Source: Planctomycetota bacterium (GTDB lineage: Bacteria > Planctomycetota > JACOTG01). Taken from it: a stretch of DNA of 64,000 nt. The position numbers and the translations under genes are program-made. Within the stretch, counting starts at the first letter, position 1. Each line of letters starts with the position of its first letter. Under the pieces are notes generated by a model, which had not been told where the DNA came from, ran no database searches, and worked only from the letters and a program-made list of their open reading frames with translations. This document shows positions 1 through 64,000 of the stretch, one piece after another. The DNA is taken from NCBI GenBank assembly GCA_016178505.1, contig JACOTG010000307.1:48216-112215 (forward strand), in the 5' to 3' direction.

Positions 1-479
1 AGAACCCACGCCTCGTAGCTCCGTAGCTCGGCGCTATCCGGATTCCGGCGAGCCCCCTCGCGAAGGAAGTCGATTCCGTCGAGCACGCTCGCCGTCGCCT
101 CCCGAGCTCGTCCGCGGGCCGCGAAGTCGGCGGAGAGGTTGTAGGCGAGGTTCCAACCGTTGAGCAGCCACGCCTCGTCCAGTCGCGGCTGGAGGAACGC
201 GATCGCTCGATAGATCGCCAATGCCTCGGTCCAGTCCTTCTGCCGAAACGCTTCCATCGAGCGCACCCAAAGCGCGTTGACCGCGATCGGGCGGATGCCG
301 GCGAGTGCGACCGTGCCGACGAGGTCGGCAGGCGCGAGGTGCACGGCTCGCCAATCGCCGTTATCTTCTGAAGGAGCGCCAACCCTCGGCGTGTCGAGGG
401 CTATTGAGAGTAGTGAGAGGGAAGACACGCCGAGGGCCAGCGCAATCGTTTTCACGAGAGAGTTCACGACGATCTTCAT
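1..479 (-). CDS. TPR-like/secreted hypothetical protein, partial (runs off the left edge)
   Basis: Open minus frame MKIVVNSLVKTIALALGVSSLSLLSIALDTPRVG...; ATG at 479 overlaps the permease stop (ATGA); not in ORF track, presumably because truncated. Confidence 0.6.
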   Translation of the reverse strand, partial: MKIVVNSLVKTIALALGVSSLSLLSIALDTPRVGAPSEDNGDWRAVHLAPADLVGTVALAGIRPIAVNALWVRSMEAFRQKDWTEALAIYRAIAFLQPRLDEAWLLNGWNLAYNLSADFAARGRAREATASVLDGIDFLREGARRNPDSAELRSYEAWV

Positions 480-1690
480 CGAGCGACCTCCCGCCCTCGG
501 AAAGCGAAACAGCCGAGGGCGCAGGACGCAGCCGCGTATGCAAGCGCATACGCCGCGTTCTCACCGAGCGTCGTCCATGGGATCTCGCGACCGCCGACCA
601 GCGCCCGCGAGAGATCGAATCGTCCGAGATCCGGCATCGCGTAAGCGAGGCAACCGACGGCGCGTCCGAGCACGACGCGAAACGGACCGGGTGACGTCAC
701 CGGTGCGCTACCATCGAACGCAGCGAGCACCGGCGCGCCGTCTTCGGCAAGCCGGCCGAACGCTCGCATCGATTCGACGAGCGAGCCGGCGACGACCAGC
801 GTCAGCGCCAGCAAGAGCGCGATGCGCCCTCCAACGGCGGCGGACGCCGCGACCGAGAACGCGCCGGCGAGCGACGCTGCCGCGGCGAGCGACGCGAATG
901 CTCGCGCGAGGTTCGATGCAAAGCCACCCGTCGACGGCGCGAGGAGAACGGCAGCGTCCGGATCCGCGCGCAGCGCCGCCGCTTCGTCGCGGGGAATCAC
1001 GCGGACCCGGAGCCCCTTTCCATCGAGGAGTCCGGGTGGCAGCTCCAAGTCCCGCACGAGATCACGGCCGACGGAGAAGTTGCGCGTTTCCGCCGGTTCG
1101 TCGACGCCGCGCGACACGCACAAAACCGCGGGTACGCGAGGCATCCGCTCGTCCTCGGCCCGCGGCCGCAATCGCAGCACGTGCGGGCGCGACGCCAGCG
1201 CCGTTTCGTCGAAGGTCCACTCCACCGCGGGGCCGTCGGCCAACTTGCCGACGTGACCGACGATCTCACGTTCGGGATGGAGCAGGCGAAGCTCCGACGA
1301 AAGGTCGCCAGATGTCGCTAGGTAGAAGGCGGCGAGCGCGATTCCATAGAGGGCTCCGAGCAGGATGGGCGCAAGTGCCGCGACGCCGAGCGCACGACCG
1401 GCAATCCAACCCGCGCGTGACACGGGCTTCGCGAAAACGACGGCGAGGTGGCCCCGTTCCAAATCACCGGACACCGCCGCTGCCCCGACGAACGTGAGCG
1501 AGACCGTGGCGACGATTCCCGCGACTCCCACGAGGAGCTTCACGAGCATCACCGCTTTCTCCTCCGGAGCAACCGCCGGCAGGAGCGCGATCAGGAAGAG
1601 GAGCACCACGGCGAGCGCGGCAAGCGCACGAACCGCTCGCCCGCGCGCGGCTTCGCGCACGGTCGCGATCGCGATCCAAACGATGCTCAC
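476..1690 (-). CDS. ABC-2 type transporter permease
   Basis: Hydrophobic segments and 'GDLERGHLAVVFAKPVSRAGWIAGR'; GTG at 1690 overlaps stop of the ATPase gene (GTGA). Confidence 0.75.
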   Translation of the reverse strand: MSIVWIAIATVREAARGRAVRALAALAVVLLFLIALLPAVAPEEKAVMLVKLLVGVAGIVATVSLTFVGAAAVSGDLERGHLAVVFAKPVSRAGWIAGRALGVAALAPILLGALYGIALAAFYLATSGDLSSELRLLHPEREIVGHVGKLADGPAVEWTFDETALASRPHVLRLRPRAEDERMPRVPAVLCVSRGVDEPAETRNFSVGRDLVRDLELPPGLLDGKGLRVRVIPRDEAAALRADPDAAVLLAPSTGGFASNLARAFASLAAAASLAGAFSVAASAAVGGRIALLLALTLVVAGSLVESMRAFGRLAEDGAPVLAAFDGSAPVTSPGPFRVVLGRAVGCLAYAMPDLGRFDLSRALVGGREIPWTTLGENAAYALAYAAASCALGCFAFRGREVAR

Positions 1691-2553
1691 CGGTTCGCTT
1701 CGTCCGAATTGCCGAGCGCTCGAAGGAAGAACTCCTCGAGGCTCTCTTGACCCGGGCCCATCGAGACGACCTCGCACTCGCGTCGGAGCGCTTCGTCGAT
1801 GAGCGCGCGAACGCCGTGCGGATTGAGTCCCCTAAACGCGAGACGGCATTCGTCCGGCCGCGCGAGGAGCTCGGCAAGACGACCTTCGCGAACGACGCGG
1901 CCACCGTGGAGCATCACGACGCGGTCGCAGACGGCCTCGAGGTCGGAAAGCAAATGCGACGAGAGGATCACGGATGCGCCGCGCGAGCGAACGGAGCGGA
2001 CGATCTCTTTCACCTCACGCGTGCCGAGTGGATCGAGACCGGCGGTTGGCTCGTCGAGGACCACGAGATCGGGATCGTTGAGGAGAGCCTGTGCGATGCC
2101 GAGGCGCCGCTTCATGCCTTTGCTGAACTCGCCGACGCGACGATGTCGCACGCGGTCGAGGCCGACGCGATGGAGCAGCTCGTCGACTTGCAGTCGAAGC
2201 TCTCCCGACGGAATGCGAAAGAGGCGTCCGTAGAACCGAAGTGTCTCCTCCGCAGTGAAGCGGCTCGGAAACGGCGACTCCTCGGGAAGGAAGCCGATGC
2301 GCGCGCGGACGGCGCGCTCGCTCGGTTCGCCGCCGAACAGACGAATCGTCCCCGACGTCGGCTTCAGGAAGCCGAGGAGCAGGTGCATCGACGTCGTCTT
2401 GCCGGCACCGTTCGGACCGAGAAGCCCGAGCACTTCGCCCCAGCCGAGCTCGAGGTCGAGACGATCGAGCGCCACGACCTCGCGCCGCGAGAACCGACTG
2501 CGATAGACCTTTCGAAGCGCAGAAGCCTGGATGACCGGAAACGTCGGATTCAT
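1687..2553 (-). CDS. ABC transporter ATP-binding protein
   Basis: Walker A GPNGAGKT, signature-like region FSKGMKRRLGIAQAL, Walker B LVVLDEPTAGLDP. Confidence 0.9.
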   Translation of the reverse strand: MNPTFPVIQASALRKVYRSRFSRREVVALDRLDLELGWGEVLGLLGPNGAGKTTSMHLLLGFLKPTSGTIRLFGGEPSERAVRARIGFLPEESPFPSRFTAEETLRFYGRLFRIPSGELRLQVDELLHRVGLDRVRHRRVGEFSKGMKRRLGIAQALLNDPDLVVLDEPTAGLDPLGTREVKEIVRSVRSRGASVILSSHLLSDLEAVCDRVVMLHGGRVVREGRLAELLARPDECRLAFRGLNPHGVRALIDEALRRECEVVSMGPGQESLEEFFLRALGNSDEANR

Positions 2554-2708
2554 CGCAAGCCCTCCATTTCCCGGCTCATTCGACAAGCTGCCGGCAAGAG
2601 ACCCCGTTCACGGTCGATCGGCCGCGAGTCAGGCCGATCTTCCCGTCGACGCCGCGCCACCGTTTCGTTGCGTGGAACATCGGCGGTCGAGACTGGGTTC
2701 GCGGAAGG

Positions 2709-2733
2709 CCCGGGGGGCTCTGAGCCCCCCGGG
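2709..2733 (-). terminator. Perfect GC palindrome hairpin downstream of the prepilin-like gene
   Basis: cccggggggctc t gagccccccggg, 12-bp arms; no strong U tract. Confidence 0.5.
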
Positions 2734-2785
2734 GATCCATTGCGGTTGGACACCCTTCCGCACCAACAACTGGGATTTTCTCTGT

Positions 2786-4096
2786 TCAGGGTCCCGTGCG
2801 GTTCGCCCTCGCGTTGCCGCGCGGAGGCTCGAGCGGCGGGACTTTGGGCAACGTCGGGCCGAATCGCTCGCCGCGGAACGGCGTCGATTGCGTGTCGAAG
2901 CCGGGCCCGTACCCCTGGAACGACCAGACGAGCTGCGGCGAGCCGAGTGCGTTCAACACTTGGAGGTTCCGCGAGCAGACGCCCTGGCTGATGTCGGTCT
3001 GACCCGCAGCGAACGCCTCGTTCGCGTCGAGCACGCGCTCGCCCTCGAGCGGATCGATCCGTCCGTTGCCGTTGGCGTCGTTGTCGCGACCGAATCCGTT
3101 CCAGAGCGCGTTCGAGAACGCTCCCGTGTCCTTGTCGCGATAGGCATCTTCGCGAAGGACCCACTCCGCGTGCCCGTCGACGAAGACGACCGTTGCGCCA
3201 CCGTTGTGCCGGTTGCTGAGCACGCTGCGCGCCGCCTGGCAGTGCCGTTGATCGGCAGCGCCGCGCGATCCTGCGGCACCGGCGATGTCGTTCGTCTGGT
3301 CGAGCACGCCGTCGTTGTTCAGGTCGCGAAGGGGAAGAAACGTCGGGTCCAGCAGGAACCCGTCATTGCCGAGCTGCGCGAGACCGTCCTGCCCGATGGT
3401 GCCCGGAGCGCCGTCGTTCGAAGTCGGCGGGAGCGACGTCGAGGGCGACCGATACGGCGAGTAACCGCCGGTGCCGTCGCTCGACCCGAACGCGATCGTC
3501 TTGTCCGGCCGCGGAATTTGAGCGCGCGTGACCGGGTAGTTCACGAAGCCCCGAACCGGCTGGCCGTTGACGATGGGTGCGGCCGGCCCCGTCGAGTCGA
3601 GGCGTTCCCGCGCGTCTCCGAGGTACTGGTAGTTGTAGCCGATCGAGTTGTTTCGCCCGATCTCCCAGCCGCCCGCGGCCGGATCGGCGAAGCCCTTGTT
3701 GAAGACCGTTTGGTCGCGGTCGCCGCTCGCGCCGTTCACGTCGTTCGGGTCGCCGCCCGCGCGTCCCTGTGCGTCGGTGATCGCACGCTCGTCCGAGCCC
3801 ATGTAGGGCGCGAGCGCGTTCATCCAGCGCTGCCGAATCGCGACGGCAGTCCCGGTCGAATCCTGCCCATCGAACACCAACTCACCGGCCGGATAATGGC
3901 CGCGGTCGGCTTCGTACTGGATCAGAGCCTGGCCGAGGCTTCGCACGTTTTGCAGCGACTTCGTTTGAAGGCTCTTCGCTCGCGCGTTCTCGATGGCCGG
4001 GAAGAGAATCGCGGAAAGCGTGAGCACGATGGCGAGCACGGCGAGGAGTTCGATCATCGTGAACCCCGCCGCGCCGCGTGGCGTAAAGCGCTTCAT
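2786..4096 (-). CDS. Prepilin-type N-terminal cleavage/methylation domain protein
   Basis: MKRFTPRGAAGFTMIELLAVLAIVLTLSAILFPAIENARAKS; C-terminal FVDGHAEWV motif. Confidence 0.85.
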   Translation of the reverse strand: MKRFTPRGAAGFTMIELLAVLAIVLTLSAILFPAIENARAKSLQTKSLQNVRSLGQALIQYEADRGHYPAGELVFDGQDSTGTAVAIRQRWMNALAPYMGSDERAITDAQGRAGGDPNDVNGASGDRDQTVFNKGFADPAAGGWEIGRNNSIGYNYQYLGDARERLDSTGPAAPIVNGQPVRGFVNYPVTRAQIPRPDKTIAFGSSDGTGGYSPYRSPSTSLPPTSNDGAPGTIGQDGLAQLGNDGFLLDPTFLPLRDLNNDGVLDQTNDIAGAAGSRGAADQRHCQAARSVLSNRHNGGATVVFVDGHAEWVLREDAYRDKDTGAFSNALWNGFGRDNDANGNGRIDPLEGERVLDANEAFAAGQTDISQGVCSRNLQVLNALGSPQLVWSFQGYGPGFDTQSTPFRGERFGPTLPKVPPLEPPRGNARANRTGP

Positions 4097-4403
4097 ACCC
4101 ACCTCCTGTTGCGTTCGAAAAACGATCTCCAGAACCAACTCGGCGCGGCACCGGATCTCCGGATTCCCGGATGTGACGATCCGACGCAGACCGACTGCAC
4201 TTGGGTTCAGGAACGCGACAGGCGTGATCGCGAAGAGTGCGGTGAGCTGAGGCGAGCTACGCCGCGGCCACCCAATAGTGACCGTCCCCTACGAAGCCCT
4301 CTCTCAGAAAAACCCACCACGCTTCGCGACGAGTGAAGCGCACTACTCTCTGTGCAAGTATCCCTTCAGGGTCGTCTCCAAACACACCTGAATGACGCGG
4401 CGG

Positions 4404-4431
4404 AGTATAGGGGGTCGGTTTTGCGAGTCAA
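4404..4431 (-). promoter_or_regulatory. Sigma70-like promoter for the prepilin-like gene
   Basis: Minus strand TTGACT-N16-TATACT; implies a ~300-nt 5' UTR. Confidence 0.55.
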
Positions 4432-4594
4432 CTCGCGCGTGATCGAGAGTGGGGTTCTCGCGCGCGCGTAAGCGACGGGTGTGCCATCGATCCCATCCCT
4501 CAAGCCCGGCAAGGCGTTACGGACTTCGCAGATTCTTGAGCAAAAAATTTCTCGTGGCGTCGGTTTTTTTCTCGGAAGTGGGGTCGCGCGACGA

Positions 4595-7500
4595 TCAGCG
4601 AACGGTGAGGTGAGTGTTCGTTTCGCGACCTTCGTCGATGGTCACGGTGGCCGACAGGGGGGCTCCGTCGCCCACGGAATCGACGGTCGCCTTCACGACG
4701 TAGGTGCCGGGAGCGAGGTGATCGAGATAGCCCGGCGACCGCGACGTGCGCGGCAATCCAAAGGGCTGCAGGTCGACGAGCGGCTCGAATCCGTTTGCCG
4801 TGCGAATGGAAACGGACAGCGGCTCGATCTCGCGGCCGTCGCGGTCGTTGACGATCACGCGAAGCGCCCCCCCAGCCGTGAGGATCACATCCTCGTGGCG
4901 GACTCGGCCGGCGTCGATGCGGACTCCGAAGCGACGCGACGCCGCAAGACCCTCCGCGATCACCTCGAGCGTGTAGGTACCCGGATGGACCGAGTCGAGG
5001 CGAAGGTCGGAACCGGGCTCGGCGTCGCCACCCCCCCACAGCTCCACCTCGGCGCCGTTCTCGTCGAGCAAGCGACCGAATGCCGGATCGATGCGGTCGC
5101 CCTGAGCATTTCGCACCGACACCTCGAGGGCCCCGCCTCCGACCAGCTTGAAGTCCACCGATGACGTTCGACCTTCCGAGATCACGACCGACGCAATTCG
5201 CTCCGGTGCATAGGCGGCGCTGGCGTTGGTGACGGCGGGCGGATTCACGGTCACTTCGTAGCTTCCGGGAGCGAGGTGGCCGATTTCGTACCGGCCGTCA
5301 GCGCCAGAAATCCCCTGCGCGGCGTCGCCACCCGATTCCTCGTCGCCATTCACCGAAACGAATGCGCCGGCGATCGGATCACCCGACACCGCGTCGACGA
5401 CTCGGCCGATGAGCCGACCTTGCGGCGCAACGAGGTCCACGCGGAGTTCCGTCGCCGTGGCCGGAACGTCGATCGTGATCGAGAAGCTCGCTCGACCCCC
5501 TTGGAATCGCTGGTTCACGGCCGCCCGGTAGCGTCCGGGGAGGAGACCGACGACTTCGTACGCGCCCTGCGCGTCGGCGGCGACGCTCTTGCCCTGAAAC
5601 TGCTCGGTGTCGCTCTCGAGCCAGAAGTCGACGCTCGCAAACGGCATCGACTCGTCGCCGTCGCGGACCTGACCGAAGAGTCGGCAACGTGCCCCGTGGT
5701 GGCCAAAGTCGACGATCGTCGTGTCGCCGTCCCGCACGTCGGCAGGAAGCGATTCTTGAACGCCCGAATCGAGGCCGCCGGAGTACCGAAAGACCTGATA
5801 GTGGCCCGCGGGTATCCCCTCGAGGAGGTACGCGCCTTCGGCGTCTGTCTCGGTCTCCTTTGCGACCCGGTTTTCACCGGTGATCGAGACGTGCGCGCCG
5901 GGTTCGGGCTGGCCGTTCTCGCCGGTGACGACCCCGCGGACGCTTCCGCCTCGCGGCAGCAGGAGCTCGACGTTGCGCAACACGCCGCCACGGTCGACGA
6001 AGAGATCCTCCGCGCGCGCGCTGACGTGACGACGGTCCTTCGCCTCGACCGTCGTCGAGCCCCCGACGATTCCACGCAACGTAAAGCTTCCGTCCTTGGA
6101 GGTGCGCACGCCGCCGGAGCCGAATCCGTCGCCGCCCCAGTTCTCGTCGTCGGTGCCCAAGTTCATCGGGAGATCGAAGAAGTCTTGGCTGGGGTTTTTC
6201 CCGACGACGCGCACGACGGCACCGGCGATCGGCGATCGATCGGACGCGTCCAATACCACGCCGCAAATCGTTGCGCCAGGCGCCAAGGCAATCGAAACGT
6301 CGGTTGCCTCTTCGGCTCCGTTCACGACGATCGGGTCCGAGGTCGCGGGCGCGAAGTCGTCCGCATTGGCCGTCAGCACGAACGTGCCTGCTGCGAGGCC
6401 GTCGACGCGGAAGTTCCCCACGTCATCCGTGGAGACCGATTGCATCGCGCCTTCACCTGATCGGCCGCCCGCCGTCACGCGGGCTGCGGCGATGCCATCG
6501 CCGGTATCCGCAGAGACGACCTTGCCGGAGATCGAAGCGCCTTTGACCAGGGCGATCTCGAGGTCGATCGAGTCCGCCGCCGCTCCGTCGCGCGTTGCTG
6601 CGAGGAAGCCCTGGGCCCAAGCGCTCACGGAAAACACGCCTTCGGACAGTCCATCGAGGCGGAACGTTCCGTCGTCGTTCGACTCCCCGGCGGACCCTCG
6701 TCCCATCGGCGGCCGACCATCGGATGGCCGCGCGGTCACGCGTGCTTTCGCGACGGGCGCCCCGTCGGGCCCGAGCACGCGCCCCGAGATCGAGTGGCCA
6801 GGCTCGAGCACGAGGTCGATACCGGCGAGTTCGTCGCGTTCAACGCCGCTGACGACGACGGCTTCGCGCGCAGCGCGAGCAAATCCCTTTGCCGTCGCGG
6901 CGACGGATTTCTTCCCGGCCAAGAGGTGCGGCACGCGATAGCGCCCGTCTTCGTCCGTTCGCGCATCGCGCTCGAAGGGTCCGACGTCGAAGCGCGCGGC
7001 CTCGTCGCTTCGCACGCGAACGACGGCCGCGACGATCGGTTTCCCGTTGGGGTCGGTCACGCGCCCCGAGATCGAGCTGCCGCGGGAGAGTCGAATGTCT
7101 GGCACGCCCGTCTCGACGCCGGCGACGGGGATCACGCGATCGAGCGCCGCCGGCGCAAAATCGGGGTGCGTGGCGACGATCGTACGAGCGCGCTCCGTCG
7201 GGAGTCCCTGAAGAAGGAACGTGCCGTCGGATCCCGTGCTCGCGTTGCCCGGGCCTCGGTCGGTCGCCACACCGAAGCCCGGAACGCCGAAGGGCAATCG
7301 ATCGCCGGCACGCACGGTCGCACCTTCCACGGGCGCGCCTTCCGGATCGATCACGCGACCGCGGAGCGCGCCGCCGCTGCGCACGAGCACGTCGCCGAGG
7401 TCGGTCACCTGACTCGCAGCAACGCGCACGTAGCCGCGATCCATCCGAAGGAAGGCATGGTCGATCCAGATGCGGACCCCGCCGGCTCTCACGCTATCGA

Positions 7501-7858
7501 TGTGGAATGCGCCGTCGGGTCCGCTCGTCGCCGGACCGTCGGACGAGTCGCTTCGCACGACGAGGCCGGCGAGCGGTGTCTCGGTGAGCGCGTCGAGGAG
7601 GCGCCCCCGGATGGAACCCAGGAGGCCTGATGCGACGGCGCTCGGCGTGCCCGCTTCCTGCGACGCCGCGTCCGGCGAACTCGGACGGGAGTGGTTTGCC
7701 GCCGGCCCGGAGGGTTCTCCGCTCGTCGGGCCGTCGCTCACGGAAGAGGGGCGCGACGGGCTCCCGGAAGGGCGACGCGCGAGAAGCGCAATCGCGGCGA
7801 TCGACGCTCCGACACCCAAAACGAAAAGAAGGATCCCGATCTTCGTCGATGTCCGCAT
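4595..7858 (-). CDS. Multi-repeat carboxypeptidase-regulatory-like (CnaB/Ig-like) domain surface protein
   Basis: N-terminal TM, many repeats of the form G.I.G.V.D..G.P...A.V....T..DG.F...L..G.Y. Confidence 0.8.
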   Translation of the reverse strand: MRTSTKIGILLFVLGVGASIAAIALLARRPSGSPSRPSSVSDGPTSGEPSGPAANHSRPSSPDAASQEAGTPSAVASGLLGSIRGRLLDALTETPLAGLVVRSDSSDGPATSGPDGAFHIDSVRAGGVRIWIDHAFLRMDRGYVRVAASQVTDLGDVLVRSGGALRGRVIDPEGAPVEGATVRAGDRLPFGVPGFGVATDRGPGNASTGSDGTFLLQGLPTERARTIVATHPDFAPAALDRVIPVAGVETGVPDIRLSRGSSISGRVTDPNGKPIVAAVVRVRSDEAARFDVGPFERDARTDEDGRYRVPHLLAGKKSVAATAKGFARAAREAVVVSGVERDELAGIDLVLEPGHSISGRVLGPDGAPVAKARVTARPSDGRPPMGRGSAGESNDDGTFRLDGLSEGVFSVSAWAQGFLAATRDGAAADSIDLEIALVKGASISGKVVSADTGDGIAAARVTAGGRSGEGAMQSVSTDDVGNFRVDGLAAGTFVLTANADDFAPATSDPIVVNGAEEATDVSIALAPGATICGVVLDASDRSPIAGAVVRVVGKNPSQDFFDLPMNLGTDDENWGGDGFGSGGVRTSKDGSFTLRGIVGGSTTVEAKDRRHVSARAEDLFVDRGGVLRNVELLLPRGGSVRGVVTGENGQPEPGAHVSITGENRVAKETETDAEGAYLLEGIPAGHYQVFRYSGGLDSGVQESLPADVRDGDTTIVDFGHHGARCRLFGQVRDGDESMPFASVDFWLESDTEQFQGKSVAADAQGAYEVVGLLPGRYRAAVNQRFQGGRASFSITIDVPATATELRVDLVAPQGRLIGRVVDAVSGDPIAGAFVSVNGDEESGGDAAQGISGADGRYEIGHLAPGSYEVTVNPPAVTNASAAYAPERIASVVISEGRTSSVDFKLVGGGALEVSVRNAQGDRIDPAFGRLLDENGAEVELWGGGDAEPGSDLRLDSVHPGTYTLEVIAEGLAASRRFGVRIDAGRVRHEDVILTAGGALRVIVNDRDGREIEPLSVSIRTANGFEPLVDLQPFGLPRTSRSPGYLDHLAPGTYVVKATVDSVGDGAPLSATVTIDEGRETNTHLTVR

Positions 7859-8025
7859 GGCAAACGACGATTCTGATATGGACGCCCCTCACCAACAAGG
7901 GAGCGCTCGTTTTGGGCTCGAACCGCTCGATTCGATCCTGCGAACAAGAGCCCCAGCGGCGGCGGCTCGGTTCGGGCGGACACTCCCCGCGAGAAGCGCG
8001 CTCGGAGACTTTCGGTGAGTGCGAC

Positions 8026-9447
8026 TCAGGACGCGCGCGGTGGAGCGGTCGCTACCGACCGCGCGACGCTTCGACCCGTGATCTCGTAGCACCGCACCGT
8101 TCGCGCGATCCCTTTGGGGGTGAATTCGCCCACCAACTTGGCATCGTATTGGTCCGCGACCGCATCACGGGTCACGTCCGAGACCACGATCTGTCCCGGT
8201 TGCGCGACGCTCGACTCGATTCGTGCAGCGAGGTTCACCGTCGACCCCACCACCGTGAAGTCGCTTCGTCGAACCGATCCGAGATCGCCGGCAATGACCT
8301 TCCCCGAGTGGATTCCCACTCGAAATTGCATGCGCGCGCTCTCGGCGAGCGGTGCGTTCAAACGCGTGAGCGCTTCGCGCATGTCGAGAGCGGCCGCGAC
8401 CGCCCGCCGCGCGTGGTTCTCGTCGGCGATCGGCGCGCCGAAGACGGCCATCACGCAGTCGCCGATGAATTTGTCGAGGGTCCCCTCGTGTCGAAGGATC
8501 ACCTCGGCCATCTCGCTCAGGTAGCGGTTGAGCATCGCCGCGACGGCGCGGGGCGCCATGGTTTCGCACCTTTCGGTGAACCCGACCATGTCCGCGAAGA
8601 GAACCGTGACGTCGCGCTCGTCCGCCGTGAGCTCGTCTCCGCCCGACGCCATGCCGCCGACGATTCGCTCGACGACGGCCGGCGAGTGATAGCGCTCGAG
8701 GCGGTTGCGGGCCAGCGTCTGCTGAACCACCGATTCCTGGAGGCGAGCACGCTCGATCGCGACCGCAACGTGGTTGGCGAGCGCCGACAGAAGGTCGAGG
8801 TCGAACTCGTCGAACGCCTTGACGAGCAGCGGCGTGTCGACGTAGATCACGCCCTCGACGTGTTCGCCGTTGAGCAGCGGCGCGGCCATGGCGGACCGTA
8901 CGCCTAGCGTCCGCACGGAAAGCGTCATGAAGCGCGGGTCGTTTTGAGCATCGATCGTGAGAATCGCGACTCGCTTGTTGTAGGCATCGTTGACGATCGT
9001 GCGCGAGAACGCCGTATCCGAAGACTCCGTGTCGGCCTTCTTCTTGCGCTTCACGCTCTTCACGACGAGATCGTTCTTGGAAGCGTCCCACAGCATGATG
9101 AAGCCGCGCTCCACCGGCAGGTGACCAAACGCGAGATCGAGGACGCGCCGGAGCATGTCGTCGAGCGAGCTGCAGGAAAGCAGCGCCTCGGACGAGTCGC
9201 TGAGTACGTCCAGCATCTTTCGCATCCGGTCGACTTTCGCACCCTGGTCGAGCGCGCCGGAATTCGTCTGATTCGCCAGCTCCGTGAAGTCGACTGCGGC
9301 GCGAACCTTCATCCCACCCTCGAGCGCATCGGCGAGCGGCTCGGACAGCCCGGGAACCTTCGAATGGGACGATTCGCGCGGCTCGGTCCGGCCGAGGAGT
9401 CGTCGCAGCAGCCGCGCCGCAGACGACCTCCGAACTGCATCGCTCAT
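8026..9447 (-). CDS. GAF domain + class III adenylate/guanylate cyclase
   Basis: GAF-like middle region; VTVLFADMVGFT, DKFIGDCVMAVFG, GSTVNLAARIES catalytic motifs intact. Confidence 0.85.
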   Translation of the reverse strand: MSDAVRRSSAARLLRRLLGRTEPRESSHSKVPGLSEPLADALEGGMKVRAAVDFTELANQTNSGALDQGAKVDRMRKMLDVLSDSSEALLSCSSLDDMLRRVLDLAFGHLPVERGFIMLWDASKNDLVVKSVKRKKKADTESSDTAFSRTIVNDAYNKRVAILTIDAQNDPRFMTLSVRTLGVRSAMAAPLLNGEHVEGVIYVDTPLLVKAFDEFDLDLLSALANHVAVAIERARLQESVVQQTLARNRLERYHSPAVVERIVGGMASGGDELTADERDVTVLFADMVGFTERCETMAPRAVAAMLNRYLSEMAEVILRHEGTLDKFIGDCVMAVFGAPIADENHARRAVAAALDMREALTRLNAPLAESARMQFRVGIHSGKVIAGDLGSVRRSDFTVVGSTVNLAARIESSVAQPGQIVVSDVTRDAVADQYDAKLVGEFTPKGIARTVRCYEITGRSVARSVATAPPRAS

Positions 9448-9742
9448 CGTGGGGTTCCCCTTGCGCGTCGAATCGCGAGAATGCCGCAAGGATACTGAGC
9501 CCCCATCCAGCGTCAAGCCGAGCACCCCGAAGGAAGCGCGGCGTCGGGAAAAGTTCGTTCGGTTTTCCGGGAGACGACGTTCTTCTTGGAGAAGGCGCAA
9601 TGCGGTGATCTTTGATTCCCGACGTTCGAGCGGCAACGTGCAACCCTGAATCTATGCGGCCGAGATGGCGGCGGACGCAAACGCTTGATCCGAAGCGATT
9701 CGCGGGCCCTCGAAGTCCGAACGAGCCGCTCGGCACAGTCTA

Positions 9743-9770
9743 TTGACACCCTCTACCGAAGGCGTAACGT
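9743..9770 (+). promoter_or_regulatory. Promoter of the small leader-peptide gene
   Basis: TTGACA-N16-TAACGT, about 55 nt upstream of ATG 9826. Confidence 0.5.
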
Positions 9771-9825
9771 GAGCGCCCGTGGGTGAGTAATGGCTCTATG
9801 AATCTCTTTCTAAAGGGAGGCAACC

Positions 9826-9972
9826 ATGCCGAAGAATCGCCCGATCAACGACGAGGATCTGAAGAAGGTTTCCGGCGCTGGCGTTACCCAGACGCCCACC
9901 AATCAGTCGGGAGACACGGGAAGCAACACCATCCCGACGAAGCCCACCACCGGAACGGGCAAGAAGGGCTAG
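9826..9972 (+). CDS. Candidate NHLP-type/double-glycine-leader precursor peptide (48 aa)
   Basis: MPKNRPINDEDLKKVSGAGVTQTPTNQSGDTGSNTIPTKPTTGTGKKG; SD aaagggagg at 9812-9820; upstream of C39/NHLM transporter genes. Confidence 0.75.
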   Translation: MPKNRPINDEDLKKVSGAGVTQTPTNQSGDTGSNTIPTKPTTGTGKKG

Positions 9973-10004
9973 TCATTCGCTAGTTTTTCGTAGCACGAAT
10001 CCGC

Positions 10005-10042
10005 AAACAGGGCAGGCGACCGATGGGTTGTCTGCCCTGTTT
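10005..10042 (+). terminator. Terminator/attenuator hairpin between precursor and export genes
   Basis: aaacagggcaggcgacc gatg ggttgtctgccctgttt, 17-bp stem with two G-U pairs; short T run. Confidence 0.65.
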
Positions 10043-10363
10043 CGACTTTCGGCGCGGGCGGCGAAAGCGCTCGGCCCGCTCGATTCCAGCCTAGCCGAGC
10101 CGGCGATCGATCGTCGCTCTACAATCGACGCGACAATCCTCTCGCCTCTCGACAGGCCGCCGAATCTCGCTCATCCTGAAGGAATGCGGTCGCGCGATGC
10201 AATGCCGGCCGATGGGAGACCCGCACGGGCTGCGGAGCGGGACATCACGGAACCGCTCGCCTCGTCCAGACGCTCCGTGTCAACGGTTGGGCGCTGCAAT
10301 GTGACTTCGAGTCGAGAAGCGCGGCGACGACGGAGAATCTCGCCGGACAAGCACGGGTGAGTC

Positions 10364-10924
10364 ATGCGAAAAGTCCTGTACATCTTGAACGAGTTGGCCG
10401 ACGCCGACATCGACTGGTTGGTCCAGAATGGGGTCCGCAAGTCGTTCACGAAGGGAAGCGTTCTCATCGAAGAAGGCCGCCCAATTCCCGTTCTCTTCAT
10501 CCTTCTCGACGGGCAGCTTTCCGTGACATTGAAAGCGCTCGGAGGCAAGGAAATCGCTGCCCTGAAGTCGGGTGAGGTCCTGGGGGAGCTTTCGTTCCTC
10601 GACTCGCGTCCCCCTTCCGCGTCGGTCGTCGCGACGACCAGCGTCACGGTGCTCGCCGTTTCCCGGGCGATGCTGAGCTCGAAGCTCGATGCGGACCACC
10701 CGTTCGCGGCGCGCTTCTACCGCGCACTCGGCGTCTTCCTGGCGGCGCGCCTTCGCAAGACACAGCAGCGCCTCGGATACGACGGCAAGCTGAACCTGGA
10801 CGAGACCGTTCGGCACGAGGACGAAATGGATGCGGATCTGCTCGGCGGCGTCGCGCTGGCCGGCGCTCGGTTCGACTGGATGATGCGACAACTCCGTGCC
10901 GCGCCGAGGGTCGAGGCGTCTTGA
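10364..10924 (+). CDS. Cyclic nucleotide-binding domain protein associated with NHLM export locus
   Basis: cNMP fold: VRKSFTKGSVLIEEGRPIPVLFILLDGQLSVTL...GEVLGELSFLDSRPPSASVVA; no obvious HTH. Confidence 0.8.
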   Translation: MRKVLYILNELADADIDWLVQNGVRKSFTKGSVLIEEGRPIPVLFILLDGQLSVTLKALGGKEIAALKSGEVLGELSFLDSRPPSASVVATTSVTVLAVSRAMLSSKLDADHPFAARFYRALGVFLAARLRKTQQRLGYDGKLNLDETVRHEDEMDADLLGGVALAGARFDWMMRQLRAAPRVEAS

Positions 10925-10994
10925 CCCTCCCGATTTCGTCTTGGCCGGGGCCAACGCCGCTCGTTCGTCGACGCGCCGCTCGGAGTCAACTCTG

Positions 10995-12362
10995 ATGGCG
11001 GAGTCGAGTCCCGGCCTCTTTCGAGAAAAGTCGCTCGAGCGTCTCTCCTCTCCGGAGAGGCTCGATCAGCTTCTCCGCGTCGTCGACCGCCGCTCGTGGA
11101 TTCCCCTTCTCGCAACTTCGATCCTCGTCGCAGGCGTCGTCGTTTGGGCCGTCTTCGGCCGGATCCCGGTGAACGTGCAGGGACGCGGGATGCTCGGTCG
11201 GCCCCGCGACATCGTGCATGTCGAAACACCGAGCGCCGGCTACCTATCCGAGCTCGACGTCACGGTTGGCGAACGCGTCGCCGCGGGAGCCGTCGTCGGC
11301 AAGATTCGAAAGCCGGAGATCGAGAAACAACTCGCGCTCGAACGCGAGAAGGCAAAAGAGCTGGCCGCTCAGATTCGCGCCGTGAAAGTCATCTTGAATC
11401 AACCGCCTGGAGCCTCGACTGATTGCAGCCCCGACGTCCAAGGCACCAGCGTCGAGGCCTACATCTTGGGGTATCGCAAGCTGGCCGAAGCGCTGCGTCA
11501 GAAAGAACAACAGGCCATCGAGGAAGACCGCGCAAGGCTCCAGGAGCAGTGGAACTTGACCCACGAACTCGCCGAGTCCCGCCGCAAGCGATTGGAGGCG
11601 CAACGCAAGCTGCAGGAGTCCGGGATCGTTTCCGTCGAGGCGCTCGTGGAAGTCGAAGCGTCCATGGTCGACAGCCTCTCGAAGATGTCGGACGTGGAGG
11701 GGAAGCTTCGCGAGGTCCAGACCCGACAGTTGGAAGCCGAAGAGCGATATCTCGACCGGATCGAGCGGATCTCGGACCGCGAGCAGCAGTTCGCCGAGGT
11801 CAACCGAAAGGTCGCGATGCTCGAGGATCAGCTGCGCGAGGGGAGCCAGATCGTGGCCGCCCACGCAGCGCGAGTCATCGAGGTGAGCGCGGCGGTCGGC
11901 GACTTCCTCGAGGCGGGCGCGCGCATCGCGTCGATGGTGGTGAACGAATCGAGCAACCCGCTCGAGTGCGTGACCTACTTCACCGTCAAGGATGGAAAGC
12001 GAGTCGCCCTCGGGATGCCGGTCCTCGTCACTCCCGACACCGTGGAGCGCGAGCGCTACGGGAGCATCGTCGGCAAGGTCACTGCCGTTTCGCCCTTCCC
12101 CGTCTCGCTGTCGGAAGCGGAGGAAGTGGTGGGAAATCGCGAGCTGGCGGAGGCGTTGATCGCCGGCGGCTATCGGATCCAGGTCTTTTCCGAACTCGAG
12201 CCCGATCCGACGACGTCGAGCGCGGTCAAATGGTCAGCCTCCAAGGGACCCGGATTCCCGATCACCGCGGGCACGACGACCACGGCTCGCGTCGTCGTCG
12301 AGCGAAGGGCGCCGATCACGTTCGTGATCCCGATCCTGAAGTCAGCCGCGGGAATCGACTGA
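10995..12362 (+). CDS. NHLP-type secretion protein, HlyD family periplasmic adaptor
   Basis: N-terminal TM then biotinyl-lipoyl-like VETPSAGYLSELDVTVGERVAAGAVVGKI and long coiled coil. Confidence 0.85.
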   Translation: MAESSPGLFREKSLERLSSPERLDQLLRVVDRRSWIPLLATSILVAGVVVWAVFGRIPVNVQGRGMLGRPRDIVHVETPSAGYLSELDVTVGERVAAGAVVGKIRKPEIEKQLALEREKAKELAAQIRAVKVILNQPPGASTDCSPDVQGTSVEAYILGYRKLAEALRQKEQQAIEEDRARLQEQWNLTHELAESRRKRLEAQRKLQESGIVSVEALVEVEASMVDSLSKMSDVEGKLREVQTRQLEAEERYLDRIERISDREQQFAEVNRKVAMLEDQLREGSQIVAAHAARVIEVSAAVGDFLEAGARIASMVVNESSNPLECVTYFTVKDGKRVALGMPVLVTPDTVERERYGSIVGKVTAVSPFPVSLSEAEEVVGNRELAEALIAGGYRIQVFSELEPDPTTSSAVKWSASKGPGFPITAGTTTTARVVVERRAPITFVIPILKSAAGID

Positions 12363-12373
12363 GAGCACCGGCG

Positions 12374-14542
12374 ATGGGACCGCGCATTCCAACGACACCG
12401 ACGGTACTTCAGATGGAGGCGGTGGAGTGCGGCGCGGCATCGCTCGGAATCGTCCTCGCGCATTGGGGTCGCATCGTCCCCCTCTCGGAACTTCGAGAAG
12501 AGTGCGGGATCTCGCGTGACGGCAGCAATGCAGCCAACGTCGTCAAGGCCGCGAGACACTACGGGCTGAAGGCAAAGGGCCTCTCGACCGAGTTCGAAGA
12601 CGTCCAGAAGTTGCCGGGCCCTTTCATCGTCTTCTGGAACTTCAATCACTTCCTCGTCGTGGAGGGCTTTCGAAAAGGCCGCGCCTACCTCAACGACCCT
12701 GCAAGCGGACGACGAACCGTCTCGCTGGAAGAGTTCGATCAGGCGTTCACCGGCGTGGTCCTATGCATGGAGCCCGGTCCCGATTTCGAGAAGAAAGGGA
12801 GACCGCCGAGCACGATTCGTGCATTGTCTCGCCGCCTGCGCGGCTCGGAGAGAGATCTCGCATTCTGCATCGTAGCCGGCCTCCTCTTGGTCGCTCCGGG
12901 CCTCGCGGTTCCGATGATGACTCAGGTCTTCGTGGACGGTGTGTTGATCGCGGGACGGAGGGACTGGCTGCGCCCGTTGCTTCTCGGGCTCGCGTTGATG
13001 GCCGTCTTACAAATCGTCCTGCGGCTGCTCCAACTGCGGTACTTGCGCGAACTGCGGACCAAGCTCGCCGTGAAGCTCTCCGGCCTGTTCCTGTGGCACG
13101 TCCTGCGATTGCCGGTCGGTTTCTTCGCGCAACGATTCGCGGGCGAGATCAGCAGTCGATTGGCGCTCAACCACGGAATTGCCGAAAGCCTCTCCGGCCA
13201 ACTCGCAACCGTGGTCATCGACTGCACGATGCTGCTCTTCTACGCCGCGATCATGTTCAGCTACGATCCGATCCTCACATCCATCGGGATCGCGTTCGCG
13301 TTTGGAAACCTGTTCGCGCTGCGGTGGATCTCGCGCAGCCGCATCGACGCGAACATGCGGCTGCGGCAGGAGCTCGGCAAAGTCGCCAGCGTCTCGATTT
13401 CGGGATTGCAAAGCATCGAGACCTTGAAGGCGTCCGCGCTCGAGTCGCCATTCTTCGCGCGATGGGCCGGCTACTATGCGAAGGCGACCGAGGCACAGCA
13501 GGACCTCGATGTATCGAATCAGACGCTCGGAGTCCTGCCCGTTCTGCTCTCCGCGCTGACGGCGATGCTGATCCTCGTGGTCGGCGGCTGGCGAGTGCTC
13601 GACGGCAAATTGACCATCGGCATGCTGGTGGCGTTCCAAGGCTTGATGCTGAGCTTTCAGGGCCCCGTCGGCACGCTCGTGGATCTCGGCGGAGTTCTCC
13701 AAACGCTGCAGGGCGATCTGCAACGCGTCGACGACGTGCTCCTCCATCCGGTAGATCCTCAAACGGATGCGCGAGGAGGAGCCCGCGCTGCCACCGGCTC
13801 GAACGAGCGACTCGTCGGGCACGTGGAGCTTCGCAACGTGACGTTCGGCTACAGCCGCGTCGCGCCGCCGCTCGTCGAGGGACTGAACCTGGTCATTCGT
13901 CCGGGGCAGCGCGTCGCGCTCGTCGGGTCGAGCGGGTCCGGCAAGTCGACGGTGGCCAAGCTGGTGTGTGGTCTGTATCGACCCTGGGAGGGTCCGATCC
14001 TATTCGACGGAACGCCTCGCGACGAGTTGAGCCGTACCCTGCTCGCGAGCTCGCTCGCGATGGTGGACCAGGATCTCCTCTTTTTCGCGGGCACCGTCCG
14101 CGACAATCTCACGCTATGGGACGACACCGTGCCACAGGCTCACCTGGAAGCAGCGTGTCGTGACGCCGAGATACACGACGTCATCCTTTCGTTGCCGGGC
14201 GGCTACGACGCGGAGCTCCTGGAGGGCGCGGCGAACCTGAGCGGCGGCCAGAGACAGCGGCTCGAGATCGCCCGCGCGCTCATCAACAACCCGACCATCC
14301 TGGTCCTCGACGAGGCAACGAGTGCGCTGGACGCGGAAACGGAGTTCAAGATCGATCAAAACCTGAGGCTCCGGGGATGCTCGGTCCTGATCGTGGCACA
14401 CCGCCTCAGTACGATCCGGGACTCCGAAGAGATCATCGTGCTCAGTCGCGGCCGGGTTGCCGAGCGGGGCCGGCACGAGGAACTCTGGACCGCGGGCGGC
14501 GACTATCGGCGATTGATCCAAAGCGAAGGAGGCGCGCTCTAG
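12374..14542 (+). CDS. NHLM-type ABC transporter with N-terminal C39 peptidase domain
   Basis: C39 motif QMEAVECGAASLGIVLAHWG and NHFLVVEGF..AYLNDPASG; Walker A GSSGSGKST, LSGGQRQRLEIARAL, Walker B; start ATG 12374 within longer ORF. Confidence 0.9.
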   Translation: MGPRIPTTPTVLQMEAVECGAASLGIVLAHWGRIVPLSELREECGISRDGSNAANVVKAARHYGLKAKGLSTEFEDVQKLPGPFIVFWNFNHFLVVEGFRKGRAYLNDPASGRRTVSLEEFDQAFTGVVLCMEPGPDFEKKGRPPSTIRALSRRLRGSERDLAFCIVAGLLLVAPGLAVPMMTQVFVDGVLIAGRRDWLRPLLLGLALMAVLQIVLRLLQLRYLRELRTKLAVKLSGLFLWHVLRLPVGFFAQRFAGEISSRLALNHGIAESLSGQLATVVIDCTMLLFYAAIMFSYDPILTSIGIAFAFGNLFALRWISRSRIDANMRLRQELGKVASVSISGLQSIETLKASALESPFFARWAGYYAKATEAQQDLDVSNQTLGVLPVLLSALTAMLILVVGGWRVLDGKLTIGMLVAFQGLMLSFQGPVGTLVDLGGVLQTLQGDLQRVDDVLLHPVDPQTDARGGARAATGSNERLVGHVELRNVTFGYSRVAPPLVEGLNLVIRPGQRVALVGSSGSGKSTVAKLVCGLYRPWEGPILFDGTPRDELSRTLLASSLAMVDQDLLFFAGTVRDNLTLWDDTVPQAHLEAACRDAEIHDVILSLPGGYDAELLEGAANLSGGQRQRLEIARALINNPTILVLDEATSALDAETEFKIDQNLRLRGCSVLIVAHRLSTIRDSEEIIVLSRGRVAERGRHEELWTAGGDYRRLIQSEGGAL

Positions 14543-14564
14543 TGGGCGCTGCCGGGCAGACGAC

Positions 14565-17207
14565 GTGACTTCACATTCGCACGAGGCTCGGGTTCTGCGA
14601 GGGAACGAGGTTCTCTCTCTCGACGATCCCGACGGCGTCTGGGTCGTCGAGAGCGGGCGCGTCGCCCTCTTCGCCCTGTTTCGTCGCGAAGGCTCGGAGC
14701 ACGGACCCCGCCGATTCCTGTTCAGCAGCGGGCCCGGCGAGGCACTCCTCGGTTTCCCACGCGGAGGCGATCGAAAGCAGCCCGCCATCATCGCCGTTGC
14801 CCTGGAAGAGGCTCGGATTCGAAGGCTCCCGCGGAGTTCCTCCGAAGGTCCGGACGGAGCGGCGCGAACGCCGGCAGAGCTGACCGAGTGCTGGGTGGCG
14901 AAGTGGACGGCATGCGTCGCGATCATCGGTAACGTGCGTCCGCCACCGGGCGGCGCGCTCATCGAGTTCCACTCCGCGGTGTTGGATCGACTCAGGGAAT
15001 TCGACGCTCGAACCACCGACGAGGACGGAGCGCGCCTTCGAGAGCGCGAACGGAGGTTCGGCGAAGTCGTTCAGCAAGCGATCGATGGGCTCACCTCGGT
15101 TCTCGGCCCACGCGGGGACGTCACGCACCGAGGCTCGGATCTCTTCGTGGCGGCGTCCACCGTCGGGCATGCGCTCGGGATCACGATGCGACGCCCGGCG
15201 GCGTGGGAGGAGACGCGCGCTCTCTCGGATCCCGTCGAGACGATCGCCCGCGCGTCGCACGTCCGAACTCGAAAAGTGAACCTCGACGGGAAGTGGTGGA
15301 ATCAGGACTGCGGACCGCTCCTCGGGTTCGCCGGTGCAGAGCGCCGGCCGGTTGCCCTGCTTCCGAATCCCGCCGGCGGCTACGTCGTGTTCGATCCGTC
15401 GAATCGCAGTCGGGTCCGCGCGGACGCGATGGTCGCGTCTTCGATTCAATCTCAGGCGTATGCCTTCTATCGGCCATTGCCCGAAAACGCGACCCGCGCC
15501 CCCGATCTCATCCGCTTTGCCCTGCGCGGCCGCGGTAGAGATCTCCTTGTCGTTCTCGCCACGGCATGCGGAGCGACGCTGCTCGGGATGTTCACACCGC
15601 TGGCAACCGCGTTGCTCGTCGACCACGCGCTTCCCGACTCCGATCTCGGCCTCCTGACTCAGATAGGGCTCGGGTTGCTTGCTGCCGCGTTCGGAATCGC
15701 CGTCTTTCGTTGGTCGCAAGGAATCGCCATGCTGCGACTCGAAACCGGAGCCGATTCGGTCACGCAGTCGGCGGTGTGGGATCGCCTCCTGAACCTGCAG
15801 CTCTCGTTTTTCCGCCAGTTCTCGACCGGCGATCTCGAGTCGCGCGTGACCGCGGTGAGCCAGATGCGGAGCTACCTCGGAGGAACGACGCTCCGAACGC
15901 TCTTCAGCGGAGTCGTTCTCCTCTTGAACCTGGGGCTCCTTCTCTATTACAGCCCGACGATGACTCTGCTCGCCGTGGTGGTCGCCATTCTCTGCGCGGC
16001 GGCGACCGTCATCTCGGGCGTCGTCGTCCTTCGTTGTGCGCGATCGGTTCTCGATCTCAAGGGCCGGTTCTTCGGGCTCATGGTTCAGCTCGTCAACGGC
16101 ATCGCGAAGCTCCGTGTGGCGGCCGCGGAAGAGCGAGCGTTCAGCCGGTGGGCGCGGGACTACGCGCAACTCCTGCAGCTCGAGCTGCGTCAGACACGAG
16201 CCCAGGATGCGGTACAAGTGATCAATGTGGCGATTTCGACTCTCGGCACCGTCGTGTTGTTCATGATCGGCGCCTCACTGCTCGACCCTCAGCAAGGAAC
16301 TCGCGAACTGACGACCGGCGTCTTTCTCGGGTTCACGGTTGCGTACGGATCATTCATCGGCGCCGTCGTCGGCGTCAGCAACACGGTCACCGACGTCATG
16401 GCGATCGCGATTCTGAGCGAACGCGCGCGACCGATCCTCGAAGCCACGCCGGAGATCGATGACCGCAAGGCCGACCCGGGCGAACTCGAGGGGAAGATGC
16501 AACTCGACCGCGTCGTGTTCCAGTACACCAACGACGGTCCCGTGATCCTCAACGGACTGAGCCTGAGCGTCGATCAGCGCCAGTTCGCCGCGATCGTCGG
16601 CCCGTCGGGAAGCGGCAAGTCGACGCTGCTTCGTCTCCTCCTCGGCTTCGAGACACCGCAGTCGGGAACGATCTACTACGACGGACAGGACCTTGCGGGA
16701 CTCGACGTGCATGCCGTGAGACGCCAGCTCGGCGTCGTGCTCCAAGCCGGACGAATCAACTCGGGCTCGATCTTCGAGAATATCGTCACGGGAACTCAGG
16801 TGACGTTGAACGACGCGTGGGAGGCTGCACGGGCGGCCGGATTCGCCGACGACGTCTCCGAGATGCCGATGGGTATGCACACGATCGTGAGCGAAGGCGG
16901 CACCAACCTCTCCGGCGGCCAGCGGCAGCGCTTGCTCATCGCGCGCGCCCTCGTTCACAAGCCGAAGATCCTCTTCCTCGACGAGGCCACGAGCGCGCTC
17001 GACAATCGAACGCAGGCTGTCGTGAGCGAGAGCCTGGAGAAGCTCGACGTGACTCGCGTCGTGATCGCTCATCGACTCAGCACCGTGCGCAACGCAGATC
17101 GCATCTTCGTCGTCGAAGCCGGCCGCGTCGTCCAGTCCGGAACGTTCTCGGAGCTCGCGGAGCAGGAGGGTCTGTTCGCTCGCTTGATGGCGCGCCAGCT
17201 CACATAG
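14565..17207 (+). CDS. Second NHLM-type ABC transporter ATP-binding/permease (no peptidase)
   Basis: Long N-terminal extension, TMD, GPSGSGKST, NLSGGQRQRLLIARALVHKPKILFLDEATSALD. Confidence 0.9.
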   Translation: MTSHSHEARVLRGNEVLSLDDPDGVWVVESGRVALFALFRREGSEHGPRRFLFSSGPGEALLGFPRGGDRKQPAIIAVALEEARIRRLPRSSSEGPDGAARTPAELTECWVAKWTACVAIIGNVRPPPGGALIEFHSAVLDRLREFDARTTDEDGARLRERERRFGEVVQQAIDGLTSVLGPRGDVTHRGSDLFVAASTVGHALGITMRRPAAWEETRALSDPVETIARASHVRTRKVNLDGKWWNQDCGPLLGFAGAERRPVALLPNPAGGYVVFDPSNRSRVRADAMVASSIQSQAYAFYRPLPENATRAPDLIRFALRGRGRDLLVVLATACGATLLGMFTPLATALLVDHALPDSDLGLLTQIGLGLLAAAFGIAVFRWSQGIAMLRLETGADSVTQSAVWDRLLNLQLSFFRQFSTGDLESRVTAVSQMRSYLGGTTLRTLFSGVVLLLNLGLLLYYSPTMTLLAVVVAILCAAATVISGVVVLRCARSVLDLKGRFFGLMVQLVNGIAKLRVAAAEERAFSRWARDYAQLLQLELRQTRAQDAVQVINVAISTLGTVVLFMIGASLLDPQQGTRELTTGVFLGFTVAYGSFIGAVVGVSNTVTDVMAIAILSERARPILEATPEIDDRKADPGELEGKMQLDRVVFQYTNDGPVILNGLSLSVDQRQFAAIVGPSGSGKSTLLRLLLGFETPQSGTIYYDGQDLAGLDVHAVRRQLGVVLQAGRINSGSIFENIVTGTQVTLNDAWEAARAAGFADDVSEMPMGMHTIVSEGGTNLSGGQRQRLLIARALVHKPKILFLDEATSALDNRTQAVVSESLEKLDVTRVVIAHRLSTVRNADRIFVVEAGRVVQSGTFSELAEQEGLFARLMARQLT

Positions 17208-17302
17208 CATTTCGCCTCGAGGCGACCCGACGTCGTCGCGCTCACGATTGACGCGAATCCCGTCGTCCCGTGATCGGTGCGCCATGCGAGAATCGCCGGC
17301 AC

Positions 17303-18412
17303 ATGTTTCGAAACGTCATCTTGATGCAGGCGGTGACGCTGGCGCTCGGCTGGGTCTACACGCGGCTCCTTCTTCGGTCGTGTCGGCGATTTGGCGGCGG
17401 CGAAGCGACCCTTGCGTGGGCTCAGATTCCTGCCGGCCTCGCGGTGCTGGGCGTTGGGTTCGTGCTCGTTCGCATCTTGTTTCACGCGCTCCTGTTCTTC
17501 TTCCTTGCGGTCGGCGTCGTCTTCTGGAGCGCGACCGTTTGGGTTCCGGTGACGTCGCTCGGCGCTCTACGGCGCGCGTCGCAATGGAAGCAAGCATGGC
17601 TCGGCGTCGTGGCGCTCGTTGGGCTCGCGGTGGGAGTCGAAAGCGTGCTCGTCGAGCCATTCTCCGTCGACGTCGAGCGCGTAGCGATTCCAGCCACCCG
17701 CTTGTCCCGACCGCTGCGAGTGCTCCACCTCAGTGACCTTCAGACGGGTGCGTTCGGGCCGCGCGAGGAGCGGGTGATCTCCATCGTCTCGCAACTGGAG
17801 CCCGACGTGGTCGTCTTCACCGGCGACTTCGTCTCCGGCAGCTGGGACGCGGAAAGCTCCATCGATTCCGCGCGTCGGGTCGTGGGCGCTCTGCACGCGC
17901 CGCTCGGAATCTTCGCCGTGTCCGGCGATCACGACGGCGGCGGCGCCCTCGAGTGCGTCGTCGCGGGACTTCCGGTCACGTGGCTCCAGAACGAATGCCG
18001 CCGCCTCGACGTTGCGGGCGACGAGGTCTGGATGGTGGGGCTCGAGAACTCGACGCCAGCCGCTGCGCGCGCGTTCGAGGGCGTACCGGCGGGCGCGTTC
18101 ACGATCCTGCTCCACCACAGCCCCGACGTCGTCTTCCATCTCGAGGGGATGCAGCCGGACGTGATCCTCGCCGGGCACACGCACGGCGGGCAGGTCGTGT
18201 TGCCGCTCGTCGGCGCCCCGATGACGCTCGACCGGCTCGGATCCCGCTACGCGAGCGGGCTCTTCGACTGGAATGGCGTGCCTCTTTTCGTCAACCGCGG
18301 GATCGGCGTCGAAGGCAACTTCGCTCCGCCGATCCGATTCAACTGCCCGCCGATCGTTGCGCTCCTCGAACTTTGCCCGGGCGAGCCGCACGCGGCGGCG
18401 GCCACTCGCTGA
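17303..18412 (+). CDS. Membrane metallophosphoesterase (paralog 1)
   Basis: TM segments then LHLSDLQTGAFG, VVFTGDFV, SGDHD, GHTHGGQVVLP. Confidence 0.85.
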   Translation: MFRNVILMQAVTLALGWVYTRLLLRSCRRFGGGEATLAWAQIPAGLAVLGVGFVLVRILFHALLFFFLAVGVVFWSATVWVPVTSLGALRRASQWKQAWLGVVALVGLAVGVESVLVEPFSVDVERVAIPATRLSRPLRVLHLSDLQTGAFGPREERVISIVSQLEPDVVVFTGDFVSGSWDAESSIDSARRVVGALHAPLGIFAVSGDHDGGGALECVVAGLPVTWLQNECRRLDVAGDEVWMVGLENSTPAAARAFEGVPAGAFTILLHHSPDVVFHLEGMQPDVILAGHTHGGQVVLPLVGAPMTLDRLGSRYASGLFDWNGVPLFVNRGIGVEGNFAPPIRFNCPPIVALLELCPGEPHAAAATR

Positions 18413-18417
18413 CGCGC

Positions 18418-19524
18418 ATGTGGAACGCAACGTTTCCGTACCAGGGAGTCGAAATCGTCGCGGCGATCCTGGAAGTCGCGATCGCGTTTCGCCTGGCGCG
18501 GCGCTTCGCAAGCGGCGCCCGGCTCCTCTTGCACGCGGCATGGATCCTGGCTGCCATCGCCACCGCGCTCGCACCGCCCGCCTATGCGCTCTTTCTCGCG
18601 ACCGATCGATGGGTGTCGCCCGTCTACGCGCACATCGGAACGCAATTCTGGGCGTTCGGCGTCGTGTTTCCGATCGTCGCGATCGCGCGCCGCGCACGAA
18701 TGAAGATCACGCCGGGAGGGGCGGCTGGAATCGTCGCGTGGACGGGCTGCCTCGCGCTGGCGTTCATCATGCTCGTCGTCGAGCCGAACCGCATCGAGGT
18801 GAACGAGCTTCGCGTGCCGATGCCTCGACTTCGCGGAACGGAGATTCGCGTCGCCCACGTTTCGGACCTCCAGACGACCAGCTTCGGCGATCGCGAGGCG
18901 CGCGCGCTCGACGGCGTACGCGCCATGCACGCCGACCTCGTCGTCTTTACCGGCGACTACATCTCCAAGGGACTCGGCGACGACACGCAGATCGCCGCGG
19001 CGCGGCGGTTTCTCGCGGGCCTCGACGCGCCTCACGGCGTCTTTGCGGTGGCGGGAGATTCCGAGGAGGAGTGGGAGCGCGAGCTGATATTCGCCGGGCT
19101 CGGGAACGTCCACTATCTCCAAAACGCAAGCGAGACCATCGACGTGAACGGCGTCCGGCTCGCCATCGTCGGAATGCAACGGTTCAAGTTCGACGTCGAG
19201 GCGTCATTCCGTGACGTGCCCGCCGGCGTTCCCACCATCGTCGTTCATCACGATCCCGACATCGTCGAAGAGCTGTCCGGACGCCGCGTCGACCTCCTGG
19301 TCGCCGGCCACACCCACGGAGGCCAGATCTGCCTGCCTTGGATCGGACCACTCGTCCCGCGGACGCACCTGGGTCGGAGTCGCGCGTCCGGGTTGTTCGA
19401 AGTGAATGGCGTGCCGATCCACGTCAGTCGCGGCATCGGAACTTCCGGAAAATTCGCGCCGCGCGTGCGCTTCCTCTGTCCGCCTGAGGTCACTCTGCTG
19501 CATCTCGTGCCCGGCGCTCCCTGA
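18418..19524 (+). CDS. Membrane metallophosphoesterase (paralog 2)
   Basis: AHVSDLQTTSFG, VVFTGDYI, AGHTHGGQICLP; same architecture as the preceding gene. Confidence 0.85.
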   Translation: MWNATFPYQGVEIVAAILEVAIAFRLARRFASGARLLLHAAWILAAIATALAPPAYALFLATDRWVSPVYAHIGTQFWAFGVVFPIVAIARRARMKITPGGAAGIVAWTGCLALAFIMLVVEPNRIEVNELRVPMPRLRGTEIRVAHVSDLQTTSFGDREARALDGVRAMHADLVVFTGDYISKGLGDDTQIAAARRFLAGLDAPHGVFAVAGDSEEEWERELIFAGLGNVHYLQNASETIDVNGVRLAIVGMQRFKFDVEASFRDVPAGVPTIVVHHDPDIVEELSGRRVDLLVAGHTHGGQICLPWIGPLVPRTHLGRSRASGLFEVNGVPIHVSRGIGTSGKFAPRVRFLCPPEVTLLHLVPGAP

Positions 19525-19560
19525 TGCGACGTCTCCTCGTTGCGAATCGTCCTGATCTAG

Positions 19561-19600
19561 GTCGTTTCATCGACCTGTTGGGTCGCAGCGAAACGACTTT
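19561..19600 (+). terminator. Terminator hairpin after the metallophosphoesterase pair
   Basis: gtcgtttc at cgacc tgttg ggtcg cagc gaaacgac ttt. Confidence 0.5.
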
Positions 19601-19739
19601 CCGGCCTCGACTTCTATTCCTCAAGCGCGCTCCGATCCTCCGCCGATAAGCCGTCGGAATCGAACGAGGCGCTCGGGGGGAGATCGTCTCCGCCGTGCGG
19701 GGACTGCCCGAGCGTCCGACTGGCGACGAGGAGGCACTC

Positions 19740-20615
19740 ATGTTCCGGATGATCTCGATTGCGACGGTGATGGCGGGCACGCTCGCGGTTGTCGTCGGAA
19801 GCGCACACGCGCAGGATCCAGTGAAGATCAATTGCTGGGACAGCTTCCCCACGCAGGTCAACACCGTGAACGGTGGACCCTTCCACGATTCGCGGCAGGG
19901 TAGCTGTCCGCTCAACGAGAACTACGTTCGCGTCGTCGAAGGGCAGACCGAAGGCTACTGCGAAGTCACGTTTCGGAACCTTCCCCCGCTCACGTGCTTC
20001 GACGTCGACTTCGAGTACCTGAACGACGGAATGGACGGTGGGCGCATCGATCTCTCGGCGAATGGCCGTCCGATCGGCTCGATCCAAGGCACCGGCCCGC
20101 ACGATTTCGAGCGATGCGAGATCATCACGTTCCACAACATCGCGCTCTACACGAACCGGATGACCGTGCGGATCGACTTCCACGAGCTGTCGACGACGCA
20201 GTTCCGGCACAACGGTGCGGTGAGCCTCACGTTTCGCCCGTCCGAAAGGCAGCCGTTGCAGCTCGCCGTCACCGGGGACACCCGCCCGGGCGGGATCGTG
20301 AATTTCAGCGTCCAGGCCGATCCGAGTTGCGAGGCACTTCTCGGCTACTACCTCGCGGCATCGAAGACCGCAGTCGTGGGAACGACGTTGTCGGATGGAC
20401 GCATCTTCCCGCTCGACAGCCCGATGGCGCTCGTCACTCGAGGAACTCTCGATTACACGGCTCACGGCACGGGCTCGTTCGAGCTTCCACACAGCCACAG
20501 CATCATCGGCCGCACCTACTACTTCTCGTTCGTGACTTTCTTGCCGCCGGGAACCGAGGCGGGGACGGTGGGTCGGTTCTGCGCGGCCGTCGGCGTCACC
20601 GTGACGGCGCCGTGA
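19740..20615 (+). CDS. Secreted hypothetical protein
   Basis: Signal peptide MFRMISIATVMAGTLAVVVGSAHAQD. Confidence 0.7.
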   Translation: MFRMISIATVMAGTLAVVVGSAHAQDPVKINCWDSFPTQVNTVNGGPFHDSRQGSCPLNENYVRVVEGQTEGYCEVTFRNLPPLTCFDVDFEYLNDGMDGGRIDLSANGRPIGSIQGTGPHDFERCEIITFHNIALYTNRMTVRIDFHELSTTQFRHNGAVSLTFRPSERQPLQLAVTGDTRPGGIVNFSVQADPSCEALLGYYLAASKTAVVGTTLSDGRIFPLDSPMALVTRGTLDYTAHGTGSFELPHSHSIIGRTYYFSFVTFLPPGTEAGTVGRFCAAVGVTVTAP

Positions 20616-20669
20616 CGACCGCTCGAGAGATCTAGCTGCGCATGAAGTTCGGGGAAACAGGGAGGGTCG

Positions 20670-22181
20670 ATGTCGGCGAAGGAAACCGTCTTCGTCGTTG
20701 ACGACGACGAGAGCGCCCGCGAATTGCTCGTTCGTCGCCTCGAGCGCGAGGGGTTCGACGTCGTGGCCGCCGCGGACGGGCTGCAAGCCCTGGATGCGGC
20801 GGAAGAGACGACTCCGCAGCTCGTCATCCTCGACATCGGCATGCCGACGATGGACGGACACGAGACGGTGCGGCGGCTGCGCGCCGATGCCCGAACGGCG
20901 CTGGTTCCCGTCCTCTTCTTGACGTGCCGCAGCGATCCGGACGAGAAAATCGCCGGGTTCCAATCGGGCGCGGACGACTACGTCGTGAAGCCGTACGACG
21001 GTCGAGAGTTGATGGCGCGCGTTCGCGCGATCCTCGACCGAAATCGAAAGCTGCGTGCCCTCTCTCCAACCAATCACGACGTCGACCAACAGAAGCTCGA
21101 ATGTCTGAAGCACGTCGTCACGCTTCCGCGCGAGACTCTTGCGCCGTCGGTCGATTCGACGTCGCCGTTCGGCCATCGCTGGGGCGCAGCTGACTCGCCG
21201 TTTCCCGCGGATCCGGAACGCCAGATCGCGTTTCTCGAGGATCTCGTCTCGGCCGGCTGCCTGCAGCCCGAGTTCTTCGACACGATTCACCTCTGCAAAT
21301 CGTGCCGTCGCTACAACCTCAACTTCCGTGAGGTTTGCCCGGTGTGCGGATCGCCCGACATCGAGGTAGCCGATCTCATCCATCACTTCCGCTGCGCGTT
21401 CGTGGCGCCGGTCTCGCGCTTCTTGAGCGGCACGCGCTACGTCTGCCCGAAGTGCGATCGAGAGCTCCGCCACATCGGAGTCGACTACGAGAAGCCGTCG
21501 CAGAGCTTCGCCTGCCGGCCGTGCGGCGCGGCGTTCCGGGAGCCGGAGGTCGCTTGTGCGTGTCTCGCCTGCGGCGCAAAGGCGCTTGCCACCGAAGAAC
21601 GCGTCGAGCGGCTGTACGCGTATCGACTCACGGCGAAAGGTCGTCTTGCCGCCGAGAGCGGCCACCTCTACGACGTCGATTTCGCGAGACTCATGGAAGA
21701 TGGATCGCTCGAAGTGCTCGGGGCGGCGAGCCTACAGCCCACGCTTCAGGCGGAGGTCGCGCGATCGCGCCGATTCGGGCGCCCCCTGTCGCTCCTCGTG
21801 GTGACGCTCGAGGGCGTGGAGGAACAGATCGCCGCGGAAGGTCGGCTCGCCGTCGCGACTCGAATGCGGGAAACGGCGCAGGTTCTTCGAGGCGCGATCC
21901 GCGAAACGGACGTGCCGTGTCGGTTCGGCGAGCACGGGCTCGCGTGCATCCTCCCAGAGACGACGGAGGCGGCGGCGGACACGATCGCGACCACGTTGCG
22001 CGAACGACTGGCAAGCGATGGCGCAGGCGAAGTCCCGGTCGCCGTGTCCATCGCGGTCGCGGGCCTGGACACGACGACCGAAACCGAGGACGGGCTCCTC
22101 GGGCTGGCGATCGCACGCCTTGAAGAGGAACGCCGACGGGTGTTGGCCGATGGGAGCGAGGTCGGTGGAATCGATCGATGA
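20670..22181 (+). CDS. Response regulator: REC + Cys-rich TackOD1-like domain + degenerate GGDEF-like domain
   Basis: VFVVDDDESARELL, VILDIGMPTMDG, VVKPYDGREL; CKSCRRYNLNF..CPVCGS..HHFRCAF..CPKCDRELRHIGVDYEKP; FGEHG where GGDEF expected. Confidence 0.75.
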   Translation: MSAKETVFVVDDDESARELLVRRLEREGFDVVAAADGLQALDAAEETTPQLVILDIGMPTMDGHETVRRLRADARTALVPVLFLTCRSDPDEKIAGFQSGADDYVVKPYDGRELMARVRAILDRNRKLRALSPTNHDVDQQKLECLKHVVTLPRETLAPSVDSTSPFGHRWGAADSPFPADPERQIAFLEDLVSAGCLQPEFFDTIHLCKSCRRYNLNFREVCPVCGSPDIEVADLIHHFRCAFVAPVSRFLSGTRYVCPKCDRELRHIGVDYEKPSQSFACRPCGAAFREPEVACACLACGAKALATEERVERLYAYRLTAKGRLAAESGHLYDVDFARLMEDGSLEVLGAASLQPTLQAEVARSRRFGRPLSLLVVTLEGVEEQIAAEGRLAVATRMRETAQVLRGAIRETDVPCRFGEHGLACILPETTEAAADTIATTLRERLASDGAGEVPVAVSIAVAGLDTTTETEDGLLGLAIARLEEERRRVLADGSEVGGIDR

Positions 22182-23454
22182 CTTCTTGAAGCTGATCAGC
22201 GGCACCTCCGATCGACTGGCGAGCTTGCCGCTCGACCAGATCGTGCGGATGCTCTGGTTCTGCTTTTTCCTCGACCTCCCACGCTACGTGATTCCGAACA
22301 CGGTCATCTTCCTCCGCGAGTTGCTTGGAATGCGCGGTCGCATTCCGTGGCCGCCCGACGGTCCGAACCAGCCGATGGTCACCGTTCTCATCCCCGCCTA
22401 CAACGAAGGCGAGACGATCGCGCGCACCGTCCGATCGATTCGCGAGAGCAACTACTCCAACATCGAGATCATCATCGTCGACGACGGCTCGACCGATTGC
22501 ACGCCCGCGGTCGGACGCGCGGTGGAGAGCAGTGGGCACGCGCGGTTCTTCCGCAAAGAGGAGCGCTGCGGAAAAGCTTCGTGCCTGAACCTCGCGCTCG
22601 AGATGGCGCGCGGCGAGTTCATCGTCTGCATCGATGCGGACTCGTCGCTAGACCGCGACGCGATTCGCAAGATCCTCGTTCCGTTTCAAGATCCGAACGT
22701 GGGAGCCGTGTCCGGTTGCGTCAAGGTTCGCAATCGCGACGAAAACCTCCTCACGCGATTGCAGGCTTGCGAGTACCTGGTTTCGATCGCGCTCGGCCGG
22801 CGATTCCTCGGTTGGATCGGATTCCTCACCATCGTCTCGGGCGCGTTCGGCTGCTTTCGTCGATCGACCTTGAGCGAATGCGGCGCATGGGATCCCGGCA
22901 TCGGCGACGACTCGAACGTCACGCTGAAAACCCGCAAGCTCGGACAGTGGGTTGCTTTTGCGCCCAATGCCGTGGCGATGACCGACGCGCCGACGACATT
23001 GGCGAAGTTCTTTCGTCAGCGTCGCCGGTGGAGTCGCAGCTACCTTCGAAACCGTCTGCGCAAGCACCGCGATCTCTTCAATCTGCGCGTCTACGGCCTC
23101 CGCAGCTTCTTTGCGCTGACCGAGGGTCTGCTCTATACCGCCGTGTTGCTGCTCGGGTTCATCGTCTATTTGGCGTTCAACATCATTTACCGTCCGGGTG
23201 ACTTGCCGCTGATCGCCGTTCTCGCGTTCATCGTCTACTCGTTCGTCTCGTGTTCGAGCGTGGCGATCGCGATCTTTCTCTCGGAACGTCGAGCCGAGGA
23301 ATGGCATCTCCTTTTCGCCGCGCCATTCCTCGTCTTCTATCGACTCATCCTCAAGGCCGCACGGGTCGTCGCCTTCTCGCAGGAGATCTTCGTGCAGCGC
23401 GCCCGCGATCCGTTCTATCCGGACAAGGTCGCGCGGGAGATGCCGGTGTGGTAA
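22165..23454 (+). CDS. Processive family-2 glycosyltransferase (cellulose/PNAG synthase-like)
   Basis: VTVLIPAYNEGETI, VDDGST, CIDADSS, GDDSN, QRRRW motifs and flanking TM helices; GTG start inferred (ATG 22150 alternative). Confidence 0.85.
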   Translation: MESIDDFLKLISGTSDRLASLPLDQIVRMLWFCFFLDLPRYVIPNTVIFLRELLGMRGRIPWPPDGPNQPMVTVLIPAYNEGETIARTVRSIRESNYSNIEIIIVDDGSTDCTPAVGRAVESSGHARFFRKEERCGKASCLNLALEMARGEFIVCIDADSSLDRDAIRKILVPFQDPNVGAVSGCVKVRNRDENLLTRLQACEYLVSIALGRRFLGWIGFLTIVSGAFGCFRRSTLSECGAWDPGIGDDSNVTLKTRKLGQWVAFAPNAVAMTDAPTTLAKFFRQRRRWSRSYLRNRLRKHRDLFNLRVYGLRSFFALTEGLLYTAVLLLGFIVYLAFNIIYRPGDLPLIAVLAFIVYSFVSCSSVAIAIFLSERRAEEWHLLFAAPFLVFYRLILKAARVVAFSQEIFVQRARDPFYPDKVAREMPVW

Positions 23455-25592
23455 CGGCACATCCACTCGCCGCGTTCTTCGTGGTCGCAGCCTGCCTCGC
23501 GCTTCGGCTCGACAGCGACCCGGCGTGCCGGCCCCAGGCGGCGTCGTCGATCGGTCCTGACGATTGCCTTGCGTCCGCACGCGAGCGGAACCCAGACTGC
23601 ATCGTCGCGCGTGAGGAAGTCGAGAGGGCACGGGCGTCTCTCGAGGAGGCCGAGCACAAGAACTACCCGCACCTCGTACTGAATTCGCGGTACGTCACCG
23701 GCGGCGGCGGACTCCTCGATGCTCAAAGCGGGCTCGGCACGTTCGGTTCTCGGTTCTCGTCGAGCCTCTATCTCGAACAGGGCTTCCTGAGGAGCTGGCG
23801 CGATCGCACCCTGTCGATCGAATTCGCGGCGCAGTCCGTCCCCGAGGCGCAGGCGATGTGCGCCGAGGTCGAACACTCCGCTCTGTGTGACGTTCTCGCT
23901 GCATACGTGAACGCGATCGAATTCGAGGAGCGCGCAGGCGACGCCGAGGCGATGCTGGCGTCGCTCCGCGCGTCCGAAGGGCCGCTGAGGGATGCCGTCG
24001 ATCGCGGCGCCGCGCTCGAGCGCGATCTCGTGCGCCTTCGCGAATCGATCGCGGCCGCCGAGTCGACGCTCGACACGGCGCGGAACGATGCGGCCGCCGC
24101 GCGAGCCCGACTTGGACGCCTCGCCGGCATCGAGATCGCGGACCCGGTGCGACTGCGACCCGTTACCGCGGCAGCGCCCGACCTCTCGAAAGAAGCCATC
24201 GCCTCAGCGGCGCTCGCAAGCCGCGCGGATCTCGCACGACTCCGCGCACAGATAGCGACCAAGGAAAAAGACCCAGCTCTCGCCGGGAACGCGCTTCCCG
24301 ACGCGGCGCTCGGACTCGGCTACGAGGGTCGGGGCGACTCGACGCCGCTCCAAGAGTCCGGATTCGGCGTACGACTTCGCATCGACTACCCACTCGGCGC
24401 GTCGCACACGGACGACGCTCGTCGCGCGAGAGCGCGCGCAGAACTTCGCCAACTCCACGTGCAGGAGTCGGACCTGGTCCAGCGAATCGGCGACGAGGTC
24501 GCCGATGCGTGGCGCGGCGTCGACGCAGCGAAACGGACGCGCAGCGCGGCTGCGACGGCTCTCGCGGCTCGCGAGGAAGAGCTTCGCGTGCTTCGAGCAC
24601 GGCAAAGCGCACCGAGCCCTCCCTCGCTTCTCGAGCTTGCCGATGCGGCCGCCAAAGCCGAGGACGCGCGATCACGTCTGCGCCTCGCGGAGTTCCCAAC
24701 TCTGCGCGCCATCCTCCGTTTGGTCCAGGCCGCCGGACTTCCGCCAGAACAGGCACTGCGCGACGAGCCGGCACCGAAGTCCAGCGCGGGCGCATCGCCG
24801 CCTCGCCGAGCGATCTGGGCGTGGACGAGCACGTTTTCCGGCGACGGTGCGGACCCGGACCCCGTTCGATTCCTGGACTTCTGCGTCGCCCGCAACGTCG
24901 GAACCGTCTTCCTCTCCCTCGGCGCCGATCCGGCGCGTCCCGAGCTGCCGTTCGATCTGCGCACGCTGGTCTCACAAGCGGCGTCTCGGGGGATCGACGT
25001 CGAGATGCTCGTCGGCGACCCGACGCACCTCGACGGAAAGTCTCGCGCGATCGATGCCGCCGTCGCCGCAGGTGCGCGCCTGGCTGGCGAGGCGGTCGGA
25101 ATTCGCGCACTCCACCTCGACGTCGAACCGCAGGCGCACGACGCGTGGCACAGCGACCGTGAGACCGTCGTGCAGTCGCTCGTCGCCTGCCTTCGCGCGA
25201 CCCGGGAGGCGCTCGCTCGCAACGCACCCACGATGCGCCTGGTCGCCGACCTCTCGCCGGTATTCGCGGAGCGCATGCTGCCCGAGGTCGACGAGGCGGC
25301 GCTCATGATCTACTCGAGCCGCGTTGAGCAAGCGATCCTCACCGCAACGCCGATCCTCGACGCGGCGCAACGCGCCGGAAAGCGCGTCTGGATCGGCGTG
25401 AAGGCGAGCGCGGCGGGCGACTCGACCGACGGCTTCCAGGATCTCGGCGCACTCGAGGATGCGATCCGAAGGATCGAAGCGAAGTTCCGCGATCACCCTG
25501 CGTTTCGAGGCGTGGCGATTCACCACGCACGCTCGTACCGCGAACTCCTTCTAGACGGAAGAGGCCATGCGACTCCGAACGGCGAACGGTAA
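23448..25592 (+). CDS. TolC-like outer membrane efflux protein fused to a C-terminal barrel/glycosidase-like domain
   Basis: Signal-like N-terminus; alpha-helical OEP-type region to ~24790; then AIWAWTSTFSGD...GTVFLSLG...IDVEMLVGD...IRALHLDVEPQAHDAW...WIGVKAS...GVAIHHARSY. Confidence 0.7.
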   Translation: MVTAHPLAAFFVVAACLALRLDSDPACRPQAASSIGPDDCLASARERNPDCIVAREEVERARASLEEAEHKNYPHLVLNSRYVTGGGGLLDAQSGLGTFGSRFSSSLYLEQGFLRSWRDRTLSIEFAAQSVPEAQAMCAEVEHSALCDVLAAYVNAIEFEERAGDAEAMLASLRASEGPLRDAVDRGAALERDLVRLRESIAAAESTLDTARNDAAAARARLGRLAGIEIADPVRLRPVTAAAPDLSKEAIASAALASRADLARLRAQIATKEKDPALAGNALPDAALGLGYEGRGDSTPLQESGFGVRLRIDYPLGASHTDDARRARARAELRQLHVQESDLVQRIGDEVADAWRGVDAAKRTRSAAATALAAREEELRVLRARQSAPSPPSLLELADAAAKAEDARSRLRLAEFPTLRAILRLVQAAGLPPEQALRDEPAPKSSAGASPPRRAIWAWTSTFSGDGADPDPVRFLDFCVARNVGTVFLSLGADPARPELPFDLRTLVSQAASRGIDVEMLVGDPTHLDGKSRAIDAAVAAGARLAGEAVGIRALHLDVEPQAHDAWHSDRETVVQSLVACLRATREALARNAPTMRLVADLSPVFAERMLPEVDEAALMIYSSRVEQAILTATPILDAAQRAGKRVWIGVKASAAGDSTDGFQDLGALEDAIRRIEAKFRDHPAFRGVAIHHARSYRELLLDGRGHATPNGER

Positions 25593-26760
25593 GACTCAAA
25601 ACGTACTCTCCACGGCGAACCCCTACGAGTCGCCCGAGAAGCCGCGCCGCCACGCGGTCGCACAGATCGTCACCGTGGGTGTCGTGCTTCTCATCGCCGC
25701 GGTGTTCGCCGGCCGGTATCTCCGTCGAATCTGGATCATCGACTCGCTCGCCGTCGTCGATGCCGCGCGCATCGAGATTGCCGCGCCCCTGTCGGGCCGC
25801 CTCTCGGCGGTGTTCGTCAAAGAGAATCAACGAGTCCGCCCCGGAGATCTCGTCGCGCGATTCTCGGATCCGAGCCTCGAGGCCGAGCGCCGCGCCGCGG
25901 ACTCTGCCATCGCCATGGCGCGGAGTCGACTCGACATCGCGCTTCGCAACGAACCGGCGCCCGTCGTCTCCCCGGCCGAGATCGCCGCGGCGCGCGCGCA
26001 GGTCGACGAATGCGACGTCGCGATTCGCGCTGCGATGAACGACGAAGCCGCCGCACAAGCCTCGCTGGAGAGCGCCATGAGTCGGCGCCGGCGCATCGAG
26101 TCGCTCGTTCTCGACAAGGCGGCGACGGTTTCGGAAGTGGACCCGGCGGCACGCGACGAAGCGGCGGCGCGAACCGCGGTCGTCTCCGCGAAGGGAGAGG
26201 TGGAGCGACTCTTGGCGAAACGGAAGGGTTCGCTCGCGGCGATTGCGGCCCTCGAGGACAAGGCCACTGGACCCGTGTTCAAGGAGGCGTTGCGACGTCG
26301 GGACACCGAGATCGCGGAATGCCGGCGCCTCATCAGCGAAGCCGAGGAAGCTCGGCATCGCGTCGACGTTCGATTGGCCGAATTGGAAGTTCGGGCTGAA
26401 CGAAATGGGATCGTGGTGAACCCTCCGCGGCATCCGGGCGAAGTCCTCGCAGCAGGCGAGCCCATCGTCACCCTGCGCGATCTCGTCGATCCCTGGGTCG
26501 ATCTCTACGTTCGAGTCGATCGTGCGTCGATCGTCTTCCCCGGAAGCAAGGTCGACCTCACGGCCAAGGGATTCGGATCGATTCGCGGGGTCGTCGACAG
26601 CTTCTATCCCGACGTCGACGTCCTTCCGTCGCCGCTCCGAAACCCGGATCGACCGCAAGACCGCTACGCCCGCGCGAAGCTCCGCATCGACGGTGGAAAT
26701 GTCCTGGGTCTCTCTCCAGGGCAGGTCCTCCAGGCAAAGGTGATTCGCGCCGAGCACTGA
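25567..26760 (+). CDS. HlyD family periplasmic adaptor
   Basis: N-terminal TM, AARIEIAAPLSGRLSAVFVKENQRVRPGDLVARFSD, coiled coil, LRDLVDPWVDLYVRVD. Confidence 0.85.
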   Translation: MRLRTANGKTQNVLSTANPYESPEKPRRHAVAQIVTVGVVLLIAAVFAGRYLRRIWIIDSLAVVDAARIEIAAPLSGRLSAVFVKENQRVRPGDLVARFSDPSLEAERRAADSAIAMARSRLDIALRNEPAPVVSPAEIAAARAQVDECDVAIRAAMNDEAAAQASLESAMSRRRRIESLVLDKAATVSEVDPAARDEAAARTAVVSAKGEVERLLAKRKGSLAAIAALEDKATGPVFKEALRRRDTEIAECRRLISEAEEARHRVDVRLAELEVRAERNGIVVNPPRHPGEVLAAGEPIVTLRDLVDPWVDLYVRVDRASIVFPGSKVDLTAKGFGSIRGVVDSFYPDVDVLPSPLRNPDRPQDRYARAKLRIDGGNVLGLSPGQVLQAKVIRAEH

Positions 26761-26817
26761 GGGACGGCTCTCCAGATTCTGCAATCCCTCCCGGCTTCGT
26801 CCGAATCCTCGCGCTCG

Positions 26818-26846
26818 TTGACGGCACCGAAGTGCCGCACGATAAT
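26818..26846 (+). promoter_or_regulatory. Sigma70-like promoter
   Basis: TTGACG-N17-GATAAT upstream of 26879. Confidence 0.55.
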
Positions 26847-26878
26847 CCCAACATCTCTGCAATCGGAGATTTCGAATC

Positions 26879-27763
26879 GTGAGCCCAACTCCCGACACCG
26901 TCACTACCCGTGACCGCAAGCTGATCCTCGCCGCGTGCGTGCTCGTTGCGCGAGCCGACGGCGGACTCGCGGAATCCGAGCGCGCCGAACTCGAGCGTCT
27001 GGCGACGGCGTGGTTCCCCGACGAAGACGCGGTGCTCGCCGTCGAAAAGCTGTGTCACCACGAACTCTCACCGGATGAGATCGTTGCTGGACTCTCGGGA
27101 GGCGCCGCTCGGGAATCGCTTTGGATGTGCTTGTCGACGATCTCGGCGATCGATGCCAATGTGCCAGCGCCCGAGCAGGCGGTGATCGACCGATTCTCGA
27201 AGCTCCTCGATCGAGGCGCCGGCCGCGCCGGAGATCGATCCGATGGCCCCGGTCCGGCGGCACGGCAAGGGGAATCACGCGAGCAAGCCGCCGAGCGTAC
27301 CGTACTTTGGTTCTCGGTCTACTCCGCCGTCGTCGGCGCGATGCCGCAGCCGTTCTTCTCCGATTTCTCACTCATACTCCCGGCGCAGATCTGGATGCTC
27401 CGGCGAATCGGCGCACACTACGACGTCGCTTTCGACAGCAAGATGATCGCCGAGTTCGCAGGGATCGCCATGCTCTCCGCCGGAGCCGAAACGCTTCGCC
27501 ATGCGCTCTCGCGCTTCGTGCCGATTCTCCCTCGCGCCGCAACGGAGGCCGCTTCGCAGTTCGCTGTCACGTATGGGCTCGGCCGTCTCGCGATCGCGTA
27601 CTTCGACGGAGGACGCAAGGTCGACGCCGAGGTCCTCCGGCGCGTCTACGCCGATGCACGGCGGCGCGGCGCCGAGATCTACTCGCGATTCGCGACCATG
27701 TTCGCTGGACGCAGTGAGAAGGACGTCGACGGAATCGTAAGCGACATCTTGCGCGGCACCTAG
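26879..27763 (+). CDS. TerB-like N-terminal + DUF697-like domain protein
   Basis: LILAACVLVARADGGLAESERAELERLA; C-terminal FSLILPAQIWMLRRIGAHYDV...FVPILPRAATEAASQFAVTYGLGRLAIAYFDGG. Confidence 0.6.
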   Translation: MSPTPDTVTTRDRKLILAACVLVARADGGLAESERAELERLATAWFPDEDAVLAVEKLCHHELSPDEIVAGLSGGAARESLWMCLSTISAIDANVPAPEQAVIDRFSKLLDRGAGRAGDRSDGPGPAARQGESREQAAERTVLWFSVYSAVVGAMPQPFFSDFSLILPAQIWMLRRIGAHYDVAFDSKMIAEFAGIAMLSAGAETLRHALSRFVPILPRAATEAASQFAVTYGLGRLAIAYFDGGRKVDAEVLRRVYADARRRGAEIYSRFATMFAGRSEKDVDGIVSDILRGT

Positions 27764-27784
27764 GCGAGCGCTCGCAGGGTCGGC

Positions 27785-27813
27785 TTGAGCGACCTCCTTC
27801 GGCACCGTAGAAT
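27785..27813 (+). promoter_or_regulatory. Sigma70-like promoter of baeRF-like gene
   Basis: TTGAGC-N17-TAGAAT; SD aaggagg before GTG 27866. Confidence 0.5.
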
Positions 27814-27865
27814 CCATCGTGCATTCCGACCCACCAACCGAGTGAACTGCCGAAGGAGGCTTCAC

Positions 27866-29011
27866 GTGATCACGCGCGCACAAATCGACGAGCTGGCCGA
27901 CCACAAGCCCGGTGCCTATCCCGTTACGTCTGTGTACCTCGACACCGACTCGCGCCGACACACAGGCGGCGAGTACTCGAAGGTCTTGGAGAGCCTGCTC
28001 ATCGCAAAGAAAGTCGAGGTCGAACAGTCCGAATACTCCAAGGACCAGCAGCGGTGGATCCTGCAGGACTTCGCGAAGATTCAGGAGTTCGTCACGTCCA
28101 AGTCCCGAAATGAAACCCGACGCGGACTCGCCGTTTTCTCGTCGGCTGCGGCTGGATTGTGGCAAGCGTTGCCGTTGCCTCGCGCGATCCCCACTCAAGT
28201 CATCGTCGACGACGTGCCGTACGCACGTCCGCTGCTCGTTCTGTTCGACGAGTTCGAGCGATTCTGCGCCGTCGTCGTCGATCGGCGGCGCGGCCGAATC
28301 TTCGACATTTTCATGGGTGAGATCCAAGAGATCGGAGACATCGAGGACGACGTTCCGAAGAAGACCCGCGGGACCGGACACTTGTTGAAAGCGGAAACGG
28401 CGGTCACGCGCCACATCGGGGAGCAGTGGCGTGCGCACTACAAGAATGTCGCGGACTACGCCCTGTCGGCATTTCGCCGCCAGCCGTTCGATCGACTCGT
28501 GGTCGGCGGACCGGCGTCCGATCTCTCCGACTTCGAGAAGACGCTGCACTCGAGCCTTCAACAAAAGATCGCGGGCCGCATCAGCGTGCAAGTCGGAGTC
28601 GAATCGACCCCCGCCGAAGTGCTCCGACAGACACGGGAAATCGAGCAGGCGCTCGCTCGCGATCGCGAGTTCCGGCTCATCGAATCGCTCCTCACGCAGG
28701 CGCACTCCGGCAAACTGGGAACCGTGGGCCTTGCCGATTCGCTGAAGGCGCTCCGCGGAGGTCAGGTTCACACGCTCGTGTTGAAGGACGGATTGCGCGT
28801 CGAAGGCGTTTTCTGTTCGTCGTGCCGATTCATCGGCCTCGGCGAACGAGAATGCCCGACGTGCTCGAAACCGACGCGGACGACGAGCGACGTCGTCGAT
28901 CTTGCCGTCGCGGAGGCCATGCTCCAGGGCTGCGAAGTGCGGCACGTTTTCGAGGCGAGCGCGCTCGACTCGGTCGGGTCCGTCGGGGCACTCCTCCGGT
29001 TTCGAGCATGA
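27866..29011 (+). CDS. Bacterial eRF1/aRF1-like (baeRF family) protein
   Basis: PVTSVYLDTDSRR...GLAVFSS...PYARPLLVLFDEFERFCAVVVDRRRGRIFDIFMGEI...; C-terminal CSSCRFIGLGERECPTC. Confidence 0.7.
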   Translation: MITRAQIDELADHKPGAYPVTSVYLDTDSRRHTGGEYSKVLESLLIAKKVEVEQSEYSKDQQRWILQDFAKIQEFVTSKSRNETRRGLAVFSSAAAGLWQALPLPRAIPTQVIVDDVPYARPLLVLFDEFERFCAVVVDRRRGRIFDIFMGEIQEIGDIEDDVPKKTRGTGHLLKAETAVTRHIGEQWRAHYKNVADYALSAFRRQPFDRLVVGGPASDLSDFEKTLHSSLQQKIAGRISVQVGVESTPAEVLRQTREIEQALARDREFRLIESLLTQAHSGKLGTVGLADSLKALRGGQVHTLVLKDGLRVEGVFCSSCRFIGLGERECPTCSKPTRTTSDVVDLAVAEAMLQGCEVRHVFEASALDSVGSVGALLRFRA

Positions 29012-29116
29012 AGTTCGGGGGCCAGGCAGCCTGAACATCGGGCATCTCCGAGGTCGGTACAGGGTCGTTTCGAAGCGGGACGCCCGTCGTTAATGGTTAA
29101 TGGGCAAATTTTTGCG

Positions 29117-29145
29117 TTGACCCAAGATTGCACACGTGCTAGTTT
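29117..29145 (+). promoter_or_regulatory. Sigma70-like promoter
   Basis: TTGACC-N17-TAGTTT. Confidence 0.5.
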
Positions 29146-29196
29146 GCGCCCGGGAATAAGGGCCCTGGACGGGCCCCAGGCTGGATAGGCACACCC

Positions 29197-30129
29197 ATGG
29201 CAGATACTTGGACACGCGACGAGGTCGTGACCTTTCTGTCTAGGACTGTCACCCCGATCCGGGAGTTCGTGCGGAAGCTCGCGTACGTCGATCGAGCGTC
29301 ACCCTCGGATCTGCGTGTTCCGCCCAACGTTCCGGACACTTACGAGGAGAACATTCGAAATCAGGGATTGCCGCCTCTCTGTGATAGCGCCGTCGATGAC
29401 CGGACGGGAGAGCGCGTGTTCTCACTCAAACCCGATGTGAAGAAGTGGGCCATCGAGTTCTTCGAGAGCGAGGCGTCTCTGAGGCTCGTCCCGCCGAGCC
29501 GACCTGCGGAACGCGCGACGGCCGAGCGCGAGCGCGCCCCACAGCCCCAACCGGTTGCCGACGATGGAAACGACGCACGAACTAGAGAGGCCATCGAAGC
29601 CGTCGCCGCGCGCACGTGGACGGAGGACGGCATTCGCCAGTTCCTCGCGAGCGCGACTCCGATCGTCCAAGAGTTCTACCGCGGGCTCGCGGCCGTGGAC
29701 TCGGCTTCCACGACGACGTTGAACGTTCCGCACACCTCGCCGGCGCTGGCCGTGCGAGCTGCGAGCCTCAAGGGAATGCCTGCATTGCATGACGCGCTCG
29801 TCGACCCGACGACCGGAGGCCGAAAGTACCGAATCATCGCAGCAGCCCGTGCAACCGTGTCCACATACTTCGAAACCAACACGCCGCCTCCCCGCCCGGA
29901 GCGCAGTGAGCGCCGCCGTCGCCCGGCTGTCGCCGTTCGGCCGCTGACCGATGTTGCGAGCACAGGGGCGTCCGCTGCTCGAGCGCTCGTGATCCATCTC
30001 GACGTGGACGACAACGAAACGGCTTCGCGGATCTTCGAAGTGATTCGCTACCTCAACAACAAGAATCGCGAAGGTCGCGTGTTCAGCGTCGAAACGGACG
30101 GACGCGAGCTGATCCTGCGGATTCGCTAG
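29197..30129 (+). CDS. Hypothetical protein with tandemly duplicated ~87-aa domain
   Basis: TWTRDEVVTFLSRTVTPIREFVRKLAYVDRAS... and TWTEDGIRQFLASATPIVQEFYRGLAAVDSAS... repeats. Confidence 0.75.
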   Translation: MADTWTRDEVVTFLSRTVTPIREFVRKLAYVDRASPSDLRVPPNVPDTYEENIRNQGLPPLCDSAVDDRTGERVFSLKPDVKKWAIEFFESEASLRLVPPSRPAERATAERERAPQPQPVADDGNDARTREAIEAVAARTWTEDGIRQFLASATPIVQEFYRGLAAVDSASTTTLNVPHTSPALAVRAASLKGMPALHDALVDPTTGGRKYRIIAAARATVSTYFETNTPPPRPERSERRRRPAVAVRPLTDVASTGASAARALVIHLDVDDNETASRIFEVIRYLNNKNREGRVFSVETDGRELILRIR

Positions 30130-30238
30130 AGTCCGACACCGTTCCACATCGGTACCCGTTCAGTCCCTCGCTCAAGCCCCCCAGGCCTGCGGTTCGATAG
30201 CGTACTTCGGCTCATCTCGAGCGGGAGGATCCTCTCTG

Positions 30239-30772
30239 ATGCGACCTTTTTCGACGTCCGACGATCGAAAGCGATTCGGCGAGCTTCTCTTCGAGGAAGG
30301 TCTCATCTCCTCCGAAGACCTCGAGCGAGCACTCGAGACACAAAGGAAAACGGGCGAACTTCTCGGCGAGATCCTCGTCGAGGGAGGTCTCATTTCCGAA
30401 TGGGACATCGTCCGCGTCATCGTCAAGCAGTACAAGCTCCCATACCTTCCATCGACTCGGTACAGCGTTCCGAAGGAAGTGCTGACGATTTTCCCGCCGA
30501 AGTACCTTCATGCGAACCTCATCGTCCCACTCGACCTCTTCGGCGACGTCGTCGTCATCGCGACCGCGCGGAATCCCTCGGCCGAGCTGATGCAGGAGAT
30601 CGAGCAGCAGTTCAAGTTCTATCCCCTGGTCTACGTCAGCACGATCACGGACGTGAAGACGACGCTAGCCAACTACTTCCCGACTCCGTTCTCGGAGTTC
30701 GACGGAATGCTCACCGACCTCAAGAGCAAGATGAAGAAGGTGGAGCCACAGTGGCAGCTCCCAAAAGAGTGA
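30239..30772 (+). CDS. Stand-alone type II secretion/PilB ATPase N-terminal (MshEN-like) domain protein
   Basis: FGELLFEEGLISSEDLERALETQRKTGELLGEILVEGGLISEWDIVRVIVKQYKLPYL; no ATPase domain. Confidence 0.75.
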   Translation: MRPFSTSDDRKRFGELLFEEGLISSEDLERALETQRKTGELLGEILVEGGLISEWDIVRVIVKQYKLPYLPSTRYSVPKEVLTIFPPKYLHANLIVPLDLFGDVVVIATARNPSAELMQEIEQQFKFYPLVYVSTITDVKTTLANYFPTPFSEFDGMLTDLKSKMKKVEPQWQLPKE

Positions 30773-30816
30773 CCGATTGAGTCGACCGTAGGCTCGTCGG
30801 CACCGAGGGCAGGATC

Positions 30817-30984
30817 ATGAAACGCCGAATCTTGATTGCAGTGGTGCTCGGCGCGCTCTCCGGACTCGCAGCGCGCGCACTGGTCGCACCGACGCCGTCG
30901 CGGACGATTCGAATTCTGGTGCCGGCGTTCGACCAGAATCCGCGTACGGTGCCGAACGCCGCACCTGCCGACGCGCTCGACTAG
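30817..30984 (+). CDS. Small (55 aa) putative secreted peptide
   Basis: MKRRILIAVVLGALSGLAARALVAPTPSRTIRILVPAFDQNPRTVPNAAPADALD; hydrophobic N-terminus; not in ORF track. Confidence 0.4.
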   Translation: MKRRILIAVVLGALSGLAARALVAPTPSRTIRILVPAFDQNPRTVPNAAPADALD

Positions 30985-30987
30985 ACG

Positions 30988-31599
30988 CTAGGAACGCCGC
31001 CGATTCGCCGCGAAGTCGCCGCGAATGCGAACCGGGTATCGCTTCGCCGCGGTCCCGACGGAGGCACTCGCCGCCTCGAAGGCGAGGTCCAGAGATCCTT
31101 GGATCGCGTCTGCCATGCGCACATCGAGCCGCAACGAGCCCGTCGCGGCGGTTGCCGCGAGAACGAGGCCTCCGGGCTGCCCGTCCTCTTCGTAGAACCC
31201 CGCTTGAAGCAAGCCGGCGTCGAACGTGGCCCCGTCCGCCGCGTTCGCCATCGGAAGCGAAACGACGAGCACGCCTCGACGCACTTGTGGCGAGCCGTCG
31301 GGGAGAATGGCGCCGGACCATCGCAGACACAGGACGAGCGAGCCACCGGACGTGAATTCGAACGGTTCCACCGGCGCAATCCATTCCCGAAAGGAGATCG
31401 AGTCGGCCGACGGCGACAGCTGCTTCCAAGCGAACGCTGCGTTCTCGCGGAACGAACGCTCCTGCATCGACGTCCAGGACGTTGTTTCGCCGTCACGCGA
31501 GACCTCGAGCCTTGTCGACGAGCAACCTGCCGAAACCAGGAGTAGGTTTCCGATGAGGAACGCCGCGTACGGCCGTCCGCGAACGACTTTCGACTCCAT
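30988..31599 (-). CDS. Putative lipoprotein
   Basis: MESKVVRGRPYAAFLIGNLLLVSAGCSS lipobox. Confidence 0.65.
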   Translation of the reverse strand: MESKVVRGRPYAAFLIGNLLLVSAGCSSTRLEVSRDGETTSWTSMQERSFRENAAFAWKQLSPSADSISFREWIAPVEPFEFTSGGSLVLCLRWSGAILPDGSPQVRRGVLVVSLPMANAADGATFDAGLLQAGFYEEDGQPGGLVLAATAATGSLRLDVRMADAIQGSLDLAFEAASASVGTAAKRYPVRIRGDFAANRRRS

Positions 31600-31631
31600 T
31601 GCCTTTCCCTTCTCGCCTTTCGACGGCAGGA

Positions 31632-32510
31632 TCACGCCACGCCGACGAGACTGAGCACCCATCGCCAATAGGGCTTCACGCGCGTCGGTGCATGTCGCGC
31701 CGATTTCAAAAAGTACCGCCGCGCTAGCCCACCTCGCCCGACACGCACGAGCGACGCACCAATTGCGAGGTTCATGTCCGAAAGTCGCCATTCGTACTCA
31801 GACTTCGGAACCCTTGCCGACAGCCCGAGCGCGTTCCACGATCGCCGAAGCACCCGCTTCTCGAGGAAGTTCCGCCGCAAGACGTCGGAGCGCGCCGCAT
31901 TCTCTGCATGCACGCGATAGTGAACGAGCGGCTCGTCGATGAACCCGACTTCCCAGCCCGCGGCTAGCCGAAGGAACAAGTCGTAATCCTCGCCGCGTTC
32001 GAGCGTCTCGTCGAACCCTTCGAGATCCGCCAGCACCGTGCGCCTCACGACAAGCGTCGACGTCGATACTTCGGGCCGAGTCACCAGCGCGGTGAGTGGG
32101 TCGCGGGCGAAGCACGGGTCGACCCGACGCGCGCGCACGATCGCACCATTCGAAAGGTGCGAGTGGTTCGTGAAGCACGCAGCGAGCGACGCGTGGGCGT
32201 CGAGCAATTCGACCTGCACCTCGAGTTTGCGGGGCAGCCACAAGTCGTCCGAATCGAGAAAGGCGACGAGTTCACCGCGAGCGCTTCGAAGGCCCGTGTT
32301 GCGTGCGGCCGAGATCCCGCCGTGCGGACGACGGACGAGCCGAACGCACGACACGAGGCTGCCCAGAATGCTCGCGACGTCCTCTTCGGAGCCGTCGTCG
32401 ACGACGACGATCTCGTGGTCGTCGAGCGTCTGGGACAGGACGGACTCGATCGTCTCGCGCGCGAGCGCGGTGCGGTTGTAAAGGGGAACGACGACAGAAA
32501 CGCGTGGCAC
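31632..32510 (-). CDS. Glycosyltransferase family 2
   Basis: VSVVVPLYNRTALARETIESVLSQTLDDHEIVVVDDGSEED...FLDSDDLW. Confidence 0.9.
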   Translation of the reverse strand: MPRVSVVVPLYNRTALARETIESVLSQTLDDHEIVVVDDGSEEDVASILGSLVSCVRLVRRPHGGISAARNTGLRSARGELVAFLDSDDLWLPRKLEVQVELLDAHASLAACFTNHSHLSNGAIVRARRVDPCFARDPLTALVTRPEVSTSTLVVRRTVLADLEGFDETLERGEDYDLFLRLAAGWEVGFIDEPLVHYRVHAENAARSDVLRRNFLEKRVLRRSWNALGLSARVPKSEYEWRLSDMNLAIGASLVRVGRGGLARRYFLKSARHAPTRVKPYWRWVLSLVGVA

Positions 32511-32655
32511 GCAGCGATGATAACCGGGAGATTCGCCGGCGGCGAACGGAACCGTTTCGCGTTGCCGTCCAACGGTCGCACGGCTACACTCCGCGCGTCC
32601 GTCTCCGGGCGGCGACGATTCTCTAGATCCACCTTCCACCGACGAAGAGCGGCCG

Positions 32656-33780
32656 ATGGATTTCACGGTCGAACGATTCGCGACCGATACGGAAATGTCC
32701 CTCGTCGTCCGTCTGCGCGGCGAACTTCTGTTGACGGCGGCCCACGAACTCACCAACGAAATCCAGCGACTTCTCGGGACTCCGGAGCGGAATCTCATCC
32801 TCGATTTCGCCGGCGTCGAGCGCGCGGATTCCTCCGGCGTTGCGGCGATCGTCGAGAGCCTTCGCGCGGCGAGCCGCGCGGGTGCGAGCCTTCGCTTGCG
32901 CAACCTCCACGGACAGCTCCGCGAGCTCCTGGAGTTGGCAAACCTCGGTGATCTCGCCGTCGACGAGTCGGCGTCGGCGGCGGTCCCGACCCCCGTGATC
33001 GAAACGATCGGCTCCGCCGCACTGGAAGCCCGCGAGCGAATTCTCGAGCTGGCGTACCTGCACTTGCAGTCACTCTACTGGACGTTCGTCGGGCCGCTCA
33101 GGGGAAGGCGCCTCCGTGAAGGAGAGGTGTCGCGCCAGATCGTCGCGATGGGGCTCGACGCGCTTCCGATCGTCGGGATGATCATGTTTCTCATGGGCCT
33201 GATCCTGGCGCTTCAGGCGGCATATCAGCTTCGCCGATTTGGCGCGAGCATCTACATCGCCGACATGGTTGCAATCGCACTGACGCGCGAGATCGGGCCC
33301 CTGCTCACCGCGATACTCCTGGCCGGACGCACGGGCTCGGCGATCACTGCCGAGATCGGCACGATGGTCGTCACCGAAGAAGTCGACGCACTGCGAACGA
33401 TGGGAATCCACCCCGTTCGCTTTCTCGTCGCACCGAAACTTCTCGCGCTCGTCATTTCCCTGCCCTGTCTCGTCGTTCTCGCGGACATCGTTGGAGTCGC
33501 GGGAGGCACGGTCTTCGCGACGATCGGCCTCGGCATTCCCTTCGAGACGTACATGAACCGGACCATCGAGTCCGTATACTTCTCCGACCTCTTCGCGGGC
33601 CTGGTGAAGAGTCTCGTGTTCGCGATCATCATCGTGCAGGTCGGTGCGCACCGTGGGTTTCGGATTCGCGGAGGGGCCGAAGGAGTCGGCGCGGCCACGA
33701 CGCTTTCGGTCGTCCTCTCTCTTTTCTTCATCGTCTTGACCGACCTCATTTTCACCGCGCTTTTCTATGCCGCCCGCTGA
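32656..33780 (+). CDS. MlaE-family ABC permease with N-terminal STAS (MlaB-like) domain
   Basis: N-terminal STAS (ILDFAGVERADSSGVAAIVE); MlaE core TREIGPLLTAILLAGRTGSAITAEIGTMVVTEEVDALRTMGI. Confidence 0.9.
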   Translation: MDFTVERFATDTEMSLVVRLRGELLLTAAHELTNEIQRLLGTPERNLILDFAGVERADSSGVAAIVESLRAASRAGASLRLRNLHGQLRELLELANLGDLAVDESASAAVPTPVIETIGSAALEARERILELAYLHLQSLYWTFVGPLRGRRLREGEVSRQIVAMGLDALPIVGMIMFLMGLILALQAAYQLRRFGASIYIADMVAIALTREIGPLLTAILLAGRTGSAITAEIGTMVVTEEVDALRTMGIHPVRFLVAPKLLALVISLPCLVVLADIVGVAGGTVFATIGLGIPFETYMNRTIESVYFSDLFAGLVKSLVFAIIIVQVGAHRGFRIRGGAEGVGAATTLSVVLSLFFIVLTDLIFTALFYAAR

Positions 33781-34582
33781 GTCATCGTCGAGCGCCCCCG
33801 TCGTCTCGGTTCGTGGACTTCGCGTTTCGTACGGCGATCGCCTCGTTCTCCCTGGAATCGACCTCGACGTCGCTCGCGGCGAAGTGCTCGTGATTCTCGG
33901 TCCATCCGGTTGCGGCAAGTCGACGCTCCTCAAAGCGATGGTCGGCCTCCTGCGCCCCGACGCCGGCGAGGTGCTCGTGAATGGACGAAACGTCGCGACG
34001 ATGGAGTCGAACGAGTACGATCGGTTCGTTCGATCGATCGGCGTCCTCTATCAAGGCGGGGCGCTCTTCAACTCGATGACGATCCTCGAGAACGTCGCGC
34101 TGCCACTGCGCGAGCACACGTCGATGGACGAGAGGACGATCGTCACGATCGCACGGATAAAGCTCGCGTTGGTTGGGCTTTCCAAGGCCGAGACGCTTCT
34201 GCCGTCGGAGCTCTCCGGAGGAATGCGGAAACGCGCCGGTATCGCGCGCGCGCTCGCCCTCGACCCGCCTCTCCTCTTTCTCGACGAGCTTTCGGCAGGT
34301 CTCGATCCGATCATCGCAGCGGGGCTCGACGACCTCGTGGTTCGACTGAACCACGCGCTCGCCTGCACGATGATCGTGGTGAGTCACGAGCTGCTCTCGG
34401 TCTTCTCGATCGCCACGCGAATCGCGATCATGCGCGAAGGTCGGCTCGTCGCGCTCGGTACGCCGGACGAGCTTCGTGCAGCGACGGATCCGTGGATCTC
34501 CGCATTCGTGGCTCGGCGGCACAGCCGTGACGCGGCGAGCCAGAGCTGGTTGGAACCTTTCTTGGTGGGCCCCGACAAATGA
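33767..34582 (+). CDS. MlaF-like ABC ATP-binding protein
   Basis: GPSGCGKSTLLKAMVGL; ELSGGMRKRAGIARALALDPPLLFLDELSAGLDP. Confidence 0.9.
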   Translation: MPPAESSSSAPVVSVRGLRVSYGDRLVLPGIDLDVARGEVLVILGPSGCGKSTLLKAMVGLLRPDAGEVLVNGRNVATMESNEYDRFVRSIGVLYQGGALFNSMTILENVALPLREHTSMDERTIVTIARIKLALVGLSKAETLLPSELSGGMRKRAGIARALALDPPLLFLDELSAGLDPIIAAGLDDLVVRLNHALACTMIVVSHELLSVFSIATRIAIMREGRLVALGTPDELRAATDPWISAFVARRHSRDAASQSWLEPFLVGPDK

Positions 34583-35595
34583 GCACGCGTTCGGAGCGAC
34601 TGAAGGCCGGAATATTCGTGACGGTGTGCGTCGCGATTCTCGTCGCGATCATCGTCACGCTCGCCGGCGTCAAATTCTTTCGACGGGATCGCGAGTACCA
34701 CGTGCTGTTCACCGAGTCGGTGAGCGGTCTCGATGAAGGATCTCAGGTGTCGTACAAGGGCGTTCCCATCGGTCGCGTGCGCGAGATTCGCTTCGCGCCC
34801 AATGACGTGACGCGCGTGGAGGTGCTGCTCGCCGTGAGATCGGACATCGTGATTCCCATGGATGCGAAGGCGTCCATCAAGTCACACGGAATCACCGGCC
34901 TCAATTTCATCGAGATCTCCGGTGGCACCAACGCAGCGCCCAGCCTCGAGCCCGGTGGCCGCATCGAAGCCGAGCCGTCGCTGATCGGGACGATCACCGA
35001 CAAGTTCCCCCAAGTCGTGCAGAACGTGGATGCCGTGACCCGCTCGATGCGAGAGTTCTTCGATGAAACGAACCGAGACCACATTCGATCGATCCTCGAC
35101 AGCCTCGACCGCTCTCTGTCCGCAACTCGAAACCCGGTCACCGAGGGCGCCGAGAGTTTTCGGCGTGCCGCCGCAGACATCGAGGCGTCCGCGTCGAAGC
35201 TCAGCGCGCTCGTCGACAAGAACGAACCCGACGTGCGATCGGCGATGAGTTCGCTGCGTCATGCGGCCGAGTCCGCCGACCAGATCGTGAGCGGCGACGA
35301 CATGACGTCCACCATCCACGACCTGCGGCTCGCGGCAGCGCGGATTCGGGAATGGACCGAGAAGGCGGACGGCGGCGCAGCGATCACTCAGTTCGGATCG
35401 GCCGCGAGCACCGCAAGGGACGTCATGGCGCGCCTCGATCACCTTCTCGACGAAAACCAGGCCAGCATTTCCGCGACCCTTCGAAGCCTTCGGGAGTCGA
35501 GCGCCCTCCTCGACGAGATCCTTCGCTCGCTACGCGACGATCCCGGCCTGCTCCTCGCATCGCCCAAGGCCCCGGAGGGTACCGGACCCAAATGA
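34579..35595 (+). CDS. MlaD/MCE family protein
   Basis: TM then YHVLFTESVSGLDEGSQVSYKGVPIGRVREIRF. Confidence 0.9.
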   Translation: MSTRSERLKAGIFVTVCVAILVAIIVTLAGVKFFRRDREYHVLFTESVSGLDEGSQVSYKGVPIGRVREIRFAPNDVTRVEVLLAVRSDIVIPMDAKASIKSHGITGLNFIEISGGTNAAPSLEPGGRIEAEPSLIGTITDKFPQVVQNVDAVTRSMREFFDETNRDHIRSILDSLDRSLSATRNPVTEGAESFRRAAADIEASASKLSALVDKNEPDVRSAMSSLRHAAESADQIVSGDDMTSTIHDLRLAAARIREWTEKADGGAAITQFGSAASTARDVMARLDHLLDENQASISATLRSLRESSALLDEILRSLRDDPGLLLASPKAPEGTGPK

Positions 35596-36230
35596 ATCAT
35601 CAGCCGATTCGATTCATGGTCGTCCTGACGACCTCCCTGAGCGCGTGCGTGAACCTCCCGTCGAAAACAGCGCCGGTCGTTCGCCTGTTCACCTTTCCGT
35701 TCGTCGTGTCCGAGCGCGGCACGGCCCCCAAAGCGGCGGGCTCGTTCCGCATCGAGGAGCCGTTGGTGGCGTCGCCCTACCGCGGCACTCTCATCGCGAT
35801 ACGAGATGCGCCGGAATCGACCGAAATCCGATACTCGCGGGAAGCACGATTCGCCGCGTCGATCGGAGCCCTTCTCGGTGAGCGCCTCGCCGATCTGGCG
35901 ACGGACCGCGGTGAGTTCGAGGCCGTCGTTCGCTCGACCGAGTCGGGACCCGTTGATTGGAGAATGATCGAGAGCGTCGAGGTCTTCGAGTGCCGCACTG
36001 CGGGAGCGTCGCTCGAAGCGCACGTCGTCGTGACCGTGAGTCTCGAGCGCGAGCGCACTTCGGAGCGCGTCTTTACGCGACGGTACGAAGAAACTTCGCC
36101 AGTCGTCGGATCGGGTGCGGCAGCCCTCATCGACGCACTCGCACGTGCCTTCGACCACTCGGCCCGAGTGGCAATCGACGACGTCGCGGCCGCCGCGACG
36201 AATGCCTCGCCGACCGGAAAATCTCTTTGA
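35592..36230 (+). CDS. ABC-type transport auxiliary lipoprotein (PqiC-like)
   Basis: Lipobox LSAC; last gene of the mla-like operon (ATGA overlap). Confidence 0.7.
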   Translation: MNHQPIRFMVVLTTSLSACVNLPSKTAPVVRLFTFPFVVSERGTAPKAAGSFRIEEPLVASPYRGTLIAIRDAPESTEIRYSREARFAASIGALLGERLADLATDRGEFEAVVRSTESGPVDWRMIESVEVFECRTAGASLEAHVVVTVSLERERTSERVFTRRYEETSPVVGSGAAALIDALARAFDHSARVAIDDVAAAATNASPTGKSL

Positions 36231-36333
36231 CGCTCTCCAACGGTCGTGGTTTGATTCATCGATCGCCGTGTCCCGCGGCGTGAAGCCCGAATGGTTCGAC
36301 GCAACCCTTGGAACGCTCGGAGCGACACAAGCT

Positions 36334-37518
36334 ATGAATGCCAAGTGGGTCGGATTCGCGATCGTGATTTCGTCACTCGTCGCGACGATGGCGAGCGCGC
36401 AAAACCTCTCGCAGCGGTTCATCGTGAACGATTTGCGCGGCAATTACGCCGTCGACGGAGTCGGGCTTTTCGGAAGCGGCGCAGGAAACATCTCGATCAA
36501 CACGGTTCCGACGAGTCCGGGCACGGCAGTCAAGAGCGCTTATCTCTACTGGGACGTGCTCGGCGATGGTTCCGGCCCCCCGGCGGGTGCAAACGTCGGG
36601 ATCTTCATGGGCAACTCGATTGCCGGCACGTTGATCGGCTCGGGCAATCAGCTCGACCAGGCACAGACGAACAACTACTCGTACTGGGCCGACGTGACCA
36701 CGTCGATCCCGATTCCGGGTGGAAACGGACTCTACACGTTGAGCGGGTTTTCGACGGCGACGGAGGGCGCGAGTCTCGTCTTCATCTGGGTGAGTCTCCC
36801 CTTCGCAAACCGAGACATCATCGTGATGGACGGCGATGCGACGATCAATGCGGCGAACCCGAGCGTCACCACGACGCTCACCGGGTTCGATGCGACCAGC
36901 CCCGTGACGGGGGCCGCCGTGGCGTTCATCGTCAGCGACGGTCAGGTTTCGTTGCCCGACTCGACGACGTTTGGAACCTCGGGTCTGTTCAACAGCACCT
37001 TGGATGGAAGCACGCCGCCCGTCGGACTCGAGCTGTGGGACAACGACAACTACACGACGCAGGCTTCGAACGTGCCGGCGGGCAGCACTTCGGTGTCGGC
37101 GACCATTACTCGGCCCGACAACGGCGACTCGGTCGCGTGGGTAGCAACGCCGTTCTCCGTGACGTCGCCGTATCCGGTGGCAGACGTGACGTTGACTCCG
37201 CAAGTGCGAGTGGTCGTCCGAGGCAACCAGTTCACGACGCAAATCCACCTCGAGTGCCGTTCCAGTTCGAACGTGGCCGTCACCGGACAAATCGAAGTCT
37301 ACGACAATCGTGGAAACCTCCTCGGCTTGATGGCAGGGCCCACGAACGGCATCCTTCGGCCTGGGACCGTGATCGATCAGCCGTTCCGGCGGCGCATCCC
37401 AGCGACCGGAGTGCCCGGCCGCTTGATCGGCGTGCCGCTGCGTGTCGTGATCAAGATCCTGCAGCGCGGAACCACGACGGTGATCGACGACGACTACGTC
37501 GAGTTCGTCATCCAGTAA
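36334..37518 (+). CDS. Secreted hypothetical protein
   Basis: Signal peptide MNAKWVGFAIVISSLVATMASAQ; beta-rich low-Cys protein. Confidence 0.7.
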   Translation: MNAKWVGFAIVISSLVATMASAQNLSQRFIVNDLRGNYAVDGVGLFGSGAGNISINTVPTSPGTAVKSAYLYWDVLGDGSGPPAGANVGIFMGNSIAGTLIGSGNQLDQAQTNNYSYWADVTTSIPIPGGNGLYTLSGFSTATEGASLVFIWVSLPFANRDIIVMDGDATINAANPSVTTTLTGFDATSPVTGAAVAFIVSDGQVSLPDSTTFGTSGLFNSTLDGSTPPVGLELWDNDNYTTQASNVPAGSTSVSATITRPDNGDSVAWVATPFSVTSPYPVADVTLTPQVRVVVRGNQFTTQIHLECRSSSNVAVTGQIEVYDNRGNLLGLMAGPTNGILRPGTVIDQPFRRRIPATGVPGRLIGVPLRVVIKILQRGTTTVIDDDYVEFVIQ

Positions 37519-37535
37519 ACAAACCGAGACGATCA

Positions 37536-37575
37536 AAAACCCCTTCGCACCGTGAGGCGCGAAGGGGTTTTCTTT
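37536..37575. terminator. Bidirectional terminator between convergent genes
   Basis: aaaaccccttcgc...gcgaaggggtttt hairpin. Confidence 0.85.
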
Positions 37576-37596
37576 TCACCGCTTCCGGACGATTCG

Positions 37597-38616
37597 TTAC
37601 TGAATCTGAATGACGACTGCGTTGGTCAGTGCCCCGCGTCCGCTCGCCGATGCCGTGTCCGGAACCACGCCCTGCACGGTGAGCACGACGCCGGCGAACG
37701 TCGCCGGAATCGGGGATGCGGCGAGAATCTGCCCCGGCCCGGGCGGCGTTCCCGGAAACACGGGGCGACCGCTGATGCTCTCCTGCCCGACGGTGTTCGC
37801 GACGGTGAGACCCAGGCTGCCGCTCAGCCGCGATGGAAAGCACCCGAAGCCGAGACGGAATGGATATCGCGTGATGTCCGCGGCCGTGTTCTCGCGTGGA
37901 ACCGCATAGATCACGTATTGAATCGGATTCGACCCTGCACCCGGATACCCGGCAATTTCCAAGGAGAACGGCCCACCGGCCTGAAGGGTGACGCGGCGCT
38001 GATCGTCTCCGAAGCTCCCGTTCACGGACAGCACGTTCATCACGCTGTTGATGCCCCCGTTCACGCCACCGAACCGGCACAGTACCTCCGGCGGGAGGGG
38101 ATTGAGGATGAACGACGTCGATGTAATGCCATCACCGGTGCTTCCGCCGTTTCCGTTGGTCGAGTTCACCGACACCCAAAACGTCACGGGGAGGGGGTTC
38201 GCCGGCGCGACCCAGGTGTAACTCCATTGGTTCCTCCCGGTGCCTCCCTGTCGGTGGGTGAACTCCTGCGAGCGGCTCGAATGCTGTGTGAACGCTCCTT
38301 GCGTGACGATCCCGGTGCCGGCGCTCGAGTCCGAGTCGAAGCCAAACGTCACTCCCGGTCCCCCCGTCACTGTGATGGTCACCGTGTACTGGGCGAGTGG
38401 AGCAAATCCGACGGATGTCGGTGGAAGTACCGGGTTGAGGGGCGTTAGGTCAACGGTGACTGATGGACGCGCGGCGGTCCCGCCGTGGCAGCGAGTACAC
38501 GTGACGCCGCTACGTCCGCTATAGCCGAACGCTTGGTTGGAATGTGCCCGAACCTGACACGGAACAGCAAGGATCGCGACGACGGTCCAGCACCACCAAC
38601 GAAGGCGCATCAACAT
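37597..38616 (-). CDS. Secreted protein with CxxCH motif, choice-of-anchor V/reeler-like
   Basis: Signal peptide, SGVTCTRCHGG, NQWSYTWVAPANP. Confidence 0.65.
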   Translation of the reverse strand: MLMRLRWWCWTVVAILAVPCQVRAHSNQAFGYSGRSGVTCTRCHGGTAARPSVTVDLTPLNPVLPPTSVGFAPLAQYTVTITVTGGPGVTFGFDSDSSAGTGIVTQGAFTQHSSRSQEFTHRQGGTGRNQWSYTWVAPANPLPVTFWVSVNSTNGNGGSTGDGITSTSFILNPLPPEVLCRFGGVNGGINSVMNVLSVNGSFGDDQRRVTLQAGGPFSLEIAGYPGAGSNPIQYVIYAVPRENTAADITRYPFRLGFGCFPSRLSGSLGLTVANTVGQESISGRPVFPGTPPGPGQILAASPIPATFAGVVLTVQGVVPDTASASGRGALTNAVVIQIQ

Positions 38617-38675
38617 CGAATCACCTCTTCTTCTCGAGTTCACCGGCATCCCCAAGCCGACGACGAATTCGACGG

Positions 38676-38704
38676 ATTATAGAGGCAGCGGTTGGAACAG
38701 GCAA
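38676..38704 (-). promoter_or_regulatory. Sigma70-like promoter
   Basis: Minus strand TTGCCT-N17-TATAAT. Confidence 0.55.
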
Positions 38705-38711
38705 TTCCGCA

Positions 38712-39293
38712 TCAGTCGTCGTCGAAGCGCTCCTCGTGCCATGGGTCACCGCGGCGGTGATAACCGCGCTGCTCCCAGAATCCCGGAGCATCGGACGCCA
38801 CGAATTCGAGGCCCGTCACCCACTTCACGCTCTTCCAGAAATAGAGATGAGGGACGACGAGGCGAAGCGGCCAGCCGTGCTCAGGCGCGAGTGGCGTCCC
38901 ATCGTGAGTCATGGCGAAGATAGCGTCCGACACCGCGAAGTCCGCCATCGGGATGTTAGAGACGAACTCGCCCACCGCGTGCACGAGGACGAACGCGGCC
39001 TCGCCGGTGGGCTTGACGCGTTCGAGGACCACCCGCGTTGGCACGCCACCAAATCGATTGTCGAATCGGCTCCAGCGCGTGACGCAGTGGATATCGCAGG
39101 CGACCTCGGATTGCGGAAGCGATGTGAATTCGGACCACGTCCAGGTGGCCGGCGACTCGACGAGACCCTCGACTCGAAAGCGCCAATCGTCGAGAGAAAT
39201 CTGCGGGACCGGACCGTGGTTGAGGACCGGCCACTTCAGTGTCCGGACCTGGCCAGGCGGCAGGCGCTCGCGGTCGCGTTTTGGCTCGCTCAT
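38712..39293 (-). CDS. Sulfite oxidase-like molybdopterin oxidoreductase
   Basis: WRFRVEGLVESPATWTWSEFTSLPQSEVACDIHCVTRWSRFDNRFGGVP..APEHGWPLRLVVPHLYFWKSVKWV. Confidence 0.85.
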   Translation of the reverse strand: MSEPKRDRERLPPGQVRTLKWPVLNHGPVPQISLDDWRFRVEGLVESPATWTWSEFTSLPQSEVACDIHCVTRWSRFDNRFGGVPTRVVLERVKPTGEAAFVLVHAVGEFVSNIPMADFAVSDAIFAMTHDGTPLAPEHGWPLRLVVPHLYFWKSVKWVTGLEFVASDAPGFWEQRGYHRRGDPWHEERFDDD

Positions 39294-39426
39294 GCGTCCT
39301 CGAACGCCGGTGCCTCGGGTGCCAGATTCGTCACGAAAGGACGCGATGATAGCACGGTCTAGCGCGATCCCGGGTTGGCGCGGTTCCGTTCGGCGCGAGA
39401 GACGCTTATAATTTGGATCTTTTTCC

Positions 39427-42400
39427 ATGCGGACAAGCGAACGAATCGAACGACCGAGGCAACCGACCGTGGGACTCGTGATGCCCTCAAGGCGCAGTAC
39501 CCTGGCGTGTCTCGTCGCGTGTTGGATCGCCGTGTCGACCCAGACGAATGGAGCGAACACGCCTCGAGAGCTGCATCTCGCCGACGGCTCCACCGTCGAT
39601 CTCTCGCGCTCCGGAAACCTGCTTCGTCGCCGATGGGGTACGACCGCTGCCGACGACTACGCGGCGCGCAAGGTGATCGCCGACCTGAGGTGCGCGGCGC
39701 TGAAGGCCAAAGGCGAAGGTCCCGTCGACTGGAAAGTTGCGCTCACCATCGTCGAGAGACTTCAGATCGACCGGCTACCCACCGAGGGAGCTTCCGGAGA
39801 GCCGGTTCGGACCGAAGTCGTGATGACGCCCGAGGACGCTCTCCACTGCATGCGAGTGTTCCTCCACTGGGCGGAAGCCGTCCACGTGCTGACCGCCGGC
39901 GAGGTTGCGGTTCAGTACACCGTGCGATTTCTCGACGCGCCGATCCACCAGGGTTATCGCGATTCCTTTTTTTTCGTCCCCACGCAGGGAATGCCCGAGT
40001 TTGCCGTGGAGCCGGGTTCCGTCGACAGCGTTTTCGCATACTTCAAACCTGGACCCGTTCCGACTTCGATGTATGGCGGCACGCATGGCGGAGACCTCGG
40101 TCCCGGTGGCGCGGGAACGTCCGGACTCGCGTTGATTCCGGGAAGAGAGACCTCCGAATGGAGCTTCGCGGACACGACGATGCACGAGTGGCTGCATCAG
40201 ATCGAGTGGGCGACGACGACGTTGCTCGGATGCCGTGGACTCCCCGGCACGCACGAATTCGCGGACCTCGGTTACCCAACGGACGGCGATCCATATTTCG
40301 TTCATCGCGATCTCATGCAGTTCGTGGTTACGCCGGGAATGTGGCGTCGACTCTCGATCCGACGAGCTTCCGGTCACGCAGACCCGGCCGCAGGACTGCA
40401 CGAGTGGCTCGTGCTGGGACCGTTCGACAACGCGGACGATCAAGGCATTGGACGCGCGACGATTCCGGAGGAGACCGTCACCCCGGACGCTGGTGAAACC
40501 GCCGGCGATCGCACGTGGACGGTTGCATCGTCGATCGCCGGATACACCGATCTCGCAACGATCTTGTCGCCGAACCAGCAAGTCGTCGCCTATGCGTACG
40601 CCTACGTGTTCTCTCCGGCGGAGGCGCCAGCTTTTCTAGCAATCGGTACCGACGATGGCGGAAGGGCCTACTGGAACGGACTGCTCGTGCTCGATGATCA
40701 CTCGCACCACGCGGCTCGACGCGACGCGTCGATGGTGAAGATCGTGCTGCAGAAGGGGTGGAACCGTCTCCTGTTGAAAGTCGACCAAGGCAATGGATCG
40801 TGGGGTTTCTTCGCTCGATTCCTCGATTTCTCGCTCCGTCCGATTCCCGATCTCCAGTACGCAGCTCGCCGGCCCACCGACGGAATCGTGCAAGCGGGCA
40901 AAGCGTACGAGAAAACTCCCTATTCACTGAGATACTTCTCCTTCGATCAAGTGAAGGACGACCCGTGGTTCAAACTCCCGCGCATCGATGGCGATCGGCT
41001 CTCGGACACGCTCGGCGTTCCGGGAGTCGAGATCCATGCGGCGCAGAAATACACGTTTCTGGCCATTCCGCAAAACGCGCCGTCGATCGTTTCGCCGGTG
41101 CTGAGTGGTCCAGATCCCTCGGATGTTCGCCTCAACAACCAACTGACGTGGGATCGTGAGAGTTGCCTGCACGTTCGGTACAAGTCCAAGACGGGTGAAG
41201 AGCGCGATTTGCTGGGATTCCGTCCCGATGTCCTGGATGTCTTCTTGCGCTCGTTTCGTCCAATCAACACGCCGGTCGGTGGACGTCGCATTGAGGATTC
41301 CGTCGTCGGCTATTTGCTCGAAAGCGCAAAACCCATCATTTTGGTCGACACGGCATTGTCCGAGTCCCCACAAAACGAACTGGAATTGATGGCGACGCGA
41401 TCGCCTCGCGCCGAGCTCTTCGCCATCGCAGAGCCGGCGCGCGTCATCCGCGGACGTGACTTTCACGTTCGTTGCGGACTTCGAAATACGGGAGACCAGC
41501 CGGCAGCCGCAGCGGCGATGTCACTCGCACTTCAGGAACCTGGAGTCAGCGTGGGCGGCGACGGAATGGAAATCAAAGGGCTGACGCCCGGGCAATCGAT
41601 CACGACTCAGTTCAGCTTGAAGGTGACTTCCGCTGCCTTCGCGGGTCCCCTTCTCCTCCGAGCTCGAGCTGAACTTCGCGCCGAGGGACAAGAGCCGGAG
41701 GTGGTCGAGAAAATCGTCGCGTTGGAGATCGAGGATCCGATCGAAATCCACGCCAGCGTGCGGGGCGCGAGCGACCGTGGGACTGCGGTGATCGCTACTC
41801 ACGAAACAACCATCGACGTGTCGCTCAAGAATCACACGTCGGAGGCCGCTTCGGGGACCGTGAGGCTCGAATTGCCGCATGATTGGGCATGTCTGACGGC
41901 CGCGAGCGACGGAGGCGAAGCGCAACCCGCGCCAGGCAACATCGCGTTCCATCTCGATTCGCAGGGAATCGGAAGGGCGTCATTTTCGGTGCGCCTTCCC
42001 GAGACCGCGGTCGATCGCGACGAGACCATCGTCGCAATCGTCGAACTCGCGAAGGGCGATCTCCCGGCGACCGAGGCGCGAGCCGTCGTGCACGTCGCGC
42101 TCGGTGCCACGCTCGTGGCGTTCGATTTCGAAAACGATCTCGGTGTCGTGGGCGAATCGCTGGGCCAGGGATTCAACGGCTCGGGCGGATACCGCGTGGC
42201 GCGAGACACCCAGACGCCACTTTCCGGCAAAGCGTCGGCCCACATCGAAGACCAGGGCGGATCCCATTTCGGTCACGTTTGCCTCTTCGGTATCACCCAT
42301 GGCACGACCTCGGCGCCCGTCGTGTACGACACGAAGGACTTCCCTTTCCTGGACTTCCAGGCGAAGTCCGAAAGCGATCAGCCAACCGCACTCTTGGTGA

Positions 42401-42675
42401 CCGTAGACGACCAGGTCTGTTGCGCGATGCTGACGGGCGAGTATCGAGAGCAGTGGGGCAAGCGCACGGTGCTTCCGGCACTCCCGTTCAAGCCCGGCGC
42501 GGAGCCCGTCCACGTCGTGTACTCGCTGGACGAGTCGCTCGACAAGGCGCTGGGAAAGAAGAGCCACTTCGTATCTCGAATCGACTTCGGGGATCCAAGG
42601 GCGTTTGCCTCGAATCAATGGACCGGACCGGACGTGAAGGCGTATTGGTTCGACGACTTCCTCATTCGGCGATAG
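39427..42675 (+). CDS. Large secreted protein with HExxH-type (HEWLH) putative metalloprotease motif
   Basis: N-terminal signal-like region; DTTMHEWLHQIEWATTTLLG; start may be the internal ATG at 39481. Confidence 0.65.
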   Translation: MRTSERIERPRQPTVGLVMPSRRSTLACLVACWIAVSTQTNGANTPRELHLADGSTVDLSRSGNLLRRRWGTTAADDYAARKVIADLRCAALKAKGEGPVDWKVALTIVERLQIDRLPTEGASGEPVRTEVVMTPEDALHCMRVFLHWAEAVHVLTAGEVAVQYTVRFLDAPIHQGYRDSFFFVPTQGMPEFAVEPGSVDSVFAYFKPGPVPTSMYGGTHGGDLGPGGAGTSGLALIPGRETSEWSFADTTMHEWLHQIEWATTTLLGCRGLPGTHEFADLGYPTDGDPYFVHRDLMQFVVTPGMWRRLSIRRASGHADPAAGLHEWLVLGPFDNADDQGIGRATIPEETVTPDAGETAGDRTWTVASSIAGYTDLATILSPNQQVVAYAYAYVFSPAEAPAFLAIGTDDGGRAYWNGLLVLDDHSHHAARRDASMVKIVLQKGWNRLLLKVDQGNGSWGFFARFLDFSLRPIPDLQYAARRPTDGIVQAGKAYEKTPYSLRYFSFDQVKDDPWFKLPRIDGDRLSDTLGVPGVEIHAAQKYTFLAIPQNAPSIVSPVLSGPDPSDVRLNNQLTWDRESCLHVRYKSKTGEERDLLGFRPDVLDVFLRSFRPINTPVGGRRIEDSVVGYLLESAKPIILVDTALSESPQNELELMATRSPRAELFAIAEPARVIRGRDFHVRCGLRNTGDQPAAAAAMSLALQEPGVSVGGDGMEIKGLTPGQSITTQFSLKVTSAAFAGPLLLRARAELRAEGQEPEVVEKIVALEIEDPIEIHASVRGASDRGTAVIATHETTIDVSLKNHTSEAASGTVRLELPHDWACLTAASDGGEAQPAPGNIAFHLDSQGIGRASFSVRLPETAVDRDETIVAIVELAKGDLPATEARAVVHVALGATLVAFDFENDLGVVGESLGQGFNGSGGYRVARDTQTPLSGKASAHIEDQGGSHFGHVCLFGITHGTTSAPVVYDTKDFPFLDFQAKSESDQPTALLVTVDDQVCCAMLTGEYREQWGKRTVLPALPFKPGAEPVHVVYSLDESLDKALGKKSHFVSRIDFGDPRAFASNQWTGPDVKAYWFDDFLIRR

Positions 42676-42683
42676 CGAGCTTC

Positions 42684-43715
42684 GTGACGACGAGAAAAAA
42701 CCACCTTCATCGAGTCGCCCTGATCGGGTGCGGACGATTCGCGGAGATTGCACATGCTCCGGCGCTTCTCGAGCTAAAGGACCGATTGTCGGTTGTCGCT
42801 GTGTGCGATCCTGCGCCGGAGCGGCGGTCCGTCGTGGGCGCGCTCCTTGAATTGGGGGAGGACCAGCAGTTCGCCGACGTGAACACTCTCCTACATGCCG
42901 TTCCCGTCGACGTCGTCGACGTCGCCGCGGCCACGACCGCACACGCGGAGATCGCAGAAGCCGTGTGTGCGGTCGGCAAGCACCTGATTTGCGCGGCTCC
43001 GATGACCAGCTCGCTCGCCGACACGGATCGGGTCCTCCAGGCCGCCGAGAACGCCGGAAGCACGATCGGCGTCCTGCACAACTATCGGTACCGCGCGCCG
43101 ATTCGAAAAGCCCTTTGGCTGCTTGCCGAAGGCGCGGTCGGCGTTCCGTTTTCCATCCGCATCGACCTGAGCGAACCCCGAAGAGACTTGCATCTTTCGG
43201 CCCGCGAACGCGACTGGCGAATCCACGACCACCCCCCCGATCGAGGTTGTTGGCTCGAGCAGGGATACCATGCGATGTATCTGGCGCGCGAAATGATGGG
43301 AAGCGACATCCAGGCGATGTCGGCGCTCACCGGCACGTTCTTCCACCCGGTTGAAGTCGAAGATCACGCCGCGGCCCTTTTGCGCCACCGAAACGGCGGC
43401 ATCACTTGCGTGCGCACCTCGTGGGCGATTCGCGCCGAAGCCGCCTTCACTGTCGAGGTCGCGGGCACGAGCGGTACCCTTCGGGCAAACGGGAATTCCG
43501 GATCGCTCTCTCTTTTTCGAGCGGATCGCGGCGAATGGGAGAACCTCGAAGTCGGACCCACGAGCGATGTCGCCGATGCGCTTCGTGATTTCTTCGACTC
43601 GCTCGACACTCGGCAAGCACCGGCGATCACGGGTGACGAGGCGCGGCGGAATTTGCGTCTTCTTCTCACCGCTTACGAATCGGCGAGAACGGGCCGGACC
43701 GTGACGGTTTCATGA
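42684..43715 (+). CDS. Gfo/Idh/MocA family oxidoreductase
   Basis: VALIGCGRFAEIAHAPALLEL; VDVVDVAAATTAHAEIAEAVCAVGKHLICAAPMTSSLADTDRVLQAAENAG; GTG start. Confidence 0.85.
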   Translation: MTTRKNHLHRVALIGCGRFAEIAHAPALLELKDRLSVVAVCDPAPERRSVVGALLELGEDQQFADVNTLLHAVPVDVVDVAAATTAHAEIAEAVCAVGKHLICAAPMTSSLADTDRVLQAAENAGSTIGVLHNYRYRAPIRKALWLLAEGAVGVPFSIRIDLSEPRRDLHLSARERDWRIHDHPPDRGCWLEQGYHAMYLAREMMGSDIQAMSALTGTFFHPVEVEDHAAALLRHRNGGITCVRTSWAIRAEAAFTVEVAGTSGTLRANGNSGSLSLFRADRGEWENLEVGPTSDVADALRDFFDSLDTRQAPAITGDEARRNLRLLLTAYESARTGRTVTVS

Positions 43716-43767
43716 CTCAGCGGAAGCGAGCTGTGGTGACTCCAACGGCCTCCGGGCGGCTCGAGAG

Positions 43768-44070
43768 ATGAGCCCGCGCGGAAAGGCTCGCGAACAGGTC
43801 CCATGTCCACACTGCGGCGAGTATATTCCGTCGGATTCGAGCTTCTGTAAGCACTGCGGAAGTGACCGAGAGACCGGCTGGGCAGACGACGACGAGATCG
43901 CATATCAGGCCGTCGAACTCCCCGAGGACGAAGACGGGGAGTTCGAACAGGACGCGCCTCGCCAATCCAACCCGTGGATTCGTCGCGGCGCTTACTTGGG
44001 GCTCATCGCCATGGCGATCCTTGTCGGCATCCTCGCTATCGTTTTCATGGCGTTGACGCGAGGCTGTTGA
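43768..44070 (+). CDS. Zinc-ribbon membrane protein
   Basis: CPHCGEYIPSDSSFCKHCGS and C-terminal TM. Confidence 0.75.
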   Translation: MSPRGKAREQVPCPHCGEYIPSDSSFCKHCGSDRETGWADDDEIAYQAVELPEDEDGEFEQDAPRQSNPWIRRGAYLGLIAMAILVGILAIVFMALTRGC

Positions 44071-44074
44071 AACG

Positions 44075-44100
44075 AAAAAAGCCCGGATTGCTCCGGGCTC
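44075..44100. terminator. rRNA-unit terminator (also convergent gene end)
   Basis: Minus strand gagcccggagcaatccgggcttttttcg. Confidence 0.85.
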
Positions 44101-44113
44101 GAATGTTTAATAG

Positions 44114-44224
44114 CCCTGGCGACGACCTACTCTCCCCGAGTTCATCGAGTACCATCGGCACGAGGAGCTTAACTGCCGTGTTCGGAATGGGAACGGGTGT
44201 TTCCCCCTCGTTATGGTCACCAGG
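44114..44224 (-). rRNA. rrf: 5S ribosomal RNA
   Basis: CCTGGTGACCATAACGAGGGGGAAACACCCGTTCCCATTCCGAACACGGCAGTTAAGCTCCTCG...GGGGAGAGTAGGTCGTCGCCAGG. Confidence 0.93.
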
Positions 44225-44242
44225 AATTATTTATTATTAATG

Positions 44243-44267
44243 CAACGAGGGCGAACGAGGCAGGATG
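44243..44267 (-). other. 3' arm of 16S pre-rRNA processing stem
   Basis: caacgagggcgaacgaggcaggatg (+) matches, inverted relative to transcript, the leader arm at 46014-46041. Confidence 0.7.
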
Positions 44268-44318
44268 CGCCTATTGGATCTGAACCGCCATTGCTAGCAG
44301 TCCAATCTAAGGTTATCC

Positions 44319-45887
<1,569 letters not shown>

Positions 45888-46013
45888 CTTGGAATTTCAT
45901 TGGCACTCACAAACCTGGCTATGAGGTTTGGGAATGCGAGTTGTCCACTTACTCGAGCCGGCCTTTCGACCGCTCGAGCGATTTTGGGGCCCCGGGGGTT
46001 AACCGGAGCGTCA

Positions 46014-46041
46014 CATCCCAACCTCGTTCGCTCCCTCGTTG
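46014..46041 (-). other. 5' arm of 16S pre-rRNA processing stem
   Basis: CAACGAGGGAGCGAACGAGGTTGGGATG in leader complementary to the 16S trailer arm. Confidence 0.7.
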
Positions 46042-46050
46042 TCAAAGATC
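46038..46050 (-). promoter_or_regulatory. boxA-like rRNA antitermination element
   Basis: Minus strand GATCTTTGACAAC resembles TGYTCTTTRANAA. Confidence 0.45.
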
Positions 46051-46160
46051 GTTCAGCGAACTCGACACTGGCCCGTGGATCGATCCCTACGGCGTCAGTT
46101 GTTTTTTCGAGTTCATTTGGAAGGGCCCAACTCCTCGCGCGCCCTTCTCAGAGTGGCGCA

Positions 46161-46188
46161 GTTTTATCATCGACTCGGTGCGAGTCAA
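46161..46188 (-). promoter_or_regulatory. rRNA promoter
   Basis: Minus strand TTGACT-N16-TAAAAC, GC-rich discriminator; just downstream of the preceding CDS stop. Confidence 0.55.
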
Positions 46189-46196
46189 GCCTCGGC

Positions 46197-47921
46197 TCAG
46201 AATTTTTCGGAGAGCGATGCCTCGTCGCGCAGCGTCGCACAATCGCCCTTCGTGTGCGCTGCGGCCCGCTCTCCGAGCCGGAATTTCTGGACCTTGCCGC
46301 TGCCCGTCATCGGAAACTCGTCGATGACCATAACTACCGTTGGGATTTTGTGTTCCGCCAAGACCCCAAGGCAATACGCACGGAGATCCCGGGCTGAAAG
46401 CTTCCGAGGGCCGTCGGCTTTCATGCGCAAAGCGGCTCCGACGTCCTCGCCGTGGTGTTTGCAGCTCACGCCGAACACGGCCACGTCCGCGATCGACGGG
46501 TGAAGGCGAAGGAACTCCTCGATTTCGCGGGGGTAGATGTTCTCGCCACCACGAATGATCATCTCATTGGCGCGACCGGTCACTCGCAATCGCCCGCTCG
46601 AATCGAGGACTCCCAAGTCGCCCGTGTGAAACCAACCGTCGCCGTCGATGGCTTCGCGAGTCGCCTCGCCGTCGCGGAAGTATCCCTTCATGACAAACGG
46701 CCCGCGAACGCAAATCTCACCCGGCTCCTCGACACCGAGCGGCCTTCTCGTTGCGAGGTCCTGGATCGATAGTTCCACATGGTCGATCGGCCTGCCCACC
46801 GTCTGCGAGCGGACTTCTGGCGGTTCGCCCGGATCCGAAAACGTCACGGCGGGCGAGGTTTCCGTCAGGCCATAGCCGATGCACAACCCGGCGCAGGGCA
46901 TGTCGCGAATGACCCGTGTGACCAGATCTGGCGGACACGGCGCACCGCCCATCACTCCGGCTCGAAGACTCCGGAGGTCGAACCGCCCGAAGTTCGGCGA
47001 TTCCAGCTCGGCGACGAACATCGTCGGCACGCCGTAGATGATCGTGCATCGCTCGCTGGCGACCAACGATAACGCCACGTCGGCGCGGAACTGAACGCAC
47101 GGAACGGTCGTCGCGCCGTGCGTGAACGGCGCCAGCACACCAAGAACGCACCCGAAGCAATGGAATAGCGGCACCGGGCAACAAAGTCGGTCGTTCGGCG
47201 TCAACTCGAACGATTTCGCAACCGTGAAGCCATTCTCGATGATGTTGCGATGCGTGAGCATCACGGCCTTGCCGCGACCGGTGGTTCCGGACGTGTACTG
47301 CATGTTGATCACTTCCGTCGGATCCTGCGACTGCTCGGCGCGACGCAGTCGGTCGTCGGGTACGCTCGCCGCCCTGGTAATCAGATCCGCATAGCTCACG
47401 CCGCCCGGCAGCGACCGATCCCCGAGCGTCACGACGGCTTCCAAGCTCGGGAATCGCGCGGAGTGCAACTGCCCGGGGCGCGACGACTGCAGTTCGGGTA
47501 TGACGTCCCGCGCCAGCGCGTGAAAGTCAGCGCCTCTCGCATGGTCACCCATGACGAGGACACGCGCGTCGCAATGCGAGAGGAAATGCTCGAGCTCTCG
47601 TTGGCCGCACGCCGTGTTGATCGTGACGAGAATCGCCCCCACCTTCGCGATCGCAAACTCGAACGCAATCCATTCGGGGAGATTCGGCGCCCAGATCGCC
47701 ACGCGATCTCCCTTGCGAACTCCCAAGTCGAGAAGCGCTCTACCGAGAATCCGAGCTTCGGATTCCAGATCTCGAAAGGATCGGCGCACGCCGAGTTCGG
47801 GAAATGCCATCGCCTCCGCGCTCCCGAAATCACGCGAGAGCCGAGCGAGAAGATCGCCGACGGTCACCTCGTGGACAGGTCGAAACAATGCGTCTCCAGA
47901 TCTGCGGGATTCGTTAGTCAC
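46197..47921 (-). CDS. AMP-dependent acyl-CoA synthetase/ligase
   Basis: YTSGTTGRGKAVMLTHRN, GYGLTETSP, GWFHTGDLG, GRANEMIIRGGENIYPREIEE, TGSGKVQKF. Confidence 0.93.
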   Translation of the reverse strand: MTNESRRSGDALFRPVHEVTVGDLLARLSRDFGSAEAMAFPELGVRRSFRDLESEARILGRALLDLGVRKGDRVAIWAPNLPEWIAFEFAIAKVGAILVTINTACGQRELEHFLSHCDARVLVMGDHARGADFHALARDVIPELQSSRPGQLHSARFPSLEAVVTLGDRSLPGGVSYADLITRAASVPDDRLRRAEQSQDPTEVINMQYTSGTTGRGKAVMLTHRNIIENGFTVAKSFELTPNDRLCCPVPLFHCFGCVLGVLAPFTHGATTVPCVQFRADVALSLVASERCTIIYGVPTMFVAELESPNFGRFDLRSLRAGVMGGAPCPPDLVTRVIRDMPCAGLCIGYGLTETSPAVTFSDPGEPPEVRSQTVGRPIDHVELSIQDLATRRPLGVEEPGEICVRGPFVMKGYFRDGEATREAIDGDGWFHTGDLGVLDSSGRLRVTGRANEMIIRGGENIYPREIEEFLRLHPSIADVAVFGVSCKHHGEDVGAALRMKADGPRKLSARDLRAYCLGVLAEHKIPTVVMVIDEFPMTGSGKVQKFRLGERAAAHTKGDCATLRDEASLSEKF

Positions 47922-47993
47922 CGGCGTCGAGAGACTCGGCGTGCCTTCAAACGCACAGTGGAGCCGCGAGGTCGGCGCTCACGAACCCAGCGA

Positions 47994-48908
47994 TCAGTAG
48001 TGAGGCTCCGCCTGCTCGACGCAATCGGTAACGTCGAAGTAGAGGCGCCGCGTCTCGGAGTTTCTCTGCAGTACAAGGCAATCGACAAGGCGTCCCGATT
48101 CCTCGACCAGCTCCTGACCTTCCACGTCCCAACCCTGACCGAACAGCTTCTCCGCATACAACCGTTCGGCACACTGGCCGACCTCGGACGAGCGCGCACC
48201 CTCGACACGGATCGGATGCCACAAATCGCGACCGTCGCCGCCTTGAAACCGAACCTGAGCGGCGTCGCGGCGAGTCGTCGCCTCGTCACATAGGCTCGTC
48301 ACGAAACGGGAATCTCCCAAGACCAGGCGTGCGCGCGACGCGAACTCGGTCACTACCGAGACGTCGCCGGAAAGTGCAGCCGAGATCAGGAGAGCGCGGT
48401 GAGCTTCGACGTCGAACGGGTCGATCGTCAGAGCGCGGCGGGCCAGTTCGATGGCGCGCTCGTGACGGCCGTCGCGAGTCTCGATCCCCGCAAGGCGCGC
48501 GAGCGCCTCCGACGATCTCGGATCGCGCTCGCAGGCCCGGGCGAACAGTCGTCTCGCTCGATCGCTGTCCCCGAGCCGGGCGACGACCTTGCCGCAGGCG
48601 GAAAGTAAACGGGCATCGTCTCCGTAGTCCGCGACCCATTTTTCGATCGATGCCTCCCAATCACCCGCACGTCCCTCGTCCGTGCGATTCATCAAGGCAT
48701 CGAGAGCCGGCTCCCAAGGCGAAGGCGCTTCGTGCCGCCTCTCCCGCAGCGCACGCCGCGCCGCGTCGGCGAACTCGCGAAATCGCGGCGGACTCGGATC
48801 GAGATCGAAAATCCTCCCCCAGGTTTTCGCGGCAGACTCTGGCCCTTCCACCTCGAGAATCCGAAGGCCCTGCTCCAGAAGGCGACGAACCGGTGATTCG
48901 TCGATCAT
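47994..48908 (-). CDS. TPR repeat protein
   Basis: GDSDRARRLFARACERDPRSSEALARLAGIETRDGRHERAIELARRALTIDPFDVEAHRALL. Confidence 0.75.
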   Translation of the reverse strand: MIDESPVRRLLEQGLRILEVEGPESAAKTWGRIFDLDPSPPRFREFADAARRALRERRHEAPSPWEPALDALMNRTDEGRAGDWEASIEKWVADYGDDARLLSACGKVVARLGDSDRARRLFARACERDPRSSEALARLAGIETRDGRHERAIELARRALTIDPFDVEAHRALLISAALSGDVSVVTEFASRARLVLGDSRFVTSLCDEATTRRDAAQVRFQGGDGRDLWHPIRVEGARSSEVGQCAERLYAEKLFGQGWDVEGQELVEESGRLVDCLVLQRNSETRRLYFDVTDCVEQAEPHY

Positions 48909-49073
48909 GGGCGTCTCCTCGAGTGCCCCACGCCAATCGCGGGATTATCTCCCTCCGCTTCCGCCGGCGCCACATCTTTGATTCTTTGATCTCGCACGAG
49001 AATTGATAGGCTAGCGCGGCCCGAGGAGCGAACCGGGGAGCGGCGAGTTCGAACGCGCTATCACGAGGTGGAA

Positions 49074-50525
49074 ATGCACATCATCGAGATGTCGTCGGAG
49101 GCGGTCCCGTTCGCGAAAACGGGGGGTCTAGCCGACGTCGTCGGCGCCCTGCCCAAGCCGATGGCGCGAGCCGGCCAAAAGATCAGCCTGTTCATGCCGC
49201 TGTATCGTTCCGTCCGTGAGGCCGCTTCGAGCCTCACCGACACGTCGATCCGGGTGCATGTACCACTCGCCGGCGTAGCCGAAACCGGAGAGATCTGGAC
49301 GTCGAAGCTCCCGGGAGCGGACGTCAACGTCTTCTTCGTGGGCCACAAAGAGTTCTTCGATCGCGATGGCCTCTATGGAAACTCCGCGGGTGATTTTCAC
49401 GACAACTCTCGCCGATTCATCTTCTTCACGCGCGCCGTCCTCGAGGCAGCCAAGTCACTCCCGGCCCCGGTGGACATCATCCACTGCCACGACTGGCAAA
49501 CGGCGCTGGCGCCTGTCTACGCGCGTACGCTGTACGCGAACGCATTCGCCGGCGCAAGAACCGTCCTCACGCTTCACAATCTCTCGTTTCAGGGGATCTT
49601 CTGGCACTGGGACATGAACCTCGCCGGCTTGCCGTGGGAGCTGTTCGACTGGAAGCATCTCGAGTTCTTCGGAAAGATGAACTTCTTGAAAGGTGGAATC
49701 GTCTTCGCCGACGCGCTCACGACCGTCAGTCCGCGATACTCCATCGAGATCCAGACTCCGGAATTCGGCTGTGGGCTGGAAGGCGTCCTCGCGGAGCGCC
49801 GCGATCGACTTCACGGAATCCTAAACGGAATCGACGAGGACGTGTGGAGCCCGGAGCGAGATTCGAAGATTCCGGCGCACTTCAGCGTCTCCGACCTTTC
49901 GGGAAAGCGGGCGTGCAAGGCCCAGCTTCAGAAGCGCACGGGGCTGCCGGAGCGAAACGTCCCCGTCTTCGGCATGATCTCTCGCCTCACCGAACAGAAG
50001 GGCGTCGACCTCTTGTTGGGCGCTCTACCGGCCCTTCTCGAGGACGACGTTCAAGTCGTGATCCTCGGCTCCGGCGATTCCAAGCTGCAAGGCCTACTCC
50101 AAGAGTTCGCGCGACGATTCGCCGGCAAGCTCTCGCTCACCGTCGCATTCGACGACCGTCTGGCCCACGAAATCGAAGCCGGCGCGGACATGTTCCTGAT
50201 GCCATCGCGATTCGAACCTTGCGGGCTCAATCAGATGTACAGCCTTCGATACGGCACCGTGCCGATCGTTCGTGAAACAGGCGGCCTCGCCGACACCGTC
50301 GTCGATTGCACCGAGGACACGATGCAGCGGCGTACCGCGACGGGGTTCCGGTTCATTCCGTGCACCGTGGAAGCATTTCTCGGTGCGATCCACCGGTCAC
50401 TCACCGTCTACCGTCGACCCGACCAGTGGAATCGACTGCGCGAGAACGGAATGAAGCAGAAGTTCGGTTGGGACACGAGCGCAGCGAGATACATCGAACT
50501 GTTCCGGCATCTCTTGGAAGGCTAG
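49074..50525 (+). CDS. glgA: Glycogen synthase (ADP-glucose type)
   Basis: FAKTGGLADVVGALPK, HCHDWQTALAPVY, HNLSFQG, FEPCGLNQMYSLRYGTVPIVRETGGLADTV; start 49068 also possible. Confidence 0.95.
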   Translation: MHIIEMSSEAVPFAKTGGLADVVGALPKPMARAGQKISLFMPLYRSVREAASSLTDTSIRVHVPLAGVAETGEIWTSKLPGADVNVFFVGHKEFFDRDGLYGNSAGDFHDNSRRFIFFTRAVLEAAKSLPAPVDIIHCHDWQTALAPVYARTLYANAFAGARTVLTLHNLSFQGIFWHWDMNLAGLPWELFDWKHLEFFGKMNFLKGGIVFADALTTVSPRYSIEIQTPEFGCGLEGVLAERRDRLHGILNGIDEDVWSPERDSKIPAHFSVSDLSGKRACKAQLQKRTGLPERNVPVFGMISRLTEQKGVDLLLGALPALLEDDVQVVILGSGDSKLQGLLQEFARRFAGKLSLTVAFDDRLAHEIEAGADMFLMPSRFEPCGLNQMYSLRYGTVPIVRETGGLADTVVDCTEDTMQRRTATGFRFIPCTVEAFLGAIHRSLTVYRRPDQWNRLRENGMKQKFGWDTSAARYIELFRHLLEG

Positions 50526-50536
50526 GCGGCGCGACC

Positions 50537-51220
50537 ATGGCGGACGTCGATCGACTGAAAGCGCTCGCTGCGGAGCGGGCCCTGGAGTTCATCTCGAACG
50601 GAATGGTCGTGGGACTCGGAACGGGTTCGACGGCCAAGCACCTCATTCGACTTCTCGGCGAGCGCGTCCGCGGCGGCTTCCGCGTCCTCGGGGTTCCGAC
50701 GTCCATCGCCACGGAGAAGATGGCGCGCGAAGCCGGGATTCCTCTGACGACGCTCGCCGAACACGCGGAACTCGACCTCGTGATCGACGGCGCCGACGAA
50801 GTGGATCCGGCGCGAAACCTACTCAAAGGCGGGGGTGGCGCACTCGTTCGTGAGAAGATCGTAGCGGCGGCGGCGCGATCGCGCGTCATCATCGTCGACG
50901 AGACGAAGCTCGTCGACGTGCTCGGACGTCGCTTCGCCCTCCCCGTCGAAGTCATCCCGTTCGCAGTCCCTACCGCCACCGCAGCCATCGCTCGCCTTGG
51001 CGGGCGCGCGGAGTTGCGGCTGACGAGCGGAAGCGGCAACGCGTTCGTCTCGGACAATGGCAATCCCATCCTCGACTGCCGATTCGGGGACATCACCGAT
51101 CCCGCGCGCCTCGAGCGCGACGTGACGTTGATCCCGGGCGTGGTCGATTGCGGCCTCTTCGTCGGGTTCGATCCGATCGTCGTCGTCGCGGCGCATTCGG
51201 GGACGCGCATCATTCGTTGA
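50537..51220 (+). CDS. rpiA: Ribose-5-phosphate isomerase A
   Basis: VVGLGTGSTAKHLI, DLVIDGADEVDPARNLLKGGGGALVREKIVA. Confidence 0.96.
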   Translation: MADVDRLKALAAERALEFISNGMVVGLGTGSTAKHLIRLLGERVRGGFRVLGVPTSIATEKMAREAGIPLTTLAEHAELDLVIDGADEVDPARNLLKGGGGALVREKIVAAAARSRVIIVDETKLVDVLGRRFALPVEVIPFAVPTATAAIARLGGRAELRLTSGSGNAFVSDNGNPILDCRFGDITDPARLERDVTLIPGVVDCGLFVGFDPIVVVAAHSGTRIIR

Positions 51221-51234
51221 GAGGCAAGCATTCC

Positions 51235-53097
51235 ATGCCAACGCTGCGATGGATCTCCTTTCCCGTCGTCCTCGGGCTCTCGGCGTGTCATGGCGCGGGA
51301 CCTCCGGTCGCCCCGGCATCAGCCGTCGCCGCGACCGTCCCGGCGATCGACGGCATCAGCGGCGACTCCATCGTGGAAGATATCCGGTTTCTCGCGAGCG
51401 ACGCGCTGCAAGGTCGTCGTGCCGGAAGCGAGGGATGCGAGAAGGCTGCCGCGTACGTCGCGCAGAAGTTTGCGGCGCTCGGGCTCGAGCCGGTTGGAGA
51501 CGATGGATATCTCCAACATTTCGAACTGACCGTCGGCGAATCGCTGGGCACGGACAATTCACTCACCGTCGAGCGCGACGGCACCGTGCACGAGTCCGTG
51601 GTCGAACGAGATTTCATTCCCCTCTCGTTCTCGGCGAGCGCTCACGCCGCGGGTTCGGTCGTCTTCGCGGGATATGGAATCACCGCACCTGAGGCGAGCT
51701 ACGACGACTACAAGGACCTCGACGCGACCGGAAAGATCGTGCTGCTCCTTGATGGCGAGCCGCGTGAGAGCAGCGACAAGCCGGTGTTCGGGGACTCGAA
51801 GCCGTCGGCATGGTCGCAGCCTCGACTCAAGGTGAGCACCGCAAAGGAGCACGGCGCGGTGGGCGTCGTGTTCGTAACCGGAATCATCGGACACGAGCGT
51901 GAGGACGACGACCTGCCACGGCTTTCGCGCTCCGGCGGAGACGTCGGAGTGCCGGTCGTGCACATCCGTCGCACGGTGTCGGAGGAATGGCTGCGGGCCG
52001 TAGGCAGAGACATGGCCACGGCTCAGGGCGAAATCGACGAGAAGATGCAGGGAGCCAGCTTCGACCTCGGGTTCAAGGCGACGCTCGCAACGGATGTGCG
52101 ACGTGAGCGACGGCGTACGGACAACGTACTCGGCGCGATCCCGGGGCGCGACCCTGGGCTCGCCCACGAGGTGCTCGTGATCGGCGCTCACTATGATCAT
52201 CTCGGACTCGGCGGCGAGGATTCGCTCGCCCCGAACGAGACCGGGCAGGTCCACCACGGCGCGGACGACAACGCCAGTGGAACGGCCGCAATGCTCGCGC
52301 TCGCACGCGCGTTCTCGACGTCGAAGGAGGGATGCGCGCGAACGATGCTCTTCGCAGCGTGGAGTGGCGAGGAGGAAGGATTGCTCGGTTCGGCTCATTA
52401 CGTGCAACACGCGCGGTTCCCGATCGCGGCGACGGAGGCGATGATCAACCTCGACATGGTCGGTCGCCTTCGCGACAACGTTCTGTACGTCGGTGGCGTC
52501 GGGACGAGCCCCGCGTTCGGTCCGCTGCTCGAGAACAACAACCGCGACGTGGGGCTGAAACTCAAGCTCATGGTGGAAGGCGTCGGCCCGAGCGATCACA
52601 CGTCCTTCTACCTCGCGAAATGCCCGGTCCTGTTCTTCTTCACGGGCGTACACTCGGACTACCACCGACCTTCAGACGTCGTCGGGATGATCGACCCGCG
52701 CGGAATCGAAAGGGTGACGCGGTTCGTCTACCGGGTCTCGTCGGACCTCCTGAGGAACCCGAAGCGCCCGGAGTACGCGGCGACGGCAGTGCCCCCACAG
52801 GGCCGCAGCGGTGAAGGACGAACGGGATACGGCCCCGCATGGTTCGGCTCGGTTCCGGCGTTCGGTGAATCGTCCGGCGGATATCTCGTGCAAGCCGTGA
52901 CCGACGGAAGCCCGGCGCAGGCAGCAGGCGTGCACGCCGGCGACCTGATCGTTCGGTTCGACGGCAAGCCCGTCTCTAGCCTCGAAGACTACATGGCAGT
53001 CCTTCGTCGAAAGCGTCCTGGGGACGTGGTCGAGGTCGTGGTGAAGCGAGACGGCAACGAGGTCACGCTGACGGCCACGCTCGGCAAGCGAAAGTGA
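51235..53097 (+). CDS. M28 family peptidase with C-terminal PDZ domain
   Basis: LVIGAHYDHLG, HHGADDNASGTAAMLALARAF, AAWSGEEEGLLGS, INLDMVGR; C-terminal PDZ. Confidence 0.92.
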   Translation: MPTLRWISFPVVLGLSACHGAGPPVAPASAVAATVPAIDGISGDSIVEDIRFLASDALQGRRAGSEGCEKAAAYVAQKFAALGLEPVGDDGYLQHFELTVGESLGTDNSLTVERDGTVHESVVERDFIPLSFSASAHAAGSVVFAGYGITAPEASYDDYKDLDATGKIVLLLDGEPRESSDKPVFGDSKPSAWSQPRLKVSTAKEHGAVGVVFVTGIIGHEREDDDLPRLSRSGGDVGVPVVHIRRTVSEEWLRAVGRDMATAQGEIDEKMQGASFDLGFKATLATDVRRERRRTDNVLGAIPGRDPGLAHEVLVIGAHYDHLGLGGEDSLAPNETGQVHHGADDNASGTAAMLALARAFSTSKEGCARTMLFAAWSGEEEGLLGSAHYVQHARFPIAATEAMINLDMVGRLRDNVLYVGGVGTSPAFGPLLENNNRDVGLKLKLMVEGVGPSDHTSFYLAKCPVLFFFTGVHSDYHRPSDVVGMIDPRGIERVTRFVYRVSSDLLRNPKRPEYAATAVPPQGRSGEGRTGYGPAWFGSVPAFGESSGGYLVQAVTDGSPAQAAGVHAGDLIVRFDGKPVSSLEDYMAVLRRKRPGDVVEVVVKRDGNEVTLTATLGKRK

Positions 53098-53172
53098 CGC
53101 GCTCGAAGTCTTGTTCGGCCGACGCGCACCAGTAGAATTCCGCCGCGTCTTCGGGATGCGGTTGGGTGTTGG

Positions 53173-53835
53173 ATGCTTGCCCATGACTCGAGTGAATTGG
53201 GGAAAGAGAGTCCCGTGAGATTCATTCCACGCGAAGAGAAGTTTTTCGACCTGTTCGATTCGGCGGCTCGCTGCCTCGCAGAAGCCGTCGGCATCTTCCG
53301 CGACACGCTCGATCGCTACGAGCGGCTAGATCTGGCTACGATCCGAATCAAGGAACTCGAGCACGAGGGCGACAAGATCACGCACGACACGATGGACAAG
53401 CTCAACAAGACGTTCATCACGCCCATCGATCGTGAAGACATCCACGACATCATTTCGAGGCTGGACGACGTGCTCGATTATGTCGACGCCACGATCCACC
53501 GGATGCTCCTTTACAAGGTTTCGGCGCCGACGAAGTTCCTCAAGGACCAGACCGACGTGCTGGGGCTCGCCGTCCGCGAAGTCGGCGCTGCGCTCCAGGA
53601 CCTGCGCAATCTCAAGAACCCCACCGAGATCCTTCACCACTGCATCGAGATCAACCGACTGGAGAACGAAGGAGATGTGCTGTTGCGTCAAGCAGTCGCG
53701 TCCCTGTTCCAGAACGCGAAGGACCCGATCGAAGTGATCAAGTGGAAGGAGATCTACGAGAACGTCGAGACGGCGATCGATCGCTGCGAGGACATTGCCA
53801 ACGCCATCGAGTCCGTCGTGGTGAAGAACGCCTGA
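53173..53835 (+). CDS. DUF47/PhoU-like family protein
   Basis: FIPREEKFFDLFDSAARC...ELEHEGDKITHDTMDKLNKTFITPIDREDIHDIISRLDDVLDYVDA. Confidence 0.92.
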   Translation: MLAHDSSELGKESPVRFIPREEKFFDLFDSAARCLAEAVGIFRDTLDRYERLDLATIRIKELEHEGDKITHDTMDKLNKTFITPIDREDIHDIISRLDDVLDYVDATIHRMLLYKVSAPTKFLKDQTDVLGLAVREVGAALQDLRNLKNPTEILHHCIEINRLENEGDVLLRQAVASLFQNAKDPIEVIKWKEIYENVETAIDRCEDIANAIESVVVKNA

Positions 53836-53856
53836 TCGATCGAGAGGCCCCGTCGC

Positions 53857-56800
53857 TCACGCAGGCCGCGACGTCTCCAGCGCTTTCTGGACGAGTGGCC
53901 GCACAAGCGGCGACCGGTCGTTCTCGGCGCGTCGCAACGCTTCGCGCGCCTCCGCCGTGCCGAACTGCGTCAACGCCCATGCCGCGGCGTAACGAACGCG
54001 CTCGGGATAACGCGGACCGAGGACGACGAGTTTGCTCGAAAGGAGATAGCGAGCCAGCTCGGGAACGACGCGCGGGTCGCCGATCTTTCCGAGCGTCAGG
54101 CAGCCTTCGTAGAGCACGTCTTCCTCGCCGCCGTTTCGCATGCGCCGGACGATCGCATCGGTCGTTTCGCGCCGGCGAATCCGTCCGAGCTGAACGAGTG
54201 CCTCGACGGCGATGGTGCGCTCCGGATGCGCCAGTGGCTCGAGGAAGACGGCGACTTGATCGATGGGCAATCGAGCGAGAACTTGGGCCGCTTCCAGCCG
54301 GACCGCGCGACTCGGCTGGACCAGCGCGAGCTTCAGCTCTTCCGTGAAATCGGCGCCCAAGATGTCCAAGACGCCGATCAATCGCCGCAGATCCTGCTCC
54401 GGCGTCCCCGGGCTCACCGCGCGCCGCACTTCTGCGACTGCCTTCACCCCGAGCTCGCGAATCTGCTCGGCTGCGACCTGGCGAACGCGAAGGTCGTCGC
54501 GTGACTGAATGAGGCGAATGAGTGCAGGCAGCGCTTGGTCACCCATGGCTCGAACGACCGCGAGGGCGTCGGAATTGCGTTTCGGATCGCCGTTCGTGAG
54601 GTCGGCGGCAAGGAGCTCGAACGTCGCCCCCTTGCACAAGTCCTTGAGTCGTTCGCGGACCTCGCCGTCGCGTCCGAGCGTTCGTCCGTTGCCTTGGACG
54701 CGGTCGGTAAGGGTCTGCACGAGCCTCACCGCCGCGGCGCCCTCGCCCCGCCTCAATCGATACTGCACGAGCTCGGCGAGAAGCGCGGCCATCTCGGAAA
54801 CGACGGCAGGGTCCCCGTCCGTCGCGAATCGGGCGAGCAGTGCATCCTCGGTGGCCTTCATCCAAGAGGCTTCGACCTTCGAGGCGAGCTTTCCGAGGAC
54901 GCCTCGGAGGACGCGCAGCGCGTCGAGTCGCGTCCGCGGGTCGGGCTTTCCCAACTCACCGACGAGCCGCGCAGGCAGATCCGATCCGTGGCTGGCTTCG
55001 CGCGACCAGTGATCGATGGACGCTTGGAGGTCGGGTGCGACTCCCATTTCGCGAATGTACTGCTCGAGTGCCGCCGCGAGCGTCGGGTCGCCGACCCACG
55101 GAGCCGGCTCCGGCGATGAGCTGACGTTCGCCATGTCGCCGGCCGCGGCCGCCGCGCTCGCGCCCGCGACGACATAGAGCCGCTGGTCGACGCTCAGGTG
55201 CTGGATCCCCTTCTCGTCGAGCTTGCGGTCCCAGTATTCGGGGTCGTACACGGGCTCGCTGCGCCCGCAAACGATCTCGATGAATCCTTCCAGTTCTCGA
55301 GCTTCCACGTCGCGGGCAATCGTCAAGCTGCGAATGTGGAAATTCTTGAGGAGGTCGAGGAACTCTCGTGCGCCGGCGACGAAGCGCCTCGGGTCTATCG
55401 TCGCGCCGTTCACCACGAGATCCTCATGAGCCGAGCTGATGGTGAAAACCACGCAGGTTTCGAAGACGCGGCTCATCGCACGGCGCAGATCCTCGAGCGA
55501 CGTCGCGATCATCCGACTGCCGGGCGGGTACAGCGCACGGTTCTTGATCGCAGCAGAGAAGAATCGGAACACGTCTTTCAGCAGCGTCGTCTCGCGTTCC
55601 GTGAGCGGCGCGTCGGCCTCTGGGATTCGCGCGCGAGACGACCTCGGAATGACGCCGCCTTGAGGGACGACTCCGCCCCGCCAGCGGTCGAGTGCCGCGC
55701 CGTAGTATGCCGCGCGGTCTCGATTTCTAGAGCGTCCGTAGTGGTACGCCAATCGACCTATGATGGCCTCGAGCCCCGTGCGGTGCTTCTCCTCTTCGGC
55801 ACGGGCGATTCGCTCGTGGAGCTCCGCGCGGCGATCGTCCGGGGTCTCGGACTCCTTCAGTTCGCGGAACCGATTGCTCGCGAAGACGAACTCGTCGACG
55901 TTGAACGGGTTGGCGGCGCGGACGAGGTTGTGGCCCGCGGCGCGGTCGAGGAACTCGAGGATCTCGGACTCCCCCATGCCCGTCACGTTTCGGAGCATCT
56001 TCAGATCGAACTTCGACCCGATCAACGCCGCACTTTGGACGACGCGTTCCGTGTCGCGATCGACGTTCGTCCACGCGGCACGAACGGCCTCGTCTAGCGT
56101 CGACGGAAGCGACCAATCCGCGATCGGGCCCAGCTCGAATCCGTGCTTCGTCCGCCGGATCGCATGCGACGCTGCGAGCCACCGCAACAAGGCTTCGAGG
56201 AACAGAGGGTTTCCCCCGGACACGTGTGCAAGCTTCTCGACCGCGGCCGCGTCCGGTTCGATCCCCGGAAACGCCGCCTCCAACAATTCGCGGGTCTGGG
56301 AGACGGTGAACGGCCGGAGCTGTACGTCGTATCGCGACGAGCCACCGGTCGGTACCCACTCGAGAAGGGCGCCGAGGCACTCGTGTGGAGGATTCGCGGC
56401 GAGTGCTTCTTCACGGACGGTCGCAACGACCAAGAACGGGAGCTTCGACGACTCGAGAGCGCGCAGCAGGAGCTCGAGCGATTCGCGGTCGATGAACTGA
56501 AGGTCGTCGAGGAAGATGACGCGTCCGCGGCTTCCCGCAGCAGCCCCGAGCATTCGAGGAAGCGTCGAACCGAGAATCGAGGTCAGGTCGGCCGGCGTCG
56601 GCGGAGCGTCAGCCGTCTCGCCCACGAGGGCTCGCACGGCCCGAAGCTCGTCCTGCTCGAGAACTTCGCGAAGCTTCGGCCCGAGCTCGCCACGCCACAA
56701 CGGCCCGACGAGCGCCGCCATCGCAGAAAGCGGTTGCCGCGCGTCCTGCTCCTGCAGGGACGCCCAAAGCACGGTCGCATTGGCGGTGGTCGCCATCTCC

Positions 56801-57582
56801 CTGAGATTCGAGAGAAGGCGGGTCTTGCCGCTGCCGACGTCTCCGCGCACGAGCAGGAGTGCTCGCAATGGTGCGTCGGCCGCGCGGGAGCCGCCGGATC
56901 GCGTGAGCAAGCTCCGGAACTGCTCTCGGATTTCCTCGCGGGCGATCAGCTTCTTGCACGGCAATTGCTCGACCGGGGGGTCCGGCGAGGATGCCGAAGA
57001 TTCCGACCTCTCGTGAACGGAGACCTGGTCGCGACCCCGTCGCTTCGAAACGTAGAGTGCGCGGTCGGCCGATTCGATGAGGGCCTCCGGCCGATCGCCG
57101 TCGTCCGGAAACGTCGCGACGCCGATCGATAGCGTCAGCGGCAGGCTCCCTTTTCCACCCGGCAGCGCGAGAGCCCGCCGGCGTACCTCGTCGAGCAAGT
57201 CGTCGGCGATGAGCCGCGCTTCCGACTTCGGTGAGCCCGGCAACACCACCGCGAATTCGTCTCCCGCGTACCGCACGACGACGCCGGGATCCTTCACGTG
57301 GTCACAGAAAATCTGCGACACGTGAACCAACGCGTGATCCCCCTCGAGGTGGCCGAAATGGTCGTTGATCGTCTTGAAGTGATCGAGATCGATCATGAGA
57401 AGCGAGACAGGAGAACCGGCGGGATCGTTCCAGACGATCTCCTCGCGGAGATACTTGAAGAAATAGCGCCGGTTGCGGATCCGGGTCAGGTCATCGCGAT
57501 AAACGAGCTCGGCAAGACTCTCGGTTACGACGACGGGTTCTTCCCCGGCTCCAGGCGCGACGCCCACCTCGGGCTTGGTCAT
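53857..57582 (-). CDS. GGDEF domain + STAND/AAA ATPase + HEAT-repeat fusion protein
   Basis: VVVRYAGDEFAVVLPGS; Walker A LLLVRGDVGSGKTRLL; RVIFLDDLQFID; C-terminal HEAT repeats. Confidence 0.85.
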   Translation of the reverse strand: MTKPEVGVAPGAGEEPVVVTESLAELVYRDDLTRIRNRRYFFKYLREEIVWNDPAGSPVSLLMIDLDHFKTINDHFGHLEGDHALVHVSQIFCDHVKDPGVVVRYAGDEFAVVLPGSPKSEARLIADDLLDEVRRRALALPGGKGSLPLTLSIGVATFPDDGDRPEALIESADRALYVSKRRGRDQVSVHERSESSASSPDPPVEQLPCKKLIAREEIREQFRSLLTRSGGSRAADAPLRALLLVRGDVGSGKTRLLSNLREMATTANATVLWASLQEQDARQPLSAMAALVGPLWRGELGPKLREVLEQDELRAVRALVGETADAPPTPADLTSILGSTLPRMLGAAAGSRGRVIFLDDLQFIDRESLELLLRALESSKLPFLVVATVREEALAANPPHECLGALLEWVPTGGSSRYDVQLRPFTVSQTRELLEAAFPGIEPDAAAVEKLAHVSGGNPLFLEALLRWLAASHAIRRTKHGFELGPIADWSLPSTLDEAVRAAWTNVDRDTERVVQSAALIGSKFDLKMLRNVTGMGESEILEFLDRAAGHNLVRAANPFNVDEFVFASNRFRELKESETPDDRRAELHERIARAEEEKHRTGLEAIIGRLAYHYGRSRNRDRAAYYGAALDRWRGGVVPQGGVIPRSSRARIPEADAPLTERETTLLKDVFRFFSAAIKNRALYPPGSRMIATSLEDLRRAMSRVFETCVVFTISSAHEDLVVNGATIDPRRFVAGAREFLDLLKNFHIRSLTIARDVEARELEGFIEIVCGRSEPVYDPEYWDRKLDEKGIQHLSVDQRLYVVAGASAAAAAGDMANVSSSPEPAPWVGDPTLAAALEQYIREMGVAPDLQASIDHWSREASHGSDLPARLVGELGKPDPRTRLDALRVLRGVLGKLASKVEASWMKATEDALLARFATDGDPAVVSEMAALLAELVQYRLRRGEGAAAVRLVQTLTDRVQGNGRTLGRDGEVRERLKDLCKGATFELLAADLTNGDPKRNSDALAVVRAMGDQALPALIRLIQSRDDLRVRQVAAEQIRELGVKAVAEVRRAVSPGTPEQDLRRLIGVLDILGADFTEELKLALVQPSRAVRLEAAQVLARLPIDQVAVFLEPLAHPERTIAVEALVQLGRIRRRETTDAIVRRMRNGGEEDVLYEGCLTLGKIGDPRVVPELARYLLSSKLVVLGPRYPERVRYAAAWALTQFGTAEAREALRRAENDRSPLVRPLVQKALETSRPA

Positions 57583-57692
57583 CAGCCTCCTCGGAATCGG
57601 AGCGGCACGGCTCCGTCAGCAGTGCCCCAGGTAACTATCGGGTAAAGGCTGATCCGACCTGAAGCACCCCTCCCCGGGGATGGAGATGGGTG

Positions 57693-58025
57693 TTAACGAG
57701 AAGGAAAGTGGTACTCGAGAACTTCGTTGAACTTGATGGCGATCCCGACCAGCGGATTGCCGCGCTCGTGAAGTGTTTCAAATCGGATGATCTGACCTTC
57801 CGTGCGAAGTAGGACCGGATCTCCGCTGGAGACTTCGATTTCGAGCCGCACGCGCGAGCCCAAGACGAAAGGCGCGTCGACGTCGGGACTGACCATGTAC
57901 ATTCCACCCAAGCTGATGTTGCGCGATTCGCCCAGAATCTCTCGATCTCTGAATTGTTCGAGCCGGAGTCGAACTTTGCAGCGGCTGTCGTCGCGCGCAA
58001 ACCCCCTTAGGTCTCGCTGTGTCAT
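57693..58025 (-). CDS. PilZ domain protein
   Basis: RDDSRCKVRLRLEQF...SRNISLGGMYMVSPDVDAPFVLGSRVRLEIEV...GIAIKF. Confidence 0.85.
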   Translation of the reverse strand: MTQRDLRGFARDDSRCKVRLRLEQFRDREILGESRNISLGGMYMVSPDVDAPFVLGSRVRLEIEVSSGDPVLLRTEGQIIRFETLHERGNPLVGIAIKFNEVLEYHFPSR

Positions 58026-58104
58026 TTGATCCCAACCCGCCCGCCGGCGAAGTAGCCCGAAATCTAGACCAGTCCCGCTAGTAATTGCCTCGAGCGCGCG
58101 CCGA

Positions 58105-58164
58105 GGTAACAGAATTTTCGCGTCGACGAGAAAAAAATGCGGAGTCCAAAAATTCTGTTACCTT
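58105..58164. repeat. Perfect 15-bp inverted repeat with 30-nt spacer in the divergent intergenic region
   Basis: aggtaacagaatttt (58105-58119) ... aaaattctgttacct (58150-58164). Confidence 0.9.
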
Positions 58165-58249
58165 GCGATCGCGAAGTGGCAATTCAGGGGTAAAGGCAGC
58201 CGCCGAGAGATAGAGACGGGGCACCAGCAGGGAAGCGACCCCCGATCCG

Positions 58250-58828
58250 ATGACGCCGTCCGACTCAGACCTGGTCGCAGAGACGCTCCGTGGTGAGCGG
58301 GGTTCGTTCGATCGCCTGCTGCATCGCTACCGGAGCGCTGTGATGTCGTACCTCGGCGCCTGTGGGTGCAGTCGCTTCGACGTGGAGGACCTGTGTCAGG
58401 AAACGTACATCCGCGCATTTCTGACGCTGAAAGAGTGCGACACGAGCCAACCCTTCGTCGGATGGCTCCTCGGCATCGCACACAACGTGTGCCGGCACCA
58501 CCGGCGCAGAGCTCGCCTGATGATGGACGCGATCCAGAAGCTCGGGCTTCAAACGTTGCGCAAGGCCGAGGCGCAGCCGCTGGCCGCATCGGTCGACTTC
58601 GCCGAGCAGCGAGCGGCAGCGGTCAGAACCGCTGTGGAATCGCTGGGCAGCCCGCTTCGAGCGGTGTTGTTCCTTCGGTTCGATCAACACATGAGCATCG
58701 AGGAGATTGCGGGAGTCGAGCGCATCTCCATAGCTTCGACGAAGATGCGGCTGCTCCGAGCACGCCGCCTCCTTCGACAGCGACTCGCACAATGGCAACT
58801 GTCAGCTTTTCGGGGTAAGGGCCGATGA
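58250..58828 (+). CDS. ECF-type RNA polymerase sigma factor
   Basis: FDVEDLCQETYIRAFLTL, VGWLLGIAHNVCRHHRRR, SLGSPLRAVLFLRFDQHMSIEEIAGVERISIASTKMRLLRARRLLRQRL. Confidence 0.92.
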   Translation: MTPSDSDLVAETLRGERGSFDRLLHRYRSAVMSYLGACGCSRFDVEDLCQETYIRAFLTLKECDTSQPFVGWLLGIAHNVCRHHRRRARLMMDAIQKLGLQTLRKAEAQPLAASVDFAEQRAAAVRTAVESLGSPLRAVLFLRFDQHMSIEEIAGVERISIASTKMRLLRARRLLRQRLAQWQLSAFRGKGR

Positions 58829-61800
58829 GCTTCCATCCAAGCGAAAAGACGTTGTGGGAGATTCTGGACGGCGAACCCGGGTTCGCCGAGTCCAGGAACG
58901 TCCTAACCCACGTCGCCGAGTGTCGGTCGTGTTCTGAGTCTCTCCAAGAGATGCGGACACTCGAAGGAGACCTGGAGGCTTACTTCCAGGCGTGCGCGAC
59001 GCGATACGGTGACATGCCGCAGCCACTCGTCGACTGGCACGAAGTCGACCGACGGCAGCGACGTCCGCGACGACGGCGACTTCTCCTCGCGCTGAGTTCG
59101 ATCGCAGCCGCGGCAGCGATCGCCGTCGCATTCGTCCTTCTATTCGCCCGCGACCGTTCCGCCCGCGTCGAACGGCTGCAAGGTTGGCTCTTGGCCGGCT
59201 CCGGCAGGAGCCTGGAGGCGCTGTCGCAAACCGATCGATTGGGAGCTGCAACGCGCGTCGTCGCGCTGTCCGACACGATCGCACTTCTCGAGGCGCCGGC
59301 GACCGGAGCCCGATTCGAGATCGACGGGCGCGCCGACCTCGAGATCACCCCCGGTGGCGTCGCGCTTCGCGAGGGCTCGATTCGCGGCGAGCAGAACGCG
59401 CATGTCGAAGTGCCGGCGCTCGCCGTCTCGGCAGATGGCGACGATTTCCGGATTTCGCTCGACGCGGAGGGCTGCACGGTTCGCGCGGGTGAAAGAGCGG
59501 TTCGAATCGTCGTCGCAGGCGGGGCCGGCGCATTCGACCAAACCGTCGCTGCCGGGCACTGCGTCAAGATCTCGCCGGGATGCCAGCCTTGGCTCGAAAA
59601 AGACTCGTCGAACGTCTGCGAGGAGCTCCCGACAGTGTCACCATTCCCAATTGCATTGCGTGATGCAGAAGTCGGGTCTGGAACCAGTACGAATCCCTCC
59701 GTACGGCGACGACACGCCGCGGAGCTCCTCGCGGACTCGATTCATTCTACGGCAAGCACCGTCCGAAGGCGCGCAGTCGAAGCGATCGGATTGATCCCCG
59801 TCGACTCGCTCGGTGATGAAGCGCTTCTCATCGCCGGCCAGGCCGACGAAGTCCCCGCCGTCCGCGTCGCCGCCGTCGATTCGGCCGTGCGTGCGCATGC
59901 GCACGACGCCGTGGCGAAGCTGAGCTTGCTCCTCGAATCCCCGAAAACGACTCTCGACGTCCGGATCGCCGCCGCCCGAGCGCTCGGGCGTGTCGAGTCG
60001 ACTCCGGCGACGGAAGCCGCACTCAGAGCCCTCGCCACGCGCCCCACGCGTCAAACGCCGGCATCGGACGTCGCCGACGTCGCTTCGGTGTACGACGCCC
60101 TGCTCAACGACCTTCAGTCGGGAGCCGACGCCGACAAGTCCGTCGGCCTCGCGATGCTCGCTCGGACGTCCGGCACGCCCGACGGTCTTCCAGAGGCCGT
60201 GCGCGCGTTCGAGAGCCGGTTCCGCATCGCTGCGATCCGCCTGGCACTCGTCGCGGGAGGCGAGGATGTCACGCCTGCGTTGGTGGAATTCCTCGACGAC
60301 CCCGATCCGCGAGTCGCAGCCGAAGCCGTGCTCGTTCTCGGACTTCGGCATGAAGCCACTCCTCGCGCGTCCGACGACTCGGTTCCCCCTGAAATCGTCG
60401 GCGCGATGCAACGGCGCCCGAACGATTCGGCATTTCAGGCGCGAGCCGTCTACGCACTCGGTCTGTTTGCGGATTCGACGACGCTCCCGTCGGTGCTCGC
60501 AGCAGCGTCATCGGACGATCCCGTGAAGCGGCGACATGCTGCGTTCGGAATAGGAAACGTCTTGACCGACCGGGCGGATTCGCTCGACGCGTCCGCGACA
60601 GCCGCGGGACGCGATGCGCTGAAGAAGCTCCTCGTCGACCCCGACGACGGCGTTCGCAACGAAGCGGTTTCCGCCCTTCGACGCGTCTTGCATTCGTCGC
60701 CGGGAGATGCCGCGATCGCGTTCGTACCTCGGCTGGACGACGCATCGGAAATCGTCCGGCACGGCGCCGCACTCGCCCTTCTTTCGGCCCCGAGCGAGGA
60801 GGCGGCCGAGCCCCTGCTGCGTCGCTTCGAGAACACGGACGAAACGAGTTCGATGGTCCGCGCCGCGTGCGCGCAGGCTTATGGCGCATGCGGCCGATCG
60901 GCCGCATCGGCGGCTCTTCGCCGCGCGCTTCCGCAGGCCGACGCCATCGTCGCTCGCGGGATTCTTCTCGGGCTGCGGTCCGCGTTCGACGGGACGGGTG
61001 AGGACGACATCTTGGCGCTCCTGGACTCGCCCGACGCAGGGATCTGCGTCGCCACCATCGAGTGTCTGCGGTCCGTTCGCGCGAAGCTGTCGTCGCGCGA
61101 CGCAACGCTTCGCCGGATCGCGCTGCTGGTCACGAGCCCGTCGACGACTGTTCGCCAGGCAGCCATTGGATTCCTCTCCTCATGGGGCCCAAGCACGCCG
61201 ATGGAGATCGAGACGTGGATCCTTCCTGCGCTGCGGGATCTAAACCCGGCCGTGCAGCTGGAAGCAGCGATCGCGCTGTCTCGCGCGGGCCGTCCGGAAG
61301 GGCCCGAGTACATCGTCAAGCGCCTCTCGTCGCCCGATCCAAACGCGAAACCCGCGGAGAGCAGAGCCGACAGGATTCGCGTGCTGAGCGCGATACGAGA
61401 TCTCGCATCTCCACTTCCGACTGCGATCGCGCGAGCTGCAGAGGAGCTCGAAACCCGAGGCTCCCTGGATGACGAGGCGACGGTTGCCGCTCTTCTGCAG
61501 CTCGCAATCGGATTCGATCGACCGGCTTCGGATGCGCTCCTCGAAGCAGCAGGACGGTCGCGCAATCCGTGGATCCAAATCGGTGGCACCTGCGCACTCG
61601 CGCGCCGCACGCAGGATCGATCGCTGATCTCGAACGCGTTGGATCGTCCGGGACGGCCGAGAGATCTCGTTCGAGCGCTGGCGGATCTGCCGCAGCAGGA
61701 TCGCGACGACTTGCGCGACGGAACCGTCACCGACGCCGTGATCCATGCCATCGAGTACGCGTTCACGCAATGGCCTGCCGACACCATCCTGCACGTGGAT

Positions 61801-62196
61801 TCCTCGAAGCAGCAGCTTCGATTCGACGAGGTTTCTCGGTTCGTGGCGCTTCGCGCGACCGTGCTCGCCAGCCTCGCCGAAATCGCGAGCGACTCGCGGC
61901 CTGAGGCGCGAACGATCGGCACACGTGCCCTCGGCGCGTTCTCGTCGCGCGTGGCGCAGCGCCTGACGATCAAGCGGCTCGAGGACCCGGACATCGACGT
62001 GCGCGAGGCAGCGCGTCTCTCGCTCGTCGAGTCGGTTGGACAGGACTTCGGATTCTCACCGCTCGGAAACGACGCAGGTGCGCGGTCGATCGTTGATGGC
62101 ATCCGCGCGCACCTTCTCGATCGCGCACCTGAATTCGGCGATCGGGCGGAAATTCTGATCGGACGACTGGTCAAGAAGTTGACGCTCGCACGTTAG
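58825..62196 (+). CDS. Zinc-finger anti-sigma + TM + FecR-like + HEAT-repeat protein
   Basis: HVAECRSCSESL ZAS-like motif, TM at ~aa 90-110, FecR-like region, long HEAT-repeat C-terminus; ATGA overlap with sigma gene. Confidence 0.8.
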   Translation: MSFHPSEKTLWEILDGEPGFAESRNVLTHVAECRSCSESLQEMRTLEGDLEAYFQACATRYGDMPQPLVDWHEVDRRQRRPRRRRLLLALSSIAAAAAIAVAFVLLFARDRSARVERLQGWLLAGSGRSLEALSQTDRLGAATRVVALSDTIALLEAPATGARFEIDGRADLEITPGGVALREGSIRGEQNAHVEVPALAVSADGDDFRISLDAEGCTVRAGERAVRIVVAGGAGAFDQTVAAGHCVKISPGCQPWLEKDSSNVCEELPTVSPFPIALRDAEVGSGTSTNPSVRRRHAAELLADSIHSTASTVRRRAVEAIGLIPVDSLGDEALLIAGQADEVPAVRVAAVDSAVRAHAHDAVAKLSLLLESPKTTLDVRIAAARALGRVESTPATEAALRALATRPTRQTPASDVADVASVYDALLNDLQSGADADKSVGLAMLARTSGTPDGLPEAVRAFESRFRIAAIRLALVAGGEDVTPALVEFLDDPDPRVAAEAVLVLGLRHEATPRASDDSVPPEIVGAMQRRPNDSAFQARAVYALGLFADSTTLPSVLAAASSDDPVKRRHAAFGIGNVLTDRADSLDASATAAGRDALKKLLVDPDDGVRNEAVSALRRVLHSSPGDAAIAFVPRLDDASEIVRHGAALALLSAPSEEAAEPLLRRFENTDETSSMVRAACAQAYGACGRSAASAALRRALPQADAIVARGILLGLRSAFDGTGEDDILALLDSPDAGICVATIECLRSVRAKLSSRDATLRRIALLVTSPSTTVRQAAIGFLSSWGPSTPMEIETWILPALRDLNPAVQLEAAIALSRAGRPEGPEYIVKRLSSPDPNAKPAESRADRIRVLSAIRDLASPLPTAIARAAEELETRGSLDDEATVAALLQLAIGFDRPASDALLEAAGRSRNPWIQIGGTCALARRTQDRSLISNALDRPGRPRDLVRALADLPQQDRDDLRDGTVTDAVIHAIEYAFTQWPADTILHVDSSKQQLRFDEVSRFVALRATVLASLAEIASDSRPEARTIGTRALGAFSSRVAQRLTIKRLEDPDIDVREAARLSLVESVGQDFGFSPLGNDAGARSIVDGIRAHLLDRAPEFGDRAEILIGRLVKKLTLAR

Positions 62197-62316
62197 GCAT
62201 CGACGAGGGGTTTGCGTGGGAAAGGAGACGTAAGCGGCGCCGAGGACACATCCATTCGATGAGGGACGGCATCTGGTTCGAGGAGGGCAATCAGGACTTG
62301 GCTTTGGAGGTTCATC

Positions 62317-62697
62317 ATGGCGGGGGACAAGAAAGGGGCACGGCGCGGAGTTTGGGTCGTCGCTGCGGCGGTGATTCTGCTCGTCGGACTTGCCGGCGCC
62401 GGCATCTATCTTCCGACGTATTCGCTGGGTCCAGCACTCGACACGCCGGACTCCGTTGGCAGTGGCACAGGCCTTTACGGGACGGCGATGGACGACCGTC
62501 CACCCATCCGGGTGACGGCGCTCCTGGACGGAGTCGAGCCGCTCGATTTTTCGCCGGATCTGAGCACCGACGAAGACGGCATCAATCACTTCTGCTTCCC
62601 GGTGCCGCCGAACACGGTCGGGCACTTCGTCATCGTCGAAGCACGAAACGATGCAGGGTACTCGACTCAGCACGTCGTTCCGGTTTTGGAGCGTTGA
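62317..62697 (+). CDS. Small membrane-anchored hypothetical protein
   Basis: Single N-terminal TM; SD ggaggttcatc upstream of ATG. Confidence 0.6.
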   Translation: MAGDKKGARRGVWVVAAAVILLVGLAGAGIYLPTYSLGPALDTPDSVGSGTGLYGTAMDDRPPIRVTALLDGVEPLDFSPDLSTDEDGINHFCFPVPPNTVGHFVIVEARNDAGYSTQHVVPVLER

Positions 62698-62698
62698 A

Positions 62699-63949
62699 GT
62701 GGAAATCCTGACATCGAAGAAGCTCGTCGCAGCGGGCGTCGCGTCAGCGCTGCTCGTGGCCCTCGGGGCGTGGCCGATCGGGGCCGCCCGAACGCGAAGC
62801 GACTCCACCAATGCGGGCTGCGAGGGTCCCTCCAGGAACCCCACCGACCTCGGCATGGCCAAGAATGAGGCGTGCGTTCCGGAGACCGAGTCGTCCGCCG
62901 TCGACATCGGCGATCGTTCGAAGGCTCGAAAAGCGGCGCACGACCCGGACAGTGATGCGGCACTGGTTGAGTCGCTCGACGAGTTCATCCGGACCGCACC
63001 GTCGCTTCGAGACGGCGCGGCTCGATTGGAACGGTTCCTCGAGGAGCCCGGCAACGAGGAACTCGTGGCGCGACTCGTTCGACTCGTCGCGTCCCGTGAC
63101 CTTCTGCAGGGCTCGACGAGGCAAGCCGTGGTGCTCGCCATCGTCGCCCTTCCGGAACCGCGCTTCTCCGTCTCCAAGACGGCTCTTTGGAAAGTGCTCG
63201 GCAACCAGGAACACGACGACGCGACCGCATCCGCTGCGCTCGTCCGCGACGCGGCAGTGTCGGGTGGCGGACCGAGCTTGGAGCACTCGCTTTCGCGCAT
63301 CGGAGACGCCGAACTTCGCGACACCGAGCTCGTTCGCACGGTTGAATCTCTGGCACTCGACGAATCGGCGACGGCCGAGGTTCGGAAGGCCGCGCTCGAC
63401 GCGCTCGCACGGGCGCGAACGACCCCCGGCGACGCGACCTCGACGGAGATCCAACGATTCCTTTCGGAGCTCCTGAATCGACGGCTCGATGGCGATTTGG
63501 AAGTCGCGGCGGTGCGCGCGCTCGCGTCACAGCGGGGTGAGCTCGCAGCAGAAACGCTCGCAGCGTTGCTCGCCGACGACACGCGGCTGCCCGCAACGAG
63601 ACGATTCGCGGCGTCGGGCCTCAACCATCAACCCGGCGGTCCGACCGTAGCGCGCGAGCTGATCGATGCACATCGCACGGACTCCGATCCGGAAGTGCGA
63701 AACGCCGCTCTTCTGTCGCTTGGCGCGTACGCCGCAGTGGCCAGCGATGCTCTAGAGGAATTGCTCCGTGCGATTCGCTCCGATGCGGACGTCGATGCTC
63801 GACGCTACGCGGCGTTGGCGCTCGCTGCGGTGGTCGATCCGAGGGTCGAATCGGCGCTCGCCGCGGCGGCCGCGGCGGATCCGTCGATTCTCGTCCGGGA
63901 AGTCGCCGCGGTTGCGTTGCGTGCGCAACAAGCGCGCGCGCGATCTTGA
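62699..63949 (+). CDS. Exported HEAT-repeat protein
   Basis: GTG start; N-terminal TM/signal; HEAT-like repeats. Confidence 0.75.
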   Translation: MEILTSKKLVAAGVASALLVALGAWPIGAARTRSDSTNAGCEGPSRNPTDLGMAKNEACVPETESSAVDIGDRSKARKAAHDPDSDAALVESLDEFIRTAPSLRDGAARLERFLEEPGNEELVARLVRLVASRDLLQGSTRQAVVLAIVALPEPRFSVSKTALWKVLGNQEHDDATASAALVRDAAVSGGGPSLEHSLSRIGDAELRDTELVRTVESLALDESATAEVRKAALDALARARTTPGDATSTEIQRFLSELLNRRLDGDLEVAAVRALASQRGELAAETLAALLADDTRLPATRRFAASGLNHQPGGPTVARELIDAHRTDSDPEVRNAALLSLGAYAAVASDALEELLRAIRSDADVDARRYAALALAAVVDPRVESALAAAAAADPSILVREVAAVALRAQQARARS

Positions 63950-64000
63950 ATCATGAGAGTCAGGTAGGAATTCGCATGAGTCGTTCGATGTCAGCCGGCG

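Follow-up and report, generated by a model that had tools for sequence, protein, structure and literature searches.

A conserved operon that may couple a polysaccharide synthase to a HlyD-TolC channel under c-di-GMP control

Gene content of the operon

The window analyzed here is a stretch of 64,000 nucleotides from a Planctomycetota MAG, in which ORF and Pfam analysis delineated four genes with overlapping ends on the forward strand at 20670-26760 (Table 1). The overlaps measure 32 nt between the regulator and GT2 genes, 7 nt between GT2 and TolC-barrel, and 26 nt between TolC-barrel and HlyD, and the Pfam domains match the products that had been predicted from the reading frames. No ABC, RND, or MFS gene lies within the operon, in keeping with the original prediction of an export system that has no dedicated pump.

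Table 1. Features of the operon, with window coordinates and supporting evidence
Feature	Position	Strand	Evidence
Regulator, REC-TackOD1-degenerate GGDEF	20670..22181	+	Pfam PF00072 1e-28, PF18551 4.9e-47, PF00990 1.9e-6
REC receiver domain, aa 7-119	20688..21026	+	Pfam
TackOD1 domain, CxxC zinc ribbons, aa 139-320	21084..21629	+	Pfam PF18551
RETD, I-site RxxD (R411, D414) of GGDEF-like domain	21900..21911	+	Profile alignment to PleD R359/D362
GT2 polysaccharide synthase (predicted), 434 aa, ATG start	22150..23454	+	Pfam PF00535/PF13641
DAD, DxD metal/UDP motif	22633..22641	+	Invariant in GT2 alignment
QRRRW, QxxRW processivity motif	23017..23031	+	[QR][RQ]xRW in 71/72 GT2 homologues
TolC-barrel fusion (P0003), 714 aa, GTG start	23448..25592	+	Pfam OEP 3.1e-23
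TolC/OEP part	23565..24740	+	TIGR01844 at aa 106-497 of P0003
C-terminal (beta-alpha)8 glycoside-hydrolase-like domain	24798..25589	+	AlphaFold pLDDT 89, pTM 0.88
DVE, DxE at end of strand 4, putative catalytic acid	25119..25127	+	D108, E110 nearly invariant in 48 homologues
HlyD-family periplasmic adaptor	25567..26760	+	Pfam HlyD_3, HlyD_D23, Biotin_lipoyl_2
RIESLVLDKAAT, fits RxxxLxxxxxxS/T hairpin-tip motif of TolC-docking adaptors	26092..26127	+	Pattern match in HlyD

The GT2 carries the signature expected of a processive enzyme (DDGS, DAD, GDD, and QRRRW), and hydropathy analysis placed TM segments at both of its ends, as in synthases. The catalytic Asp residues and those of the QxxRW motif are invariant among 49 GT2 homologues. 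The window GT2 fits PgaC/IcaA better than any other family; it scores 177 bits on the NCBIfam model against a cut-off of 422 and is thus below equivalog level. On the CelA model TIGR03030, whose cut-off is 699 bits, it reached about 51 bits. At an E value of 1e-20, PgaC/IcaA was the only family to match all 49 members, with NodC matching 41 and CelA none. Moreover, a Pfam scan detected no PilZ domain in the window GT2. By sequence, the enzyme resembles PgaC/IcaA and hyaluronan synthase (HasA) and is not cellulose-synthase-like.

The TolC-barrel protein begins with a hydrophobic, signal-peptide-like N-terminus. The fused barrel proposed at its C-terminus proved to be a (beta-alpha)8 domain in the AlphaFold model, with Foldseek matches to GH18 chitinases, Cwp19, and PgaB-C, and its profile matched 10yv at 5e-18. 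As modeled, the domain is a TIM barrel of glycoside-hydrolase-like type (GH18/PgaB-C).

The HlyD protein combines a single N-terminal TM segment with lipoyl halves and a long coiled coil; Pfam identified no PilZ domain on it, and phmmer against the PDB returned no match at E 1e-3. The hairpin-tip motif occurs in 28 of 68 homologues, compared with a mean of 13.6 and a maximum of 23 in shuffled sequences, and is therefore only partly conserved; on these counts, a universal TolC-tip (RLS/RLT) motif was dropped as a general argument.

The regulator and its I-site

What had been described simply as a regulator can now be specified as a REC domain, a zinc-ribbon TackOD1 domain, and a GGDEF-like domain that lacks the GGDEF active site. 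Foldseek ranked PleD with c-di-GMP as the top match to its AlphaFold model (pLDDT 90.7). The TackOD1 cysteines are kept in 74 to 79 of the 79 homologues; the GGDEF-like domain was not recognized in the regulators of several Alphaproteobacteria. In the window regulator, FGEHG stands in place of the active-site motif, and just 1 of the 79 homologues contains even a relaxed GG[DE][EF] string, indicating that the active site has been lost. The public "diguanylate cyclase" label for this protein looks wrong because that site is absent.

The I-site is better preserved, as evidenced by the retention of R411 in 62 and of D414 in 73 of the 79 homologues. Where genomes bear diguanylate cyclases, R411 is found in 22 of 23 and the secondary I-site Arg (PleD R390) in 19 of 23; where they do not, the counts fall to 8 of 23 and 2 of 23, respectively, a contrast that is phylogenetically confounded in that the cyclase-free genomes are nearly all Bacteroidota or Balneolota. 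Regulators with both arginines occur in Calditrichota and Desulfoluna, and ones lacking them in Bacteroidota. The window regulator has T442 rather than R at the secondary position, with R444 two residues further on, and its genome encodes other GGDEF proteins, one of them with GGEEF. Because the I-site arginines persist alongside cyclases and decay without them, subject to that confounding, the evidence points to the regulator as a predicted PelD-like c-di-GMP receptor and phospho-receiver.

Distribution of the gene set

A scan of genome contigs with the TolC-barrel protein alone as query gave no matches, and therefore an alignment of the regulator was used to find loci elsewhere; a whole-protein search with P0003 in relatives returned generic TolC matches only. 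Loci were picked by the regulator alone, and counts were restricted to the 44 nonduplicate ones flanked on each side by 5.5 kb or more. Genes for GT2, HlyD, and TolC/barrel, all on the same strand, accompany the regulator in 37 of these 44. The gene set is spread across about ten phyla and also occurs on an Aeromonas mobilizable plasmid; Phyllobacterium zundukense and Roseibium aggregatum are among the environmental carriers. Its order varies while the set stays: among 60 cassettes, 19 are ordered TolC/barrel-HlyD-Tack-GT2 and 13 Tack-GT2-TolC/barrel-HlyD. Conservation in other phyla rules out chance adjacency. Furthermore, the distances of the four proteins correlate with r of 0.77 to 0.89 (0.86 for HlyD versus GT2), compared with a permutation maximum of 0.20.

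Variation around this core was also evident. A nucleotide-sugar dehydrogenase is part of some cassettes, TolC is not linked in the alphaproteobacterial, Plesiomonas, and Photobacterium versions, and two genomes from the same order as the window lack TackOD1. The genes flanking homologous cassettes include no recurrent pump family; the two largest flank clusters were set aside as apparent shadow ORFs on the strand opposite cassette genes. The nearest pump in the window is an NHLP exporter (ABC1/ABC2, 12365-17204), a few kb upstream of the operon. A pairing of the operon's HlyD-TolC with this exporter was rejected, for the NHLP set has a dedicated HlyD of its own (10896-12359), whose score clears the family cut-off. 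The expectation of a HlyD/TolC pair free of a pump partner has thus withstood gene-neighborhood mining, as has that of a conserved gene set.

Proposed mechanism and relation to known systems

Taken in the simplest terms, the operon most likely directs the synthesis of a sugar polymer and its release from the cell by way of a conduit that usually serves drug pumps, with a signaling molecule as the trigger. With the genes, overlaps, domain content, and conserved co-occurrence of the cassette established, we consider it probable that GT2, HlyD, TolC-barrel, and regulator act together as a c-di-GMP-gated, synthase-dependent polysaccharide export machine. Working at the cytoplasmic face, the GT2 would polymerize UDP-sugars into an amino-sugar glycan, HexNAc- or hyaluronan-like, and thread it through its own TM channel. 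We infer direct GT2-HlyD-TolC coupling, with the synthase as the inner-membrane partner: HlyD would dock on the synthase where a pump would normally be and use its coiled-coil tip to engage TolC, creating a sealed route across the periplasm, where the hydrolase-like C-terminal barrel of the TolC protein may trim, release, or guide the chain. In the cytoplasm, the I-site of the REC-TackOD1-GGDEF* protein would bind c-di-GMP, and the protein, modulated by phosphorylation, would activate the synthase in the way that PelD does in Pel.

The gating step is where an alternative carries the most weight. It is possible, albeit the less favored option, that the regulator is blind to c-di-GMP and is switched instead by phosphorylation of REC or by the zinc/redox state of TackOD1, RxxD being a relic of descent from a GGDEF protein. 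Many GGDEF domains have RxxD, the window protein is without the secondary I-site Arg, and archaeal TackOD1 occurs without GGDEF (PMC5847659); nevertheless, the two I-site arginines are kept mainly where cyclases exist, and PelD offers a precedent for such a receptor (PMC8461298; PMC7112168).

Doubts about the export route and its cargo appear less serious. HlyD and TolC normally require a pump, an NHLP exporter lies nearby, and in Methylocystis an MFS/HlyD/OEP set adjoins a three-gene version, and so the pair could be an ordinary tripartite exporter served by an unlinked ABC, RND, or MFS pump, with the GT2 product separate and merely co-regulated. We find this unlikely, given that the GT2 pairing holds in either gene order and extends over about ten phyla, that HlyD distances track those of GT2, that the flanks show no recurring pump family, and that the NHLP set comes with its own HlyD. 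Slightly less credible still is a GT2 that glycosylates a lipid or carrier and is no chain polymerase, leaving HlyD-TolC to export a glycolipid or hydrolase-processed oligosaccharide. Some QxxRW GT2s are nonprocessive, and MftF and XrtG-type GT2 families match too, but the PgaC/IcaA family match, the NodC matches, the synthase-like TM segments, and the fusion of a hydrolase-like barrel to the exporter all speak for a polymerase. Least plausible is a cellulose or beta-glucan system, an operonic version of the cyanobacterial XcsA-XcsB-TolC. It would have the same three component types, and the cyanobacterial model is without operonic evidence (PMC12430437); however, the GT2 is closer to PgaC/HasA and has no PilZ, and the family scores led to rejection of a cellulose identity.

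The parallel originally drawn with cyanobacterial GT2/HlyD/TolC cellulose secretion therefore holds for architecture and fails for GT2 type. Like the operon, the Thermosynechococcus model comprises a GT2, a HlyD-like adaptor, and a TolC-like channel with no pump, although its genes are scattered, its CelA-type GT2 has PilZ, and its endoglucanase is separate (PMC12430437); in the window, one operon unites a PgaC-like GT2, a hydrolase-like domain on TolC, and a TackOD1-GGDEF* regulator. BgsBA, which makes mixed-linkage beta-glucan in Sinorhizobium and Rhizobium etli, likewise joins a GT2 and a HlyD-like partner (BgsB) in one c-di-GMP-activated operon, but c-di-GMP binds the GT2 C-terminus there, and the bicistronic operon is without TolC, hydrolase, or TackOD1 (PMC9495663). 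In Pel, the degenerate GGDEF domain of PelD binds c-di-GMP through RxxD and controls a polysaccharide synthase (PMC8461298), a motif that the window regulator shares. However, PelD spans the membrane and has a GAF domain but no TackOD1, the Pel synthase is a soluble GT4 (PelF), and the window operon has no PelF, PelG, or PelE. Alginate Alg8/Alg44 is controlled by c-di-GMP and pairs its GT2 with a partner bearing a membrane-fusion domain (PMC8461298), yet it relies on a PilZ receptor, with AlgK/AlgE as periplasmic/outer-membrane parts instead of TolC; the PilZ-less window HlyD is not a PilZ-membrane-fusion protein of Alg44 type. PNAG PgaABCD provides the nearest GT2 family and, in PgaB-C, a similar barrel, whereas the operon is without PgaA, PgaD, or a deacetylase gene and has a TolC/HlyD route instead. 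NHLP and type I exporters share HlyD- and TolC-family parts but have the ABC/RND/MFS partner that the operon does not.

The gene content (a processive-type GT2, predicted envelope-spanning partners, and a putative c-di-GMP receptor in one operon) fits the general synthase-dependent exopolysaccharide type, and the cassette is best filed as a variant of such secretion. We also lean, with some reserve, toward a broader claim: that it represents an unnamed, widespread class of c-di-GMP-gated secretion in which the synthase replaces the pump of a HlyD-TolC channel, the channel has its own glycosidase-like domain, and TackOD1 is a dedicated regulator module for polysaccharide synthases, with the receptor decaying and the machine being kept where c-di-GMP is lost. 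If true, TackOD1 gains a function, c-di-GMP-controlled polysaccharides gain an additional receptor type, and HlyD-TolC would be shown operating pump-free. That its genes are unlinked is one reason why the cyanobacterial model is still at the proposal stage; here, the same principle is found in one compact operon across many phyla, and its presence in cultured bacteria and on a 29-kb plasmid makes it directly clonable and testable.

Within the open-licence literature searched, the widespread cassette is apparently unnamed: no name or account of it was found there, and the only relevant items were the archaeal TackOD1 domain paper and the cyanobacterial review. Public annotation scatters its genes among "diguanylate cyclase," "response regulator" or "hypothetical protein," "glycosyltransferase," "TolC family," and "HlyD."

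A four-gene cassette conserved across phyla

The window comes from a 7.16-Mb draft assembly, and its four overlapping cassette genes match the original prediction of a regulator, a GT2, a TolC-barrel fusion and an HlyD, as evidenced by Pfam matches, catalytic motifs and gene overlaps (see the table).

Features of the window in and around the cassette
Feature	Position	Strand	Evidence
Whole cassette	20670-26760	+	Successive overlaps of 32, 7 and 26 nt
Gene 1, regulator		+	REC-TackOD1-GGDEF; Pfam E 1e-28, 5e-47 and 2e-6, respectively
Gene 2, GT2		+	DDGS, DAD, GDD and QRRRW; TM segments at both ends
Gene 3, TolC-barrel		+	TolC/OEP protein (E 3e-23) with 265-residue C-terminal extension
Gene 4, HlyD adaptor		+	Single N-terminal TM
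TerB-like protein	26879-27763	+	~120 nt directly downstream of HlyD
Ribosome-hibernation/eRF1-like protein	27785-29011		NF052288, below cut-off
Small stand-alone MshE-N-type c-di-GMP-binding protein	30239-30769		NF053729, 66 bits; 3.5 kb downstream of cassette
GC drop	44001-46000		0.555 vs surrounding ~0.63
NHLP-type peptide export set, complete	10364-17207		Cyclic-nucleotide-binding-like protein, HlyD, ABC1 with C39-like peptidase, ABC2
NHLP HlyD	10896-12359		TIGR03794; 303 bits vs cut-off 156

Homologous loci were sought with gene 1 only, and so the partner genes were not selected for. Among 294 genomes from the phylum, 24 contain the TackOD1 family PF18551 at E 1e-3, and 16 of them pass the cut-off. 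Scanning 84,980 species with a regulator alignment found 177 loci, of which 80 were kept; by their record titles, these belong to Planctomycetota, KSB1/Calditrichota, Desulfobacterota, Nitrospirota/Nitrospinota, Gammaproteobacteria, Bacteroidota, Balneolota, Sumerlaeota and others. At least 5.5 kb was available on both sides in 44 of 91 non-duplicate loci (the window included, and a few close relatives among them), and profiles built for this analysis detected GT2, HlyD, and TolC and/or the barrel at 37 of these 44. Gene order, whose lack of conservation had been named as grounds for rejecting the prediction, shows two main arrangements among 60 cassettes. The median spacing between cassette genes is 2 nt (longest-ORF starts). 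The TerB-like gene is not part of the conserved cassette at other loci.

Across the 60 cassettes compared for order, the four proteins have correlated pairwise distances (0.77 to 0.89; permuted, ≤0.20), which shows co-inheritance, although species phylogeny alone could also yield part of this correlation. A mobilizable 29-kb plasmid of Aeromonas caviae (NZ_AP024139.1) carries the whole cassette in the exact order of the window, annotated as diguanylate cyclase, glycosyltransferase, TolC family protein and HlyD, a sign that the cassette can move as a unit. On NZ_AP024951, a plasmid of identical length, the regulator lies at the record end. In alphaproteobacterial plasmids, Plesiomonas and Photobacterium, the cassette has three genes, with no TolC linked to it.

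A putative synthase-dependent exporter

PgaC/IcaA is the best NCBIfam family of the window GT2 and the sole family that matches all 49 GT2 homologues at E 1e-20; at this threshold NodC matches 41 and CelA none. Among PDB matches, hyaluronan and chondroitin synthases rank ahead of BcsA. Because the window GT2 scores below the equivalog cut-offs, it looks like a separate subfamily. Our best guess for its sugar is an amino sugar. At seven loci (L056, L064, L104, L115, L119, L121 and L125), the cassette strand also carries a nearby nucleotide-sugar dehydrogenase of the TviB or UDP-glucose type, so some lineages probably make an acidic, uronate-containing polymer.

No Pfam family matches the window barrel, and GH18 is matched weakly by 10 of 48 homologues. 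Its AlphaFold model is a (beta-alpha)8 fold (pLDDT 89, pTM 0.88), for which the top Foldseek structures are Cwp19, GH18 chitinases, GH113, GH191 and PgaB-C (4p7o, TM 0.62); the barrel profile also matches the putative glycosidase 10yv at 5e-18. As in GH18, a DxE closing strand 4 and a later MxY are conserved. Hydrolase activity is predicted. The DxE is missing from the barrels of two loci (L040 and L041), and in some lineages the domain may thus lack activity or play a structural part. It is encoded as a separate gene in others (L044, L072 and L090), and a second, stand-alone copy adjoins the cassette at L039 (2860-3726).

When the remaining ORFs up to 9 kb from the cassettes were clustered, any pump family was confined to at most three loci; the operon itself contains no ABC, RND or MFS gene. 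The upstream NHLP exporter, whose ABC1 and ABC2 are likewise above cut-off, has its own HlyD and thus no need of the one at 25567.

Combined, the evidence points to a synthase-dependent exporter. Gene content, conservation and domain identity are observed; in the model built on them, in which all physical contacts are predicted, the GT2 would carry out both polymerization and passage across the inner membrane, HlyD would form the periplasmic conduit, TolC would provide the exit, the hydrolase-like barrel would sit at the conduit, and the regulator would act as a PelD-like switch. Each part has precedent: Xcs comprises GT2, HlyD and TolC, but from unlinked genes; BgsBA is a GT2/HlyD pair; and Alg8/Alg44 and PelD each parallel a part. 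We file the cassette as a variant of synthase-dependent exopolysaccharide secretion; its combination of parts, its spread and a role for TackOD1 were not found in the literature searched.

The regulator and c-di-GMP

The canonical GGDEF motif is lost in 79 regulator homologues, one of which has a relaxed GG[DE][EF] string somewhere, and the RxxD is retained (R411 in 62/79, D414 in 73/79). Profile alignment equates R411/D414 with PleD R359/D362, and the column 31 residues on with PleD R390, the secondary c-di-GMP arginine; the roles of these PleD residues are well established. The window regulator has T442 at this secondary site, with R444 nearby; the structure closest to its model (pLDDT 90.7) is PleD with c-di-GMP. 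Further GGDEF proteins are encoded in the window's genome, and one of them has a GGEEF site. Binding of c-di-GMP by the regulator is predicted.

GGDEF proteins were counted in 50 carrier genomes, three of which had a marginal lone match (E 4e-4 to 1e-3) and were counted as cyclase-free. Genomes with cyclases keep R411 in 22 of 23 cases and the secondary arginine in 19 of 23, whereas cyclase-free genomes keep them in 8 of 23 and 2 of 23, respectively (counts regardless of genome completeness). The R411 contrast (Fisher p 2e-5, relatedness ignored) is suggestive of a tie between I-site retention and cyclase presence, but it is not independent evidence, because the cyclase-free genomes are nearly all Bacteroidota/Balneolota. 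In streptococci, where c-di-GMP is absent, PelD has likewise lost its GGDEF domain (PMC7112168).

Several alphaproteobacterial versions have no recognized GGDEF-like domain and therefore fall outside the c-di-GMP prediction. The function of TackOD1 was called obscure in the paper that defined the domain (PMC5847659). A haloarchaeal TackOD1 protein on Natronococcus occultus plasmid 2 has no GT2 or HlyD nearby; in archaea, TackOD1 has other roles.
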